A stretch of 64,000 nt of DNA from Terebella lapidaria (taxonomy: Eukaryota; Annelida; Polychaeta; Terebellida; Terebellidae). Of this stretch, positions 1 through 64,000 are shown one piece after another. Where the stretch lies: the NCBI GenBank assembly GCA_949152475.1, contig OX424564.1, positions 6,820,001 to 6,884,000 of the forward strand, written 5' to 3'. Within the stretch, counting starts at the first letter, position 1. Every line of letters begins with the position of its first letter. The notes under the pieces are model-generated. The model saw nothing but the letters and a program-made list of their open reading frames with translations, ran no database searches and had not been told where the DNA came from. A program made the translations under genes and the position numbers.

Positions 1-1532
1 GGATTGGTGAAAAAGTTCAATATAGGTGAAATCAACTTATTCATCTATTTTGGGGGTTTTACTACCCTTAAGTTCGAAATAGGTAACTCAAAATAATGAA
101 AATTAGGCACGTCAAAATTATTTTTACGAAAATTTTCAATTTGCGAATTGAGACTACGTTTTATTCTTTCTTTGAAAAAATATGCTCCAGTGTGCGCAGA
201 TAACTACATGTTTGTTTTTACTTAATTTGTAATACCGGTTACAATGAAGGATATCATTTGGTGACATTTTCTACCGAAACAAGAGCAAACAAAAGCGAAA
301 AAAAACACATCAAATTGCACGATGCGCTCGTATCCAACTTGAAATATTTTATTTCACTTTCCTCAAACACACAAATGACAAAATGATTTAAATTGTAATG
401 TTTTAGAGAGCAATAACTTCTCGAGATGGTATTGTCAGACATGTAGCAGATATATTCATCATGAATATTGAACTTGAATTGAGATGCTGCTGAATCTGCA
501 GATATTACTTCATTTTTCTGCTTCTAGGAAGTTTGATCATGTCTAAAAATATAATTTCAAATAATGGCTTGAAATTCGCTTTCTGTGCGCAAGCATTTTG
601 GGGCAAATTGGTTGTACGGGCAACATTCCGAAAGTTGTAGCATCCGCATGCGGGTGTTCACAAATATTCAATTCACTGGTTCATGTATTTTGTATTTATT
701 TATTCATTAAAGTTTCACTCGGTGGATACATGTACTTCATAACACTATAAATTGACACAGAAAAAAATAAAACCAGCCGGCCACTCAAAATCAGTTACGA
801 GAGACTTAATATTCTCTATAGAGCGTTCAACTTGATGAAAATATATGTTCTTTCTCCAATCATTTTCTTTCTTTTCTCAAATTTAATTATTTTTCATCAA
901 TATGTGTATAACAGTGACTGACAGTTTCTGTATAAAAGAAATACACGAATAGCAAGAATTGTATCCGTATGTGAGCCATGGCGTAAATATACCGCACCTT
1001 TCTTGAGAACGCTGAAAATCCATGAATCAACGTAATTAGTGACTTTTGGGTGTAACGTTGGATTCAATGGTTTCCGTTTTTTCATATCTCAGTAGCTACT
1101 CACGCTGGGTTCTCTGTCAAAATATATCTGTATAATTATCTTATAATGATAATAAATTGTTATATACTTCAAAAACATTTACTACTGAACTGCAGTGCCA
1201 TTGGTTCTAAATGAGTTCAGTTTCATACACATGAACGGTTCGCTTCCGTTTCAATTTTGTTCTTGTCCATCAGTAGCCACATCGCCTGGTGTCGGGTATC
1301 TCTGACTCACCAATTCAATTGCAAGGTATATCAAAGCTTAAACGATAATATTTCAATTTTCGCACTCAGTATAGGATGACAATGCACATGAACGAGGGAA
1401 TCTCGCCAGTAGTGACCGATTGCCCTAAGGACAAGAATTTGCAGAAATATTTGCAAAGACAATAACCTGGTCGTAACTCTGTTGTACTACGGTGGCTCAT
1501 ATTCGCCAGATGGAGGAATGCACATTTTTCTT
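1..1532. other. intergenic, no gene seen
   Basis: AT-rich sequence. Open frames are short, without a recognisable domain or a convincing splice context on either strand. No repeat could be classified by eye. It may hold distal regulatory sequence or the far 5' region of the downstream STEAP gene, but nothing here shows that. Confidence 0.5.
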
Positions 1533-2020
1533 TACAGCGTTATAACGCTGTAATACAGCGTAATAACGCTCTAATTTACAGCGTAATAACGCTCTAATTT
1601 ACAGCGTATTAACGCTCTAATTTACAGCGTAATTACGCTCTAATACAGCGTTATAATGTTCTAATACAGCGTATTAACGCTGTAAATTAGAGCGTAATTA
1701 CGCTGTAAATTAGAGCGTTATTACGCTCTATTACAGCGTTATAACGCTCTATTACAGCGTTATAATGCTCTAATTTATAGCGTAATTACGCTCTTATTTA
1801 CAGCGTAATTACGCTCTAATTACAGCGTTAATACGCTGTATTAGAGCGTTATTACGCTGTAATTTAAGCGTAATTACGCTGTATTAGAGCGTTTAAACGC
1901 TGTAATTTACAGCGTAATTACGCTCTAATTACAGCGTTATTACGCTGTATTATAGCGTAATTACGCTGTAAATTACAGCGTAATAACGCTCTAATTTACA
2001 GCGTAATTACGCTCTAATTA
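1533..2020. repeat. array of 22 short palindromes (AGCGT-4 nt-ACGCT)
   Basis: About 480 bp made of 22 units. Each has a core AGCGT, four A/T bases, then ACGCT, separated by 6-9 A/T-rich bases such as CTAATTTAC or GTAATAC. Many cores are perfect 14-bp palindromes (AGCGTAATTACGCT, AGCGTTATAACGCT, AGCGTTTAAACGCT). Because each core is self-complementary, the array reads alike on both strands, and its halves could pair with many partners as nested hairpins or a cruciform. No coding potential. Confidence 0.9.
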
Positions 2021-4745
2021 TTCCGCAGATCGGCAGATAGTTGGCGGGTAATTCTCTGTTGGAGTATATACGTGCGGCAAGATAAGTCACGGTGCTGGAA
2101 TAGGCTGGCAAATACCAATGTCAATAGGCTAATACAATTCGTCAGGCATCTTTCTCTCTGTAGAACGATTTGACGAATTTTAAATGTTTTGACACCCGAG
2201 TTCTCATTATGTAATAGATGAGTGTATTTTATCGTGCATTCAGTGTCTCCCAAGTGTCTCTGTGTCTATCAACCGCTACCCACCCACGCTTCCTGGCGTG
2301 CCTAGAGTGTACTTTGGGTTAGGCCCGGTGAGATACTTGTACCAGTTGAAGTCCAACTAAAATCCAAGTTAGATATTGTCTGTTTCAGCTCAATTTCGGA
2401 CAATTCGAATTCAGATACGCTGGTTTTTCATGTGTCAATTGTATCGCCCTATATTTCGCTCACGTTCTTGTTCAATAATCTGATGGCTTTATGAAAATAG
2501 CGTAATATGTCGTAAATTCGATGATAGATAATAGACCATATTCATATTATATGTCCTGTCATTAATTTAGCCTTTCTCTGCGTACAACCCATAGCTTTTT
2601 CGTAGCATGAGAATTTCAAGACCTGGCAGTCATACTTGTTAATTGCTACGGGTATACAAATATTTTGACATTCAAATCCAATAAATCCTACTCCCATTGT
2701 TCTCGCAGGTGTTTAATCAATACTGTACATGTTGGTAAAACCAACATTTCTGTATGAAGAGAAACCCCTCGAGTAACAGGGGGTTATTCAACACAGTCTA
2801 GGGTTGCCACCCCCGACCATCTTGAATAACCCCACTTTTCTCAGGGTTTCTCTATTTCGCAAACCCAACACCTACTATGTCGTTTCCTGCCTACTATATG
2901 GAATTGAATAAAAATTAATAAAAACTAGCTGTGAGTGATAGCTAGTATTTCATATGACCGGCATGAAATCGTTTGTTTGAATATTTGATATATTGACTCT
3001 ACAATAAAGCACAAGATTCCCTTTACCATTGGTGTATGTTGTCTTTTGACTTTTGCTCAACTTTAACGTTCATTCCTCTAGTGATACAATGTTGAATGTC
3101 GATCCTCATCATGACTCAAGGTACAATATACGTTGTTGCGCATGTCAAATTTCATTTGCTGAATGCTTGCAAGATTTTGAAATTTTCAAATTTTAAAGAA
3201 ATTTTGCTATGCTAGTATTTTGCAGCCGCATCAGTGGCTGTGAAATCAAACGCCCCAGGAACGTGTTTTGACCGCTGTTGTGTTGACATGTCACCAGTAA
3301 TAACCGAATTGGTTCGATCACATGTTGATTACCACAAAATATAGCTTCCAAGAAGTTACGAGATTTCTTCGATGCAGTCAACCGACCCAGATCTTCGGGA
3401 AAAAAACAGGCTATCGATAATTTGATGTTTCTCGATAATTTCCTTAAATTCAAAATGTTACCAGGTGGTGCAGCGTAGGCCGCTTATGATACTGAAAATG
3501 CAAAACAATTGTAACACGTGTAAAATGGATCGCCTCATTTTCCATATTGCACATTTTGTAATTTGCATATTTTGTACACGCTACTATAGGTAAATCAGCG
3601 GCTGCAATTTCTTGTGCCAACATACTAACGCGCCTATGCCTGTGTAGAATTCAGACAAATACAAGCCCTACCCAACCACGACCCTCGACTGAACATTTCG
3701 TCAAATACAGGCTCATGGGCTCATGAACGGAAGTGGTTGTCAGATAAGGAACGCGAGCATCTTTCAATGCCCGTAGGTGATGCAATAGGCGTTCGAGTGT
3801 TCCGTCTAGCAGAGGATGTATCCCAATCGATATGTCGTCTTGATACGATTTCTATGTTATCAAATTTACCACTTTTCCTTCGTTGAAACAAGAAATATAC
3901 AGACCATGAATGCTGCTGAGTTTCCATTTGTCCAACACCTACATCCACATGCGTAAAGTAATTAACACGTCTAATTTAATATGCAGTTTCAAGAGAAAAA
4001 GATACACAAAACAATTTAATAACTTCTAACGCTTTCAGGCATAAGTGTTGTCCATACGCTGCATTGCAAGGCCATTTTTGTTTCCTGTTACGAGAACTGG
4101 CTCGTCATACGCTCCGACACCACCGACTTGTGAGTCGTGACTTATCTCAAATGGTTCTCGTGCTGATTAGTCATTTCCTCAAATAGGTGATACTCTGTAT
4201 ATGTCCAATTCTTGCACACACACAAAACGAGAGAGAGAAAGCCCTGCTCTATGAATGCTCCAGACTGACTTGTTTACTGTTGTTGCTATGTTAGGTCTAT
4301 GTCCTTATTGACTCGGACGTCAAACCATTCTTTTTAGGTTACCGTCCTCTGGTCCGAATATCCATTGGCACGGCGTTGTCTTCGTCGTAAACATATAAAT
4401 CTTTGTCGTTCAGATGGGTTTTTTAGAGTATTCAATTTTTTATTTTTTCCCCGATTTTTGCAGTATTCTTTCGAAATGGCCACCGTCGTCAACGAAGAAC
4501 GCCCAAATTCGGTTTTTGGTGGCCTTTCTCGCAAATCTGTTCAGAAAATTGACAGCCAAGGAAGCATTACATTAACCTGGTACAGAAATATCAACCTTAT
4601 CGGTACTTCACAAACTAAACTCCCCTCATTTAGAACACGCTATAAAGCAGGCCCAACCCAGAGGGGGCGGTGATGAATCAAATCATGTGCGATAGAACGA
4701 CAGAGCCGAAATGACCAGGTTCTTTGCGCTGTATGCAAGATTTGT
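2021..4745. other. intergenic, no gene supported
   Basis: No protein family is recognisable on either strand. Around 4450-4470 a pyrimidine-rich run ends in TTTTTGCAG, followed by GAAATGGCC, a good start context, opening a 65-codon frame to 4673. It matches no family known to me. It could be an unlocated upstream exon of the STEAP gene or chance. Confidence 0.4.
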
Positions 4746-4827
4746 ATGATACACTGGCGACGAATTGGGATACTATTAGATAAAATGATACACTGGCGAC
4801 GAATTGGGATACTATTAGATAAAATGA
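4746..4827. repeat. two perfect 39-bp direct repeats
   Basis: The segment beginning ATGATACACTGGCGACG occurs at 4746 and again at 4785 with no visible difference, followed by a third partial ATGA. The perfect identity points to a very recent tandem duplication. Confidence 0.9.
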
Positions 4828-4959
4828 ACGTGTTAATCTCATCAAATTGGAGGGGGGTCAAATGTTGTCTTCCATATTATATTCATTATGACAAGATCTT
4901 ATTATTGCCTCTGACCAAACCTACGGTGAGAAAAAAAAGTGTGGATTCCATCCACAAGA

Positions 4960-5410
4960 ATTACGACGCGATTTGATAATTGCTTTGCATATTAAGTAAG
5001 ACGAATTTCTTTCATTTTTTATCATCTGAAATATGACGACATTATATCCACTTTTGGAGATTACGGGATTTGGCTTCATGAAACATGACGAGATTTCATT
5101 ATTTCCTATCACAAAGAATAACTTTGATTATTGCTTTACGGGTCAAAAATAACGAGATTTGGTATTGCCTTGCGCACTGAATATGACGAAATTCGACTTT
5201 TACATTCCTTATTATATATGATTGGATTCGATCATTGCCTTGCACATTGAAGATGAACCGATTTGGTTATAGCCTTGTGAAATAAAGATGTCGAGGTTTG
5301 GTATTACTTTGCATATTGAATATATATCAAACACATTATATAATATTTGATTTGAATACTGCCTTGCACATTAAATATGAGGGAATTGAATTATTGCTTT
5401 AGGCGACTAG
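4960..5410. repeat. decayed tandem repeat upstream of the STEAP coding exon
   Basis: Seven or eight diverged copies of a unit of about 50-60 bp. Each carries variants of GATTTGGTTATTGCCTTG followed by CACATTGAATATGACGA. Copies differ by many substitutions and small indels, so the array is old. It lies in the intron directly before the splice acceptor of the STEAP coding exon. Confidence 0.7.
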
Positions 5411-5430
5411 CCGACACTCCCTCACTCGAA

Positions 5431-5456
5431 TTTTGCATTTTCCCCTGCAGTGAAAC
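5431..5456 (+). promoter_or_regulatory. splice acceptor and 5'UTR start of the STEAP coding exon
   Basis: A pyrimidine-rich tract ends in TTTTCCCCTGCAG at 5450, a strong 3' splice site. Only TGAAAC separates it from the ATG at 5457. The TGA at 5451-5453 is in frame with that ATG and blocks any N-terminal extension from upstream exons, so the first exon or exons must be 5'UTR. The first exon was not located. Confidence 0.75.
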
Positions 5457-7055
5457 ATGGGCAAGCCGGAGAGACGTGTATCGGTGATGGGGACAGGCGA
5501 CTTTGGTTGTGCCATCACCAAAAGATTGATCCAGAATGGCTACAAGGTCACGGTGGGCAGTCGGAACCCCATGCAGCGTAACCTGGTGCGCAGGGACCCA
5601 GTACTAGCAGCAGCCGAAGTCACCACGACGCGAGAATGCATCTTAGCCGCTAATCTGATCATCGTCGCCATTCCGCACACGAAGATGGACCAGCTACGAG
5701 CGTATGGAGCAGAGCTAAAGGGCAAGGTGCTCGTGGACGTCAGTAACGCATCAAAGCGAGTCGCCAAGGACGAAAAGTCGAACGCCGAGCGCTTGGCCGA
5801 ACTGATCCCAGGGACCACCGTGGTGAAGGGTTTCAACACCGTCTCCGCCTACACGATGAGCTCCGACACTTCGAACGAACACCGACAAGTCTACGTCGCT
5901 AGTGACAGCGGTGCTGCCTTGGAAACCGTCATCCAGTTGTCGCGCGACTTGGGCTTCTCCGCACACAACGCAGGTCGGCTGCAGAAGTCCCGCGAACTGG
6001 AGGCTGAGCCTCTCTACCTGTTCCGTGGCTGGGGCTGGCCGACCATATTCACGGCTGGACTCTTCATTGCAGAGCTGCTCTACCTGTTTGTGGTCATGTA
6101 CATTTTGGTTGACAGGTATGACATCAGCCAAATCCCGTCTTATGTATTGTACAAAGCCAGTGGAGCGGTGAGCGTCAACCTCTTGGCCTTCTGCTACCTC
6201 CCCGGGATCCTTGCTGCCTTCGCACAACTCTACTATGGCTCTAAACACGTACGCTTCCAGAAGTGGTTGGACAGCTGGCTCCAGGGCCGCAAGCAGCTCG
6301 GAATCTACTCACTTATGTTCGCCTTCATCCACATGATCAGCGTGATGAGTTGCATGAACGGTGACTACTTTGATTACCTCTTCAAACATCAGCGCGTCAC
6401 GGTCCCAATCATCAACGCCACAGAAGATCCGGTGATCGAAGTAGACACGAAGATGAATCTCCACGGCGAAGGCTGCATTGCTTCCGGACTCATAGCCCTA
6501 GTGACGATGTCCATCATTGGGCTGACATCGGTCCCTGCCATCGGAGCCACAATGAACTGGCGAGAATGGCGATTCATCCAGTCCCAGTTCGGGTTCGTGT
6601 GCTTCCTGCTGACTGTCGGACATTGCATGGTGCATGGTGTCTCTCGCTGGATGGTCCAAAGAGACCTACCCTACAGGAACAGCTTCATGAGTCTCATACT
6701 GCCCTGGTTTACCCTACTCCTCAAAATCATCTACTTCATCCCCTGCGTGCACATTCCAGTGTGGCGGATCCGTCGCGGCTACGAGCGAGGCGTCAAGTAT
6801 GATACAGAAATGCAACTGGGAGAAGCGAGGACGACTTCCAACAAAGGAACTGACAACCCACTGTTCGGCTATGACAACGAGGCCTTCACCGGAGAAAACA
6901 AGAGCCAAGCAAGCGACAATAACGACTCCGGTATGAGCAATGGCTCAACATCTGGAGACAGCAGTGCGACCGACTCCATCGAATCCACCAGCGAAACATC
7001 CTCGCAAACAGCTGAAACTCGATCAACCGAGAACAGCGAAATCTCCCAACTGTGA
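5457..7055 (+). CDS. STEAP-family metalloreductase (532 aa, intronless CDS)
   Basis: Six-transmembrane ferric/cupric reductase of the STEAP2-4 type. In this family NADPH electrons pass via flavin to one membrane heme and then to Fe3+ or Cu2+ at endosomes or the plasma membrane. Residues 8-175 form the F420H2:NADP oxidoreductase-like Rossmann domain, with GTGDFG at 12-17 and SRNP at 35-38. Hydrophobic segments lie near 195-217, 235-260, 280-300, 340-362, 376-394 and 408-432. The two heme-ligand histidines match H292 (FAFIHM) and H389 (TVGHCM), the second preceded by NWREWRFIQSQFG as in vertebrate STEAPs. The start is fixed by an in-frame stop two codons upstream and a good context (AACATGG). 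Odd: an acidic Ser/Thr-rich tail of about 85 residues, longer than in mammalian STEAPs, containing NPLFGYDNEAF, which resembles an NPxY-like sorting signal. The whole CDS lies in one exon. Membership of the family is clear; orthology to one vertebrate STEAP is not. Confidence 0.95.
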   Translation: MGKPERRVSVMGTGDFGCAITKRLIQNGYKVTVGSRNPMQRNLVRRDPVLAAAEVTTTRECILAANLIIVAIPHTKMDQLRAYGAELKGKVLVDVSNASKRVAKDEKSNAERLAELIPGTTVVKGFNTVSAYTMSSDTSNEHRQVYVASDSGAALETVIQLSRDLGFSAHNAGRLQKSRELEAEPLYLFRGWGWPTIFTAGLFIAELLYLFVVMYILVDRYDISQIPSYVLYKASGAVSVNLLAFCYLPGILAAFAQLYYGSKHVRFQKWLDSWLQGRKQLGIYSLMFAFIHMISVMSCMNGDYFDYLFKHQRVTVPIINATEDPVIEVDTKMNLHGEGCIASGLIALVTMSIIGLTSVPAIGATMNWREWRFIQSQFGFVCFLLTVGHCMVHGVSRWMVQRDLPYRNSFMSLILPWFTLLLKIIYFIPCVHIPVWRIRRGYERGVKYDTEMQLGEARTTSNKGTDNPLFGYDNEAFTGENKSQASDNNDSGMSNGSTSGDSSATDSIESTSETSSQTAETRSTENSEISQL

Positions 7056-7580
7056 TTTTGGCCACCTGAATAGCCCTCAACCTAGACTCCATGACCTGCA
7101 GAATCTGAACAATACTCATGCAAAAACTTAGAGACTCTCCACGCACAGCAAGATTTTATACATATATACGTAATGTTTGTCATACACCTATGTAAGCACC
7201 AGTTTTTTATGGTAATGGATGTAAAAAAAAAATATTTTGACGCACTCGAAGTAAATAAGAATGAGCGTGTGGCTTTGGGCTCAAAATGTATTTCGTAATT
7301 TGAACGCAAAAGTTCAGTCCAACAAGTATGTAAGATATAATAACACAATAATTGTATAATGATAATGTACAGATCAATACTAATCAATATTTAGTATTGA
7401 CACTGGAAATGTAATGTGGTGTAAACGTGATCGGTATACATTCCACTAATATGTTAATTGTGTACCCTCATTGAACATGGGTACATATACATGTATCTAC
7501 GGTGAACTTATTAACAACTGTGTTATTTGTTGATGTTATCTCCGTATTTGGGAGTTTTAATAAAATGTTATATTTTATCT
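7056..7580 (+). other. 3'UTR of the STEAP gene with poly(A) signal
   Basis: About 500 nt follow the stop codon. A canonical AATAAA lies at 7559-7564 (TTTTAATAAAATG). The distal half of this UTR, from about 7251, belongs to the tandem duplication. Confidence 0.65.
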
Positions 7581-9016
7581 GCTGACTTTTTCTTCTCCGA
7601 TCCTACTTGCAGAAAAACAAATTGTTCAATAAATGAATAGTGAACAAGAAAACAACATCGCATATTCAGATGCAGTTGTACGATATGTAAATAAAATATA
7701 TAATTTTTACATTTAAAACTGATGACAGAATCACAATTATTCGCTAGTTATAATCATTGTTTAAGGGGTACAAGTACAGACCCGGCAGATGCCCGCCCCC
7801 AGGCCCCCGGAGTGTCATTATACATAAGAAGTACGTCACTGCATATACATGTACATGAATAAATAACACATATAATAGGTGAGAGATAAGCAAAAACACA
7901 CATATAAAACCAAAGGCACAAAAATGACACACACAAACATGTCAGTTTGTACACAAATACATGATTATATCATCACATTCCTCATATGAATTTTAAGAAC
8001 CGTATATGTAATTGGTTTCAATAGAAATATCATTACAAAAATAAGGCAATAAACAACAGTGTGTTTTATAAGGGAGATCCATCAGACGCCGAATGGCCTT
8101 TCGCCAAATTTGCTACAATTTACCCAAGAGAGATATCGCGCCATTCGAAAATATCAGTTTTCAACGTGAGTTGTCCGTGATTTAACCTGGCGAATGGCGT
8201 GATATTGGCACTTCCCTTATCAAAACAAATCCTTCACCAGATGATTCAATCCATATGTAAAAGTTCATGTGTAGCGGATTTTAGTCAAAAGAGTGCGTTC
8301 GAGAAAATTTCCCTTTCCCCCAAAAACAATTATGTATAGCAGTCATCATATCAGTGGTTCTAATACCTTTCCACATCAATCATCCACTGCCGCCCCCCCC
8401 CCCCCCTTTGAAGATTCATTCAATATCAAATTTCCTCACTTGGAGCACAGAAAAACGCCTCGTAGATTTGAATATATTATGCTGTTGTCCGGACCAATCC
8501 CTTAACCCTGCTGGCATTCTATTTTGTGATATGTTTAACGCCTAATTGCACGAAGACATTCCGGCCATCAATATAATACCGAATACGACATTCTAGACAT
8601 TTGAATAGAAGGTGAATGGTCCGATTTAGGCTACTTGTTGGAAATTTATTATATTGTTTTGAAAACGAGAAAAAACACGTAGCCGTCCGATGTCCCAAAA
8701 TAAAACAAGTTCAATCTTCTTTATGGTTGAGTGAATTCTCAAGGATGGTACCCGTGGGTACAAACATCTCCATGAGAAACAATCGGGGTATTCTAAACAT
8801 AGTGCCAATGGTCCTGTAGCTCACCGGGAGGCAATCAGGATATTTCAATCCATGTACATGCTCATCCATCATCGTTCTTGACAAACACACAATAAAATTT
8901 CCATCATGTACGTCACATTACATATGTTCATAATGCAAACCTGAGCTAATATTATACCATAAAGCGCATTCCCCACTACAGATCAATTCCCTTGTGTGTG
9001 TTGAACGAAACCTTGA
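7251..9016. repeat. segmental tandem duplication, copy 1 (about 1.77 kb)
   Basis: Begins GTAAATAAGAATGAGCGTGTGG in the STEAP 3'UTR and runs to the same sequence at 9017. Collinear matches to copy 2 include the CAATATTTAGT block (about 7390), the AATAAA block (7559), the block with CCCCCAGGCCCCCGGAG (about 7800) and the block with GGTACCCGTGGGTACAAA (about 8750). Includes a poly-C run at about 8394-8406. Any short open frames are not conserved between the copies, so it is probably non-coding. Confidence 0.85.
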
Positions 9017-10872
9017 GTAAATAAGAATGAGCGTGTGGCTTCGTATCCTTGCGAGTACACCCCAGCAAGTGTGTTACATGTATTAACACATTAATGGTAT
9101 AATGATAATGTATAGATAAATACTAATCAATATTTAGTGTGGACACTGGGAATGTGATGTGGTGTAAACGTGGTCGGTATACATTCCACTAATATGTTAA
9201 TTGTGTAGCCTCATTACACATGGGTACATGTATGTACGATGAACTTACTAACAACTGTGTTATTTGTTAATGTTATCTCCGTATTTGGAAGTTTTAATAA
9301 AAATGTTATATTTTATCTGCTGACTTTTTCTTCTCCAATCCTACGTGCAGAAAAACCAATTGGTCAATAAATGAATAGTGAACAAGAGAACAACATCGCT
9401 TATAGTCAGGGGCAAATGTACGACCTAGAGGAATCGCGGGCTCGTGCCAGGTTAAAAATAAAATATATCATTTTGACATTGAAAAATGATGACAGAGTCA
9501 CTATTATTCGCTAGTTTTAATCATTGTTTAAAAGGTATAAGTACAGACCTGCCAGACCCCCGCCCCCAGGCCCCCGGAGTGTCATTATACTCACTGCATA
9601 TACTTGTGCATGAATAAATAACACATATAATAGGTGACAGCTAAACAAATGCACACATATAAAACTAAAGGCAAACAAATGACACACACCAAAATGTCAG
9701 TTTGTACACAAATACATGATTATATCATCACATTCCTCATATAACATATCCATGAATATGTTATCCAATTTCACATTTATTGATCAAACCTTTGGTTTGC
9801 AACACAAAGTGCCGGTTATCGACGTCTTCAGGAATACATGTCATGTGTGTTTTCAAATTTACCAAATCATTAAGAAAGTTATTACGTAAGACATCATAAC
9901 CAAATGAATGTTATACATGTATTCTCACTCACTGCAGAAGGGCTGCCATTGACAGCCAGACTGCTAATTTGCACGAAATGATTTTACTGATACAAACTGA
10001 TTTTATGAATTTCAAGAACCGTATATGTAACTGGTTTTCAACAGAAATATCATTACAAAAGTAAGGCAATAAATTTTTTGTGTGTTTTATAAGGGAGATC
10101 CACCAGACGTTGGGTGGCCTTTTGCCAAATTTGCTGCAAATTTATTAAAATACCCAAGAGACACAATTGCGCATTCGAAAATTAAAACATATAATTCATC
10201 AGATGATCCTATCCATATATAAAAAATTCAAGCGAGAAAATTTCCCTTTTCCACCAAAACAACTCTGTATTACAGCATTCATCATTTCAGTGGTACTAAT
10301 ACAACGTTTCCACATCAATCAGTCACTCCTCCCCGCACCCTTAAAGATTCATTTAGTATCAAATTTTCCCACACAACACAGAATAACGCCATTCTATTGG
10401 CATTCTATGTTTAACGTCTAATTGCACTAAGAATTTTCCAGCCACCAATATATTACCGAATACGACATTCTAGACATTTAAATAGAAGTTGAACGGTTTG
10501 AGGATCTGATTTGGGCCACTTTCTGGAATGTTCATGGTTTTGAAAACGAGCAAAATGGCACGTAGCCGTCTCGATGTCAAAAAATAAAACAAGTTCAATC
10601 TTCTTCATGGTTGAGTGGATTCTCAAGAATGGTACCCGTGGGTACAAAGATCTTCATGAGGAAAAATCGCGGTATTCTAAACATAGTGCCAATGGTCCTG
10701 CAACTCACCGGGATGCGACCAGGATATGTCATTCCATGGACGTCGTTCTGGGCATGCATACAATAAATTTCCCATTATCGTACCTCACATTATATATGTT
10801 CATAATGTAAACCTGAGCTGTACCATCAAGAGTGTTCACCACAGACCAATTGTCTTGAACGAAGTCTTCGAG
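9017..10872. repeat. segmental tandem duplication, copy 2 (about 1.85 kb)
   Basis: Direct copy of 7251-9016, diverged by scattered substitutions and indels. It keeps the AATAAA (about 9296) and the GGTACCCGTGGGTACAAA block (about 10630). It lacks part of the copy-1 sequence near 8165-8215 and has about 265 bp extra at 9742-10007. Confidence 0.85.
9742..10007. other. about 265-bp segment present only in duplication copy 2
   Basis: Copy 1 reads straight through (CCTCATATGAATTTTAAG), while copy 2 has about 265 bp between the matching halves. The extra segment starts with a small palindrome (ATAACATATCCATGAATATGTTAT). No clear terminal repeats were found, so insertion in copy 2 and deletion from copy 1 are both possible. 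Confidence 0.55.
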
Positions 10873-13266
10873 CATCGAATGTCACCGTTGTTCGTGTGCA
10901 GGTTCACACAGGATGAATAATACAAAGAAACAAACAGGAGTTTTATTATTCACATATATATGACTTCCCACATATCGCACAAGCCTAGGTATCGTCAATC
11001 TTCGAATATATCGCAGTGAAGACCTGACCCACTGTTGCGCATCATCATCATGATTACCCCCCCCCCCCCCCTTATCCTCACCCCCTCATCCTCATCGTCA
11101 TCATCCCCCTCCCCCTCATCATCCTCATCCTCCTCCTCATCATCATCATTATCGACAAGATTTTGAATCTGAAATCTTGAAATCTGTGGTTACGTGTGCA
11201 TTCAGCGCAGTGATGGTAGAACACGTCCATATAAGAGTGATTATGTCATACGTATGAGATATTAAGTCATTCAGACTCAGATTAAGACTAAAATTTCTTT
11301 ACTCTCAATAGGGCTGTGAATTCACAGGACGATGTCGTAAGATTTTTCTAGACAAATTTGCAAAACCTTATTTATCTTCTGTAAAAACAACACATGGATG
11401 AAATATTCAAACAACAAGGTACTATATAATGTGGCTACCATGCATTATTATCACTTTTCATGAACATATAAATATTACCACGGGAAGTTAGGCGTAGCGG
11501 CCATACCACATAACACTCGATGATAAGTCTTTGTTACATTTGTATTCTATGCATGATGATCATTTTATAGGGCCTGTAAGCGAGATTTAAAACGTCCCGT
11601 TATTTTACGTGATTTGACCTTTCTGGTGACATATGGTTTTCCCGCCAAATTTTTGGCTCAATTCGTGAAATTCTATATATTTGAATTCCTGCACCTCACA
11701 CAGAAATTATCGGAAAATTATCACGTGTTCGCAACATTGTCATGACCCGTTCCTACGATCGCTGACGAAATAAATATGCATATTTCTTAACCATTAGTGT
11801 TGATTGGGAATTAAAATTTCGACATACATATAAAAAGAGTGTTTTAAATTTCCTTTGTGCAAATAAGACTAATATTTAGTGTTGAGACATTGGGAGGGAA
11901 TTTCCAATTTCAGCTCGAGTCTGGTCTATGATTGTGTTAGTAGACTACGTGCCCACTAGAATTTCTCTGACATTGACTTGCAGATTCTTGTCTGATAACT
12001 GTTTTATTGGGACTTGCGATATATGGATGTTTCTGTACATATATTCAGCCACGGGGGCAATTACTGAGTACACCATAAATTGACATTGCCATTGTGTATG
12101 ACCCTGAACCCAGTTCAAGGGATGGAATTATGGTTGGGTTTACTGACCGACTGGTGTGATTTCAAAAACAACCCGCTGCCCCAAATGGCCGTGGTCTCAA
12201 GTCAGTCTGATATCGGTGACACAGAATATATTATACCCATACTTCTTACTTTGTTCACTTTGTGAAATTGATGAATGAGAACGATGTTTGACGAATTAGA
12301 GCTGGGGTGGAAAAAAGATTACACTATATTCGATTAGTATAAAACATATATTTTAGCTTTGATGTAAAAGACGGCCACATCACTTGTAGCTCTATAATTC
12401 TATGTATTCATTTATTATCACCAACACAAGATTTTCATGACACCAATAAAAAAACCCTGAAATTAAACACTAGAGTAGAAACAAAACGTGACAAATATTT
12501 CTTCCCAGGACACACAGGCGTCATTAGGGATAGAGCGTAGCCGTCTTCACTGTACACCTGATAGAATGATTTCGTCGATTCGAATATATACTGTCCAACA
12601 ACCGAATAAACAACTTAGATTTTCAAATATTTATTCACAATATTCACAAATAATTCACAATTAATTCACAGACACTGAATTTGAAGTTTTGTTTTATTCT
12701 ACAAATTTAATTAGACACTCTAATGCTCATCCTCTAGATTTTTCCCACACGCAAAAATAATCATCTTGAACATGAAGTATATTTGCTAACAAGCGTTGTG
12801 ATTATTTTTAGAGTACAGCATGATTTGGTTGACTCTGTCGTAATGTTTCAACTGTATGACATTCGAAGTAATATATCCACCACATCTGACCGCTTGTTGT
12901 ACTCTGTGTTTGAAATATTCATTGTCGTATTAATGATAGTACCGGGGGGTATGTATTATACATGAGCATAATCCACGATAATATCTCATGGAGCTTCTAC
13001 ACGACATAAAAATACCATGGGGTACATAGAACCAATAATTACCATGCATATAGACAAAAACATCAGCAGATACATGTACTAAAAGACTCTGCATACACCC
13101 CACGGCATCCATGACATAGCAGAAATAGAGCGCAATGGTATTTGGCAGAGACTTGTTTGGTAATCTAGCAAACCCACCTAGAAGACCCACCTAGCATTTC
13201 ATACCTTTTTCTGGGAAAACCTTTCATGCATAGCGAAGTCAGTATAGTTGACAAATTTCAGTCGCC
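10873..13266. other. intergenic, no gene seen
   Basis: Contains a poly-C run and a CAT/CCT-type low-complexity tract at about 11041-11152. No coding region, RNA gene or classified repeat was recognised in the rest. Confidence 0.5.
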
Positions 13267-13854
13267 TTAAGGCCCAGTCACACTGACAATACGACCAAGA
13301 CACGACATTGATGCGACCTAAACTGTTTGTAATCGTGGATAAATCGTGACACGACATGTACGACTGGTCGTAGAGGTCGTGAGTGGTCGAGAACAAGAAA
13401 CTGGTCGCGGCAAGCTCGATGTTCAAAACTTCCAGCGTACGATCTCTGGTTGTACGTTGGTCTAGCACAATCGTGCCACCAGTCGGGAAAGGTGGCACCA
13501 CCAACCGGACATTGTCGCGCTTTATTGACTAGCCAAAATGGTCGTGCTACTAGTCGTACAACTTGGCGACTAATAGTGCAATCAGTCGTACAACTTTACG
13601 ATCAGTGGTAGTACGACCTCAAGATTGGTGGTACCACCCATTTAGAGCTTCACGGAACGAGGATAAATCATGTAGTGAACTTTACATGACACACCAACAT
13701 GTTAAACTATAATCAATTTCTATGCCTTAATATTTAATCACGCGATCAACCGTGCGTCTTATCCTACGACAGGTCGGTGATCGCCACGACTGAAGGTACG
13801 ACAGGTCGGTGGTCGCTGCTACTGGTCGTACGACTGCCTGTGATCAATCTTCTG

Positions 13855-13896
<42 letters not shown>

Positions 13897-13978
13897 TTAT
13901 TTTGTATAGCGTAAAATCCACGTACAAGTACATGCTCTAAATCGCTGTGATACAAAACAGACGTTACATGTAAATAGT

Positions 13979-14013
<35 letters not shown>

Positions 14014-16950
14014 GTATATAGTAAGAAAATGAAAAACAAAAATTAGGTGATAAAATGTTCGACAAACAGGTGAGTTTTAAGCTTAGATTTAAAAGTGTTC
14101 AAATTTGGTGAAAATCGGATGTCACTTGGCAGGAGGTTCCACAGTGCAGGTCCCGCAATACTAAAAGCACGACTTTGTGCGCAGGATGACCGAGTGTGTG
14201 GAACGACGAGTTGCCCTTGATCTGACGAACGAAGGCTACGAGTGGGTACATAAGGTTGGACGAGTTCCTGGAGGTACACAGGAGCAGACTTGTTGACGAC
14301 CTTGTAAATGAGAACTAACGTCTTGAACTTGACACGTTGCTCTATTGGAAGTCAATGGAGTGACATCAATATGGGTGTGATGTGGTCCGACTTTGAAGAC
14401 CCTGTGATGATTCTAGCAGCAATATTCTGTATTCGCTGCAGGCGATTGAGTTGTGTTGACGGCAATCCACACAGCAAAGAATTGCAGAAGTCCACTTTTG
14501 ACGTGATAAACGCGTGGACTAGCTGTTCAAAGGACGGACGATCAATCAATTTCTTGATTTTCGCAAGATTGCGAATTTGGATGCACGCACTCCGACATAC
14601 AGAAGATATGTGACTGTCCAAGTTCATGTGGGCGTCGAATATAACTCCAATGTTCCTTGCAGCTGACGACGCTTCCACAGATAATTCACCCACAGATAGT
14701 GATGGTACACCCAGCTTGGTAGACGCATGCTTAGACGAGATTAACAAAAACTCAGTTTTGTCACTGTTCATTTTCAAACTGTGCTGTGCCATCCATGACT
14801 GCACCATCTTTACACAGTTTTCCATCTTCCGAACCGCATCATCTAATTCACTGGGCCGGAATGTCAGATACATTTGGGTATCATCTGCGTACATGTGGTA
14901 GTTGATCCCCATGTTCCGCAGCAGATGACCAAGTGATTGGGTGTATAGCGTAAACAGCATAGGCCCAAGAATAGAGCCCTGGGGCACTCCACAGTTCAGA
15001 GGTACTCCATCTGATTTGACACCCTTTATGGATACACTTTGAGTGCGAGAAGCAAGATACGATGAGAACCATTGAAGAACATCTCCCTGGATCCCCAGCT
15101 GCTGCAATGTGGTCAACAGACACTGATGGTCAACAGTGTCAAACGCAGCCGAGAGATCCAGGAGAACAAGCAGCACTGCACGTCGATCGCCCAGAGCACG
15201 GATGACGTCATTGTGGACCCTAACAAGGGCAGTTTCTGTGCTATGGCCCTGCCTGTAGGCTGATTGATATGGTTCCAGTAGATTGTTATCCATCAGGTAA
15301 GCACCAACCTGCTTGGATACGACTTTTTCAAGCACTTTGGAAATGAAGGACAGGTTAGAGATGGGACGGTAGTTCTTGAATGTATTGTGATCGAGCGACG
15401 ATTTTTTCAGTAGTGGAGTTACTAGTGCGGTTTTCAAACTCGAGGGAAAAATCCCTGTTTTGAGAGATGTGTTGATGATGACCGAGAGTATCGGGATGAG
15501 TTCGTCAATGCAACCTTTCACAAAAGATGTTGGAATGGGGTCCAATTCGCAGGTCTTATTCGAACAGGCCAAAATCAAACGCTTCAAATCCTCATCCTCA
15601 ATCGGTTTGAAGTCAGCGAGAGAAGAGGTGATGACTGGAATCTCGACATCCAGGATTTCATCACCAGGTACTATGGACATCTTAATGGTGTTGATTTTTT
15701 CAATGAAGAAATCGCCAAACATGCCAGCCAATTCAGGTATGTCATGGGCTGGGAGTGGTGATTTCTTATCCTTGCCAAGCAATGAATTAACGACATGAAA
15801 CAACTGCTTTGTGTTGCCGTTACTCTCGCTGATGAAGGATTTGTAGTGGTCAGCCTTAGCATGGTCGACCATGTTGTTAACGGCAGCTCGTTCAGCCATG
15901 AAGATATCACGGTGGACGTGGAGCTTTGTCCTGCGCCAAAGTCTTTCAGCCTGTCTGCGCTTTTGTTTGGCCCTCCTGATATCCTCGTTGTACCAGGGAG
16001 CCTCAGGTCGCACAGTTACGGTGCGAGTTTTCAAGGGAGCCAGATCATCAACAATGGAACGCATCTTGGTGTTGTATTCCTCAATCATAGCATCCATGCT
16101 TGAGACGTCGTCTGATATGGAGGTCATGGATTCAACGATGGCCGCCTTCAGCGCAGTTGGCGCCACTGACTTCAGCTTTCTGTAGCTAATCACCTTTTGC
16201 GGATGCTTGGGCTTTGCCGTAGATAGATGTACGAAAACTGGATAGTGATCTGGGAAGCCATGATCCACTGAATCTGTAGACATCAGAGCTAACTCGTGTG
16301 CCCTGGTGAGCACAAGGTCAAGTGTGTGCCCAGACCGATGGGTCGAGTCTGTGACATTTTGTTGAAGGCCCACTGATGAGACTAGATCCAAGAACGCTGA
16401 TGCATCTCGGTCACTGGGGTTATCCACATGGATATTGAAGTCGCCCATGACGACCAGTAGTCCAGGACTTATGGATAGCGTTTCCAGGTATTCCGAGAAC
16501 TCCGAAAGGAATTGTCTGGTGGTGTATCCGTTCTTTTTGGACGGGGGAGGCCTGTAGACCAGAGATACCCGGATTGTTTGTTCTGTATGTAACAGACACT
16601 CAAGAACTTCGAAGGAAGCGGGATGTGACGAACCAGTGACTTTTACTAGGTGAATGCTGTCTCTGTAGATGAAAGCAGTTCCACCACCTCTAGTTTGGCG
16701 AGCATATTGACTCATGCTGTATCCATTTGGCAATACGGCACTGATTGTCACATTATCCATTTCGTTGCCACTGAGCCATGTTTCAGTCAGTGCCAATACG
16801 TCCAGCTTTTGGTCGATTATAAACTGGTGGATACTGGTAGTCTTATTGCATATGGACCACGGATTGAGTGCACATATTTTCAGTTTATTGACAAGTGATG
16901 TCTTGATGTGGTCATCATCAGCATACACTGACGATACACTGACGGTATTC
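13855..16950 (-). mobile_element. LINE retrotransposon, CR1/L2 group, 5'-truncated, inserted in copy A
   Basis: About 3.1 kb in reverse orientation. Its 3' end is a TTA-type trinucleotide run (13855-13896 on +) preceded by a conserved end resembling GGATTTTACGCTATACAAAATAA, like the 3' ends of L2-type elements. A 29-base A run on + lies in its 3'UTR near 13981. The 5' end lies just before the endonuclease domain, so any ORF1 and 5'UTR are missing. The insertion point is inferred by comparing the flanks with copy B; target-site duplications are too short to be sure of. Confidence 0.85.
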
Positions 16951-16967
16951 TTTCTGTGATCGTGCAA
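14043..16967 (-). pseudogene. LINE ORF2 (endonuclease plus reverse transcriptase), one stop codon
   Basis: One continuous frame of about 975 codons. The N-terminal apurinic-type endonuclease shows NPWSI, LTETWL, GGGTAFIYRD, MGDFNIH, HTLDLVL and DHYPVF. The reverse transcriptase follows, with NYRPISNLS, AYRQGHSTETAL, LLDLSAAFDTVDH, GVPQGSILGP and the catalytic YADD. The C-terminal region has the usual SRAFSIAGPALWNLLP block. A single TGA at 14352-14354, after MSLH, replaces the Trp (TGG) expected in LHWLP; the frame is open on both sides. The leftmost codons derive from the flanking transposon, and no proper ATG precedes the endonuclease. Otherwise it is near-intact, hence a fairly young insertion. 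Confidence 0.9.
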
Positions 16968-17270
16968 TCAAGCGTACCACCCATCGCACCAACAGTCGCC
17001 GTTTGCGATTGTAGTGGCGATCACTGGCGATAAATCGTAACTCAGCAAAATTGAAACTAATCGTGCGATCATAAAATCGTGCGACTCAGTGTGCTGGGCC
17101 TTTACTGGTCAGCACCGACCATGTTCTATGAATATCGATTAACTTTATGTCATGCATGATTAAATTGCGGAAATTGGATTACATGGCAAGGTGGGTCTAT
17201 ATACAGAAAGACACAAACAATTTCGATAATGTACCCCCATTAACAGAAGGTCTAAAGAAATCAATCATCA

Positions 17271-18160
17271 CAAGGCCCAGTCACACTGACGATACGACCA
17301 AGATACGACCTTGCTGCGACCTATTTTTTTTAGAATCGTGGACAAATCGTGACACGAACGTACGACTGGTCGTACAGGTCGTGAATGGTCGCAAACAAGA
17401 AAGTAGTCGCAGCAAGGTCGATGGACATGTTCGAAACTTCAAACCTACGATCTCTGGTCGCACGTTGGTCTTGCACAATCGTGCCATTAGTCGGGAAAGG
17501 TAGCACCACCAATCGGACATTGTCGCACGTTATTGACCAGCCAATATGGTCGTGCTACTAGTCGTACAACCTGACGACTAGTGGTGCAATCAGTCGTGCA
17601 ACTTCATGATCAGTGGTGCGATTAATCACGACCTGTGCCGACTGGTAGTACGACCTCACGATTGGTGGTGCCACCCATTTGAAGCTTCCCGAAAGGAGGA
17701 TAAAACGTGCAGTGAAAAATATTTTACCCATCACAACAAAATTTCTCAGCATTTTATCTAAACTATAAAACTGCAAAATATGGTTTCTGTTCAATTTTTG
17801 TGCCCTTCTGTCTAATCAGACGGACGGTCGTGCGTCAGGTCGCGATTTATCGTACGACTGGTCATTGATTGCAACGACTGGTTGTACGACAGGTCGGTGA
17901 TCACTACGACTGAAGGTACGACAGGTCGGTGGTCGCTACGACTGAAGGTACGACAGGTCGGTGGTCGCTACGACTGAAGGCACGACAGGTCGGTGGTCGC
18001 TGTCACGTGGTCGTACGACTGCTTGCTATCAACCTTTTCCATTCTTTCAATGATCGCGCCACCAAGCGTACCACCAATCGTGTGATCAGTCGTAACTCAG
18101 CAAAATTGAACCTGATCGTGCGACCATAAAATCGTACGACTCAGTGTGACTGGGCCTTAA
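17271..18160. mobile_element. non-autonomous TTAA-type DNA transposon, copy B (about 890 bp)
   Basis: The left end reads AAGGCCCAGTCACACTGACG and the right end TCAGTGTGACTGGGCCTTAA, an inverted repeat of at least 16 bp ending at TTAA on the right. The interior matches the two halves of copy A. At 17882-18005 it carries four direct 32-bp units (AAGGTACGACAGGTCGGTGG and on), of which copy A has fewer. There is no coding capacity. Confidence 0.8.
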
Positions 18161-18410
18161 ACAGGTGAGTTTTTGTAATTTATCTTGTGCATTTCAACCG
18201 CCAAATGTTTTAGACACAATCTATACACGTCAAGAGACGTATTGCGAGAGGACAGTTCTCCATATGGAATAGCTATATTGTCATATACCATAAGGTCCAA
18301 TATATTATTTAAATTTGTGGCTACAATTTTGACGTCTCTAATCATGATAGATTTAACATTAGTCCGTACATTTTGGCCTAGGAATGCATTATTTTTTACC
18401 ATAACAGATC

Positions 18411-18810
18411 AATCAATTATACATAGACACATCAAAGATTTTGCACAGATTCTTTAACATTATGAAAGACATATCATCAATATGCACATATACATCAACA
18501 TTATTAACGGCTACATAATCATACACACATGCAGTGGTCCCTGTAAGATAAGACACCTCCGAAATAAGACTTCCCTGTCTGTAAAACTTTTTGTTTTCCC
18601 CAAAGATCAATTTAAAATGTGAATGAACCTGTGAAATAGGACTTCCTGTAAGATAAAAACTCATTTTCTCTGCAAAAGGTGAGGTCTTATATTACAGGGA
18701 CCACTGTACATCAATATTAAGTACATACACATCATCGTTATGGACAGCAACTCCATCATGACGCACAGTTAACTCAACGGTATGCGCACATGCATCATCA
18801 TTATGTGTGA
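18411..18810. repeat. decayed tandem repeat with CACATCATC motifs, interrupted by a MITE
   Basis: Loose repeats of the type GACACATCATCATTATG, about 25-30 bp each, flank the MITE at 18532-18706 and resume at about 19640-19850. The copies are too diverged to count reliably. Confidence 0.45.
18532..18706. mobile_element. short MITE with CAGTGGTCCCTGTAA ends (175 bp)
   Basis: The left end CAGTGGTCCCTGTAAGATAAG and the right end CTTATATTACAGGGACCACTG are inverted repeats of about 20 bp with few mismatches, flanked by TG and TA. The ends and a probable TA target resemble the pogo/Tc1-mariner superfamily. Similar CTGTAAGATAA and GACTTCC blocks recur inside. No transposase. Confidence 0.75.
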
Positions 18811-18910
18811 AATAATACACTGTTACTGAGGCGATATACACGATATCATGCCGAGCGTCAGCGAGGCGTGATGATCGTGTATATCGCCGAGGGGTGACAG
18901 TGTATTATTT
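18811..18910. repeat. 100-bp imperfect inverted repeat (foldback)
   Basis: AATAATACACTGTTAC at the left pairs with GACAGTGTATTATT at the right. An inner pair, GGCGATATACACGAT and ATCGTGTATATCGCC, is nearly perfect. The loop holds CCGAGCGTCAGCGAGG. Probably one end or a solo remnant of a foldback DNA element. Confidence 0.7.
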
Positions 18911-20131
18911 GTCATACATACCGAGTAAAACCGATTGTGTTTATTGCCAAAAACGACCAGAACCTCCCCAAATAATGCGGAATGGTCCTCATATCGCCCC
19001 TAGAGCGGGATATGAACAATGGACTCGCCCGTCGCGCTTCACTTCAGCAAGGCCTGTACATGTGAGACATACGTCTGCTCCACACGTGAGAGCAATACAT
19101 AACCTAAACTAGATGGCGCCAGTGTTACCTGGTATCGACACCATTTTTATGTTCTATATCCTGGCTATGATAAGCGAATGAATTTCGTTTGTGGACACAA
19201 CTCCTAGTAATGCCATACAAGGCTATAAACGTTAAATTTGTCGTGCGCCTTCTACATGCAAATGATTGAATACATCTAGACTGATCATTGATTGGTCATT
19301 CCAGTCATACATCCGTATCATTGAAAATTATACTCATATCCCCAACCCTCCTGTTTGGTAGTTGCTTTGACACCTATCGGCAAATGGATATGGGTTCAGT
19401 ATGAACACCACAAACATATTGCAACATGTTATCTATATAATTCTGCCTCAACCCACAGTGTGTGCCGTCAACCGAATTAACTTTCGGCAATGATGACAAT
19501 GACTCAAGCAAACAAACACGTGTTGTTGTTGTTGTTGTTGTTTTGGCATACACAGTTTGTACACTTGTAGTTGTTGTTGGCTGGTTCCACGCATGAAGGC
19601 GCAATAACGCCTCGTGGGATTTTTCATATAACACACGCTCTCTAGGTATGTATGCACAGATATCGGTGTATCAATATTATACACAGGTTCATCATTGTCA
19701 TGCCCAGACGCATCATCACTATGCTGTATGCATCGATACAACACCATGATACAAGGACACATCATTTCTATGGACAGACACATCATCATCGTGCGCATCA
19801 TCATAATAGACAGATATATCATGATTATTGTCGCCATAGATACCATTTTGTACAGTTGGGAATATCTCATTCAATAAGATCGGGGTCATGATGAATGTCA
19901 CGATCAACATCCAATGAGAGCTCTATAGAAATATATCGGTAATGTGGCCTACGCTTATTTGGCTAGCTACGTGTAGAGTTTAAATGATGGTCTCTGGCTT
20001 TATGACCCTGTCGCTGGCATCATATCACATGTGATTGGACCACCGTGCGTGTTTGCACTGGTTTGTTGAATGGTTTAGTTCTCCACAGTACCCGCCCATG
20101 GGATTCCAACGAGCATGGTGAATGGGTGGGG
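18911..20131. other. non-coding with simple repeats
   Basis: Includes a (TTG)n microsatellite at about 19514-19537 and further CACATCATC-type decayed repeats at 19640-19850. No gene was recognised. Confidence 0.5.
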
Positions 20132-20159
20132 TCAGAGCCGTCTAACTAGACGGCTCTGA
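20132..20159. repeat. perfect 28-bp hairpin
   Basis: TCAGAGCCGTCTA, two bases (AC), then TAGACGGCTCTGA: 13-bp perfect arms. No U-tract or gene follows, so a terminator role is not suggested. Confidence 0.8.
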
Positions 20160-20415
20160 TCCAGGCGACCGAACAAGGCATCTCTCAGCCTAATGCCCCT
20201 ATTCCACACCGACCAAGAATTCCACGAATCGCTACGAATTGATAAGTTTTGGGATTCGTAGTTGAATCGTAATCAGTTTGTGAAGTTCTCAAGTGATTCC
20301 TATTTATTCGTAGTCCGCTCTTGCAATTCATGAGCGATCATATGGAAGGGCAACAGGTTCAATATTCTCGAGGTACTTTGTTCTTCAGCAATCCCTATTA
20401 TGGGCACCTATGTTT

Positions 20416-20700
20416 CGTTATTCTTCACTAATTATCAATATGCTTGACACGAATTCGTTGTCGTTTACGAGCTTTATATGGTTCGCTCCAGTGCTTTTCA
20501 TTTTCTTTCACAAGATGTTTAATTTGTTCTTTACACGGGTCCATTGTTCTTGACTACTTTTCATTTTAGTTTAAGACATATCTTGTTATTCTTCACTAGT
20601 ATTCAATATGCTTGACACCGATCCATCATCGTACATGCACGTGTTTATCCTTACAATTTCTCTCATTCCCTTTCACTGGTATGTGTTGTTCTTGTCTATG
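20416..20700. repeat. diverged tandem duplication of about 168 bp
   Basis: TTATTCTTCACTA, then TCAATATGCTTGACAC, occurs at about 20417 and again at about 20586, followed both times by T-rich sequence with TTTCATT/TTTCACT and TTGTTCTT blocks. The second unit is partial. Confidence 0.55.
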
Positions 20701-21514
20701 TGATTCTACATGAAAATATATGGAAATTGGTTTCTCTTTTTATGTTTGCGCAGATGTACTGTAAACAATTCGTTCACATCGTGCGTTTTTCCGCATGTTC
20801 AGACTTCGCGCGAACGTATTTTGAAGATTGTAACCGTGCTCTATCACCGAATATAATTATGCTAGCCAATATGGATAATGTAGCCAACACTTTGCATGTT
20901 TCTGTAATTTTATAATCCATACATTCACCAAAATATGTAGCTTAAAAATGAAGTATGAATGTTAGGATTGCGTTATGTATCATTGTTTGTCAAACACGAT
21001 AGTTTAAGTTTTTTTTTAGTTTTTGCTATCATTTTTCCAAGTCATGATAGGGTATACGCATTGTGCAAAACAGACCGACCTCCATCGGTACTGTGGGGGA
21101 ATGTGTGAAATTATGTAATACATTATTTTATTATTTCAGCTTTTATCTGATTGTACCTAAAATCATCATAGTTGCAGGAATAACTGAAGGTTTAATTATT
21201 GGAGCGGATGATAGGGACCGGCATATATAACATGTTTTTGAGAGGGTGTCCAAGGCCCCTGACTTCGATCCAGTTTGTGCACGGTGAATAATCATAATGG
21301 GTCCAAACATTTCATTGCCAGACATATCATGTGTGCGAGCAAAAGTGAGGATCCCAGATAAAAACAGTTCGTCGTCAAAGGCCGAGTGTTTTCGTGGCGA
21401 TAATGAGTAAAGGCGATCGAGAACCAGCTTCGTTTGCCATCATAACGTGTTTCTTTTTGGTCTTGTGTCGCAAGACGCAAGCATTTGTGTTGATAGTATA
21501 TGTTGTTGTGTAAT
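20701..21514. other. non-coding, nothing recognised
   Basis: AT-rich sequence with short unrelated open frames on both strands and no recognisable domain or repeat. Confidence 0.45.
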
Positions 21515-22245
21515 TCCGTGCCACTTTCATATTGATTTTGATTTGTGGTGATTTTCCATCAAAGTGGACCCCAATGAGATGAGAAAAAACTGTTTCCATT
21601 TTTTTCGCCCATTGGTTGTGTGAAAATCCAAGATGGCCGCCAATTATCACCAAAAATCGGAAAATCACCATATCTTTGGCCCTAATTGGCATAGAGGGAT
21701 TGATTTGGGGTCGTTTTATATATTTCCAGACACAAGGAATTAAAACTAAACCATTGTTTTCATTCTATCGCCCATGGATTGTGTGAAAATCCAAGATGGC
21801 TGCCAATTATCACCAAAAAATCGAAAAATTACTATATCTTTGGCCCTAATTGGCATAGAAGGATTGAATTGGGGTCGTTTCATATATTTCCAGGAACAAG
21901 GAATTAAAACTAAACCATTGTTTTCATTCTTTCGCCCATTGATTGTGTGAAAATCCAAGATGGCTGCCAATTATCACAAAAAATCGAAAAATCACTATAT
22001 CCCTGGCTCTAATTGGAATAGAAACATGGAATTGGGGTAGTTTTATATGCACAAGGAATCAAAACCAATTTTTTCCATTTCTTTTCTTGCCCACTGGTCA
22101 TGTGAAAACCCAAGATGGCCGCGAATTATCACCAAAAATCGAATCATCACCAATGGCATATCTTTTGCCTTAATTGATATGAAAACATCAAATTGGGGTC
22201 GTTTTATATGTTTTCGGACACAAACAATCATTTAAAACCATTGCT
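21515..22245. repeat. tandem repeat, about four units of 156-163 bp
   Basis: The block containing GTGTGAAAATCCAAGATGGC starts at about 21607, 21770, 21933 and 22089. Each is followed by CCAATTATCACCAAAAATCG, ATATCTTTGGCCCTAATTGG and GGGGTCGTTTTATAT. The units are 85-95% alike by eye. A related piece lies in the opposite orientation at about 24880-25110. Confidence 0.85.
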
Positions 22246-23399
22246 TTAGTGATACACGCACACATATGCATTAGACTGTTAAACAGAAGTTGCCCAGTTA
22301 GCTAGGTACGTACATGGGCTGATTTCTCACCAATGAAATGATTGTCGAACTGGATCAGTGGGGGTTCACCTGGTTCTCTGGTCTCCTCGCACATTGACGA
22401 CCACCGTTTCGCCAGATCCAAGCCAACAAGAGATGTTGATATAGGCATATGTGCATGATGATACACCATAACCATCATCATTCATGTCGCCTCACACTTG
22501 TTTTCAGTGCAAGCCACGTCGAATAGTTCTCCTGGCATTGCTGGAACCACATTTCGCGAGTTATACAACTGCCACTGGTGTTGTGTGCTTCTGGTGTTCT
22601 CTGGTATCTCATGCCATCCGACTGGCCATCCCACTACTACTAGATTCAACATTTATTGGCTCGGACACTGTGTCTTCCGATCAAACATTTGCCTGGTAAT
22701 GCAGTCTCAGCAGATTGCTCAACGATGATATTCCAAGATGACACACTGATGCCATCACTAGGAGCTTCAAGAGGAGCTTCAAAGTGGAAACCCCTTACTA
22801 AATGTGGATGAGGTCTGTCGTATTCTTGGAAACATGTGGTTTTGCTGCTCCTTCCTTAAAGACAAAGGCTTCATAGAAAATATCATACTCCACTTGAGGG
22901 TATTTGATGGTAAATTTACCCCCAAGGCAAAATATGTTCCTCAACTTAGAAGATGTTGATACTCGACATCGACTCTGTTTCTACAGCAGAAAGTGACGCC
23001 CGCAGCAGAATACATCAAAGGTTTACATCCGGAAACACCTAAATTTCTGAATGAAGGGGCATGCCAAACACCTGTGCGACAGAATACTGTCGGGTATCCA
23101 AGATTAGGACGATGGTTATGCCGACAATTCACACACTTAGATTCAAGTGCATATGCATGTCGCCCTAAGCAGGGGCAAACAGAGGCAGCCTCCACTACAA
23201 GGAGGTTGAAGCTTGAGAGGAGCAAGAATCTGGTCATATGCTACAGAGAAAAGGGGTGGTTAATAAAGACAGAGTTTTTTTCCATGGCTGGTACCCCCCC
23301 CCCCCCCAGCCCGAGTCGGATGGAGCACTCATGCTGATGTCCACTCACTTTGGCAGTCTGAGCCAGACTGATTCAAGCGAGTGGCTTGCAAACCAAAAC
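22246..23399. other. unassigned region before the gypsy-like fossil
   Basis: Contains weak, broken reading frames on + that may be further retroelement remains, and a poly-C run at about 23291-23304. No family could be assigned to this part by reading. Confidence 0.3.
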
Positions 23400-23860
23400 A
23401 AAGTGGTCGCATGCACTCAGGAAAGAATTAATAATTGGCAATATGTAAACCTTACAACTAGCAATACCAAAAAGCTATTTGTGTATAATCGCTATACTGT
23501 TCAGGGAAATAAGGTTTCGCACCCGATTTCGACTGGTTCCAATCCAGACATCACAATCTATGGAGATGTTATGCATAGATAGTTTCGAGTCATCCAAAGG
23601 AGGTTATGAGTATAACATCGTCCTGAGCAATCGCTACACCAAATATGTAAAGGGCATACCCACGAAAAAAGGAGCTTTCTTCTACTTTCGCCAAGACAGT
23701 ATATAGTGGACTTAAAGAGTCCACTTTGGAACCCCACCTCGTTTACACAGTGAACACGCCTCGAGGGTGTTAATTAAGTTCTGTTCTCTTTTGGGTATGT
23801 ACGAGACCAGTGGGCATGCAAGCCAGCTAATTACTGATTATTTTTGAATTCAGTGTAGTT
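23400..23860 (+). mobile_element. broken Ty3/gypsy-type retroelement fossil (integrase region)
   Basis: Short stretches of the + strand resemble the integrase core of Ty3/gypsy LTR retrotransposons. It is an old, badly broken fragment with several breaks; neither LTRs nor a complete gene are visible. It lies between the tandem repeat at 21515-22245 and that repeat's inverted partial copy. Confidence 0.55.
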
Positions 23861-24879
23861 GTTGATTCAGTTGAGCATAATTGTTTTGTTGACAAATAAA
23901 TGGAGGGAGGGATTGATTGTTCCAAAAGGAACACAGAGACAATACTTTCTTGTGATAGGACGAACTCTAATGAGGTATTGTTTACAGCATTATATATTCA
24001 CGCGCCAATTAAGTGGTAATGTTTGTGTCGTCGAGAAAGAAAGTTGTCTGAGTAGTCCCCGGGAGAACTTTCGGGATTTTTCCAGTGGAATCCACGGTTC
24101 GTGATCTTGAGACTCATCAGGCAGTGGCACAGGCACAATTGGACATTGAAAGAAACCCATTCAATATTAAATGGGTGACTAGCTGTTAGCATTCAGAAGG
24201 GGGCTGGAAGGCAGCTGAATTATTTGTGGTGAGAAAATAAGGGAGGTGCTCCTCTCCTTTGTTAGATTAGAACAGTATATTTTGGTTTGGATGAACTTGA
24301 TTGGTGGTCAGAAAGAATTAATCAATAGTTGCCTTCTCTACGGGTTGTAGAGGAGAGGGTAAAAAAGGGTAAAAACACCTTTCCGGAGGATTTGTTAAAA
24401 AATATGTTTTTAATCTGTTCTCATTTTGGTATGAAAGGAAAGACTACACCATGCAGCCCACTGGAAACACAGTCTACGAAATGTGTAACAAGCATGCTGA
24501 AATAGGCTAGTCTTACAGGATGAGCGAGCAATGGCCATGCTTATAACTGCACCAAACATGAGTCTCGAGTCATCACAGTTGCCAGTTGATGTTTGAGCTT
24601 GAGTTGAATCTTAGAAAGAGTGGCTTAAGACACTACACATACTATCTGAAGATGATGCCATAGTGTATAAGGTTGCCATTGCAGCCCGAGAGGAGCCTGA
24701 TTGTCACCAGCAGTATTACGATTGGAAGACCATCTGAGTTGTTGCTGTAACTCATGATCAGTAAAAAAAACCAAACATGGGTCATAAACTGGAAAGCGAA
24801 CTGATTTAGTCCCTATAATGATACTATTTTGTGTAATATTCCTCTGACGGCCCAGTACTTGCATTTATCAAATAAACAT
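23861..24879. other. unassigned sequence
   Basis: No supported gene. It may contain more decayed mobile DNA belonging to the preceding fossil, but no motif is clear enough to say so. Confidence 0.35.
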
Positions 24880-25110
24880 TGGTTTTATTGGATTCCTTGT
24901 CCCAGAAAACATATAAAACGACACCAGATTTATCGTTCTATGACAATTATTGCCGAAGATATGGTGATTTTCTGATTTTCGGAGACCGTTGGCAGCCATC
25001 TTTGATTTTCAGTCGAAAAAATGGTTGAAAAAAATGGAAACAGTTTTTTTTCGTCTCACTGGGGTCTACTTTGATGGAAAATCACCCCAAATCAAAATCA
25101 ATATGAAAAT
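24880..25110 (-). repeat. inverted partial copy of the 21.5-kb repeat
   Basis: Reverse complement of the start of the 21515-22245 array. GATGGAAAATCACC followed by CAAATCAAAATCAATATG is the complement of about 21525-21560, and the CATATAAAACGAC and TTGATTTTCA blocks also correspond. More diverged than the units of the array. Confidence 0.7.
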
Positions 25111-25515
25111 GGAGCGGGATCAGTATTTGCAACATAACCGCATATACTATGACTGATAACTAACAGTTTACAAATAACCAAACGTGCATACTAGTATCAC
25201 GCTGAAATCACATCCAAAATGGCGAAAGTTCGCCTGCGGGCGATCCAAAAGCATTCTCGCTGTGACACTATCATACCGCCAGGGCGGGGTGTGAATGTAT
25301 TAAATATATATGCATCGTTTGATAAGCGACGGGACAAGTATATACTATTGTGTTCTGGGAATCCAGCTCTATTTCCGCCTCTATTTATGATGTATCAATG
25401 CACGAATTCTACCGAAATCATCCATGAAAACGAAGTCTGGCGGAATAAACAAATCAAATAAATCAGTCGTACTAAAGTATTCAAGCGAAGCATGCAGTTC
25501 GCCGCTGCCATAGTT

Positions 25516-28500
25516 TCACGAGCGTTTCCCCTCGTCTGGGTAAGTTTCCCGGATGGGGGTTGTTGTGAACATGACAACATGTCTCTTGTAGTACAGACTC
25601 TGTTTGTAACCCCCGTGTGTTCCGTGGAACCAGTCCAGCAATCCTAATTCACTGCCAAAGTTGTAGTGAAACCTGTCAAATAAGCAATGGCCACACCTAT
25701 AACAAATTATACAGGCCCTACAAAAATTAATACAGAGTCTGGGAACGTAAGTAGTACATACATATATGACTAAACCACAACAATGTTTGTTATTGAGATT
25801 AATATGAAATAGTCAACATCAAAAACTATTCACCTGTGATGGTGGTACAGGTGGTACTCACTTGTGATGGTGGTACAGGTGGTACTCACTTGTGATGGTG
25901 GTACAGGTGGTACTCACTTGTGGTGGTGGTACAGGTGGTACTCATTTGTGATGGTGGTACAGGTGGTACTTACTTGTGATGGTGGTACAGGTGGTACTCA
26001 CTTGTGATGATGGTACAGGTGGTACTCACTTGTGGTGGTGGTACAGGTGGTACTCACTTGTGATGGTGGTACAGGTGGTACTTACTTGTGATGGTGGTAC
26101 AGGTGGTACTCACTTGTGATGTTGGTACAGGTAGTACTCACTTGTGATCGTGGTACAGGTGGTACTCACTTGTGATGGTGGAACAGGTGGTACTCACTTG
26201 TGGTGGTGGTACAGGTGGTACTCACTTGTGATGGTGGTACAGGTGGTACTTACTTGTGATGGTGGTACAGGTGGTACTCACTTGTGATGGTGGTACAGGT
26301 GGTACTCACTTGTGATGGTGGTACAGGTGGTACTCACTTGTGGTGGTGGTACAGGTGGTAGACTCACTTGTGATGGTGGTACAGGTGGTACTCACTTGTG
26401 ATGGTGGCACAAGTGGTACTCACTTGTGATGGTGGTACAAGTGGTACCACTTGTGATGGTGGTACAGGTGGTACTCACTTGTGATGGTGCACAGGTGGTA
26501 CTCACCTGTGATGATGGTACAGGTGGTACTCACTTGTGATGGTGGTACAGGTGGTAACACTTGTGATGGTGGTACAGGTGGTACTCACTTGTGATGGTGC
26601 ACAGGTGGTACTCACTTGTGATGGTGGTACAGGTGGTACCACTTGTGATGGTGCACAGGTGGTACTCACTTGTGATGTTGGTACAGGTGGTACCACTTGT
26701 GATGGTGCACAGGTGGTACTCACTTGTGATGGTGGTACAGGTGGTACTTACTTGTGATGGTGGTACAGGTGGTACTCACTTGTGATGGTGGTACAGGTGG
26801 TACTCACTTGCGGTGGTGGTACAGGTGGTACTCACTTGTGGTGGTGGTACAGGTGGTACTCATTTGTGATGGTGGTACAGGTGGTACTTACTTGTGATGG
26901 TGGTACAGGTGGTACTCACTTGTGATGATGGTACAGGTGGTACTCACTTGTGGTGGTGGTACAGGTGGTACTCACTTGTGATGGTGGTACAGGTGGTACT
27001 TACTTGTGATGGTGGTACAGGTGGTACTCACTTGTGATGTTGATACAGGTAGTACTCACTTGTGATCGTGGTACAGGTGGTACTCACTTGTGATGGTGGA
27101 ACAGGTGGTACTCACTTGTGGTGGTGGTACAGGTGGTACTCACTTGTGATGGTGGTACAGGTGGTACTTACTTGTGATGGTGGTACAGGTGGTACTTACT
27201 TGTGATGGTGGTACAGGTGGTACTCACTTGTGGTGATGGTACAGGTGGTACTCACTTGTGGTGGTGGTACAGGTGGTACTCACTTGTGGTGATGGTACAG
27301 GTGGTACTCACTTGTGGTGGTGGTACAGGTGGTCCTCACTTGTGATGGTGGCACAGGTGGTACTCACTTGTGATGGTGGCACAGGTGGTACTCACTTGTG
27401 ATGGTGGTACAGGTGGTACTCACTTGTGATGGTGGCACAGGTGGTACTGACTTGTGATGGTGGCACAGGTGGTACTCACTTGTGATGGTGGCACAGGTGG
27501 TACTCACTTGTGATGGTGGTACAGGTGGTACTCACTTGTGATGTTGACATGTGGTACACACATGGGATGGTGGTACAGGTGGTACTCACTTGTGATTGTG
27601 GTACAGGTGGTACTTACTTGTGATGGTGGTACAGGTGGTACTCACTTGTGATGTTGGTACAGGTAGTACTCACTTGTGATGGTGGTACAGGTGGTACTCA
27701 CTTGTGATGGTGGAACAGGTGGTACTCACTTGTGGTGGTGGTACAGGTGGTACTCACTTGTGATGGTGGTACAGGTGGTACTTACTTGTGATTGTGGTAC
27801 AGGTGGTACGCACTTGTGATGGTGGTACAGGTGGTACTCACTTGTGGTGATGGTACAGGTGGTACTCACTTGTGGTGGTGGTACAGGTGGTACTCACTTG
27901 TGGTGATGGTACAGGTGGTACTCACTTGTGTCGGTGGTACAGGTGGTACTCACTTGTGATGGTGGCACAGGTGGTACTCACTTGTGATGGTGGCACAGGT
28001 GGTACTCACTTGTGATGGTGGCACAGGTGGTACTCACTTGTGATGGTGGCACAGGTGCTACTAACTTGTGATGGTGGCACAGGTGGTACTCACTTGTGAT
28101 GGTGGTACAGGTGGTACTCACTTGTGATGGTGGTACATGTGGTACACACATGGGATGGTGGTACAGGTGGTACTTTATGGTGGCACAGGTGGTACTCACT
28201 TGTGATGATGGTACAGGTGGTACTTACTTGTGATGGTGGTACAGGTGGTACTCACTTGTGATGGTGGTACAGGTGGTACTCACTTGTGATGGTGGTACAG
28301 GTGGTACTCACTTGTGATGGTGGTACAGGTGGTACTCACTTGTGATGGTGGTACAGGTGGTACTCACTTGTGATGGTGGTACAGGTGGTACTTACTTGTG
28401 ATGGTGGTACAGGTGGTACTCACTTGTGATGGTGGTACAGGTGGTACTCACTTGTGATGGTGGTACAGGTGGTACTCACTTGTGATGGTGGTACAGGTGG

Positions 28501-30127
28501 TACTCACTTGTGATGGTGGTACAGGTGGTACGCACTTGTGATGGTGGTACAGGTGGTACTCACTTGTGATGGTGGTACAGGTGGTACTCACTTGTGATGG
28601 TGGTACAGGTGGTACTCACTTGTGATGGTGGTACAGGTGGTACTCACTTGTGATGGTGGTACAGGTGGTACTCACTTGTGATGGTGGTACAGGTGGTACT
28701 CACTTGTGATGGTGGTACAGGTGGTACTCTGGGGAGGTGCTGAAGGGGAGGTGGTAGTCGCTGTGTCCGATCACAGTTTGCATCATCCCCAACACATACC
28801 TGCAAGTAAATGTTCAGTTGGTACAAAATTAAAGACACCAAATACATGGTAGTCCTCCTCAAAATAATTAAAATGAACTACAATAAAGAAAAGACTTTTT
28901 CGGGTAAGACCTGGATTTTACGTAGGTAGGACAGATCTTATCTAAGCGGGAGGCAATGTGCTCGATTTAGGTGAAGTTCTGATTACCAAATCCACATGGT
29001 GAGGACGTGGGAGCCGGCAAGGGTGGTGCCACAGATCAGGGTCGGAGTATTGACGAATATATTCTCCAGGGGATGGGCATAGAAAGAGGCCAGTCCCACG
29101 GGAGCGATCCAGGAATGGTGCTGCTTGTGGAAGCGTTTGTACAGAGGCGGATAGTGCATCAGTCTGTGCGTGTAGTAGAAGACGATTTCGTTCGCCACCA
29201 CACCGACGGCGAAGTCCCCCAGGATGCGCCAAGGTGTGGGGAGGTCCCGCGGGTGAGCAGATGACCCCCGCCACTGGGCCAGTGGGTACACCAAGGCCAT
29301 CATAGGGAACGTGACCAAGAAGTGGTTCTTGGCGACCACACGCACCGCGTCCCACAGACGTGCAGGATCCAACTAAATACGTTGTGGAAAGTAATGCGAT
29401 AATTATGAAGGGGATGTCGTTCAATATAAATGTATAGTATTGTATATAGCATTCTTTTGGTGGCAAATTAGACTCGAGGTGTAGAGATTTACAACCGCCA
29501 CGGGTGTTTGGCGATAAAGTTAGTTATGTTGCTATTGCGATAACAACATTTTCATAAGATGGTATCTGATACTGATCAAGACTGGTGAGGACTGGACATT
29601 TGCAATTTGCTGTTTATTGACTCCTGACATTTTACTTACCGGTTGGTTGACTCCTGGAGTCATTTTGTACCTCAGCATCCAGGCCGGTTTCCCAGTCAGA
29701 TCCACGACCATAAACATGCCGGATACGGCCCAGAACACAATCGTTATCACTATTGGCGACCCTAGTTTCCAAAATGATTTAATTGATTATTAAAAGGTGC
29801 AGATATAAGCCGGTGTCACTTCTTTATCAGCCATGAATTGCTGACGAAATGTGAAAGTTCTATTCATTTCTATCTGTGAATCAAACTTTCAAGACTAATT
29901 ATTACGTTACACTAATTAGATACCTTACATTAGATATTTACATTATTATCAAAGACATATTTATGATACTATAGTATTATTATGCGTAATAATGTACATA
30001 CGGTGTGCATTAATATGTACATTAATATGCAGATAATGCACATACCTATCGAATACATGGCCCAGTCGTTCTCCCGGAACACGTCATGATATAGCCAGGT
30101 CCAGTAATACTCCAAATTCGAGGGCAT
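25516..30127 (-). CDS. FAXDC2-like fatty-acid/sterol hydroxylase, gene A (280 aa, 5 exons)
   Basis: Membrane di-iron hydroxylase of the fatty acid hydroxylase superfamily, ER type; the nearest relative I recognise is FAXDC2. CDS exons on -: 30127-30046, 29761-29640, 29372-28987, 28799-28704, 25672-25516, all GT-AG. Phases join without a break (82+122+386+96+157 = 843 nt). The protein starts MPSNLEYYWTWLYHDVF. Histidine boxes are HRLMH, HKQHH and the third cluster EYHLYHHH, followed by LLDWFHGTH. Hydrophobic stretches: VITIVFWAVSGMFMVV, FLVTFPMMALVYPL, the segment before YYTHRLMH, and LICGTTLAG to IWYVLGMM. Exons 2 and 4 are exactly as long as in gene B; the 386-nt exon 3 equals B exons 3+4. 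Odd: exon 4 ends inside the 2.9-kb minisatellite that fills intron 4, and the Asp of the HDxHH motif is Leu (HLYHH). The ATG matches gene B, but an upstream exon cannot be excluded. Intact as read. Confidence 0.88.
25831..28726. repeat. 28-bp minisatellite, about 103 copies, built from exon 4's end and splice donor
   Basis: Continuous 2.9-kb array with + unit TTGTGATGGTGG-TACAGGTGGTACTCAC (28 bp). In the gene's orientation (-) each unit reads GTGAGTACCACCTG, then TACCACCATCACAA: a 5' splice site followed by the codons for YHLYHHHK that end exon 4 of FAXDC2-like gene A. The exon ends at 28704, inside the outermost unit; the rest is intron. Variants (GTGGTGG, GATGATGG, GTGCACAGG, ACTTACTTG) recur in the same order about 920 bp apart, e.g. 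near 26117 and 27036. The 5'-most units (28200-28726) are nearly identical, the lower-coordinate ones more varied. Confidence 0.95.
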
Positions 30128-30215
30128 TGCGCGTTTTGGTTAGTCGATTCTAAATTATAGTTTAATTCATACTTATAGTTCTATTGGTCATGCATTTCCC
30201 ATTTTCTACATTTAA

Positions 30216-30345
30216 CAATGTAATGTAATGTAATGTAATATTTATTTCAAAACCTGTACATGCAAGACATACATATTTCGATACATATAATACATACCAA
30301 CAATACATAGAATACTTCCATATTGTGACATTAAAATGTCTGTGT
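30216..30345 (-). mobile_element. LINE 3'-end fragment with TTACA tail
   Basis: Read on -, the segment ends ...TGCATGTACAGG, TTTTGAAATAAATA, then about four TTACA repeats, a form typical of non-LTR retrotransposon 3' ends. Only the 3'UTR tail is present. It lies about 90 bp upstream of FAXDC2-like gene A's start codon. Confidence 0.5.
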
Positions 30346-30754
30346 GTCTGATTACACATTGTCTGATGACTCGGTGCATAGTCTATTTTCGTATCTCATA
30401 GTGGGATATGAACTCTGAAACTATAGCCAAAGGAACATACGCCTGCAGCGTTACACTTTGCATCAGTTTGTTTGGTTCATGGCAAAGTGCGCTCGAGAGG
30501 ATAATTCTCACGGGGTTGATCTGTCCTCCAAGGTAGTTTATGGACGTCATCATACTGTAAAAGACACAAAACATAGGTGGAATTTGTGAAATGGAGGAGA
30601 GGACTCAATGGTGAATTTTTAGGCTTTCGGGAAATGTAGAGGTGTTGTTGCTATCAAGCAGACAAGTTTGATGTAGGACCATCATCAATAAATCTGAGTG
30701 TGAATAACTCCCAGACTAACTAGATAAGTTTGTCTGCATGATACCCAACACATG

Positions 30755-31430
30755 AAAACAAGAAAATGCAGCTAACTGCGGGAGACGACATTAGAGCTCG
30801 AGCACATCATCAGCACCACGACAGCTGAATGTATCTTACACAACGTTAACCCTCCCTCCCCCTTCTGCAAAAAAGAAAGAAAATTGAACCACATCGTGCC
30901 CCCATATGATTCCAATTCATTCCCTATATTATGATGAAACACATAGGCGTACTTCAATCATATTCCTAATGAGTAAACATTTAATTTGAACTCAATGAAA
31001 CAGATACGCCTGATGAAATGATATTGAACCTCAATAGAATATCCTTAAAATATTGGATACTATGATGAATATCTGCATCTGATATCATGATATAAATAAC
31101 ACATACATACTGAGCAAATTAATAGACCAGTTTAAAATAAAAAGGTTTCGCAACCCAGCATGGAACACGTCTCAAGTGATAAAATATGTCAGATTACGGT
31201 AAACTGTGTAGTCGTGGTATCGCAGACGAATCGTTGTGTTTACTTCATAACGCCAAAGAAGGCCACACGCAAAGTTACATGTACATGCATGCACAAAATG
31301 CTGCACAGAAAATTGTGTGTTCCAAAGTACGCGTCATTGCGGTAAAAATTGCTTTGCATTCTGGGAACGTGAATTTCCATCGGCTCCGCCATTTTGACAT
31401 TTTTCAGACGAATTGACTGTTTTGCGTAAT
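30755..31430 (+). repeat. unclassified interspersed repeat, copy 1
   Basis: Matches 42595-43150 in inverted orientation. Shared blocks include AAGAAAATGCAGCTAACTGC, GAGCTCGAGCACATCATCAG, GATATCTGCATCTGATATCA (as ATGATATCAGATGCAGATAT in the other copy), ATTCTGGGAACGT and CGGCTCCGCCATTTTG. No coding capacity or terminal repeats were recognised. Confidence 0.7.
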
Positions 31431-31630
31431 TTTCTCAAACCTAACACATCGATTCATGCATCAAATATCTGTGGAATATTGAAAGGTTGCCATCAAATCG
31501 AGAGATTTTATGTCAAGGACGAAGAAAATCCTCATTTGAAGTAGGTGAACAAAGGTTTATATGCCAAAACGGGCGTCGATAGGTTGGCATGAAACCTCCA
31601 TAAAAAAGTCAGCACATAGACATGTAGAGG

Positions 31631-31651
31631 GTTGGGGGCTTCGCCCCCAAC
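31631..31651. repeat. 21-bp GC-rich hairpin
   Basis: GTTGGGGGC TTC GCCCCCAAC: perfect 9-bp arms with a 3-base loop. Probably the end of a dispersed element. Confidence 0.65.
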
Positions 31652-32000
31652 GCTCTAATGTCAAAAATGTGATGTTGTTATTGTGATTGTCCACAAGAGC
31701 TTGTGAATATAGCTGTAATCTTGTAAATTCTTGAGCTAATCATTCAGCTATATGACTAATTACCGTAGATTGTGTTTTCTGGGTTGTCACTATGCCCAGT
31801 GAGTATTCAATGCTTCTCTTTACAATCTACCAACAATACCTGAATGATCCACAATACTTCGGTTACAGACTGGTTCTGTCCCGACTGTAATTTATATCTG
31901 AGCATCCGCTTGCCAGCGGCTTGGGCCATCATTTGAGAACCACAATTAAAATATAAGACTACCTGCAGATATTTGAACAATAATCTCATCGTCAAGTCTG

Positions 32001-33573
32001 GCATCATCAGGTTCTAACAGACACTGTTTGAGAGGTAGCAGATTCATTTGGGAGGTTTTCTGTTTTAAATACTAATTAAACGAAACAGCTTGGCCACTCC
32101 CCCGAAGAGAAGATCCGTGACAAGGAAAACGTCTTAGTATCTGTACCATGTACAGAGTCTGGAGAGATGCGCCCATTCTCGTCTGGATCGGGACCAAACA
32201 CAGAACGTCCCGCAAAATTGACACCTTGACTCTGTCAAAGTGGACTGCTCTTGTTCAGCTTGATAACATGTCGTTCAAAGATCATAGGGTGACATCATTA
32301 TCTGCGTCGCATAAACAAAAACATATAGGTCAATAAGTGTGTTCTGTTTTCATGATAGCATGTTGCTATGTAGATGATCGCTACCTTTGATCTACCTTTG
32401 ATCTTTGCATATTATTGGATCCATATTGCCATATTGCTAAAATATGGCGCATATTTTGGACGCACCGCCAAAGTTTTCAATGAGAAAAACGTGTATCCAG
32501 ATGAAATATGGCTTCTTGTGAAGATTAATGCTTTTGTGATGATCAACATTTATCTTTCTTGTGACCTCCCTGTAATATAATGCATTTGTAGAATACAATT
32601 TTCGTTATACTTTATGTTAAAGCACGAAACTCAACGAAAAATATACAATAGCTGTTCTAACAGTTGTAATCATAAGTGAGACAAGTCAAGTCATATTCAT
32701 TTGACAGTGTTTGTGTACAACGAATGGTCATTAAAAATAATCAAACATTTTACAAATATTTTGTACCACTATCAGGTCACCACATAACCAAAGAATGTGT
32801 TACTGTGATGCCCATCAAAAAACAAAAATGGCGATTAAACTTGGTGTAAATTAAAGTTTTCGGTCGAATCTTCCTGAAATTTTGCATAAAAATAATCCAA
32901 AATATTTCAAGAGGGAGATATTCTTTATATTTTGGATTTTCCAATTTTTTTCAAATTGACGGCCATTTTCGACGAAAATGGCCGTCAAATGGCCGAGCCA
33001 ATCGATGGTCGACCTTTTAATAGTGTTGTGGGTAGGACTCGAACTGAGACCTGAATCACAATAAGATCGTGAAAATATAAGCAAAGTATACTACATGGAT
33101 CTATGATATACATTGTATTTTTTTCACATAGAATTCCTCGTCTATTTATCTCTCCATATTGGAAAATATTGCTGGCGCCATATTATGATATGTTACATAC
33201 TTGCCCATAATTGTAATACACATTTCAGAAGATTAAACAACAGAGATGACAGCTCTGCTTTTAACGAAAACAAGAGGTTCAACAACATCTACATGCGGTC
33301 GTAAACGGAATGTTTATTCGTCACATCTAGGACATTGTAACATATATGATTTCAAAACACATAATAGTTTGATTGTCCCACTGTATTCATCTGCAGTATC
33401 ACGAATGGCTTGATTCCATAGATTAACACATTTTGAGTGGAGAATGAACACTGAGAAGTGATATTCATTGAAAGAATGGTTTTCAAGCTTAATAAAAACG
33501 ATGCAAGTTTTATTTGTTGAAATTAGATGAAGTATAAACATATTGTGTCATTCCAGATTTAGCCGAACACAAT
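32001..33573. other. intergenic, with one perfect palindrome
   Basis: No gene recognised. At 32956-32988 TTGACGGCCATTTTCG, one base, then the exact complement form a 33-bp hairpin. A motif resembling a tRNA B box occurs on - near 33035, but no tRNA folds around it. Confidence 0.45.
33511..33516 (-). promoter_or_regulatory. probable poly(A) signal of FAXDC2-like gene B
   Basis: AATAAA on -, about 60 nt after the stop codon of gene B (33575). A second AATAAA lies further downstream near 33310. Confidence 0.5.
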
Positions 33574-33574
33574 C

Positions 33575-35797
33575 CTAGTCGGGATATCGCTCCCTTGCCG
33601 GTGTGAGACTGAACAGAATCCTGTTCCTTATCGCCGCCTTGTGCCGTTTAAACTTCACATCCGTGCCGTGAAACCAGTCCAACAAACCCACGCCCGTTCC
33701 GTAGTTCACGTTAAACCTGGACAAGAAGTTGATTATAATCATTGTCGTACACTGTTGAATTGTAGTCAGTATCGTCTTTTAATACCTCTAACCCTACAGT
33801 GATACATACATTGATTAAAGAAACACAATCCCTATCTCTTCATTGACACGTATGTTGGGTAACATGATTTATACTAGGGATAAGAACTAGGGATGTCGTT
33901 GTGGATAACATGTTGATTGGTGTTATGCCATGATGTCATCATACTCACTCTTTATGGTGGAAGTCGTGTCTCTCGGGGGATATAACAAACGGGAGGTGGT
34001 AGTTACTGTGTGTGATAACCGTCACTGTCAGACCGATAGTGTACCTGCAAATGATGGCACAAACGTTTGCATACTACACATCGTTGTATCGTGGAAGACT
34101 TCAGTCTTCACTCCGATTCAGGCACATTCCCAAACGTTAAAACTGTAGTTTTACAACTTGATACCGGCAAACAAACGAATCCATTCTCCAATACCAAATA
34201 TGAAATAGACAATAAATATGTATATGTTTTGGCAAAAGAAATGTCTTTGGTATTGGTATCATACTAATCACAACGGATTTAATCGAGCAAGTCACTAGTC
34301 CCTACCATATCCATGTTGTAAAGATGTGAGAGCCCATGAGCGTGGTTCCCATGGTGAACGGGAGGAGGTTACAGACAAGGTGCTCCAGGGGGTGGGCGTA
34401 CACGGAGACAACCCCGATAGGCGCCGTCCACTCGTGGTGCTGCTTGTGTACTCGACGGTACAGAGGACCCCAGTGTGCCAGTCTGAGGACAAACAGGAAT
34501 AGATCTAATGTCACTGCATGAATTTCTGTACCCCTCAAATCTTACTAACCTAATATTTCAACACTAACATCTGGTCTGGCCGTCCCACTTTAATTATCCT
34601 TTAAAAAACCTTCAATTAATTTACAACAATTGCTGAACAAGCATCAGCTTATACTAACATCTCTTACCTATCTCTTAATCAGAGAACCTGGTGAAATCCC
34701 ACTTGCACGGTTTTGCGACCACATACCATTTCATCCTATCTCCGGGGACCAAATCCTCGCCTCAACCGACTGCGTTGGTGATAAGTCAGCCCACATACTA
34801 ACTGAACTAACCCCCCCCCCCCCTACTGACCTGTGAGTGTAGTAGAACCCGGCCTCTTGTATGGCCACGATGACGACCAGATCCTTCAGCATTCTCCAGC
34901 CCGAGGGGATGTGTTCCGGCCGCACAGAGCCCCCCATAGCCGTCCACAGAGGGTACAACCCTAGCAAGAGCGGCATGCTGATCAGGGTGTGGTTAAACAG
35001 CGCCACCTTCAAGGCGCGTCTCAGCTTCACTGGGTCAACCTTGTCAGGGTAAATATTATTCCATTTTAATTGGTATTGATTGCCAATCGTAAAATCGAAT
35101 ATTGTTTTGTTCACATTTTTCCCTGAATTGACCGTGTAAACAAATTGTTCAAAATACTTTGTTCAATTTGATTTGACAATTTGTATGCATATGAAAAGTT
35201 CTCATTTTGAAGAAAACATTTTATAACCCGTCCACGTGTCATTTTTTGTGTATGAGCTGTACCGGTTGGTTTGTGCCGGGCTGTACTTTGTATTTGAGTG
35301 CCCAGGCCGGTTTTCCAGTGACATCAGGAATCATAAACAGACCACACAGGCCCCAAAACACGACATTAGTCAACGTCAAGGTTCCTGAAATGCAACCCAT
35401 AGTTCAACGGCAGTATGTAACTGCTATAGATAAAGCAGGTAAATCCACAACAAGTTCTAAATGCATTCGGCCAATGGACACAGATTTACTAGTTCATGCA
35501 CTGTACTTTTGGCGTAATAGTATTGACTATTCTGATCTCTGATCTGGACTATTTTCGCTTCTTTTCTAAAAATTTATTAAATGTCGACATATTAAAACAT
35601 CAAAATGTCGCCATACTGAAATATGTTGATGAATTACAATCATGCATATCTACAGTCCCTATAAATGTTACCTTTTGAGTGCCTTTACTTGAAAGTCAAC
35701 AATGCATAATTGTCTCACCGATAGCGTAGAATTTGAAGTCATCCTCTTGGAAAACATCACGGTACAAATACGACCAAAAACCCTGCAAACCTGACAT
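33575..35797 (-). CDS. FAXDC2-like fatty-acid/sterol hydroxylase, gene B (274 aa, 6 exons)
   Basis: Second member of the family in the same orientation, about 3.4 kb upstream of gene A. CDS exons on -: 35797-35719, 35384-35263, 35039-34831, 34482-34306, 34044-33949, 33716-33575, all GT-AG (79+122+209+177+96+142 = 825 nt). The protein starts MSGLQGFWSYLYRDVFQEDD. Histidine boxes are HRLAH, HKQHH and the canonical HDFHH, followed by LLDWFHGTD, and it ends ARERYPD. The exon-4 donor reads AAAGA then GTGAGT, at exactly the position where gene A's donor was amplified. Intron 3 (34830-34483) interrupts the YTHR codons between the FYY and HRLAH motifs and is missing from gene A. Intron 3 also holds a C run. 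As in gene A, an additional 5' exon cannot be excluded. Substrate unknown; mammalian FAXDC2 has been linked to sterol C4-methyl oxidation. Confidence 0.9.
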
Positions 35798-35927
35798 TTT
35801 AGATGTAAATAATCTCCAATGAATCCCAATAAACGAAAACCACACTTTGTACGGGATCTCGACAAGTATCGCCTTCTTGAACCCGCGGTGTAGGACACAG
35901 ATCAAAGGCCAGAATACCTGTCTCGCG

Positions 35928-36190
35928 TCATATCTAACACCTATATATATAGTAGTTACACATGCTGACCAGTGTTTTCAGTTTGGATATAGACCTACTT
36001 GTAGTATAGTTGTGATGTAACGAAAACGTATTAGAATTTGTCGAGATTTGTGATAGGTCATATCATACCTAACACCTGCATAGGTGTTGTACAAGCTGGC
36101 CAGAGTTTTCAGTTTGGATATAGACCTACCGTAGTATAGGTGTGGTATAGCGAAAACGTAGTGGCACTGATTGGGATTTGCGATGGGTCA
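35928..36190. repeat. two tandem copies of about 135 bp
   Basis: TCATATCTAACACCT at 35928 and TCATACCTAACACCT at 36063, each followed by TTTTCAGTTTGGATATAGACC, GCGAAAACGTA or a variant, and GATAGGTCA/GATGGGTCA. Diverged by about 15-20% by eye. Lies just upstream of gene B and could overlap its promoter. Confidence 0.7.
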
Positions 36191-36199
36191 ATTGGTTTC

Positions 36200-39090
36200 T
36201 ATGACATATATTCCATGATGAAAACCGATCGATAGAAATTCTCATATTATATGAACTGATGACCCTCCAGTGAAATTTAATGAAAAAAGCGTCACCAACG
36301 AAATTATGATGTAATATTTGTAGGGTTTTTAGATCACCCCATAAATAACATGTTATGAAACTGTCCGATACCCTCGCTTCTGGTGACAGTTTTAGTGTGT
36401 TCTTTTACCTAACCAGTCCATCGGTAATACTCACACTAGAAGTAACAAAACCAATCATGCCACTGCGGTGTATGGATACAATGAATCTACCAACAGTATA
36501 ACGTCAACAATGACAAGTACATTATGACGATAAGGACAACTATCAGTATGTCTCTATCCTGAGACATACTTTCTCTTCATACACAGATACTTAATATATA
36601 TAGGGCAGCATGTGTCTTTCGCACGAAATGACAGTTTTACCATTTTGCGTTAATACAAGTTACATTTTCTGTCCACAATAATTTTCTCATTCGGTATCTT
36701 ACCGGAAACAAAAAGGCGAACATTGCATACCGCCACTTGCCGAAATAGAATCATGCACATACCATACATGTAGGCCTAGTCCATATCACAAACCACTTCT
36801 TCCAACGTAGTATGTTATTATAAATAAATGTACACATTATGATGGCCTTCAGTCATGTTGCTAGTACACAATCACGGACTTATCTGCTTCCATTTTGTGA
36901 TATAATATGATAATTCGAATACCACATCATCATGTTTGTCGTTACCATAATTCCGTATTGCCCATGTGAATTCATGTTTGTAAGTTTGAATGGATGATAG
37001 AAGGGAAAAATTTCGGAGGAATTCGACACATTTCTGACATACCCAGCAGGGAGGGTATAAATTCCAAACTGCGTCCCCACCTACAGAAATGTGTCTAAGT
37101 TTTGCCGTTAGCATAGTGGGAACTAGTGATTTGCACACGTACGTAAAAGTTATTTTGTAATGGTAACATACATATATATATATCACTCTATACCACATAT
37201 ATAAAGCACTATTTCCAACTGACAACATGCCAAACATTGAACAAATTTTAAACTATTTGTAGTTTTCGTATTTATCGGCATTTATTTACCTCTATACTAC
37301 ATATATCCTTTGCTTTATTGAGTGTGACTCATATCACTCGAAATTTAGTCATCATGAGGGTTTTCTTACCCCTAGCTATTATACACCATTGACTTTCACA
37401 CATGTCTACTCTCGTCTTGTGATATGATGTTTTGATATTCAAGGTCGTGTCTTGCCATGATTCCACACTCCCTAATACATAGGCCTATTGTTTATTTGCA
37501 CGTGTTATTTGTACATAAATTACGTGTATATATTAAGGTCTGGGAGCTAATCCCCCAAAAAGGCCTTAATTTCGTTTGCACTGAAGAATATACGGACAAA
37601 TTTGGTATCATTTGATAGGGAAAACCCCAGGTGTACGGATATGGTGGATGCATTCTTCGGCAGGTGTGTTACCATAGAAATGGGCGAAAACATTCTGGTG
37701 TGACAGTAAGCACTTTTTGTGTCAAAAGTATGTGCCATGCAGCCATTGCATACAAAAAGTATCTGCCTTGTGTAGGAATAAATAAATTGCATACAAGTCT
37801 GATACTTTTGATGCAAAATAAAGTATGGGAGTTGATATCTTTCCACGTGCTAAATTTTGGTCGCCATGGGACGAGTATCAGTCAATGACAATAGCCTTAG
37901 TCAAGGTATCGATGTAGATGACAAGTTTGTAATCTCGTTGCCATGGTAACCGGGTGCAAAAGTCTACATGTAGTCATTAGCAACTCTGTTGCTATTCCAT
38001 AATGATATTAGGTAAAGACAAAAATTTTTTTCTTTTTCCATTTCATATATTGGCACCATAGTACCGGCTAACGACTTGAAGCATGTACGATAGCCCGACA
38101 CAACAGCAATTGTTAACTTATATGTATATTGCCTTGAAAACGAATCGGTTTGTCTGCCTTAAAAACAAATAATTGATTCTCTCGAATGATGTTTGGTGGA
38201 TACTATGTATTTGTCATTGATTCATCGCAGCAGCACAACCGTCAAACAAATTTCCTTGTGATCCCTCTAGAGGGTAAAAATTTCAACCGATTGTAATATT
38301 TTTCATAGCGACATGTTGTGCAGTAAAATCACAAAACTTATCGAGTTTGGTTGCCATGGTGACAAGATTAGCAACTTGTCAACTACAAGGGTATTCTGCG
38401 CTGAAATTTGTAACTTTAGAGGTACTAGTACACGAATGTATATCGATTTTGTACGCTCCGTTCAGTTGAATTTTTTTCAATCATACCCAAATAGCAAGCG
38501 AGTGTTGGCAAAGGACACTACACAAACCCTTGTTTTTTCGGGTATTTTTGCATGGCCATTTTAGTATTTGTATGTGAAATTTGACATAGGTACATACATA
38601 TATTACAAACACAATTTTAAAGCTAGACACTTTCCGGTCGCCGGCGACCGCTTGGGTATATACTAGTACTCTTGATGCCTTATCATACCTGCTGCCCGCG
38701 GGTGGCTATGTTAATTCAGACAAAATATCATTACTGTCGTGTCAGTGTCTTTCAAAAATGTCAATAATAAAGGTTCCATGTCTAACTATTTTCACTCCAT
38801 TCAATAATATCCTTACAACTGATCAACTTAATTTTTCTTACCAATTTCCAAAACAAACATTTATCATGTTTATTCCTCAATATTACAAGTGATTTCAATA
38901 TATATCTAAATTTGTTGATATGTTGTCAAATTTGTGTTAACCTATTCAGTATTTTCTTTAAATATGTAATATTGAAATAGTAATATGTTGCTAGGGTCCC
39001 TTTGCACCATGAAAGCCCACATCGGTGGCGAAGGTGTTCAATGAACATTGAAAATACCACTTTCACACTCTTTGTTTTGATTACGGTTTC
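36200..39090. other. intergenic between FAXDC2-like B and the BTB gene
   Basis: No gene seen. 37650-37970 is one copy of a dispersed repeat whose partner lies inverted at about 44200-44560 (shared GTGACAGTAAGCACTTTTTGTGTC-type block, GGTCGCCATGGGACGA and AAGGTATCGAT). Around 38040-38580 there is further similar sequence with GGTTGCCATGGTGACAAG. Confidence 0.5.
37650..37970 (+). repeat. dispersed repeat, copy with inverted partner at 44.2-44.6 kb
   Basis: AGCACTTTTTGTGTCAAAAG, AAATTTTGGTCGCCATGG, GCCTTAGTCAAGGTATCGAT and GTTGCCATGGTAACC all have reverse-complement counterparts at 44220-44560. No coding content. Confidence 0.6.
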
Positions 39091-39093
39091 AAC

Positions 39094-39099
39094 TTTATT
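39094..39099 (-). promoter_or_regulatory. poly(A) signal of the BTB-BACK-PHR gene
   Basis: AATAAA on -, about 120 nt beyond the stop codon at 39219. Confidence 0.6.
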
Positions 39100-39218
39100 C
39101 GAAGTTATTTTTGCGCAAACAATAGACCCATCATATGAAGAATACATGGCAGAAAATAGTCACTGAATATATGAGCAACATCAACAAAGGTACTACATAT
39201 CACATGATGTAATATACA

Positions 39219-41948
39219 TTATCCTAATGACTTCCGCAGGAACAACAGTTCTGGGATCTGTCCACTTTTGATGTTGGTACCGTTTCCCGATTTGTCTGAC
39301 CGCGAGATTTGGAACGTGACATCACGAGATGTGATGGACTCCGTTCCACCCTGCCCGTAGTACGAGATTGGGCCTTTTATCATCGCCACTACGGTATACT
39401 GTTCTTTCTCCTCCAGTGTCACTTCCGGTCCCTCGAAGTAGATCGGATAAGATCGGGTACTCCCGTCAGATTCCAGCTTTTGTTTCGTCCGCTTCAATAG
39501 TTGATCCTGGCCCTTATGCAGCTCCTTATGCAGCTCCAGTGTTACGCTGTGTGAAGATGGCTCTCTCCCTCCATACAAAGAGGCACCTATGAAGACTACT
39601 GGTCTGTCCACAGTGAAGCTTATTGCATCACTGGGGCCATTACAAGTCCACCAGCCGGCAGTCTTCCCGAAACACGGATAACGCACGCATTTCTGTACGC
39701 GATAGTTCAAGACAAAATGCAGATCTAGTAAACTTTGACGATCCTCTCCTGTTAGAAGGTGATAGTAGAACTTTGCTTTCTCGTCATCTGACAGGTAGTG
39801 TTTTTTCCCGACAGCCCTTGCGAATTCCTCGGCAGACATCGAAGAGAACCGGATTTGACATATATTATCGCCCAGTATTTTGCGCACAGTATTATCCGTG
39901 ACGTCAGCGTTTTGTGTATTGCAGTGCGCATGCGCCCACCTGACGCATGCGTTCAATATATCAACTTCACTCTCCACGTAGAGATAATTACTTCGAAGCA
40001 GACGATTAAGTCCAGTAGGCGACAACGATAGAAATTGTTCGCTGTTTAGAATTCTGTCGGTTCGTGGGGCCACATACGACAAACATTTATCCGTCAGATC
40101 GTCTTCTTCGTATAAGATACTGTGGTTCATGATCGTACAAACCGTGTCGTCTGTGATTTTCTTTTCTAAGAAGTCCATGCATCTTTTCGCCAGGGAACTC
40201 AGCAAGTATTTCTTAGCGGCGTACAGCACAGGCAGAACGTTGTCCGGAGTCAAGTCAACAGCCTCGTAGTACACGAACCTATAATAGTCAGAGAAACAAT
40301 ATCAAACACATGGAGCTTGGCGGCGTACATCACAGACAGAAGTCAAGTCAACAGCCTCGTAATACACAAACCTATAATAGTCAGAGAAACAATATCAAAC
40401 ACATAGAGCTATATGAGTTAATTAATCATTAGTTGATCATTTATTGTGAAAGGCAAGTCGTGTGGCCAAATTTTTTAACCTTCATATACCCCATATCATT
40501 TAGACTTAATGTTGTATGTAAAAGAATTAGAGCGAGGTCTAAGGAAGGTTACCGGTAAAAGTATTAGAAATAAAACATTGTTCAGTAAAATTGCTGATTT
40601 GACATACCAATTTCGCCGGGATCAAATTCAAGGTCACCGGAAGAACCACTTAATGTGACTTCTTATATGCACACAATACAAACTCAAGCTTCATCTACAA
40701 ACAGTCTGTCTGCATCAGTCATGATTTTACATTATTCACGTCAATTGTTACATCGAAAATTACCACTCAAGGTCATCTAATGTCGAAGTTAATGTGATCA
40801 AAGTTGGCCCATATAAGATGACCCATACATTGTGTATATCAATGATATACACACAAGATGGCCCATATATCGTGTACATCACGCCATTTTGAGCCTTCCT
40901 GGTCTATATAGCGGACCTTATGAGGAATTTAGGGCGGTCCATCTTTTAATGCAACACCAGGTATCCCAATTGGCATGTTCTGAAATGAACATCTCAAAAC
41001 TGATCGGATATTTTGAATTATTTTCTGAGAAAAGAAAAGTGCGATTCTGGGCATTTTTTTTACCCCGAAATGGATGTTTTGACCTTTCAACGTCATCGAA
41101 GATCAAATTCAAGGTCACCACACAAATCGCCACCTATGACTTCCCATTTGAAAGTGTCAATATCTAAGCTCTATCCTCAAGCGTTCTTGGAGTACAGCTG
41201 CGGCAGTTCCCATTATCTGATTATGAATGAAGTATTTTTTTTTTCAAAACGTGATATATTTTTCTTCTGCCTGATCCAAAATGGATAGTAATGCGATTTG
41301 GGACAAAACAGTTTTCAAACAAAAATCACAGAAACACAGTTTTCTTACCGACAACATAATACTGTCTAGTCGCTGGGACTAGGCGGTACCTCACGGTTCA
41401 CTATTTTCTCCTATACTAGTCACTCCCTAAACTACTCTTGAGAAAATAAAAATATCATGAAAGATCTAATCTGAAAAAAAAATTAAAACATGACACATTA
41501 ACAGTTAATTCTGTATATTCTAGCCTAGAAAATATCATGTTCACATACAGAATACAGCTGTTTCAGAATCCATACACATTAGGTTTTTCTTTTATTGGAA
41601 TTAGAATCATAGTGTACATCACTTGCAAAATATTTTTCGTTTCATTCCATTCATATCTCACCTTAGAAGCTGTCTGAATGGATCCGGTTCCACGTCAGAT
41701 ATCTCTAGTATAGTCTGTGATCCCTGGACAGAGCCGTCCTCGAACGATCCTAGAAACATCGCCTCGAACACCGGGCTCCTCGAAATTAAGACATAGCTAT
41801 GGGCGGGAATGTCCACCTCTGTGTTGCCATCTGGCGAACGCACCCGAAACAACACATCACTGGCTATGGCGGCCTCCAACATGTATTCGTTGCACCCTAA
41901 AACACCTCTATCAAGTTGCCAGTCCGTTTCTCCCCGTTTTGCGGCCAT
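39219..41948 (-). CDS. BTB-BACK-PHR protein, BTBD1/2/3/6 group (448 aa, 2 coding exons)
   Basis: Members of this group act as substrate adaptors of Cullin-3 ubiquitin ligases in the cytoplasm. CDS exons on -: 41948-41662 and 40278-39219 (287+1060 = 1347 nt). Exon 1 has 18 nt of 5'UTR after an acceptor at 41967, so a 5' non-coding exon exists upstream. Residues about 18-125 are the BTB domain (SDVLFRVRSP, IPAHSYVLISRSPVFEAMF, ISDVEPDPFRQLLRFVYYEAVDL). About 130-240 is BACK (VLPVLYAAKKYLLSSLAKRC, SEVDILNACVRWA). About 285-445 is the PHR domain (RFxxPxxG-like start, WWTCNGPSDAISFTVDRPVVFIGASLYGG, SYPIYFEGPEV, GQIPELLFLR). Exon 2 carries most of the protein. The intron contains a copy of the exon-2 start (see the separate entry) and a dispersed repeat. 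Which vertebrate BTBD it corresponds to is not resolved. Confidence 0.93.
40221..40410 (-). repeat. 93-bp tandem duplication of the BTB gene exon-2 acceptor and first codons
   Basis: The sequence around the exon-2 start (TATTATAG then GTTCGTGTACTACGAGGC on -) is repeated 93 bp further into the intron as TATTATAG then GTTTGTGTATTACGAGGC, with the acceptor before 40371. The intronic copy lacks about 16 nt (the TCCGGACAACGTT part), so its frame reaches a stop after 22 codons. It is a decoy 3' splice site, not a usable exon. Confidence 0.8.
40540..41290 (+). repeat. dispersed repeat family (with 49.5 and 57.7 kb), copy 1, in the BTB intron
   Basis: Shares with 49540-50230 and 57660-58774 the blocks CAGTAAAATTGCTG, CAAATTCAAGGTCACC, GCATGTTCTGAAA, CTCAAAACTGATC, GACTTCCCATTTGAA and TTCTTGGAGTACA-type ends. 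Non-coding; about 70-75% alike by eye. Confidence 0.65.
41291..41661. other. remaining part of the BTB gene intron
   Basis: AT-rich intron sequence next to exon 1 with nothing recognisable. Confidence 0.5.
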
Positions 41949-41967
41949 CGCCTTCACCACAGTAACC

Positions 41968-42594
41968 TGCAAATATTGACCTGTTTTACCGAAGTAATAT
42001 CGATATCTTCCCAATGTTTTGGCCGTGTGGTAACTAACTATTTTCTGGCAGGAAATCACGAATGTTTACTGTTTGGGGTCTTGCGACGTTCTCTCGTTTT
42101 GACCCGATCAATACGCCCCAAACCAGTGCATGGCGATATCAGTACATGTCATACTCAACAGGGGTCATAACGTCCCACCCTCACTGTGGTGTACAAAATA
42201 AATCGATGTCAGGTCTGGTGTCAAAATATTGCAGCATCTTTATCAAAGTCTGAAATTCATAAATATTGCCTATCGTTAGAGGCCAAGTCATTATTGTTTC
42301 CCTTTTTTCGTATCAGTGCTTGCAATTTATACGGTAATTTCTTAATATTGAGGAGGCCTGCAGGTACAATTATGTCATTTTTAAAAGCCTGTATGCCAAC
42401 TTTTTGGTCACGTCCCTTTCCCCCCTCCCCCCCCCCCCCCCCCCTCCCCCCGCTGTGTGACTTATAATGGTTTCAACCTTTGAAAGGTCGAGTAGGAAGA
42501 GTGATGGTCTGCTAGGCGCATAGTAAGCCTCCTCACGTGTAATGGGCAAGGGCGCAACCCACTGGGGGTTGAGAGGGGGCCGGACCCCTAAACT
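41968..42594. other. upstream region of the BTB gene
   Basis: Must contain, or lead to, the non-coding first exon implied by the acceptor at 41967. A poly-C run lies at about 42419-42440. No promoter motif could be singled out. Confidence 0.4.
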
Positions 42595-43150
42595 TTTGAC
42601 AGAACATTCAAAAACGTCCAAAATGGCGGAGCCGATGGAAATTGACGTTCCCAGAATGCAAAGCAAATTTTACCGCAATGACGCGTACTTTGGAACACAC
42701 AATTTTCTGTGCAGCAATACGTGCATGCATACATCATCTCGCGTGTAACATTCTCTGGCGTTGTGATGAAGTAAACACGATGATTCGTCTGCGACGCCAC
42801 GGCTAAATTTACCGTAATTTGACGTATTGTATCACATGACAATTAAGGTGTTCCGTGCGAGGTTGCGAATTTTTATTTTAAGCTGGCCTTTCAATTCGCC
42901 CAGTAGGCATATGTATCATGATATCAGATGCAGATATTTTTCTCATGGTTTCCAATATATTTGTTTTTTTGTTTTTTTTAAAACGAAATACCATTTTAGT
43001 AGGCGTATATGTTACATTGAGTTCAAAATAAATGTTTACTTATTACGAATATGAATGAAGTGGGCCTATGTTTTTCATCATAATATACTGTCGTGGTGCT
43101 GATGATGTGCTCGAGCTCTAATGTCGTCCCCCGCAGTTAGCTGCATTTTC
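42595..43150 (-). repeat. unclassified interspersed repeat, copy 2 (inverted)
   Basis: Reverse-complement match of 30755-31430: CAAAATGGCGGAGCCG, TTCCCAGAATGCAAAGCAAA, GTACTTTGGAACACACAATT, ATGATATCAGATGCAGATAT and GATGATGTGCTCGAGCTC. Contains its own T run near 42961-42980. Confidence 0.7.
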
Positions 43151-44199
43151 TTGTTGTTCAGTAAATATATGCATTTAGAACACACTAGAACGCACTCGCA
43201 ACAAAGGGATCCCCCCCCCCCCTCCCCAAGTTTCAAACCCTGGTTGCGCCCTTGGTTCTGGGCGTCTCTGAGACGACCTCCAGGTCTGTGTATAGTGAGC
43301 GCGCCTGATTGATACCAGAAACCCTTTAGAGAGATTTATCTTATGGGTTCCTGATAATAGGGTTCCACGTGTAACGCGCCCTTCAGGGTGGGACATGTGC
43401 GCGAAATTCGCGAAGTCCTCGGTTGAAATAATAATTTTATTATTCCAGCATCACGATACTCTAAATCGTTCAGGTTACATGAATGAATCAAAACTAATCC
43501 ATACTACATGTGCGCCATATCCATATCAGGTATTGTTACATTTCCGCACCGACACTACACGTGCCGTTACGGAGGACACAAGCCCCCGTGTCCGTCAACA
43601 ACTGCCTTCTGTGCAAAATGTTTATTGTAAAAAGTAAATTAAAAATAATAACCTTCATGATCCTCAGATTCAGTGATTATTCGCTCAATGAGTGGCGGGA
43701 GAATGATGTCTGAACCTCTACCTCCGCAAACTTGGTCAATACATGCATGGTACAACATCAAATTTTTCGTATAAATGGTATAATTTTCGAATATCTAAAG
43801 TAAAGGTTCATAAAAGGTCACAAAAATTACGAGAATCGGGAATTTAGACATTTAAATAATTTTTTTAAATCATATTTTCGAGCAATTTAGTGGATCCTTC
43901 CGAAATTTGATGGGGCCATAAAGCGTTAAAATGAGTAGCAACAGAGCAGGTTCCATCTCGATCAGACTCGGACTTGGGAATAAACGGTCACTTGAATATA
44001 ACAAAGGGTATTCCACTCAAAAGGTATACAGCCCTAAAAGGCTGATTGTCACGCTAATCGCGAGGTTAGTCAATGGGTCTTGGAGACAAGTTTGAACCCC
44101 CTTCCCAACAACCCACCCCCACCAAAACAGACCTTATTTAAGAGTTATCTCTTTATTCAAAGTCAGCAACATTATCAAGCATGTGGATTATGTGTATAG
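43151..44199. other. intergenic, nothing recognised
   Basis: Contains a C-rich tract at about 43211-43226. No gene, RNA or classified repeat was seen. Confidence 0.45.
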
Positions 44200-44565
44200 C
44201 ACAGGTTGCCATGGCAGATATAGTCTCCAAATGTCATCAAATCTGTTAGAATAACCAATGTAGATCTGAAAAATATTAGTTGGAAATAATGTTAACATGT
44301 TATATATTAAAGTAGCATGTGGACTTCATTGGAAATTGATATCGATACCTTGATTAAGGCTACAATGGCTGCATGATACTGTTCCCGTGACGACCAAATT
44401 TATATAACTTATCAACTGTCTTGCATATGGCCTATACTTTGTTATGCATAAAACATTCAGATTGTTATGCAATATTTATTTTTATACGAGGTGGCTACTT
44501 TTTGTGTGCAACTTTTGACACAAAAAGTGCTCATTGTCACACCATGTTCCGTTGCGGGTTTTTTT
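44200..44565 (-). repeat. dispersed repeat, inverted copy of 37650-37970
   Basis: GGTTGCCATGGCAG, ATCGATACCTTGATTAAGGC, GACGACCAAATTT and GACACAAAAAGTGCTCATTG are reverse complements of the 37.7-kb copy, in the expected order. A poly-G run follows at 44583-44597. Confidence 0.6.
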
Positions 44566-44869
44566 GGGGATCAGACACCGGGCGGGGGGGGGGGGGTTTG
44601 GGAGGTAGAGGGGTGTTTTCAAGATAAATTACACCTGGTTTCTGCTTCCCTGGGACCGTGTTGCGAGCAGTGTATTCGCTGTACAGCCCACCCACCTGTT
44701 CTCAGTGAAAGCACTTGATGGCCTTCACCCTCTATTAATTGAATTGAGAGCATTGAATGACAAATGCACATAATCCTTTGATAGAGTCCAAAACCAAGTA
44801 CCGGGTATGACATATTTTATTTCTTCTGTGAGCATGCATTTATGAGTGTAAAATAATGCTTGATAGTCA

Positions 44870-45545
44870 GATCCAGGAGAGCTCTGGGATGCTGTACTAG
44901 GCACGCGAATACCTCCAGGTTCTGGGGACCTTAAGCGGGCCCCACACCCCCGACTGACAGGGGCTTGCTTCAGCTCGCTTAGCAACATTTCACAACTGGG
45001 TCTGCCCTCAAAACCCTAGATCTACCCCAAATCAGCCATGTAGAAACTCATTAAGGGAATATAAAATATATTAAAGGAAACCTCTAAAGCATCAAATGGG
45101 CTTGCATATCGCTTCATCTTCTGGGGCCCTTAAACAGGTCCCAGACCCCCGGCCTTCACCACCTCGCTTCGCGACATTTCAAATCTTGGCCCTCCTTCAG
45201 AACCCTGGATCCACCCAAGATCATGCATTCATAAACTCTCCAAGGCTCCACATGGAAAATGGACTGAAGGAAAACCTCTAAAACACACCCACTGGGCATG
45301 CATGTCCCTTCAGCTTTTGGAGCCCTTAAGCGGGCCCCAGACCCTCCGCCTTACCACCTCACTTTGCGACATTTCACATCTTGGCTCTCCTGGATCCGCT
45401 CCAGAACTTGCATGAATTCATAAACTCGCCAAGGCCGTGGAAATTGGACCAAGGAGAGCCCTATGAACACACCATTGGGAATGCATAATCCTTCAGCGTC
45501 TGGGACCCTTGAGCAAGCCCCAAACCCCCGGCCGACAGGAGATCA
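44870..45545. repeat. tandem repeat, about four units of 183-200 bp
   Basis: A block with CTTCAGCTTCTGG/TTGG, CCCTTAAGCGGGCCCCAGAC, CACCTCGCTTCGCGACATTTC and GGATCCACCC recurs at about 44914, 45116, 45311 and 45494. GC-richer than its surroundings. Confidence 0.8.
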
Positions 45546-46455
45546 CCAGAATCCTATACCCGCCCCTGATGCTGTTTATGCCCGTTTCCATGGTCACGAC
45601 CCATTTGCCGAAGAATGCATTCACGATATTGGTACTCCTGGGGTAGTTTCTCATCCAGTTATACAAAATTTGTCCGTATAAGCTTTCAGTACAAACGAAA
45701 TGATACTTTTGGGCCCTTGGCTCGCAGACCATTGCGGCTCCCGCAAAGAAACAGACGGTGCGTCAAAACAAGCCAAACACAACTGTTGGGTCCCAAATGT
45801 CACCTGATTATAACCATCATAAGCGGTCGATACATTAATCATGTCATGTCATCATACAGGTAATTAGCGCCGATATCCCTCACGATAACCAGACTTGAGG
45901 TTACCAAGGATCCGGGTAAATATTATACAAATCTTATCGCCGACCCTTCTCGTCTGGAGGAGGTTCGAGAGCAGAAGGCGTCTGATTAACGTTAAACGAT
46001 CAATCGTGATTTATTCAGTTTCATACATCGTGGACTTATGATTGGTCGTAAACAATATTTGAACGAGCATATGTGTACATGTACGAGAACATGTAAAACA
46101 TTATATTCATGACAATCCTACAAATATTTACATGTATATCGCTGGGAGTATGAGATCATGACTGTTTTAATTTGGCAATAACAGAAAATTGATAAAATAA
46201 TAGTAAATAGTAATAACAGTAATAACAAGTTTAGTTATATAGCACTATATATGTGTACTTATAACATATCGTATCACAGTAAATGGCAATCATCATGAGC
46301 ATGAGCTGACCAGGACGGTTTTATCACAATCATGATAATACAAAAACAAATATTTCATTGTGGTTGAATCTCCAATTTGTCGTGTATAATAATAATGAAT
46401 ATACTGCTGTTGTGTTCTCCAATAATGGAGGTGTTATGATATCTCAAAAGAAGAA
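45546..46455. other. intergenic downstream of PhoD-like gene D
   Basis: Would hold the 3'UTR of gene D (reverse strand). AATAAA occurs on - near 46012 but is 440 nt from the stop, so the real poly(A) site is uncertain. AT-rich otherwise. Confidence 0.4.
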
Positions 46456-48550
46456 CTACAAGATATCACAGCACTGAGAGGTGACTGTTTTGAGTCCCTT
46501 GTCCCAGTCCGGGTCTGATGAGAGCCGTATTTCAGTGTTCTTGCGATCTATCAACTTGACGTGGTACGTAAGTTCCTGGGGATCCCCGAACTCTGCAGTC
46601 AGCAGGGCAAAATTTGGTTCCTTCGTCCAGTCGAAATGTTTGTACGTGTAGTCCCCATAGCTATCCACAAAATTCATAATTCCTCGCAGGGCTTTGAAAG
46701 ATGACAGTTTGACGTTTCTGTTGTTGATTGCACTGGAAGTAATCTGGTGGCAGATAAGTAAGTCTTGGCCAGGTCTCTTCTTGTAGATATCAGTGAAGCC
46801 TCCGATGTGGATATCCCCAGCGAACATCACCACGTCACCCTTGGGACCCATTTCCTCTTTAAACTTCTCAATTGCTTCCAAGATTGGCTCGATTTCCGAC
46901 CCGTGGTTGTTGTTGATGAATTCCGTGACGTCATCATTGGCCCCGCCCATTTTGCCGGCGATTTCTATGATTTTTCGCTTGAGGAAGAACATTGGCATCG
47001 GGTAAGTCATCACACAGAACCTGGTCTTTCCGTCTGGCTTCAGGTTGCTAAGGATAGCGTCATACTGGTCCTTGCCATAGTAACTGTCGTCCCCGGGGGG
47101 TCTACGCCTCCTGTAAATGGCTCGCGTCATCCGGGAATCCACCATCATGATCTTAAGCGGCCCGATCTGTATTTCGTAGAACTCGCTCGTCAGTTTGTCT
47201 GCCTTTTGGAAGACGTCCGGATCCCAGAGCTGTCTCTGGTACTCGTGGTACGTCTGGAGCCCGATGGATCCAAGGAAATATTCCTTGCTCTCCGGATCAG
47301 AGTCCAGAGGTGAAAAGCCGAAATCGTCCCGGATATCGTGGTCGTCAAGGATCATCAGGTTAGAGAAGTTGGCCAGGACTTTTGCCTTCCCCGGGCCCGA
47401 GAACACCTCCCTGGAGGTGAGACGTACTTTCATGTAGGCGAAAAGTGGGTAAAGGTGGAAATATTTCATGTTTTTGACACATATATCTGGCAGAGAGAAT
47501 TTTACATCTTGAAAAAAAATGCTGCTTCAATGTTGATTTCAATGTTGTTCTACATAGACTTTGAAACAAAAGATGTCAATGACAAAATGAAAGAGGACAA
47601 TTGGTAAAGGTATTACACATCAAGACATCAAACCTGTATCTGCCCCGGTAGATCTGCAGTATTTTCTCCCGTTTGGCCCCCCACTCCTCCTTGGGCAGTC
47701 CGGCCAGCAATCTCCGGGCGCTGATGTACGGGTTAGGGCGCTTCACCTGGTTACGATATCACAAGCGTTATCCATAGAACTATCGATATGGAATTTATAG
47801 TTGAACGGATTTACTGAAGCAAGAATGAAAACCGGTGAGGGTCTATGAAAATTGCATATTGTGCCAATACATGTACATGTGTATATGGCAAGAGAATTGG
47901 TGTATATATACCGGTAATCCATACCATTGTATTATACCAATTCTCCAGCAGGAATCAATTTTGTTTGTCGGTGTTTATTTTTGGAACAAACATTCTTGAA
48001 TCAATACAAGAAATATGTCTACTAGGCATTACTAGTACCTTCAATCTCATAATGTATATAAATTTGTAAAGTGTACCTTGTCGAGGTGATCATCACTGTT
48101 AACAAGTTGTGGTGTAGAGTGGTCGGCGAATGCCTCCCCGTCCATGTACACATTGTCCCCTATGTGGAGGACGACATGGGTATCGTCTTGTATTGCCCGC
48201 TCGTAGAAATACTCCCATGTGTCTACCTTACTACTCTCCGGCCGGTCACAGCTCGCCACGCCCACCCCGACCGTCGTGACGTCATCCGGAAACGTCCGAA
48301 CTCTCCCGAGTACCGCATTCCGCGTCAGACTTGGCACTGTTATGTTGTATGTCGCGTTGCTTTCGAGGGATTTGAAGAGGAACATCCCAGGGACTTTGCC
48401 GGACAGATCCACCGTGACTTTTGAGGTGTCGTTGGTGGTCGTGTTTTTCAGACAGATTTCTACCGAGGATGAATCGCTGATTTCCAAGAGCATATTAGCC
48501 GAGCTGTTGGTGACCAAACCCACAACTGGCCCACAAATTATCTTCGCCAT
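46456..48550 (-). CDS. PhoD-like metallophosphatase, gene D (513 aa, 3 exons)
   Basis: Phosphodiesterase/alkaline phosphatase D-type enzyme. CDS exons on -: 48550-48077, 47746-47634, 47410-46456 (474+113+955 = 1542 nt), GT-AG, phases agree. Residues 1-90: N-terminal beta-sandwich domain of PhoD proteins (IICGPVVGLV to YNITV). Then the catalytic domain with GVASCDRP (Cys that binds Fe3+ in Bacillus PhoD), LHIGDNVYMDG (Asp and Tyr ligands), NFSNLMILDDHDIRDDFG and FAGDIHIGGFTD. No signal peptide: the N-terminus is MAKIICGPVV, in line with an intracellular enzyme. It ends QCCDIL, a possible CaaX prenylation box. ATG at 48550 is chosen because homologues E and F start at the same place; no upstream ATG is in frame. 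Neither intron is shared with genes E/F. Substrate unknown. Confidence 0.92.
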
Positions 48551-49539
48551 ATTCAAATGTTTCGTTTTCCCTATCACCAATTATGATTTAACTTTAAGAT
48601 CCATTCATCTCAAATGAACCCCACGGCTATACTTCACGACATATGCACGAAATATTACCATGAAAGCATGACCGTGTACAAGGAGCACGGGACAAGGAGC
48701 TACAAGCGGGTTGTTTACAAATCACCAAGGCAATAGTGAGTACGACAAGGAGCTGCTATCGTTTTTATCGATCTCCGACCCCGACCCCCAAAACCTCCCC
48801 CACGGGACCAGGCACCTCACGGCCACGGACACTATCACGCGATATCTACCAGACATTTACACGAAAAAAATCAATATACCTACTTATGTGGTACCTGGAC
48901 TGTGAAACTTTTCAGCGTGCAAATCTATCTATATCTGTGCAACATTAGCACAGATATGACGGGTTTTACACACATGTTGTAGAACGAGGGATGCATGACC
49001 ATTCCATAGCATTGCATATGTGCAAGCCTACCATAGTGCAAAACATTTCTTCCATTCTCTGTTTATTGCATATATTAAACATGTTTCTGTATCTGTTTGC
49101 TCGAAGCTAAACAAATTTTGACGCACTTCCTCTTTGAATAACACTTCACTTTTCTACCAAATTTCAGACGTCTACCTAAAAATCACACAAAGGAAACCAT
49201 GCTGAAAATAGAGGATCCTAAACGATTGCCCATTTGATATCAAATTTATTAAACGAGCCAAAGACCTTTTTGCTTTTTGCGAGCCACTCCATAAACATTT
49301 CATCAATAAAAGTTTATGTCAACAAAACACTCAATGACGCACTCTCACTGAAATTCTCTACGGAAATATTTTCGCTTTACACCATCTAGTTTTCAGAAGC
49401 TAAGTAGCACCCGTTTCAACTAAGCACTGCTCCTAGTTTGAGGAGCTAAGAAGCATAAGTTTCGACTAAGCTCTGCTCCTATGTTGAGAAACTGAAAGCA
49501 CCCGTTTCAATTCAAGCAACTCAGCTGTGATATTACTAA
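48551..49539. other. upstream region of gene D
   Basis: Probably includes the gene D promoter. A + strand frame at about 48711-48905 has GC-rich codons but no known domain and no support from a paralogue. The rest is AT-rich. Confidence 0.4.
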
Positions 49540-50230
49540 ATGGTTGAGAACGGTTACTGGATAAAGGTACAGAGTTAGACATAAAAATTTTTCAGTAAAA
49601 TTGCTGCTTCGACATATCAAATTCAAAAGGTCAATTTCAATACATTATTACCGTAGAATGTTACCTTGACAATTATCACTCAAGGTGATAATAGGTCAAG
49701 TTCAAGGTCACCAACAGATGCTCCTCATAAGACTTCAGAGTATGATTATATTACAAACCTGAGGTCTATGTACAAGCGTTTGGCAAAAGAGGCAAATTTA
49801 TGCTCATATCATGCCATTTTGGGTCTTTATGGCCTATGTATCCGACCTTATGTGGAAGTTAAGGCGCTCAATCTTTGAATGTTATATCAAGTATCCTAAT
49901 TCGCATGTTCTGAAAGAAGAATCTCAGAACTGATCAAATAGTTTTTGAGAAACGTAAAGGGCAATTTCGGGCATTTTTTAACCCAAATATGGCTGTTCAA
50001 GGTCAAATATGCTTTCAAGGTCAACAATGGTCAAATTCAAGGCCGCGATATAATTCGCCACATGACTTTCCATTTGAATGTGCCAATATCTAACCTTTAT
50101 TTTCAAGCATTTTTGGAGTACATTTTAAAAAAAAAAAACACGACAATTTTCGAAAAATTAATACCTCCTTTTGAAGTATTTTTCTGCATTTTTGTCTCAA
50201 ATTGTCAGGAAGATTCAAGCATAAACTTTT
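49540..50230 (+). repeat. dispersed repeat family (with 40.5 and 57.7 kb), copy 2
   Basis: TTTTTCAGTAAAATTGCTGC, GTTCAAGGTCACC, GCATGTTCTGAAAGA, AATCTCAGAACTGATCAAA, GACTTTCCATTTGAATGTGC and TTTTTGGAGTACATTTT match the copy in the BTB intron in order. Confidence 0.65.
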
Positions 50231-50744
50231 AAAGATAAAATTGTTAACTACGGGTCCAATAACCTAAGAAGTGTAAAATTGATGTGGAAATAACATGAAG
50301 TGTTTCATTATGTTTATATAGAGAGCATTCACTTGTACTTCAATATGCCATAATTGAAACAAAACGTACAACTAGTCATTCATTATTGTAAATCTATATT
50401 TTCTTGGCAATTTTAGTCATTATAGTAAACGATCGACTTCAGAATTCCTTCGGTCCGGATTGTTGGTCATTCATTGAATTTGAGATTCCCGAGTTACTTC
50501 TGTACTTTTGATGATCTGAATTGTTGATAAAAATTGAAATTTTCATATCCATAATTGTTGTGAAATTTGGTTTCGTAATCATTATGATTCATTAGAACTT
50601 GCTAGTTGATCTTGGTCTTGGATTGAATATAATTGCAACTAATTCCAAGGATATATTTGAAAGTATTGATTTTTTTATCTCGAATAATTGCAGTACATGT
50701 ATACCCTAGAGGGTTGGAACGAATGGTTTATAACGAACATGCAA

Positions 50745-50750
50745 TTTATT
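50745..50750 (-). promoter_or_regulatory. poly(A) signal of PhoD-like gene E
   Basis: AATAAA on -, 21 nt after the stop codon; the same hexamer sits in the same place in gene F (62157-62162). Confidence 0.6.
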
Positions 50751-50770
50751 GCTTGGTTACACCAATCACG

Positions 50771-53474
50771 CTACATAATTGTACAACAAGTGGAGGTGAC
50801 GATCTGCGTGCCTTCGTCCCAGTCTGTCTCGGACGAGTGCCTGATCTCTGTGGCTTGGCTGTTCACAAGCTGCAGTGTGTACTCGACTCTCTCTGGATCT
50901 GCGAAGTCGACTGAGAGGAGCGTGAAGTTTTGCTGCTTGGTCCAATCATAGTGTTTGTAGGAGTAGTCCTCGAACGTATCCACAAAGTTCATGGCGGCCC
51001 GGAGGCCAGTGAAGCCGGCGAGTGAGGTGTTGTAGTTGTTGATGGCGCTCGTGGTCACTTGGCGACAGATGAGCTTGTCTCTCCCGTCTCTCTTCTTCAG
51101 GATATCCGTGAAGCCAGCGATGTGTATATCTCCGGATAGCATGAGCACGTCTGCTCTGTCGCCATTCTCACTCTGAAACATCTCCACCGCGTTTAGAATG
51201 GGCTCTATCTCGGTTGGATGATGAGCATTGATCAACTCAGTGATATCGTCGTATTTGCTCTCACACTGACTCACAAGTTGGATGATTTTTCTCTGGAGGA
51301 AGAACATCGGCATGGTAAAGACGAGGAGACACATCCTGGTCTCTTCATCGGGGGCCAAGCTCTTTTGTATGCAGTCACACTGTTCCTTGCCATAGTAGGA
51401 CTCGTCAGTTTTGTCTCTCCTGTGTTTGTATGAACTTCGAGATGTTCTGGAGTCACTCATCACAATCTTCAGGGGACCAAACTGCAAGTCATAATACTCG
51501 CTGCTCAGTTTGTTGGTGTGTTGGAAAACTGCAGGGTCCCACAGTTGTCGCTGATACTCGTGGTACACTTGTATGGCTAGCGATGCGAGGAAATACTCGA
51601 GGCTGTCCGGATCTGAATCCTCGGGCATCATCCCGAAATCATCCCGGATTTCATGGTCATTCAAGATCATCAGATTGCTGAAGTTAGCCAACACTTTGGC
51701 CTTGTGTTTTCCCGTAAACACCGACCTATACTTTTTCCGATAGATATTCAAGATATCCTGTTTCCTTGCGTGCCAATCATCTTTTGGTACCCCCTTCAGG
51801 AGCTTTCGTGCCTTTATATACGCAACTTTCTGATCAACCTTCTTAGGATTAAATGCAGTGTCATCATTCCTGACAATTTCTTCAGTCGAATGTTGATAGA
51901 AACTCGTTCCATCGATGTACACATTGTCTCCTATATGCAGAACAAGGTGTATGTCTTCACTGCTGGCTTTCTTGTAGAAAACCGGCCAGAAGTCCTTCTT
52001 AGCGATATCTGGTTGGTCACAACTAACCACGCCCAACCCTATTGACTGGATCACTGCTGGAAAGGTCCTCACTCGCCCCAGCACCTTCCGACCTACAAAT
52101 ACAGAGTAATGTAGATCAACGTTTATCATATTGGGCCTAATGCTAAACTATGATATTTCTAACTCCTTCACACAGTGTATGCTGATATTTTTGCGATGCT
52201 AAATGGTATCATTGTATAACTCGGTATACCTTACCTGGGAACCAATCGGCAATTATGTACAGAATTTCAGATACTATCGCAAACATTGAAGAAGGCAATC
52301 TACCCAATGTTGAATTTCGCCCTGTCATTTAATTTCTGGGCCCGCACACGATTTTTTGTTTGCATTTGCTCGGTTTTGTAGTGGTGCAATCTTTCAAAAT
52401 CAACAAGTTTGTGTAGAATACACCTTGATGTGTCTTCTGGTCCAAAATTTCAATAATACTTTGAATCCTGATGGATATAAACAGGAATATGAGATTCTCG
52501 AGATCAGATTCTCGAGATCCCATTTTGGGGTGAATTTTAATATTGTGGTACATTGCCAACTTCTTCAATTTTTGCGACAGAAGTCTGAAATTTGGTAGAA
52601 AATTGCCGATTAACTACCAGATGGAGTGTGCCAAGTTATATAACGATAACGTTTAGCATCGCAAGAATATGGTAAAACAAATCCGGTATGAACTCTACAC
52701 AGTAAAAATTGTATAAGGCATATGGCCAATATTATAACATACAACGTATTCATCGCTGTGATGCAGTAATGTGTAAGACACGTGATGTCTTCCAGTTGAG
52801 ATGACATACTAGTTCTATATCATATTCCAAAACAATGGGGTACATAATATCGGAAGTTACATTATTATTTGAGTCTTTCTGTATGTAGAACCGACTGCCA
52901 TATATGGTTATACTAATGTCTAAAAATTATTCAAGCATGGCTAAAATGAATCAATATTCATAGGAGCTGATCGGCGCTGACCAGTAAAGTGACCAAAACA
53001 CTGACATCGCTACACATGATTGATTTATCCTGAAGATGGTGTGACATGCATGGTTATGCATATATATATATAGAAAATATATATGGTTATACTAATGTCC
53101 AAAAATTTATCAAGCATAACTAAAATGAATCAATTCATAGGAGCTGATCGGCGCTGACCAATAAAGTGACCAAAACACTGACTTCGCTACACATATATCC
53201 CAAAGAGGGTTGAAATGCGAGAACATATGACCTCCTTACCTGAAATATCTGGTACTGTTATGTGGTAAGTACTGTTGGTATCCAGGCCTGAGAATAGGAA
53301 CATTCCGGGTATTTTTCCCATCAGTTTGACCGTGACACGGACAGTTCGGTCCGTAGAGGAGTGTTTGAGGCACATCTCCACCGACACTGAATCGTTTACT
53401 TCCAGTAAAACATTCGCCGAGTCGGTGGAGACCAAACCAACGACTGGTCCGCAAATTATCCTCAGTGAATTCAT
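50771..53474 (-). CDS. PhoD-like metallophosphatase, gene E (518 aa, 2 exons)
   Basis: Same family as gene D, about half identical to it. CDS exons on -: 53474-53240 and 52092-50771 (235+1322 = 1557 nt), with the intron in the ISG/RKV codons between the N-terminal and catalytic domains. MNSLRIICGPVVGLV starts the protein, with no signal peptide. Catalytic motifs: VSCDQPD, LHIGDNVYIDG and LSGDIHIAGFTD. Odd: the conserved DDH motif reads ILNDHEIRDDFG, Asn (AAT) replacing the first Asp found in D (DDHD) and F (DDHE). The C-terminus is TSTCCTIM, a farnesylation-type CaaX box. The intron carries two copies of an approximately 100-bp segment. Frame intact; whether the Asn affects activity cannot be told from sequence. 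Confidence 0.92.
52900..53200. repeat. tandem duplication in the intron of gene E
   Basis: GGTTATACTAATGTC, then AAAATGAATCAAT, CATAGGAGCTGATCGGCGCTG, GTGACCAAAACACTGAC and TCGCTACACAT, occurs at about 52907 and again at about 53083 (period about 176 bp). Gene F's intron has one copy (about 63660-63770), so the duplication followed the E/F split or one copy was lost from F. Confidence 0.8.
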
Positions 53475-55019
53475 CTCTTGTGTGTTTTTTTACATCAGTA
53501 AATCGCCACTGTATAGTTTTCCAGAAAGTTCTTCACTCAAAACTCCCGTGTTCTGCATGGTGCGTACGTTGGTTTCGCATATAAACTGCGACTGTGCCTC
53601 TATCGGTATGATGCTTCTCTATCAGTCTTTCAGACCGTTAGTGTGTCACTGCCCGTCAGACCGTGCTCCAAGCATCGATTCTTCCGAGCTCCGTCGACCA
53701 TGTGCCACGCATCATCTATGCTAGACTAGATGCAGTGGTCGATAGAAGGTCATGCAGTGACAGTCGTCCATGGCCTGGAAACAGCAATTGTGACGTCATA
53801 TGGCAGCATGTGAACTCCTGAGGTGAAGGTGAATGTCCTATGCCGGATTATTGCAGAGGTCGACGTACATATAACAATCATGGTTATTGAATATTGGTGC
53901 CCTTAATGACTTCAGCTGAAATGGACCACGTCCAGAAGACATGCCATATAGCCTTATAACCAAGTGTTACACAGCATGTTGTGAGCTTTTGTTATCATGC
54001 TGGCTTCGTCAAATATGGAGCAGATTAGTGGCTAGGATGCCCGCGAAAATGAATATCGTAATAAAAATAGCACAAAAATAACATGAAACTAGCTAAAGAT
54101 AACCGTGTGGATACACTATATCCAATTTACAATATACATTCAAAGTCGCAATTTACCTGGAATTCGTGCAAACTTTCCAGAAACGTAACCACATAAAGTA
54201 ATCGTAAGCCGGAACATAGATCAACGAACACATTTCACAGAAAAGTGAATAAAACATATATTGACGCGTAATGTAGTTCACGCGACTATATGCTCACCAT
54301 GCTGATCATAAGTCACATTTATACATTACAATTCAATTCTATGAACGATTATATAAACAGCCAAGTTAAACCTTCATTATACCAGCGCATCAAACTATGG
54401 TAATTTATTAAGCTTTGGAACATGAAAATGTACTTGTACTACACCACTCATGCATAGGTTCACGAGACTACTGGAACCGTGCACAGCCCAGAGAACGTTC
54501 GGAATATTTCATTGATTCTCTGGTCGTAACTTCTATCTGTTTGTTCACGTTGGCATAAATATATTACACAACGCCAACCAAAAATATTCTAGATCTATGT
54601 TAATGAGGGAGCGGGCTGGTGCCAGAGTCCAGTTTAGAAGTCAACCAATGCATTCTTGCATAAATTAAACAGTACAAAAGTCTCCATAATAATAATATTT
54701 CGTTCGATGGGAATGGTTAATATTCACGTATTTCGTGATACAGTTTGTTGGACGACGAAATCATTCAGCTTTTTTAACAAAGAGAATATAGATATTCTTA
54801 CGTTTCGATGAATGTATTTTGTTACGTAAATTTACAGCGCATGAATAAAAGTATGTCACAAATAAAGCATGTAGAAGTCTACATGTATTTCGTAGATGTC
54901 CCATCAATTGTGATTTTGAAAAGTAGTCAGGCGCCTCAAGCTCACAATGATTAGAATCGCCTCGAATATGTAGAATTTTAACGTCGTCCGCTATCCGGGA
55001 TCCTCGAGGATCATCCTCT
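53475..55019. other. upstream region of gene E, no gene seen
   Basis: Expected to hold the promoter of gene E. AT-rich, without recognisable coding regions or repeats. Confidence 0.45.
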
Positions 55020-55400
55020 CACCGCGGGTCACGGCGGACGCACGCCCACTATCCTCAGATGCCTACTCTATCATCAGAACGTTAACCAGGTAGCAGCCCG
55101 CCCAGCGAGCCCAGACATGCGGACACCACTCAGATACAGGATCATCACCTGTGGTGTTAACTGTAAGGCCGGCTCGCAACGGTCCGCCGCGGCGGATGGA
55201 ACCCCGGACAGCCCGACGGTCCGCCAGAGCCTGTGTCGCACCATCCCAGGTGGGAGACCAGTGATCCAGAGAGCGTACGCCCCCAAGTCATCAAGGTCTT
55301 CACCACCTGAGCCCCCTATGGAAATTGTCCCCAGGGGCCCGCGAGGGCCTGAGCCAAAGAGCGAGGACGTAGAGCTCATGGCCGAGCCCTTCGTCGTTCT
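55020..55400. other. GC-rich block related to 60499-60750 (inverted)
   Basis: Sharply GC-rich island with open frames on both strands. Read on -, GGCTCGGCCATGAGCT, CCTGGGGACAATTTCC, CGGACCGTCGGGCTGTCCGG and the following sequence correspond to GAGCTCGGCCATGAGCTC, CCGGGGACGATTTCC and CAGACCATCGGGCTGTCCGG at 60499-60640 on +. No protein family was recognised. It could be a fragment of a mobile element or a dispersed gene piece. Confidence 0.5.
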
Positions 55401-55435
55401 CTCGCCTTGCTCAGCTCTGAGACAACTTTACTATA

Positions 55436-55580
55436 TGCATATGGCATTGTTTCGAGTGCCAGATGGGTTTATCTTGGCACAAGTCTCTGCGATCTAGGCC
55501 GAGCCTTTAGGCGAGGCCTAGATAAAGAGACGTGTGCCAAGATAAACCCATCTGGCACGAGAATACAATGCCGTATGCAT
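55436..55580. repeat. 145-bp foldback element with about 65-bp arms
   Basis: Left arm 55436-55500 (TGCATATGGCATTGT, GTGCCAGATGGGTTTATC, TTGGCACA, GATCTAGGCC) pairs with right arm 55515-55579. The loop is about 14 nt (GAGCCTTTAGGCGA, itself a small hairpin). The end motif GTGCCAGATGGGTTT recurs alone near 55780. Looks like a MITE or foldback transposon. Confidence 0.8.
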
Positions 55581-56439
55581 TTTCTGGCACGATTTCGGTA
55601 CTTACAGCAAGTTATAGGTGTAGAAATTGTCCAAAACATTGGAAATATCCACGAAATCAACAACTTTCAAACCAAAACACTGTCCATTTTGCCGAAGTTT
55701 ACATGGCCTTAGTTACGTAGCTTTTGCAATGATAACGTTTTGCGTCTTTTTCGTGACGTTTTGCTTGACAACCACAGAGTGCCAGATGGGTTTTTCCTGG
55801 CACTGTTCTCATCATGGGACATTGCATTAGGAGTGCCAGAATGAACAAAACGGCTCCAGAATATTTATAGTCTCTGAAGCACGAGAAACGAGGGAAGTGA
55901 CGTAAGACCATTGTTACAGCATACTGGGCGAGAGAGTTGGAGGGCGTTGCTAAGCAGCGCGTACTTCGAACAGAAGCGTCCAAAACAAAGGCCAAAAACA
56001 AGCGTATTTATAAAGAATCACCTGCCGCGATCTTTGGGCAAAATCGCCACAAATACAAGGAGATATATATCTGGGTCAGGCCTACATCAATGATGTATAC
56101 ATCGCCCGCAATGCATTATGAATCCAGTTATTGAAGAACACAGTTCATCACTTATATGACAAGGTAGCTGTGGTGCACCCCACTTTGTATCTGGGCTGGC
56201 TTGTTGTCATCAGTGCAGTCGGTTTAAGAATCCTACATCGAAGACCATTCCAGGCCTGATCCGAGAGTCAACGAGACATGTTGAATTGTATACTTATTCA
56301 TCAATAGCATTGATCGGCCCTAGCATTGAAACAACCAATCAACCCCTGTAAACTTGAACAAAATACAAACGAGACAATCAGAGATTGCAGACCCCCGCCC
56401 TTCAGATTTAGTAACTAAAATTAGGCGATAATTGAGAAA
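55581..56439. other. non-coding, nothing further recognised
   Basis: Contains the solitary GTGCCAGATGGGTTT motif near 55780. Short frames on both strands have no recognisable domain. Confidence 0.45.
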
Positions 56440-57430
56440 TTTGGTCTCAAGCCCATCGGTTGTACGCCATACGATTGGGAATTGGCCCAAAAAAAATACA
56501 AAAATAAATTGAAAATTTAATATTGATTAGAACCGGAGTCATAGCCAATTATGTGATTTTCTTTTTTCCGTTGCCATGGCAACCGTTTTTACCCCGATTT
56601 TGGCAAAATTTGAACTCCAGTCCTATAAGTTTCGAATCGATCGGACCGTTTGCCTTTGAGTTATGAGCGCAGACATTTGCACGGAAACGTCGCTGGCCAA
56701 AAATAACCGAATTCGTGACCCCCCAATTTCTCGACATCGGGCGATAATGGAGACTTTTCGTCGTACGACCATCAATCGTACACCAAACGATCCGGAATTG
56801 GCCAAAGAAAAATACAAAAAAGATGGAAAAAATAATATCAAGTAGAACCGGAGTTAGAGCCAATTATGTGATTTTCTTTTTTCCGTTGCCATGGCAACCG
56901 TTTTCACCCGATTTTGGCAAAATTTGAAAAGGACTGAGCCACCAACATAGCACTCCAGCCTTATAAATTTCAAATCGATCAGACCGTTTGCCTTTGAGTT
57001 ATGAGCGCAGACATTTGCACCGAAACGTCGCTGGCCAAAAATAACCGAAATCGTGACCCCCAATTTTCGACATCGGGCGATAATGGAGAGTTTTGGTCGT
57101 ACGACCACGGGCTATATATCAGATGATCAGGAATTGGCCATAGAAAAATACAAAATTAGTTAGAAAAAATTATCTTGATTAGAACCGAAGTTATGGTCAA
57201 TTATTGATTTTTACATTTTCCGTTGCCATGGCAATAGTTTTTGTCCGATTTTGACCAGATTCGAGGAGGACCGAGCCACTGAGATACCGATTCATCTCTA
57301 TAAGTGTCATGTTGATCGGACCATTCTCCTTTGAGATATGCGCGCGGACAGACAGACAAACAAACAGACAGACATACACACGGACAGACCCAATTACAAT
57401 ACCCTCTGCCCCTATCGGGGCGAGGGTAAA
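56440..57430. repeat. three tandem units of about 320-335 bp ending in an oligo-GACA tract and hairpin
   Basis: GGAATTGGCC then AAAAATACAAAA, GTTGCCATGGCAACCGTTTT, GATCGGACCGTTTGCCTTTG and AAACGTCGCTGGCC recur with starts at about 56480, 56798 and 57134. The last unit ends in CAGACAGACAAACAAACAGA and a CCCTCTGCCCCTATCGGGGCGAGGG-type hairpin (about 57400-57427). Confidence 0.8.
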
Positions 57431-57819
57431 TATGGTCAAATCTAAACAAACAATTTTAAGCTTGGACAGTACTTAAATGAAGGCTACATGCTACGTGAAC
57501 GGCCAATTTTGGATATGATGGTAGTTTTCCCATAGTCTGTTCAGTAACCTTGAATCGTTCAAAGTGGGCCATTTTGGGCCCAAACTTAGCCGAAATGGGA
57601 CTTTCTCATACCAAATTACCGTATGCTTTATAATGGGACACATTATTCATAAAATCTCGATCAAAATTGACTTTAGTGATAAGGAATTAATTGTGGGCAT
57701 ATAGGGAATGTACATACAGGATATTATCGTGACCTTGAATTTGACCATCTACCTTCATTTCAAAGTCACGTGACAAATGGCTGTTATCTAAAATGTAAAA
57801 CATAGCACCAAGGGTGCTG
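57431..57819. other. between two repeat elements
   Basis: The part from about 57660 shows weak similarity to the dispersed family also seen at 40.5 and 49.5 kb (e.g. the GACCTTGAATTTGACC block). No gene seen. Confidence 0.4.
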
Positions 57820-58774
57820 TAGCTTACCGGCAATCATGAGAAACTCAGAGTATTGATTTTCCAACATATAAATTGTTACACTGATCTTGAACTCTAATTG
57901 TCAAAACATGTTCGTAAATGTTGCTGGAAACACATTTTCTGCATGGACTATAATACGAAATCAAGTGACACATCACAAAGGTAGATAAAGAGAATCTTAT
58001 ACATTATTTTGAGAAAAACTGTCTGAATAGATTTTGACAAATTGGCCACCAAAGACAAAATTCATCGTTTTTGACCTTTCAAGGTCATTGAAGGTCAAAT
58101 CCAAGGTCATCACTCAAACCGCAATATATGATTTCCCATTTGAATGTGCCAATACTTAGGCTCTATTTTGAAGTCTTCTATGAGTTTACTCCGCACAGCT
58201 CCCACTATGAAGGAAAAATTGGGTGAAATTTTTTAAGTCCAACAAATTTTTCAATGGCCAAAAAAAAAAAATTGTTTTTTTTTTGCTGGAAATGGCTCGA
58301 ATTGAATAGTGACTTGATTTGAGACAAAAAAAATTTTTTCGCCGACCCGTCAAAAAATCAAAATGGCCGCCACACGCAGACCGGCGATTCAAGGGCAACG
58401 AAACTTATACACATCATAAAGGTACATGAGAGGAATGTTTTGAAACGAAAATCTCAAAACTGATCAGACAGTTTCTGAGAAAATGGCCTCCAAAGTCCAA
58501 AATTGGCAATTTTTCGTCAAAAATGGCCGCCAAATAGGCCAAAACGCTTCAATCAAAAAAATTTAAAAAACGTCTTTAGATAATGGCCCAAGGTATGTTC
58601 TGACAAATTTATGGGGAAATTCATCATGTCAAAAAAAAGTTACAGACCCGGACGGACGACGGACGACGGACGGACGACGGAAGACGGACGACGGACGCCG
58701 GACGACGGACGGACGACGGACGACGGACGAAATACCACGACAATAGCTTATCGGCCCAAAGGGCCGGTAAGCTA
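57820..58774 (+). mobile_element. 955-bp non-autonomous element with TAGCTTACCGGC ends and a GACGGAC tract
   Basis: TAGCTTACCGGC at 57820-57831 is the exact inverted repeat of GCCGGTAAGCTA at 58763-58774. The interior carries the family blocks (CAAATCCAAGGTCATC, TGATTTCCCATTTGAATGTG, AAACTGATCAGACAGTTTCTGAG) shared with 40.5 and 49.5 kb. It then has a GACGGAC/GACGACGG minisatellite at 58647-58731 and a terminal hairpin GGCCCAAAGGGCC. No transposase. Confidence 0.65.
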
Positions 58775-58799
58775 AAAATATATTGTTCGGTAGCCTATC

Positions 58800-59165
58800 T
58801 AAGCCTTTGGGCTAATTTCTTCTCGTGCCTATGTAATAAGTTCAAAAAGCTTCTCAAGTTTGTTTTTGTTATTATTTTTATCTCCTCGTTGTTCTCCTCA
58901 TTCTTTTTTCTTCTTTATACTTTACTTTGTTTTTCATTTCTTTCTTTCGTTTTATTTTTTTTTCTTCCTCTATTCATAGGATAACTTCTGTCACCATTAC
59001 TTTTTTTTTTTTTTTTGTTCTGGGTATTTTGTATTAGGAGTTCTACAGTCTCTAAGACTCTGTCCTGTATTTATCTGTTGTATCGTTTATTGTTTTATTC
59101 TAATGCATGTAGTTAATTTATGTATGTACAGTATAGAAATAAATTCATTCATTCATTCATTCATA
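58800..59165 (+). mobile_element. LINE 3'-end fragment with ATTC tail
   Basis: A T/C-rich stretch followed by TGTATGTACAGTATAGAAAT, AAATTC and four to five ATTC repeats (to 59165) has the form of a non-LTR retrotransposon 3'UTR and tail. No coding part is present. Confidence 0.5.
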
Positions 59166-60498
59166 AACTTCTTGTAAACAATGTCCGATCATTAGGCAAC
59201 GGGCCGATCAAAGGTACCCCCAAAGCACAGATAGTGGATTGGTGCCTGTGATGTCATGAAATATACTGACACAACAAATCTAATAGTACCCGGATCATAT
59301 TGGAAATCAACTTGTATAATACTTATTCGCGTTTGTGTCAATTCCATGAACAGGATGCCCATAGAATCAGGAATATACTGAACAAGCAAATCATCAACAA
59401 AAAGCCGATTCCCGCGAATACCGATCTGTCTTCTGGGGACCGGGAGTGTCGGGGCGTACGTCAACAATCTCTCCAGCCCGGCACGGAAATTGAGGAGTGA
59501 TCAGGCTGAATGTTGTCAGTACATGCTGTCAAATACAAGGTGGCAAGCAGCTGTTGTATCTGAATGATTTTCAAAATCATTAACTTTAATGGAATTATCA
59601 TGAGCAATGAAAATATTAATTTGGTCATTTAATATTATAAATGACGAGGTGCCCCACTAGTGGGGCAGGAAATGCTCACTCTTTCCGGAACACCTGATTT
59701 CACCTCCTAATGGCCATTTTTGGGGGTTCATGAGTTTCCCTGTCATTTTTGTTTTCTCTCACTTAGTATGCCTGATATGACTTTTTGTCCCCGGACTATG
59801 TGATGGATAACGGACCCTGTTTTGTTTGCTCGGAATACGTAATACTGGGTATTGATTCCACGTCTATAGGTATACCATTCATTATGCTTAACTTTGTCCT
59901 TCGATGACACCACTTTCATATATATTCAAATCGAAAGCAGCGATAATCATTAAGCCATATTCAGGCTACGGGACACACATTACCATTGTTTAGTCACAGT
60001 GTGGTGAGGTCATTTTCACGAAAGTGTCACCGGTGTTTTGAATGAGCAGCAGACGGTGGTTACCATTAAGGCTATCGTCCAAAAAATTTGATATTTCATC
60101 AGACGAAAACTCCGCAATCGTTCCCGTGACCGACCCTTCTGCCTCCAGATGACCGACAAAACTCTAGCTTTCATTGAAATGTTTTCCCAGAATGTGATCG
60201 TAATTGACTACGTGTCCTTTCAGAGTGCCAGTTGATTTTGCTTGCTCTTCGGTCAAATTAACCTGCAAAACATATGTGGCGATTTTGCCCAAAGATCGCG
60301 ACAGGAGTTTCATTATTAACACTATTTTTGTTTTGGCCGCTTCATGTTCGAAGCAACGCTCTCTAATCCTCTTGCTCCACTATAATGAAACAGTGGTCTC
60401 ATGTCATCCCTTGTCTCTCGTGCTTGGTTATACCACCAAGCCACTTTGTATGTTCAGACTTGTCTCAGAACCAGCAAACCGAGAAGACAACGGATGAG
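59166..60498. other. no gene recognised
   Basis: Scattered short frames without recognisable domains. Mixed composition; no classified repeat seen. Confidence 0.4.
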
Positions 60499-60750
60499 CT
60501 CGGCCATGAGCTCCACGTCCCTTTCGTCCTGCTAGAAGTGAGCCGTAAGGCCCCGGGGACGATTTCCAATCGGGGGCCCAGGAGGGGGACCGTGCTGATT
60601 CGGGGCTCTGGCAGACCATCGGGCTGTCCGGCGTTCTATCCCCGTGGCAGTACCGTCGGCGAGGCCGGCCAGCAACATGCCCACGTGCGCGAGTTCCATG
60701 GTGCCGCCCCCATGGCATCTCGTGCTCCACATACGGCTACATTACCATAA
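60499..60750. other. GC-rich block related to 55020-55400 (inverted)
   Basis: See 55020-55400: GAGCTCGGCCATGAGCTC at the start and CATCGGGCTGTCCGG in the middle correspond. Open on both strands, but the encoded peptides of the two blocks do not stay aligned in one frame, which argues against a conserved protein. Confidence 0.5.
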
Positions 60751-61593
60751 CTGATGTATAATGTATTTTGTATCTCTATGATGTGTTATGATGTGATGTA
60801 TGACGGCCGGATTCGTCCGGACGGACTGTTACCTGGATGTAGTTCTAGTAATCACGATGCCCGTGTCAAACGTTACACATAGTCCTTTTTTGGTACGGTT
60901 TGTGTCAGCGCACACTGGAGACATCCAGCCACGTACCACTCACTTCCGGTCCCAAAATGAGACTCGCTGTGTCACAAGTCACGCAGAAAGCCTCGCAAAC
61001 TTCAGCGGGAGTTTCGGCTTCAGGTTTCGGGTCTCTTAAAAGGAGTCTATTAACTGAGTCTCGATGTTTGTCGGGAAGAGAACGTATACCTTTTACAGTG
61101 GCGAGGGGAATGCCTGGAGTGGGAAGATCACTGAATGTCAATTTGAGTCAGGACTCGAGGAAGGTGCAATAAAACGCTCGTTTTCTGTCGACAAACTGTC
61201 TCGTGATGGACCAGGCCTTGAAGCCAACTACTTTGGTTAGAGCATTGGCTCTGTGGTTCTTACATCCATTGCAGGAAATCCTGATGAAGTAATCGCACTG
61301 TACCAGGGCAAAATCGAACTTCCTTTGGGTACTCAGAATGTCCTGTCTGGCCTTGACCTGCTCAATGCATTTCACGGCTTTTTGAAGGTTGTTTCACCGG
61401 GCAACAGTACTTGTGTAAGTTGGCTAAGCCTCCAGCCACACAGGACATGACCAGTGATAATATGTAGCGGACGAAGGAGAATAGGAAAAAGAAAACAGAC
61501 ACAGATTCTGGCATTTTTTTTAGTCTTCATCTAGGTCCAGACGAGGTGTTGCTGACAACCCAAGCTGTAGTAGGTTTTGGCCAGACGCCAGTC
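60751..61593. other. possible gene fragments on the - strand, unassigned
   Basis: Two - strand frames at about 61375-61148 and 61141-60905 have coding-like composition (e.g. CIEQVKARQDIL, LPDKHRDSVNRLLLRDP) but no family I recognise and no clean exon boundaries. They could be pieces of a decayed gene or mobile element. Confidence 0.25.
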
Positions 61594-62156
61594 TGCTTGT
61601 TGTAAATCTGTATTTTCTTGGCAATCTTAACCATTATAGTGATTGATAAACTTCAGAATTCCTACGGTCCAGATTATTAGTCATTCATTGAATTTGAGAT
61701 TCCCCGAGGTACTTCGGTACTTCTGATTATCTAAATTTGTATATTCATAATTGTAGTGAATTTTATTTTCGTAATCATTATTTTTCACTAGACCTTTATT
61801 ATATCTTGCGAATGTTATGATGGTAATTGTCTGTTTTAATGTCTAATTGTACAAATTTGAAGAATTCACAAATGTTTGGTTCATTAACATAATTTATTTC
61901 CCGAATTAACATCCGGTTACCAAACACATATTGTCTCACAGAAAAGTATCGAGTATTGAGAACAACATATAGTACGAGTTCGCGACATGCAATAAGAATA
62001 CATATGAACAAGATACTACAACCGTGCTAGTTTTCGAACTCTTGGTCTTGGATTGAATATAATTGCAACTAATTTTGAGGCGATTTTTGAAATTGTTAAT
62101 TGCACTACAGGTATACCCTAGTGGGTTGAAACGACTGGTTTGAAACGAACATACAA

Positions 62157-62162
62157 TTTATT
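62157..62162 (-). promoter_or_regulatory. poly(A) signal of PhoD-like gene F
   Basis: AATAAA on -, 21 nt after the stop codon, positionally conserved with gene E. Confidence 0.6.
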
Positions 62163-62182
62163 GCTTGGTTACACCAATCACA

Positions 62183-64000
62183 CTACAGAATTGTACAACA
62201 AGTGGAGGTGACGATCTGCATCCCTTCGTCCCAGTCTGTCTCGGACGAGTGCCTGATCTCTGTGGCTTGGCTGTTCACAAGCTGCAGTTTGTACTCGACT
62301 CTCTCTGGATCTCCGAAGTTGACTGAAAGGAGCGTGAAGTTTTGCTCCTTGGTCCAATCATAGTGCTTGTAGGAGTAGTCCCCGAACGTATCCACAAAGT
62401 TCATGACGGCCCGGAGGCCACAGAAGCCGGCGAGTGAGGTGTTGTAGTTGTTGATGGCGCTCGTGGTCACCTGGCGACAGATGAGGTTGTCTCTGCCGTC
62501 TCTCTTCTTCAGGATGTCCGTGAAGCCAGCGATGTGTATATCTCCGGATAGCATGAGCACGTCTGCTCTGTCGCCATTTTCACTCTGAAACCTCTCCACT
62601 GCATTTAGAATGGGCTCTATCGCGGTTGAATGATGAGCGTTGATCAACTCAGTGATATCGTCGAATTTGCTTTCACACTGAGTCGTAAGTTGGATGATTT
62701 TTCTCTGAAGGAAGAACATCGGCATGGTGAAGACGAGGAGACACATCCTGGTCTCTTCATCAGGGGCTAGGCTCTTTTGTATGCAGTCACACTGTTCTTT
62801 GCCATAGTAGGACTCGTCAGTTTGTTCTCTCCTGTGTTTGTAGAAACTTCGAGATGTTCTGCAGTCACACATCACAATCTTCAGGGGTCCAAACTGCAAG
62901 TCATAATACTCGCTGGTCAGTTGATCGGTGTGTTGGAACACTGCAGGGTCCCACAGTTGTCGCTGGTACTCGTGGTACACTTGTATGGCTTGCGATGCGA
63001 GGAAATACTCGAGGCTGTCCGGATCTGAATCCTCGGGCATCATCCCGAAATCATCCCGGATTTCGTGGTCATCCAGGATCATTAGATTGCTGAAGTTAGC
63101 CAACACTTTGGCCTTGTGTTTTCTCGTAAACACCGACCTATACTTTTCCCGATAGATCTTCAAGATATCCTGTTTCTTTGAGTGCCAGTCATCTTTTGGT
63201 ACCCCCTTTAGGAGCTTTCGTGCCTTAATATAGGCAACTTTCTGGTCAACCTTCTCAGGGTTGAACGCAGTTTCATCGTTCCTGACAATTTCTTCAGTCG
63301 AATGTTCAAAGAAACTCGTTCCATCGATGTACACATTGTCTCCTATATGCAGAACAAGGTGTATGTCTTCACTGAGGGCTTTCTTGTAGAAAACCGGCCA
63401 GAAGTCCTTCTTAGCAATATCTGGTTGGTCACAACTAAGCACGCCCAATCCTATTGACTGGATCACTGCTGGGAAGGTCCTCACTTGTCCCAGCACCTTC
63501 CGACCTACAAATACAGAGGAATGTAAAGTACTGTGTAAGACATATGATGTCTTCCAGTAGAGACGGCCTACTACTTCTATAAACTATTCTTAAAAAATGG
63601 GGTACGTAATATCGGAAAATACATATTATTTCTGCATGAACCGACTTGCCATGTATGGAAATACTAATGTCCAAAAAGTTAATCAAGCATGGCTAAAATG
63701 AATCAATATTCATAGGAGCTGATCGGCGCTGACCAGTCAAGTGACCAAAACACTGACATCGCTACACATGATTGGTTCATCCTGAAGCGAGTGTGAAATG
63801 CATGTCGGGTCTTCATGGAACGACTAAACCAATTTGCAATAGTCGCCGGTACCTCATGAACATATGACCTCCTTACCTGAAATATCTGGTACTGTTATGT
63901 GGTAAGTACTGTTGGTATCCAGGCCTGAGAATAGGAACATTCCGGGTACTTTTCCCATCAGTTTGACCGTGACACGGACAGTTCGGTCCGTAGAGGAGTG
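62183..64000 (-). CDS. PhoD-like metallophosphatase, gene F (5' part beyond the window)
   Basis: Near-identical twin of gene E. Exon 2 spans 63504-62183 (1322 nt, the same length as in E). Exon 1 enters from the window edge and ends at the donor at 63877 (...YHITVPDISG then GTAAGG). The visible protein has the end of the N-terminal beta-sandwich domain and the whole catalytic domain: LSCDQPD, LHIGDNVYIDG, ILDDHEIRDDFG (canonical DDH, unlike E) and LSGDIHIAGFTD. The C-terminus is TSTCCTIL, a CaaX box of the geranylgeranyl type. Frame open throughout. The start codon lies outside the window. Confidence 0.92.

Follow-up and report, generated by a model that had tools for sequence, protein, structure and literature searches.

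Within intron 4 of a gene of the fatty-acid-hydroxylase superfamily, we found a minisatellite of 28-bp units that starts inside the coding sequence. The array includes the end of the gene's own exon 4 and its donor, as the original prediction for this DNA had claimed and as TRF and cyclic alignment agreed. It is probably a "mirage" minisatellite in which the first donor is mostly used and the other copies are near-neutral passengers.

Gene models and anatomy of the array

The minus strand of the window (the whole 64,000-nucleotide stretch of DNA that was analysed) carries two adjacent fatty-acid-hydroxylase superfamily genes, A and B. Their models were set by eye using splice signals, reading frame, and A/B comparison, and are predictions from sequence only. 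Every intron in both models starts with GT and ends with AG. The features of the two genes and of the array, all on the minus strand, were as follows:

25516-30127 (-): gene A, fatty-acid-hydroxylase family, 5 exons, 280 aa (GT/AG at 4 introns, open frame, PF04116)
30127-30046, 29761-29640, 29372-28987, 28799-28704, and 25672-25516 (-): exons 1 to 5 of gene A (splice signals and paralogue B)
28704-28799 (-): exon 4, 96 nt, ending ...EYHLYHHH(K), with the HxxHH box HLYHH at residues 223-227 (gene model)
28704-28731 (-): unit 0, the exonic copy, equal to the last 28 nt of exon 4; 26 of 28 positions identical to the consensus (cyclic alignment)
25834-28703 (-): 103 intronic 28-bp units, each beginning at a donor position, a few with small indels; 36 of the 103 equal the consensus (TRF, alignment)
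25673-25833 (-): rest of intron 4, 161 nt, with its own donor CAG/GTGAAT and acceptor; likely the pre-expansion intron (sequence)
25516-25672 (-): exon 5, the final coding exon; matches paralogue B at 22 of 46 aligned residues (gene model and A/B alignment)
33575-35797 (-): paralogue B, 6 exons, 274 aa (splice signals, frame, A/B comparison)
33948-33717 (-): ordinary intron of paralogue B at the place matching intron 4 of gene A, 232 nt (gene model)

When PF04116 was queried with protein A only, the full profile was covered by residues 122-247 (E = 1.6e-22) at a score of 80.7 bits, above the curated cut-off of 31. The histidine boxes HRLMH (137), HKQHH (150), and HLYHH (223) were also located, so that protein A shows both the domain score and the boxes of the fatty acid hydroxylase superfamily; its subfamily may be FAXDC2. 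Protein A matched 0 NCBIfam families, and a sequence comparison with solved structures gave two rows whose E values (0.33 and 0.42) are not meaningful. No relatives were found among the viral contigs searched, and one scan of genome contigs returned 73 pattern matches with 0 confirmed.

Proteins A and B have the same residue at 137 of 274 aligned positions; the pairwise dN is 0.46, and dS, at 2.42, is too high to be reliable. The exon of B that matches exon 4 of A (34044-33949) was found, as predicted, to be an ordinary 96-nt exon with a GTGAGT donor (ending AGA/GTGAGT) at the same codon phase. Together with the frame into exon 5, it backs the predicted boundary of exon 4, which is in phase 2, at 28704/28703. 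Exons 3 and 4 of B (209 and 177 nt; 34830-34483, minus strand) correspond to the single exon 3 of A (386 nt), and in the predicted models this is an intron gain or loss between the neighboring paralogues, inside the first histidine box. A possible exon 2 remnant of a third paralogue (MLRYK...GQNQ) was spotted by eye at 31930-31860 (minus strand) and was absent from the tblastn matches at E 0.05.

TRF reported one array over this part of gene A (25830-28729, period 28, 104.1 copies, 93% matches, score 5026). Cyclic alignment to the unit resolved it into 1 exonic and 103 intronic units, which together span 28731-25834 (minus strand) and are followed by a 104th donor at 25833; the array edges are unique sequence. 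Unit 0 codes for residues 221-229 (EYHLYHHHK) and departs from the array consensus at its first two bases only. Intron 4 as a whole measures 3031 nt (28703-25673). Removal of the array leaves 161 nt, which start with the donor CAG/GTGAAT, end in TTTGACAG, and fit the size of the other introns of gene A (187-284 nt) and of the matching B intron. Exact matches between this remainder and the B intron did not exceed 9 nt. A protein-coding role for the array was rejected: each of the six frames contains 29-36 stops, and the longest open stretch is 81 codons.

Elsewhere in the window, two other tandem arrays, at 1532-2020 and 21605-22048 (23 bp x 22 and 164 bp x 2.7), were tied to no gene model made. 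A non-LTR retrotransposon, possibly a young one, lies at 14352-16967 (minus strand); its 871-aa open frame has domains for an endonuclease and a reverse transcriptase, and 32-bp tandem repeats flank it at 13765-13834 and 17852-18001. Three consecutive open frames that match PhoD-like phosphatases were located at 46456-47526, 50771-52147, and 62183-63583 (minus strand); by eye, the second and third are very similar. An intronless 533-aa open frame at 5454-7055 (plus strand) has F420_oxidored and Ferric_reduct domains and resembles a STEAP metalloreductase. As for RNA genes, Rfam yielded nothing in the window at the gathering threshold, and ARAGORN (run with the bacterial code) predicted no tRNA.

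Donor copies and their predicted products

Among the 104 donor positions, GT is present at 101, GTRAGT at 89, and the exact CAA/GTGAGT at 76; the rest of the window has 33 occurrences of GTRAGT when both strands are counted, or 0.27 per kb of each strand. About 103 near-perfect donors had been predicted behind the true one. Most of these stand (100 with GT, 88 with GTRAGT, and 75 identical to donor 1), so the predicted count was slightly high.

Only donor 1 keeps the frame and yields the 280-aa protein. All 103 later donors would give one identical 229-aa protein, whose last residues are HHHK and whose stop codon, a TGA, is complete at nucleotide 4 of the intron. The prediction that any later donor shortens the protein therefore holds in every case, with a single product in place of a series of isoforms. 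A TGA in the exon frame had also been expected in each unit; as 28 equals 1 modulo 3, it falls in only about every third unit, and the first one suffices.

Transcripts are commonly subject to nonsense-mediated decay (NMD) when the stop lies further than 50-55 nt before the last junction. The TGA lies 24, 52, and 80 nt upstream of the junction for donors 2, 3, and 4, respectively. Since it lies more than 55 nt upstream of the last junction for donors 4-104 (101 of the 103 later donors), their products are candidates for NMD, and spliced products of later donors would mostly be removed under this limit.

Calculated pairing energies with U1 set one copy apart:

26500-26508 (-): donor 80, CAG/GTGAGT, with +1 at 26505; best U1 pairing of the copies (pairing energy)

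Donor 80 reached -13.6 kcal/mol, donor 104 (CAG/GTGAAT) -8.4 kcal/mol, and donor 1 -7.1 kcal/mol. With 74 of the other 103 donors equal to donor 1 (-7.1 kcal/mol), 27 weaker, and 2 stronger, donor strength was rejected as a ground for the use of donor 1. Masking of the later donors by structure was likewise rejected, as donor 1 ranked 100 of 104 in predicted accessibility. The predicted fold of the exon 4 end plus three units had only a slight advantage over shuffled sequences (z = -1.84), of which 6 of 200 did as well or better. In these models, neither U1 pairing nor accessibility puts donor 1 at a visible advantage; it would be favored by the normal-sized exon and by being made first. We infer a preference for donor 1 because transcription reaches it before the others and because its use gives an exon of ordinary length (96 nt), which later donors would only extend. 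The 161-nt intron that starts at the last donor would suit intron definition. A search of a limited open-access library for work on the choice among several identical 5′ splice sites gave nothing usable.

A second repeat over a donor of gene A was observed at the end of exon 2. The exon end and donor (29656-29628, minus strand) recur 30 nt downstream in intron 2 (29626-29597), with the first 10 nt exact and a local alignment score of 13 (p = 0.0034 from 5,000 mononucleotide shuffles at one boundary; nine donors were examined). This pair may be a degenerate two-copy mirage; it was not listed by TRF at score 30.

Growth of the array and competing explanations

We propose a tandem duplication of 28 bp that reached from the last part of exon 4 into its 5′ splice site. 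Unequal exchange or slippage, together with the copying of whole blocks, would then have raised the number of intronic copies to 103 and enlarged intron 4 from about 161 nt to 3031 nt. Two parts of the array bear on this history:

28228-28703 (-): units 1-17, of which 15 equal the consensus; this part is probably the youngest (unit alignment)
26836-27171 (-): units 56-67, a 336-bp block with a copy at 26253-25918 (units 89-100), 335 of 336 identical

Units 1-17 contain 2 differences and the other 86 units 108, and none of 20,000 permutations gave so low a value. The cut at unit 17 was picked post hoc; a scan over all 17-unit stretches gave 0 of 5,000. Unit number and differences showed a correlation of 0.07, hence no simple gradient along the array. 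The two copies of the 12-unit block differ at 1 of 336 positions, against a mean of 19 and a minimum of 9 in 5,000 shuffled unit orders. An alignment of units 20-40 with units 41-62, a pair compared without a null, gave 572 identities, 13 mismatches, and 29 gap positions. Autocorrelation of exact units put lags 33 and 22 first, with a best value that merely equalled the highest of 300 shuffles; the evidence for duplication is therefore taken from the block alignment. The near-pure units on the exon side and the copy of the 12-unit block are ordinary minisatellite turnover.

The original prediction had named a short direct repeat across the splice site as the seed of slippage. This argument is circular, as the intronic GTGAGTACCACC is already unit 1; the repeat between unit 0 and unit 1 is a product of duplication and thus cannot by itself show the seed of the array. 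A GTGAGTA donor is plausible as the ancestral state because B has the donor GTGAGTAT and the array closes, at its far end, with the donor GTGAATAG. From these sequences we infer that the ancestor may have had the 5-nt GAGTA in common between the donor and the exon 28 nt upstream.

The leading explanation, in which the spliceosome would mostly take the first donor and the remaining copies would be near-neutral passengers, was weighed against the state of the gene and of the copies. Exon 5, which lies beyond the array, is identical to B at 22 of 46 residues, compared with 115 of 228 for exons 1-4 combined, and in this alignment it shows no excess decay. This conservation, together with the intact acceptor and frame, suggests that donor 1 is still in use; the argument may be weakened if the array arose too recently for decay to be visible. 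Array-driven change of the coding sequence of gene A was also considered and rejected: the residues of unit 0 are identical to B at 4 of 9 positions, like the 137 of 274 overall, which gives no sign of it. The 9 donor positions of the unit carry 3.78 variants per position and the other 19 positions 3.89, with no difference by permutation. The donor positions are thus as variable as the rest of the unit, and selection is not visible on them, either to keep or to purge donors.

The same variability bears on an unlikely alternative, in which the extra donors compete with donor 1, copy number and strong copies such as donor 80 tune the output of gene A, and one and the same truncated, NMD-prone transcript results whenever a later donor wins. 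The 88 later donors that fit GTRAGT, the fact that all 103 are unproductive in one way, and the two that outpair donor 1 with U1 are consistent with such tuning. However, the donor positions are kept no better than the rest of the unit, and published mirages are reported not to disturb splicing (PMC3087553, PMC3902484). Its more specific form, a length-dependent splicing dimmer with about 100 donors of which the first alone is productive, so that the allelic repeat number would set the enzyme level, is in our estimate very unlikely. It is quite unlikely that gene A is failing, as a hypomorph or dying duplicate covered by B, with a later donor winning (donor 80, or the last, which gives the 161-nt intron). 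Donors 80 and 104 do outpair donor 1 with U1, splicing from the last donor would produce a normal-sized intron, and a paralogue adjoins, but the frame is open, the GT/AG sites are intact, and the conservation of exon 5 is close to that of exons 1-4.

Some 100 near-identical units are hard to assemble, and the copy number could in part be an assembly artefact, with a true array that is longer or shorter. The ordered pattern of unit variants and block copies and the unique sequence at both edges argue against this explanation, which is highly improbable.

Relation to known mirages

Ordinary intronic minisatellites (VNTRs) have a short unit, block duplications, and uneven homogeneity, all of which are seen here. 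Unlike in those arrays, the unit consists of the gene's own exon end and donor, so each new copy adds a possible competing splice site. The array is thus a natural test of 5′ splice-site choice, with about 90 near-identical sites of which one choice gives the whole protein, and the possible winners (the first made, the strongest, which is donor 80, or the intron-proximal one) can be distinguished in long cDNA reads.

In amphioxus, tandem repeats across exon-intron boundaries were described as "mirages" in Adh3 and in the globins BflGb6 and BflGb9 (PMC3087553). The Adh3 data and globin RT-PCR are reported to suggest that regular splicing is unaffected, with the remark that cryptic sites could yield aberrant transcripts (PMC3087553); PGBD5 was added as a mirage, and troponin C and Adh were cited as being without aberrant mRNAs (PMC3902484). 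Such repeats were also proposed to feed intron evolution (PMC3087553), a proposal for which the present array offers a large case. If the host is not a cephalochordate, the array would extend mirages beyond that group. Searches of a limited open-access library, which cannot prove absence, brought up no similar arrays beyond those in the amphioxus papers.

Both structural features that define mirages were observed. The unit runs across the exon-intron boundary, with unit 0 forming the end of exon 4 and unit 1 starting at the donor, and splice signals recur in many copies beside the authentic site (GT in 101 and GTRAGT in 89 of 104), as in the boundary-spanning repeats of amphioxus. The array is a real, extreme case of a described phenomenon. 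Its 28-bp unit falls within the 10-72 bp given for the Adh3 mirage (Canestro 2002, as cited in PMC3087553), and the array, like that of BflGb9, has the donor side duplicated (PMC3087553). The array is known from its DNA, unlike the published mirages that come with splicing data. It also differs from BflGb6, which has 6 and 3 units in two haplotypes (PMC3087553), compared with 103 intronic copies here; the copies far exceed those of the amphioxus globin mirages compared. In BflGb6, the cluster boundary was left outside homogenization, a trait of one example (PMC3087553), whereas in gene A the highest purity is found in the 17 units next to the exon.
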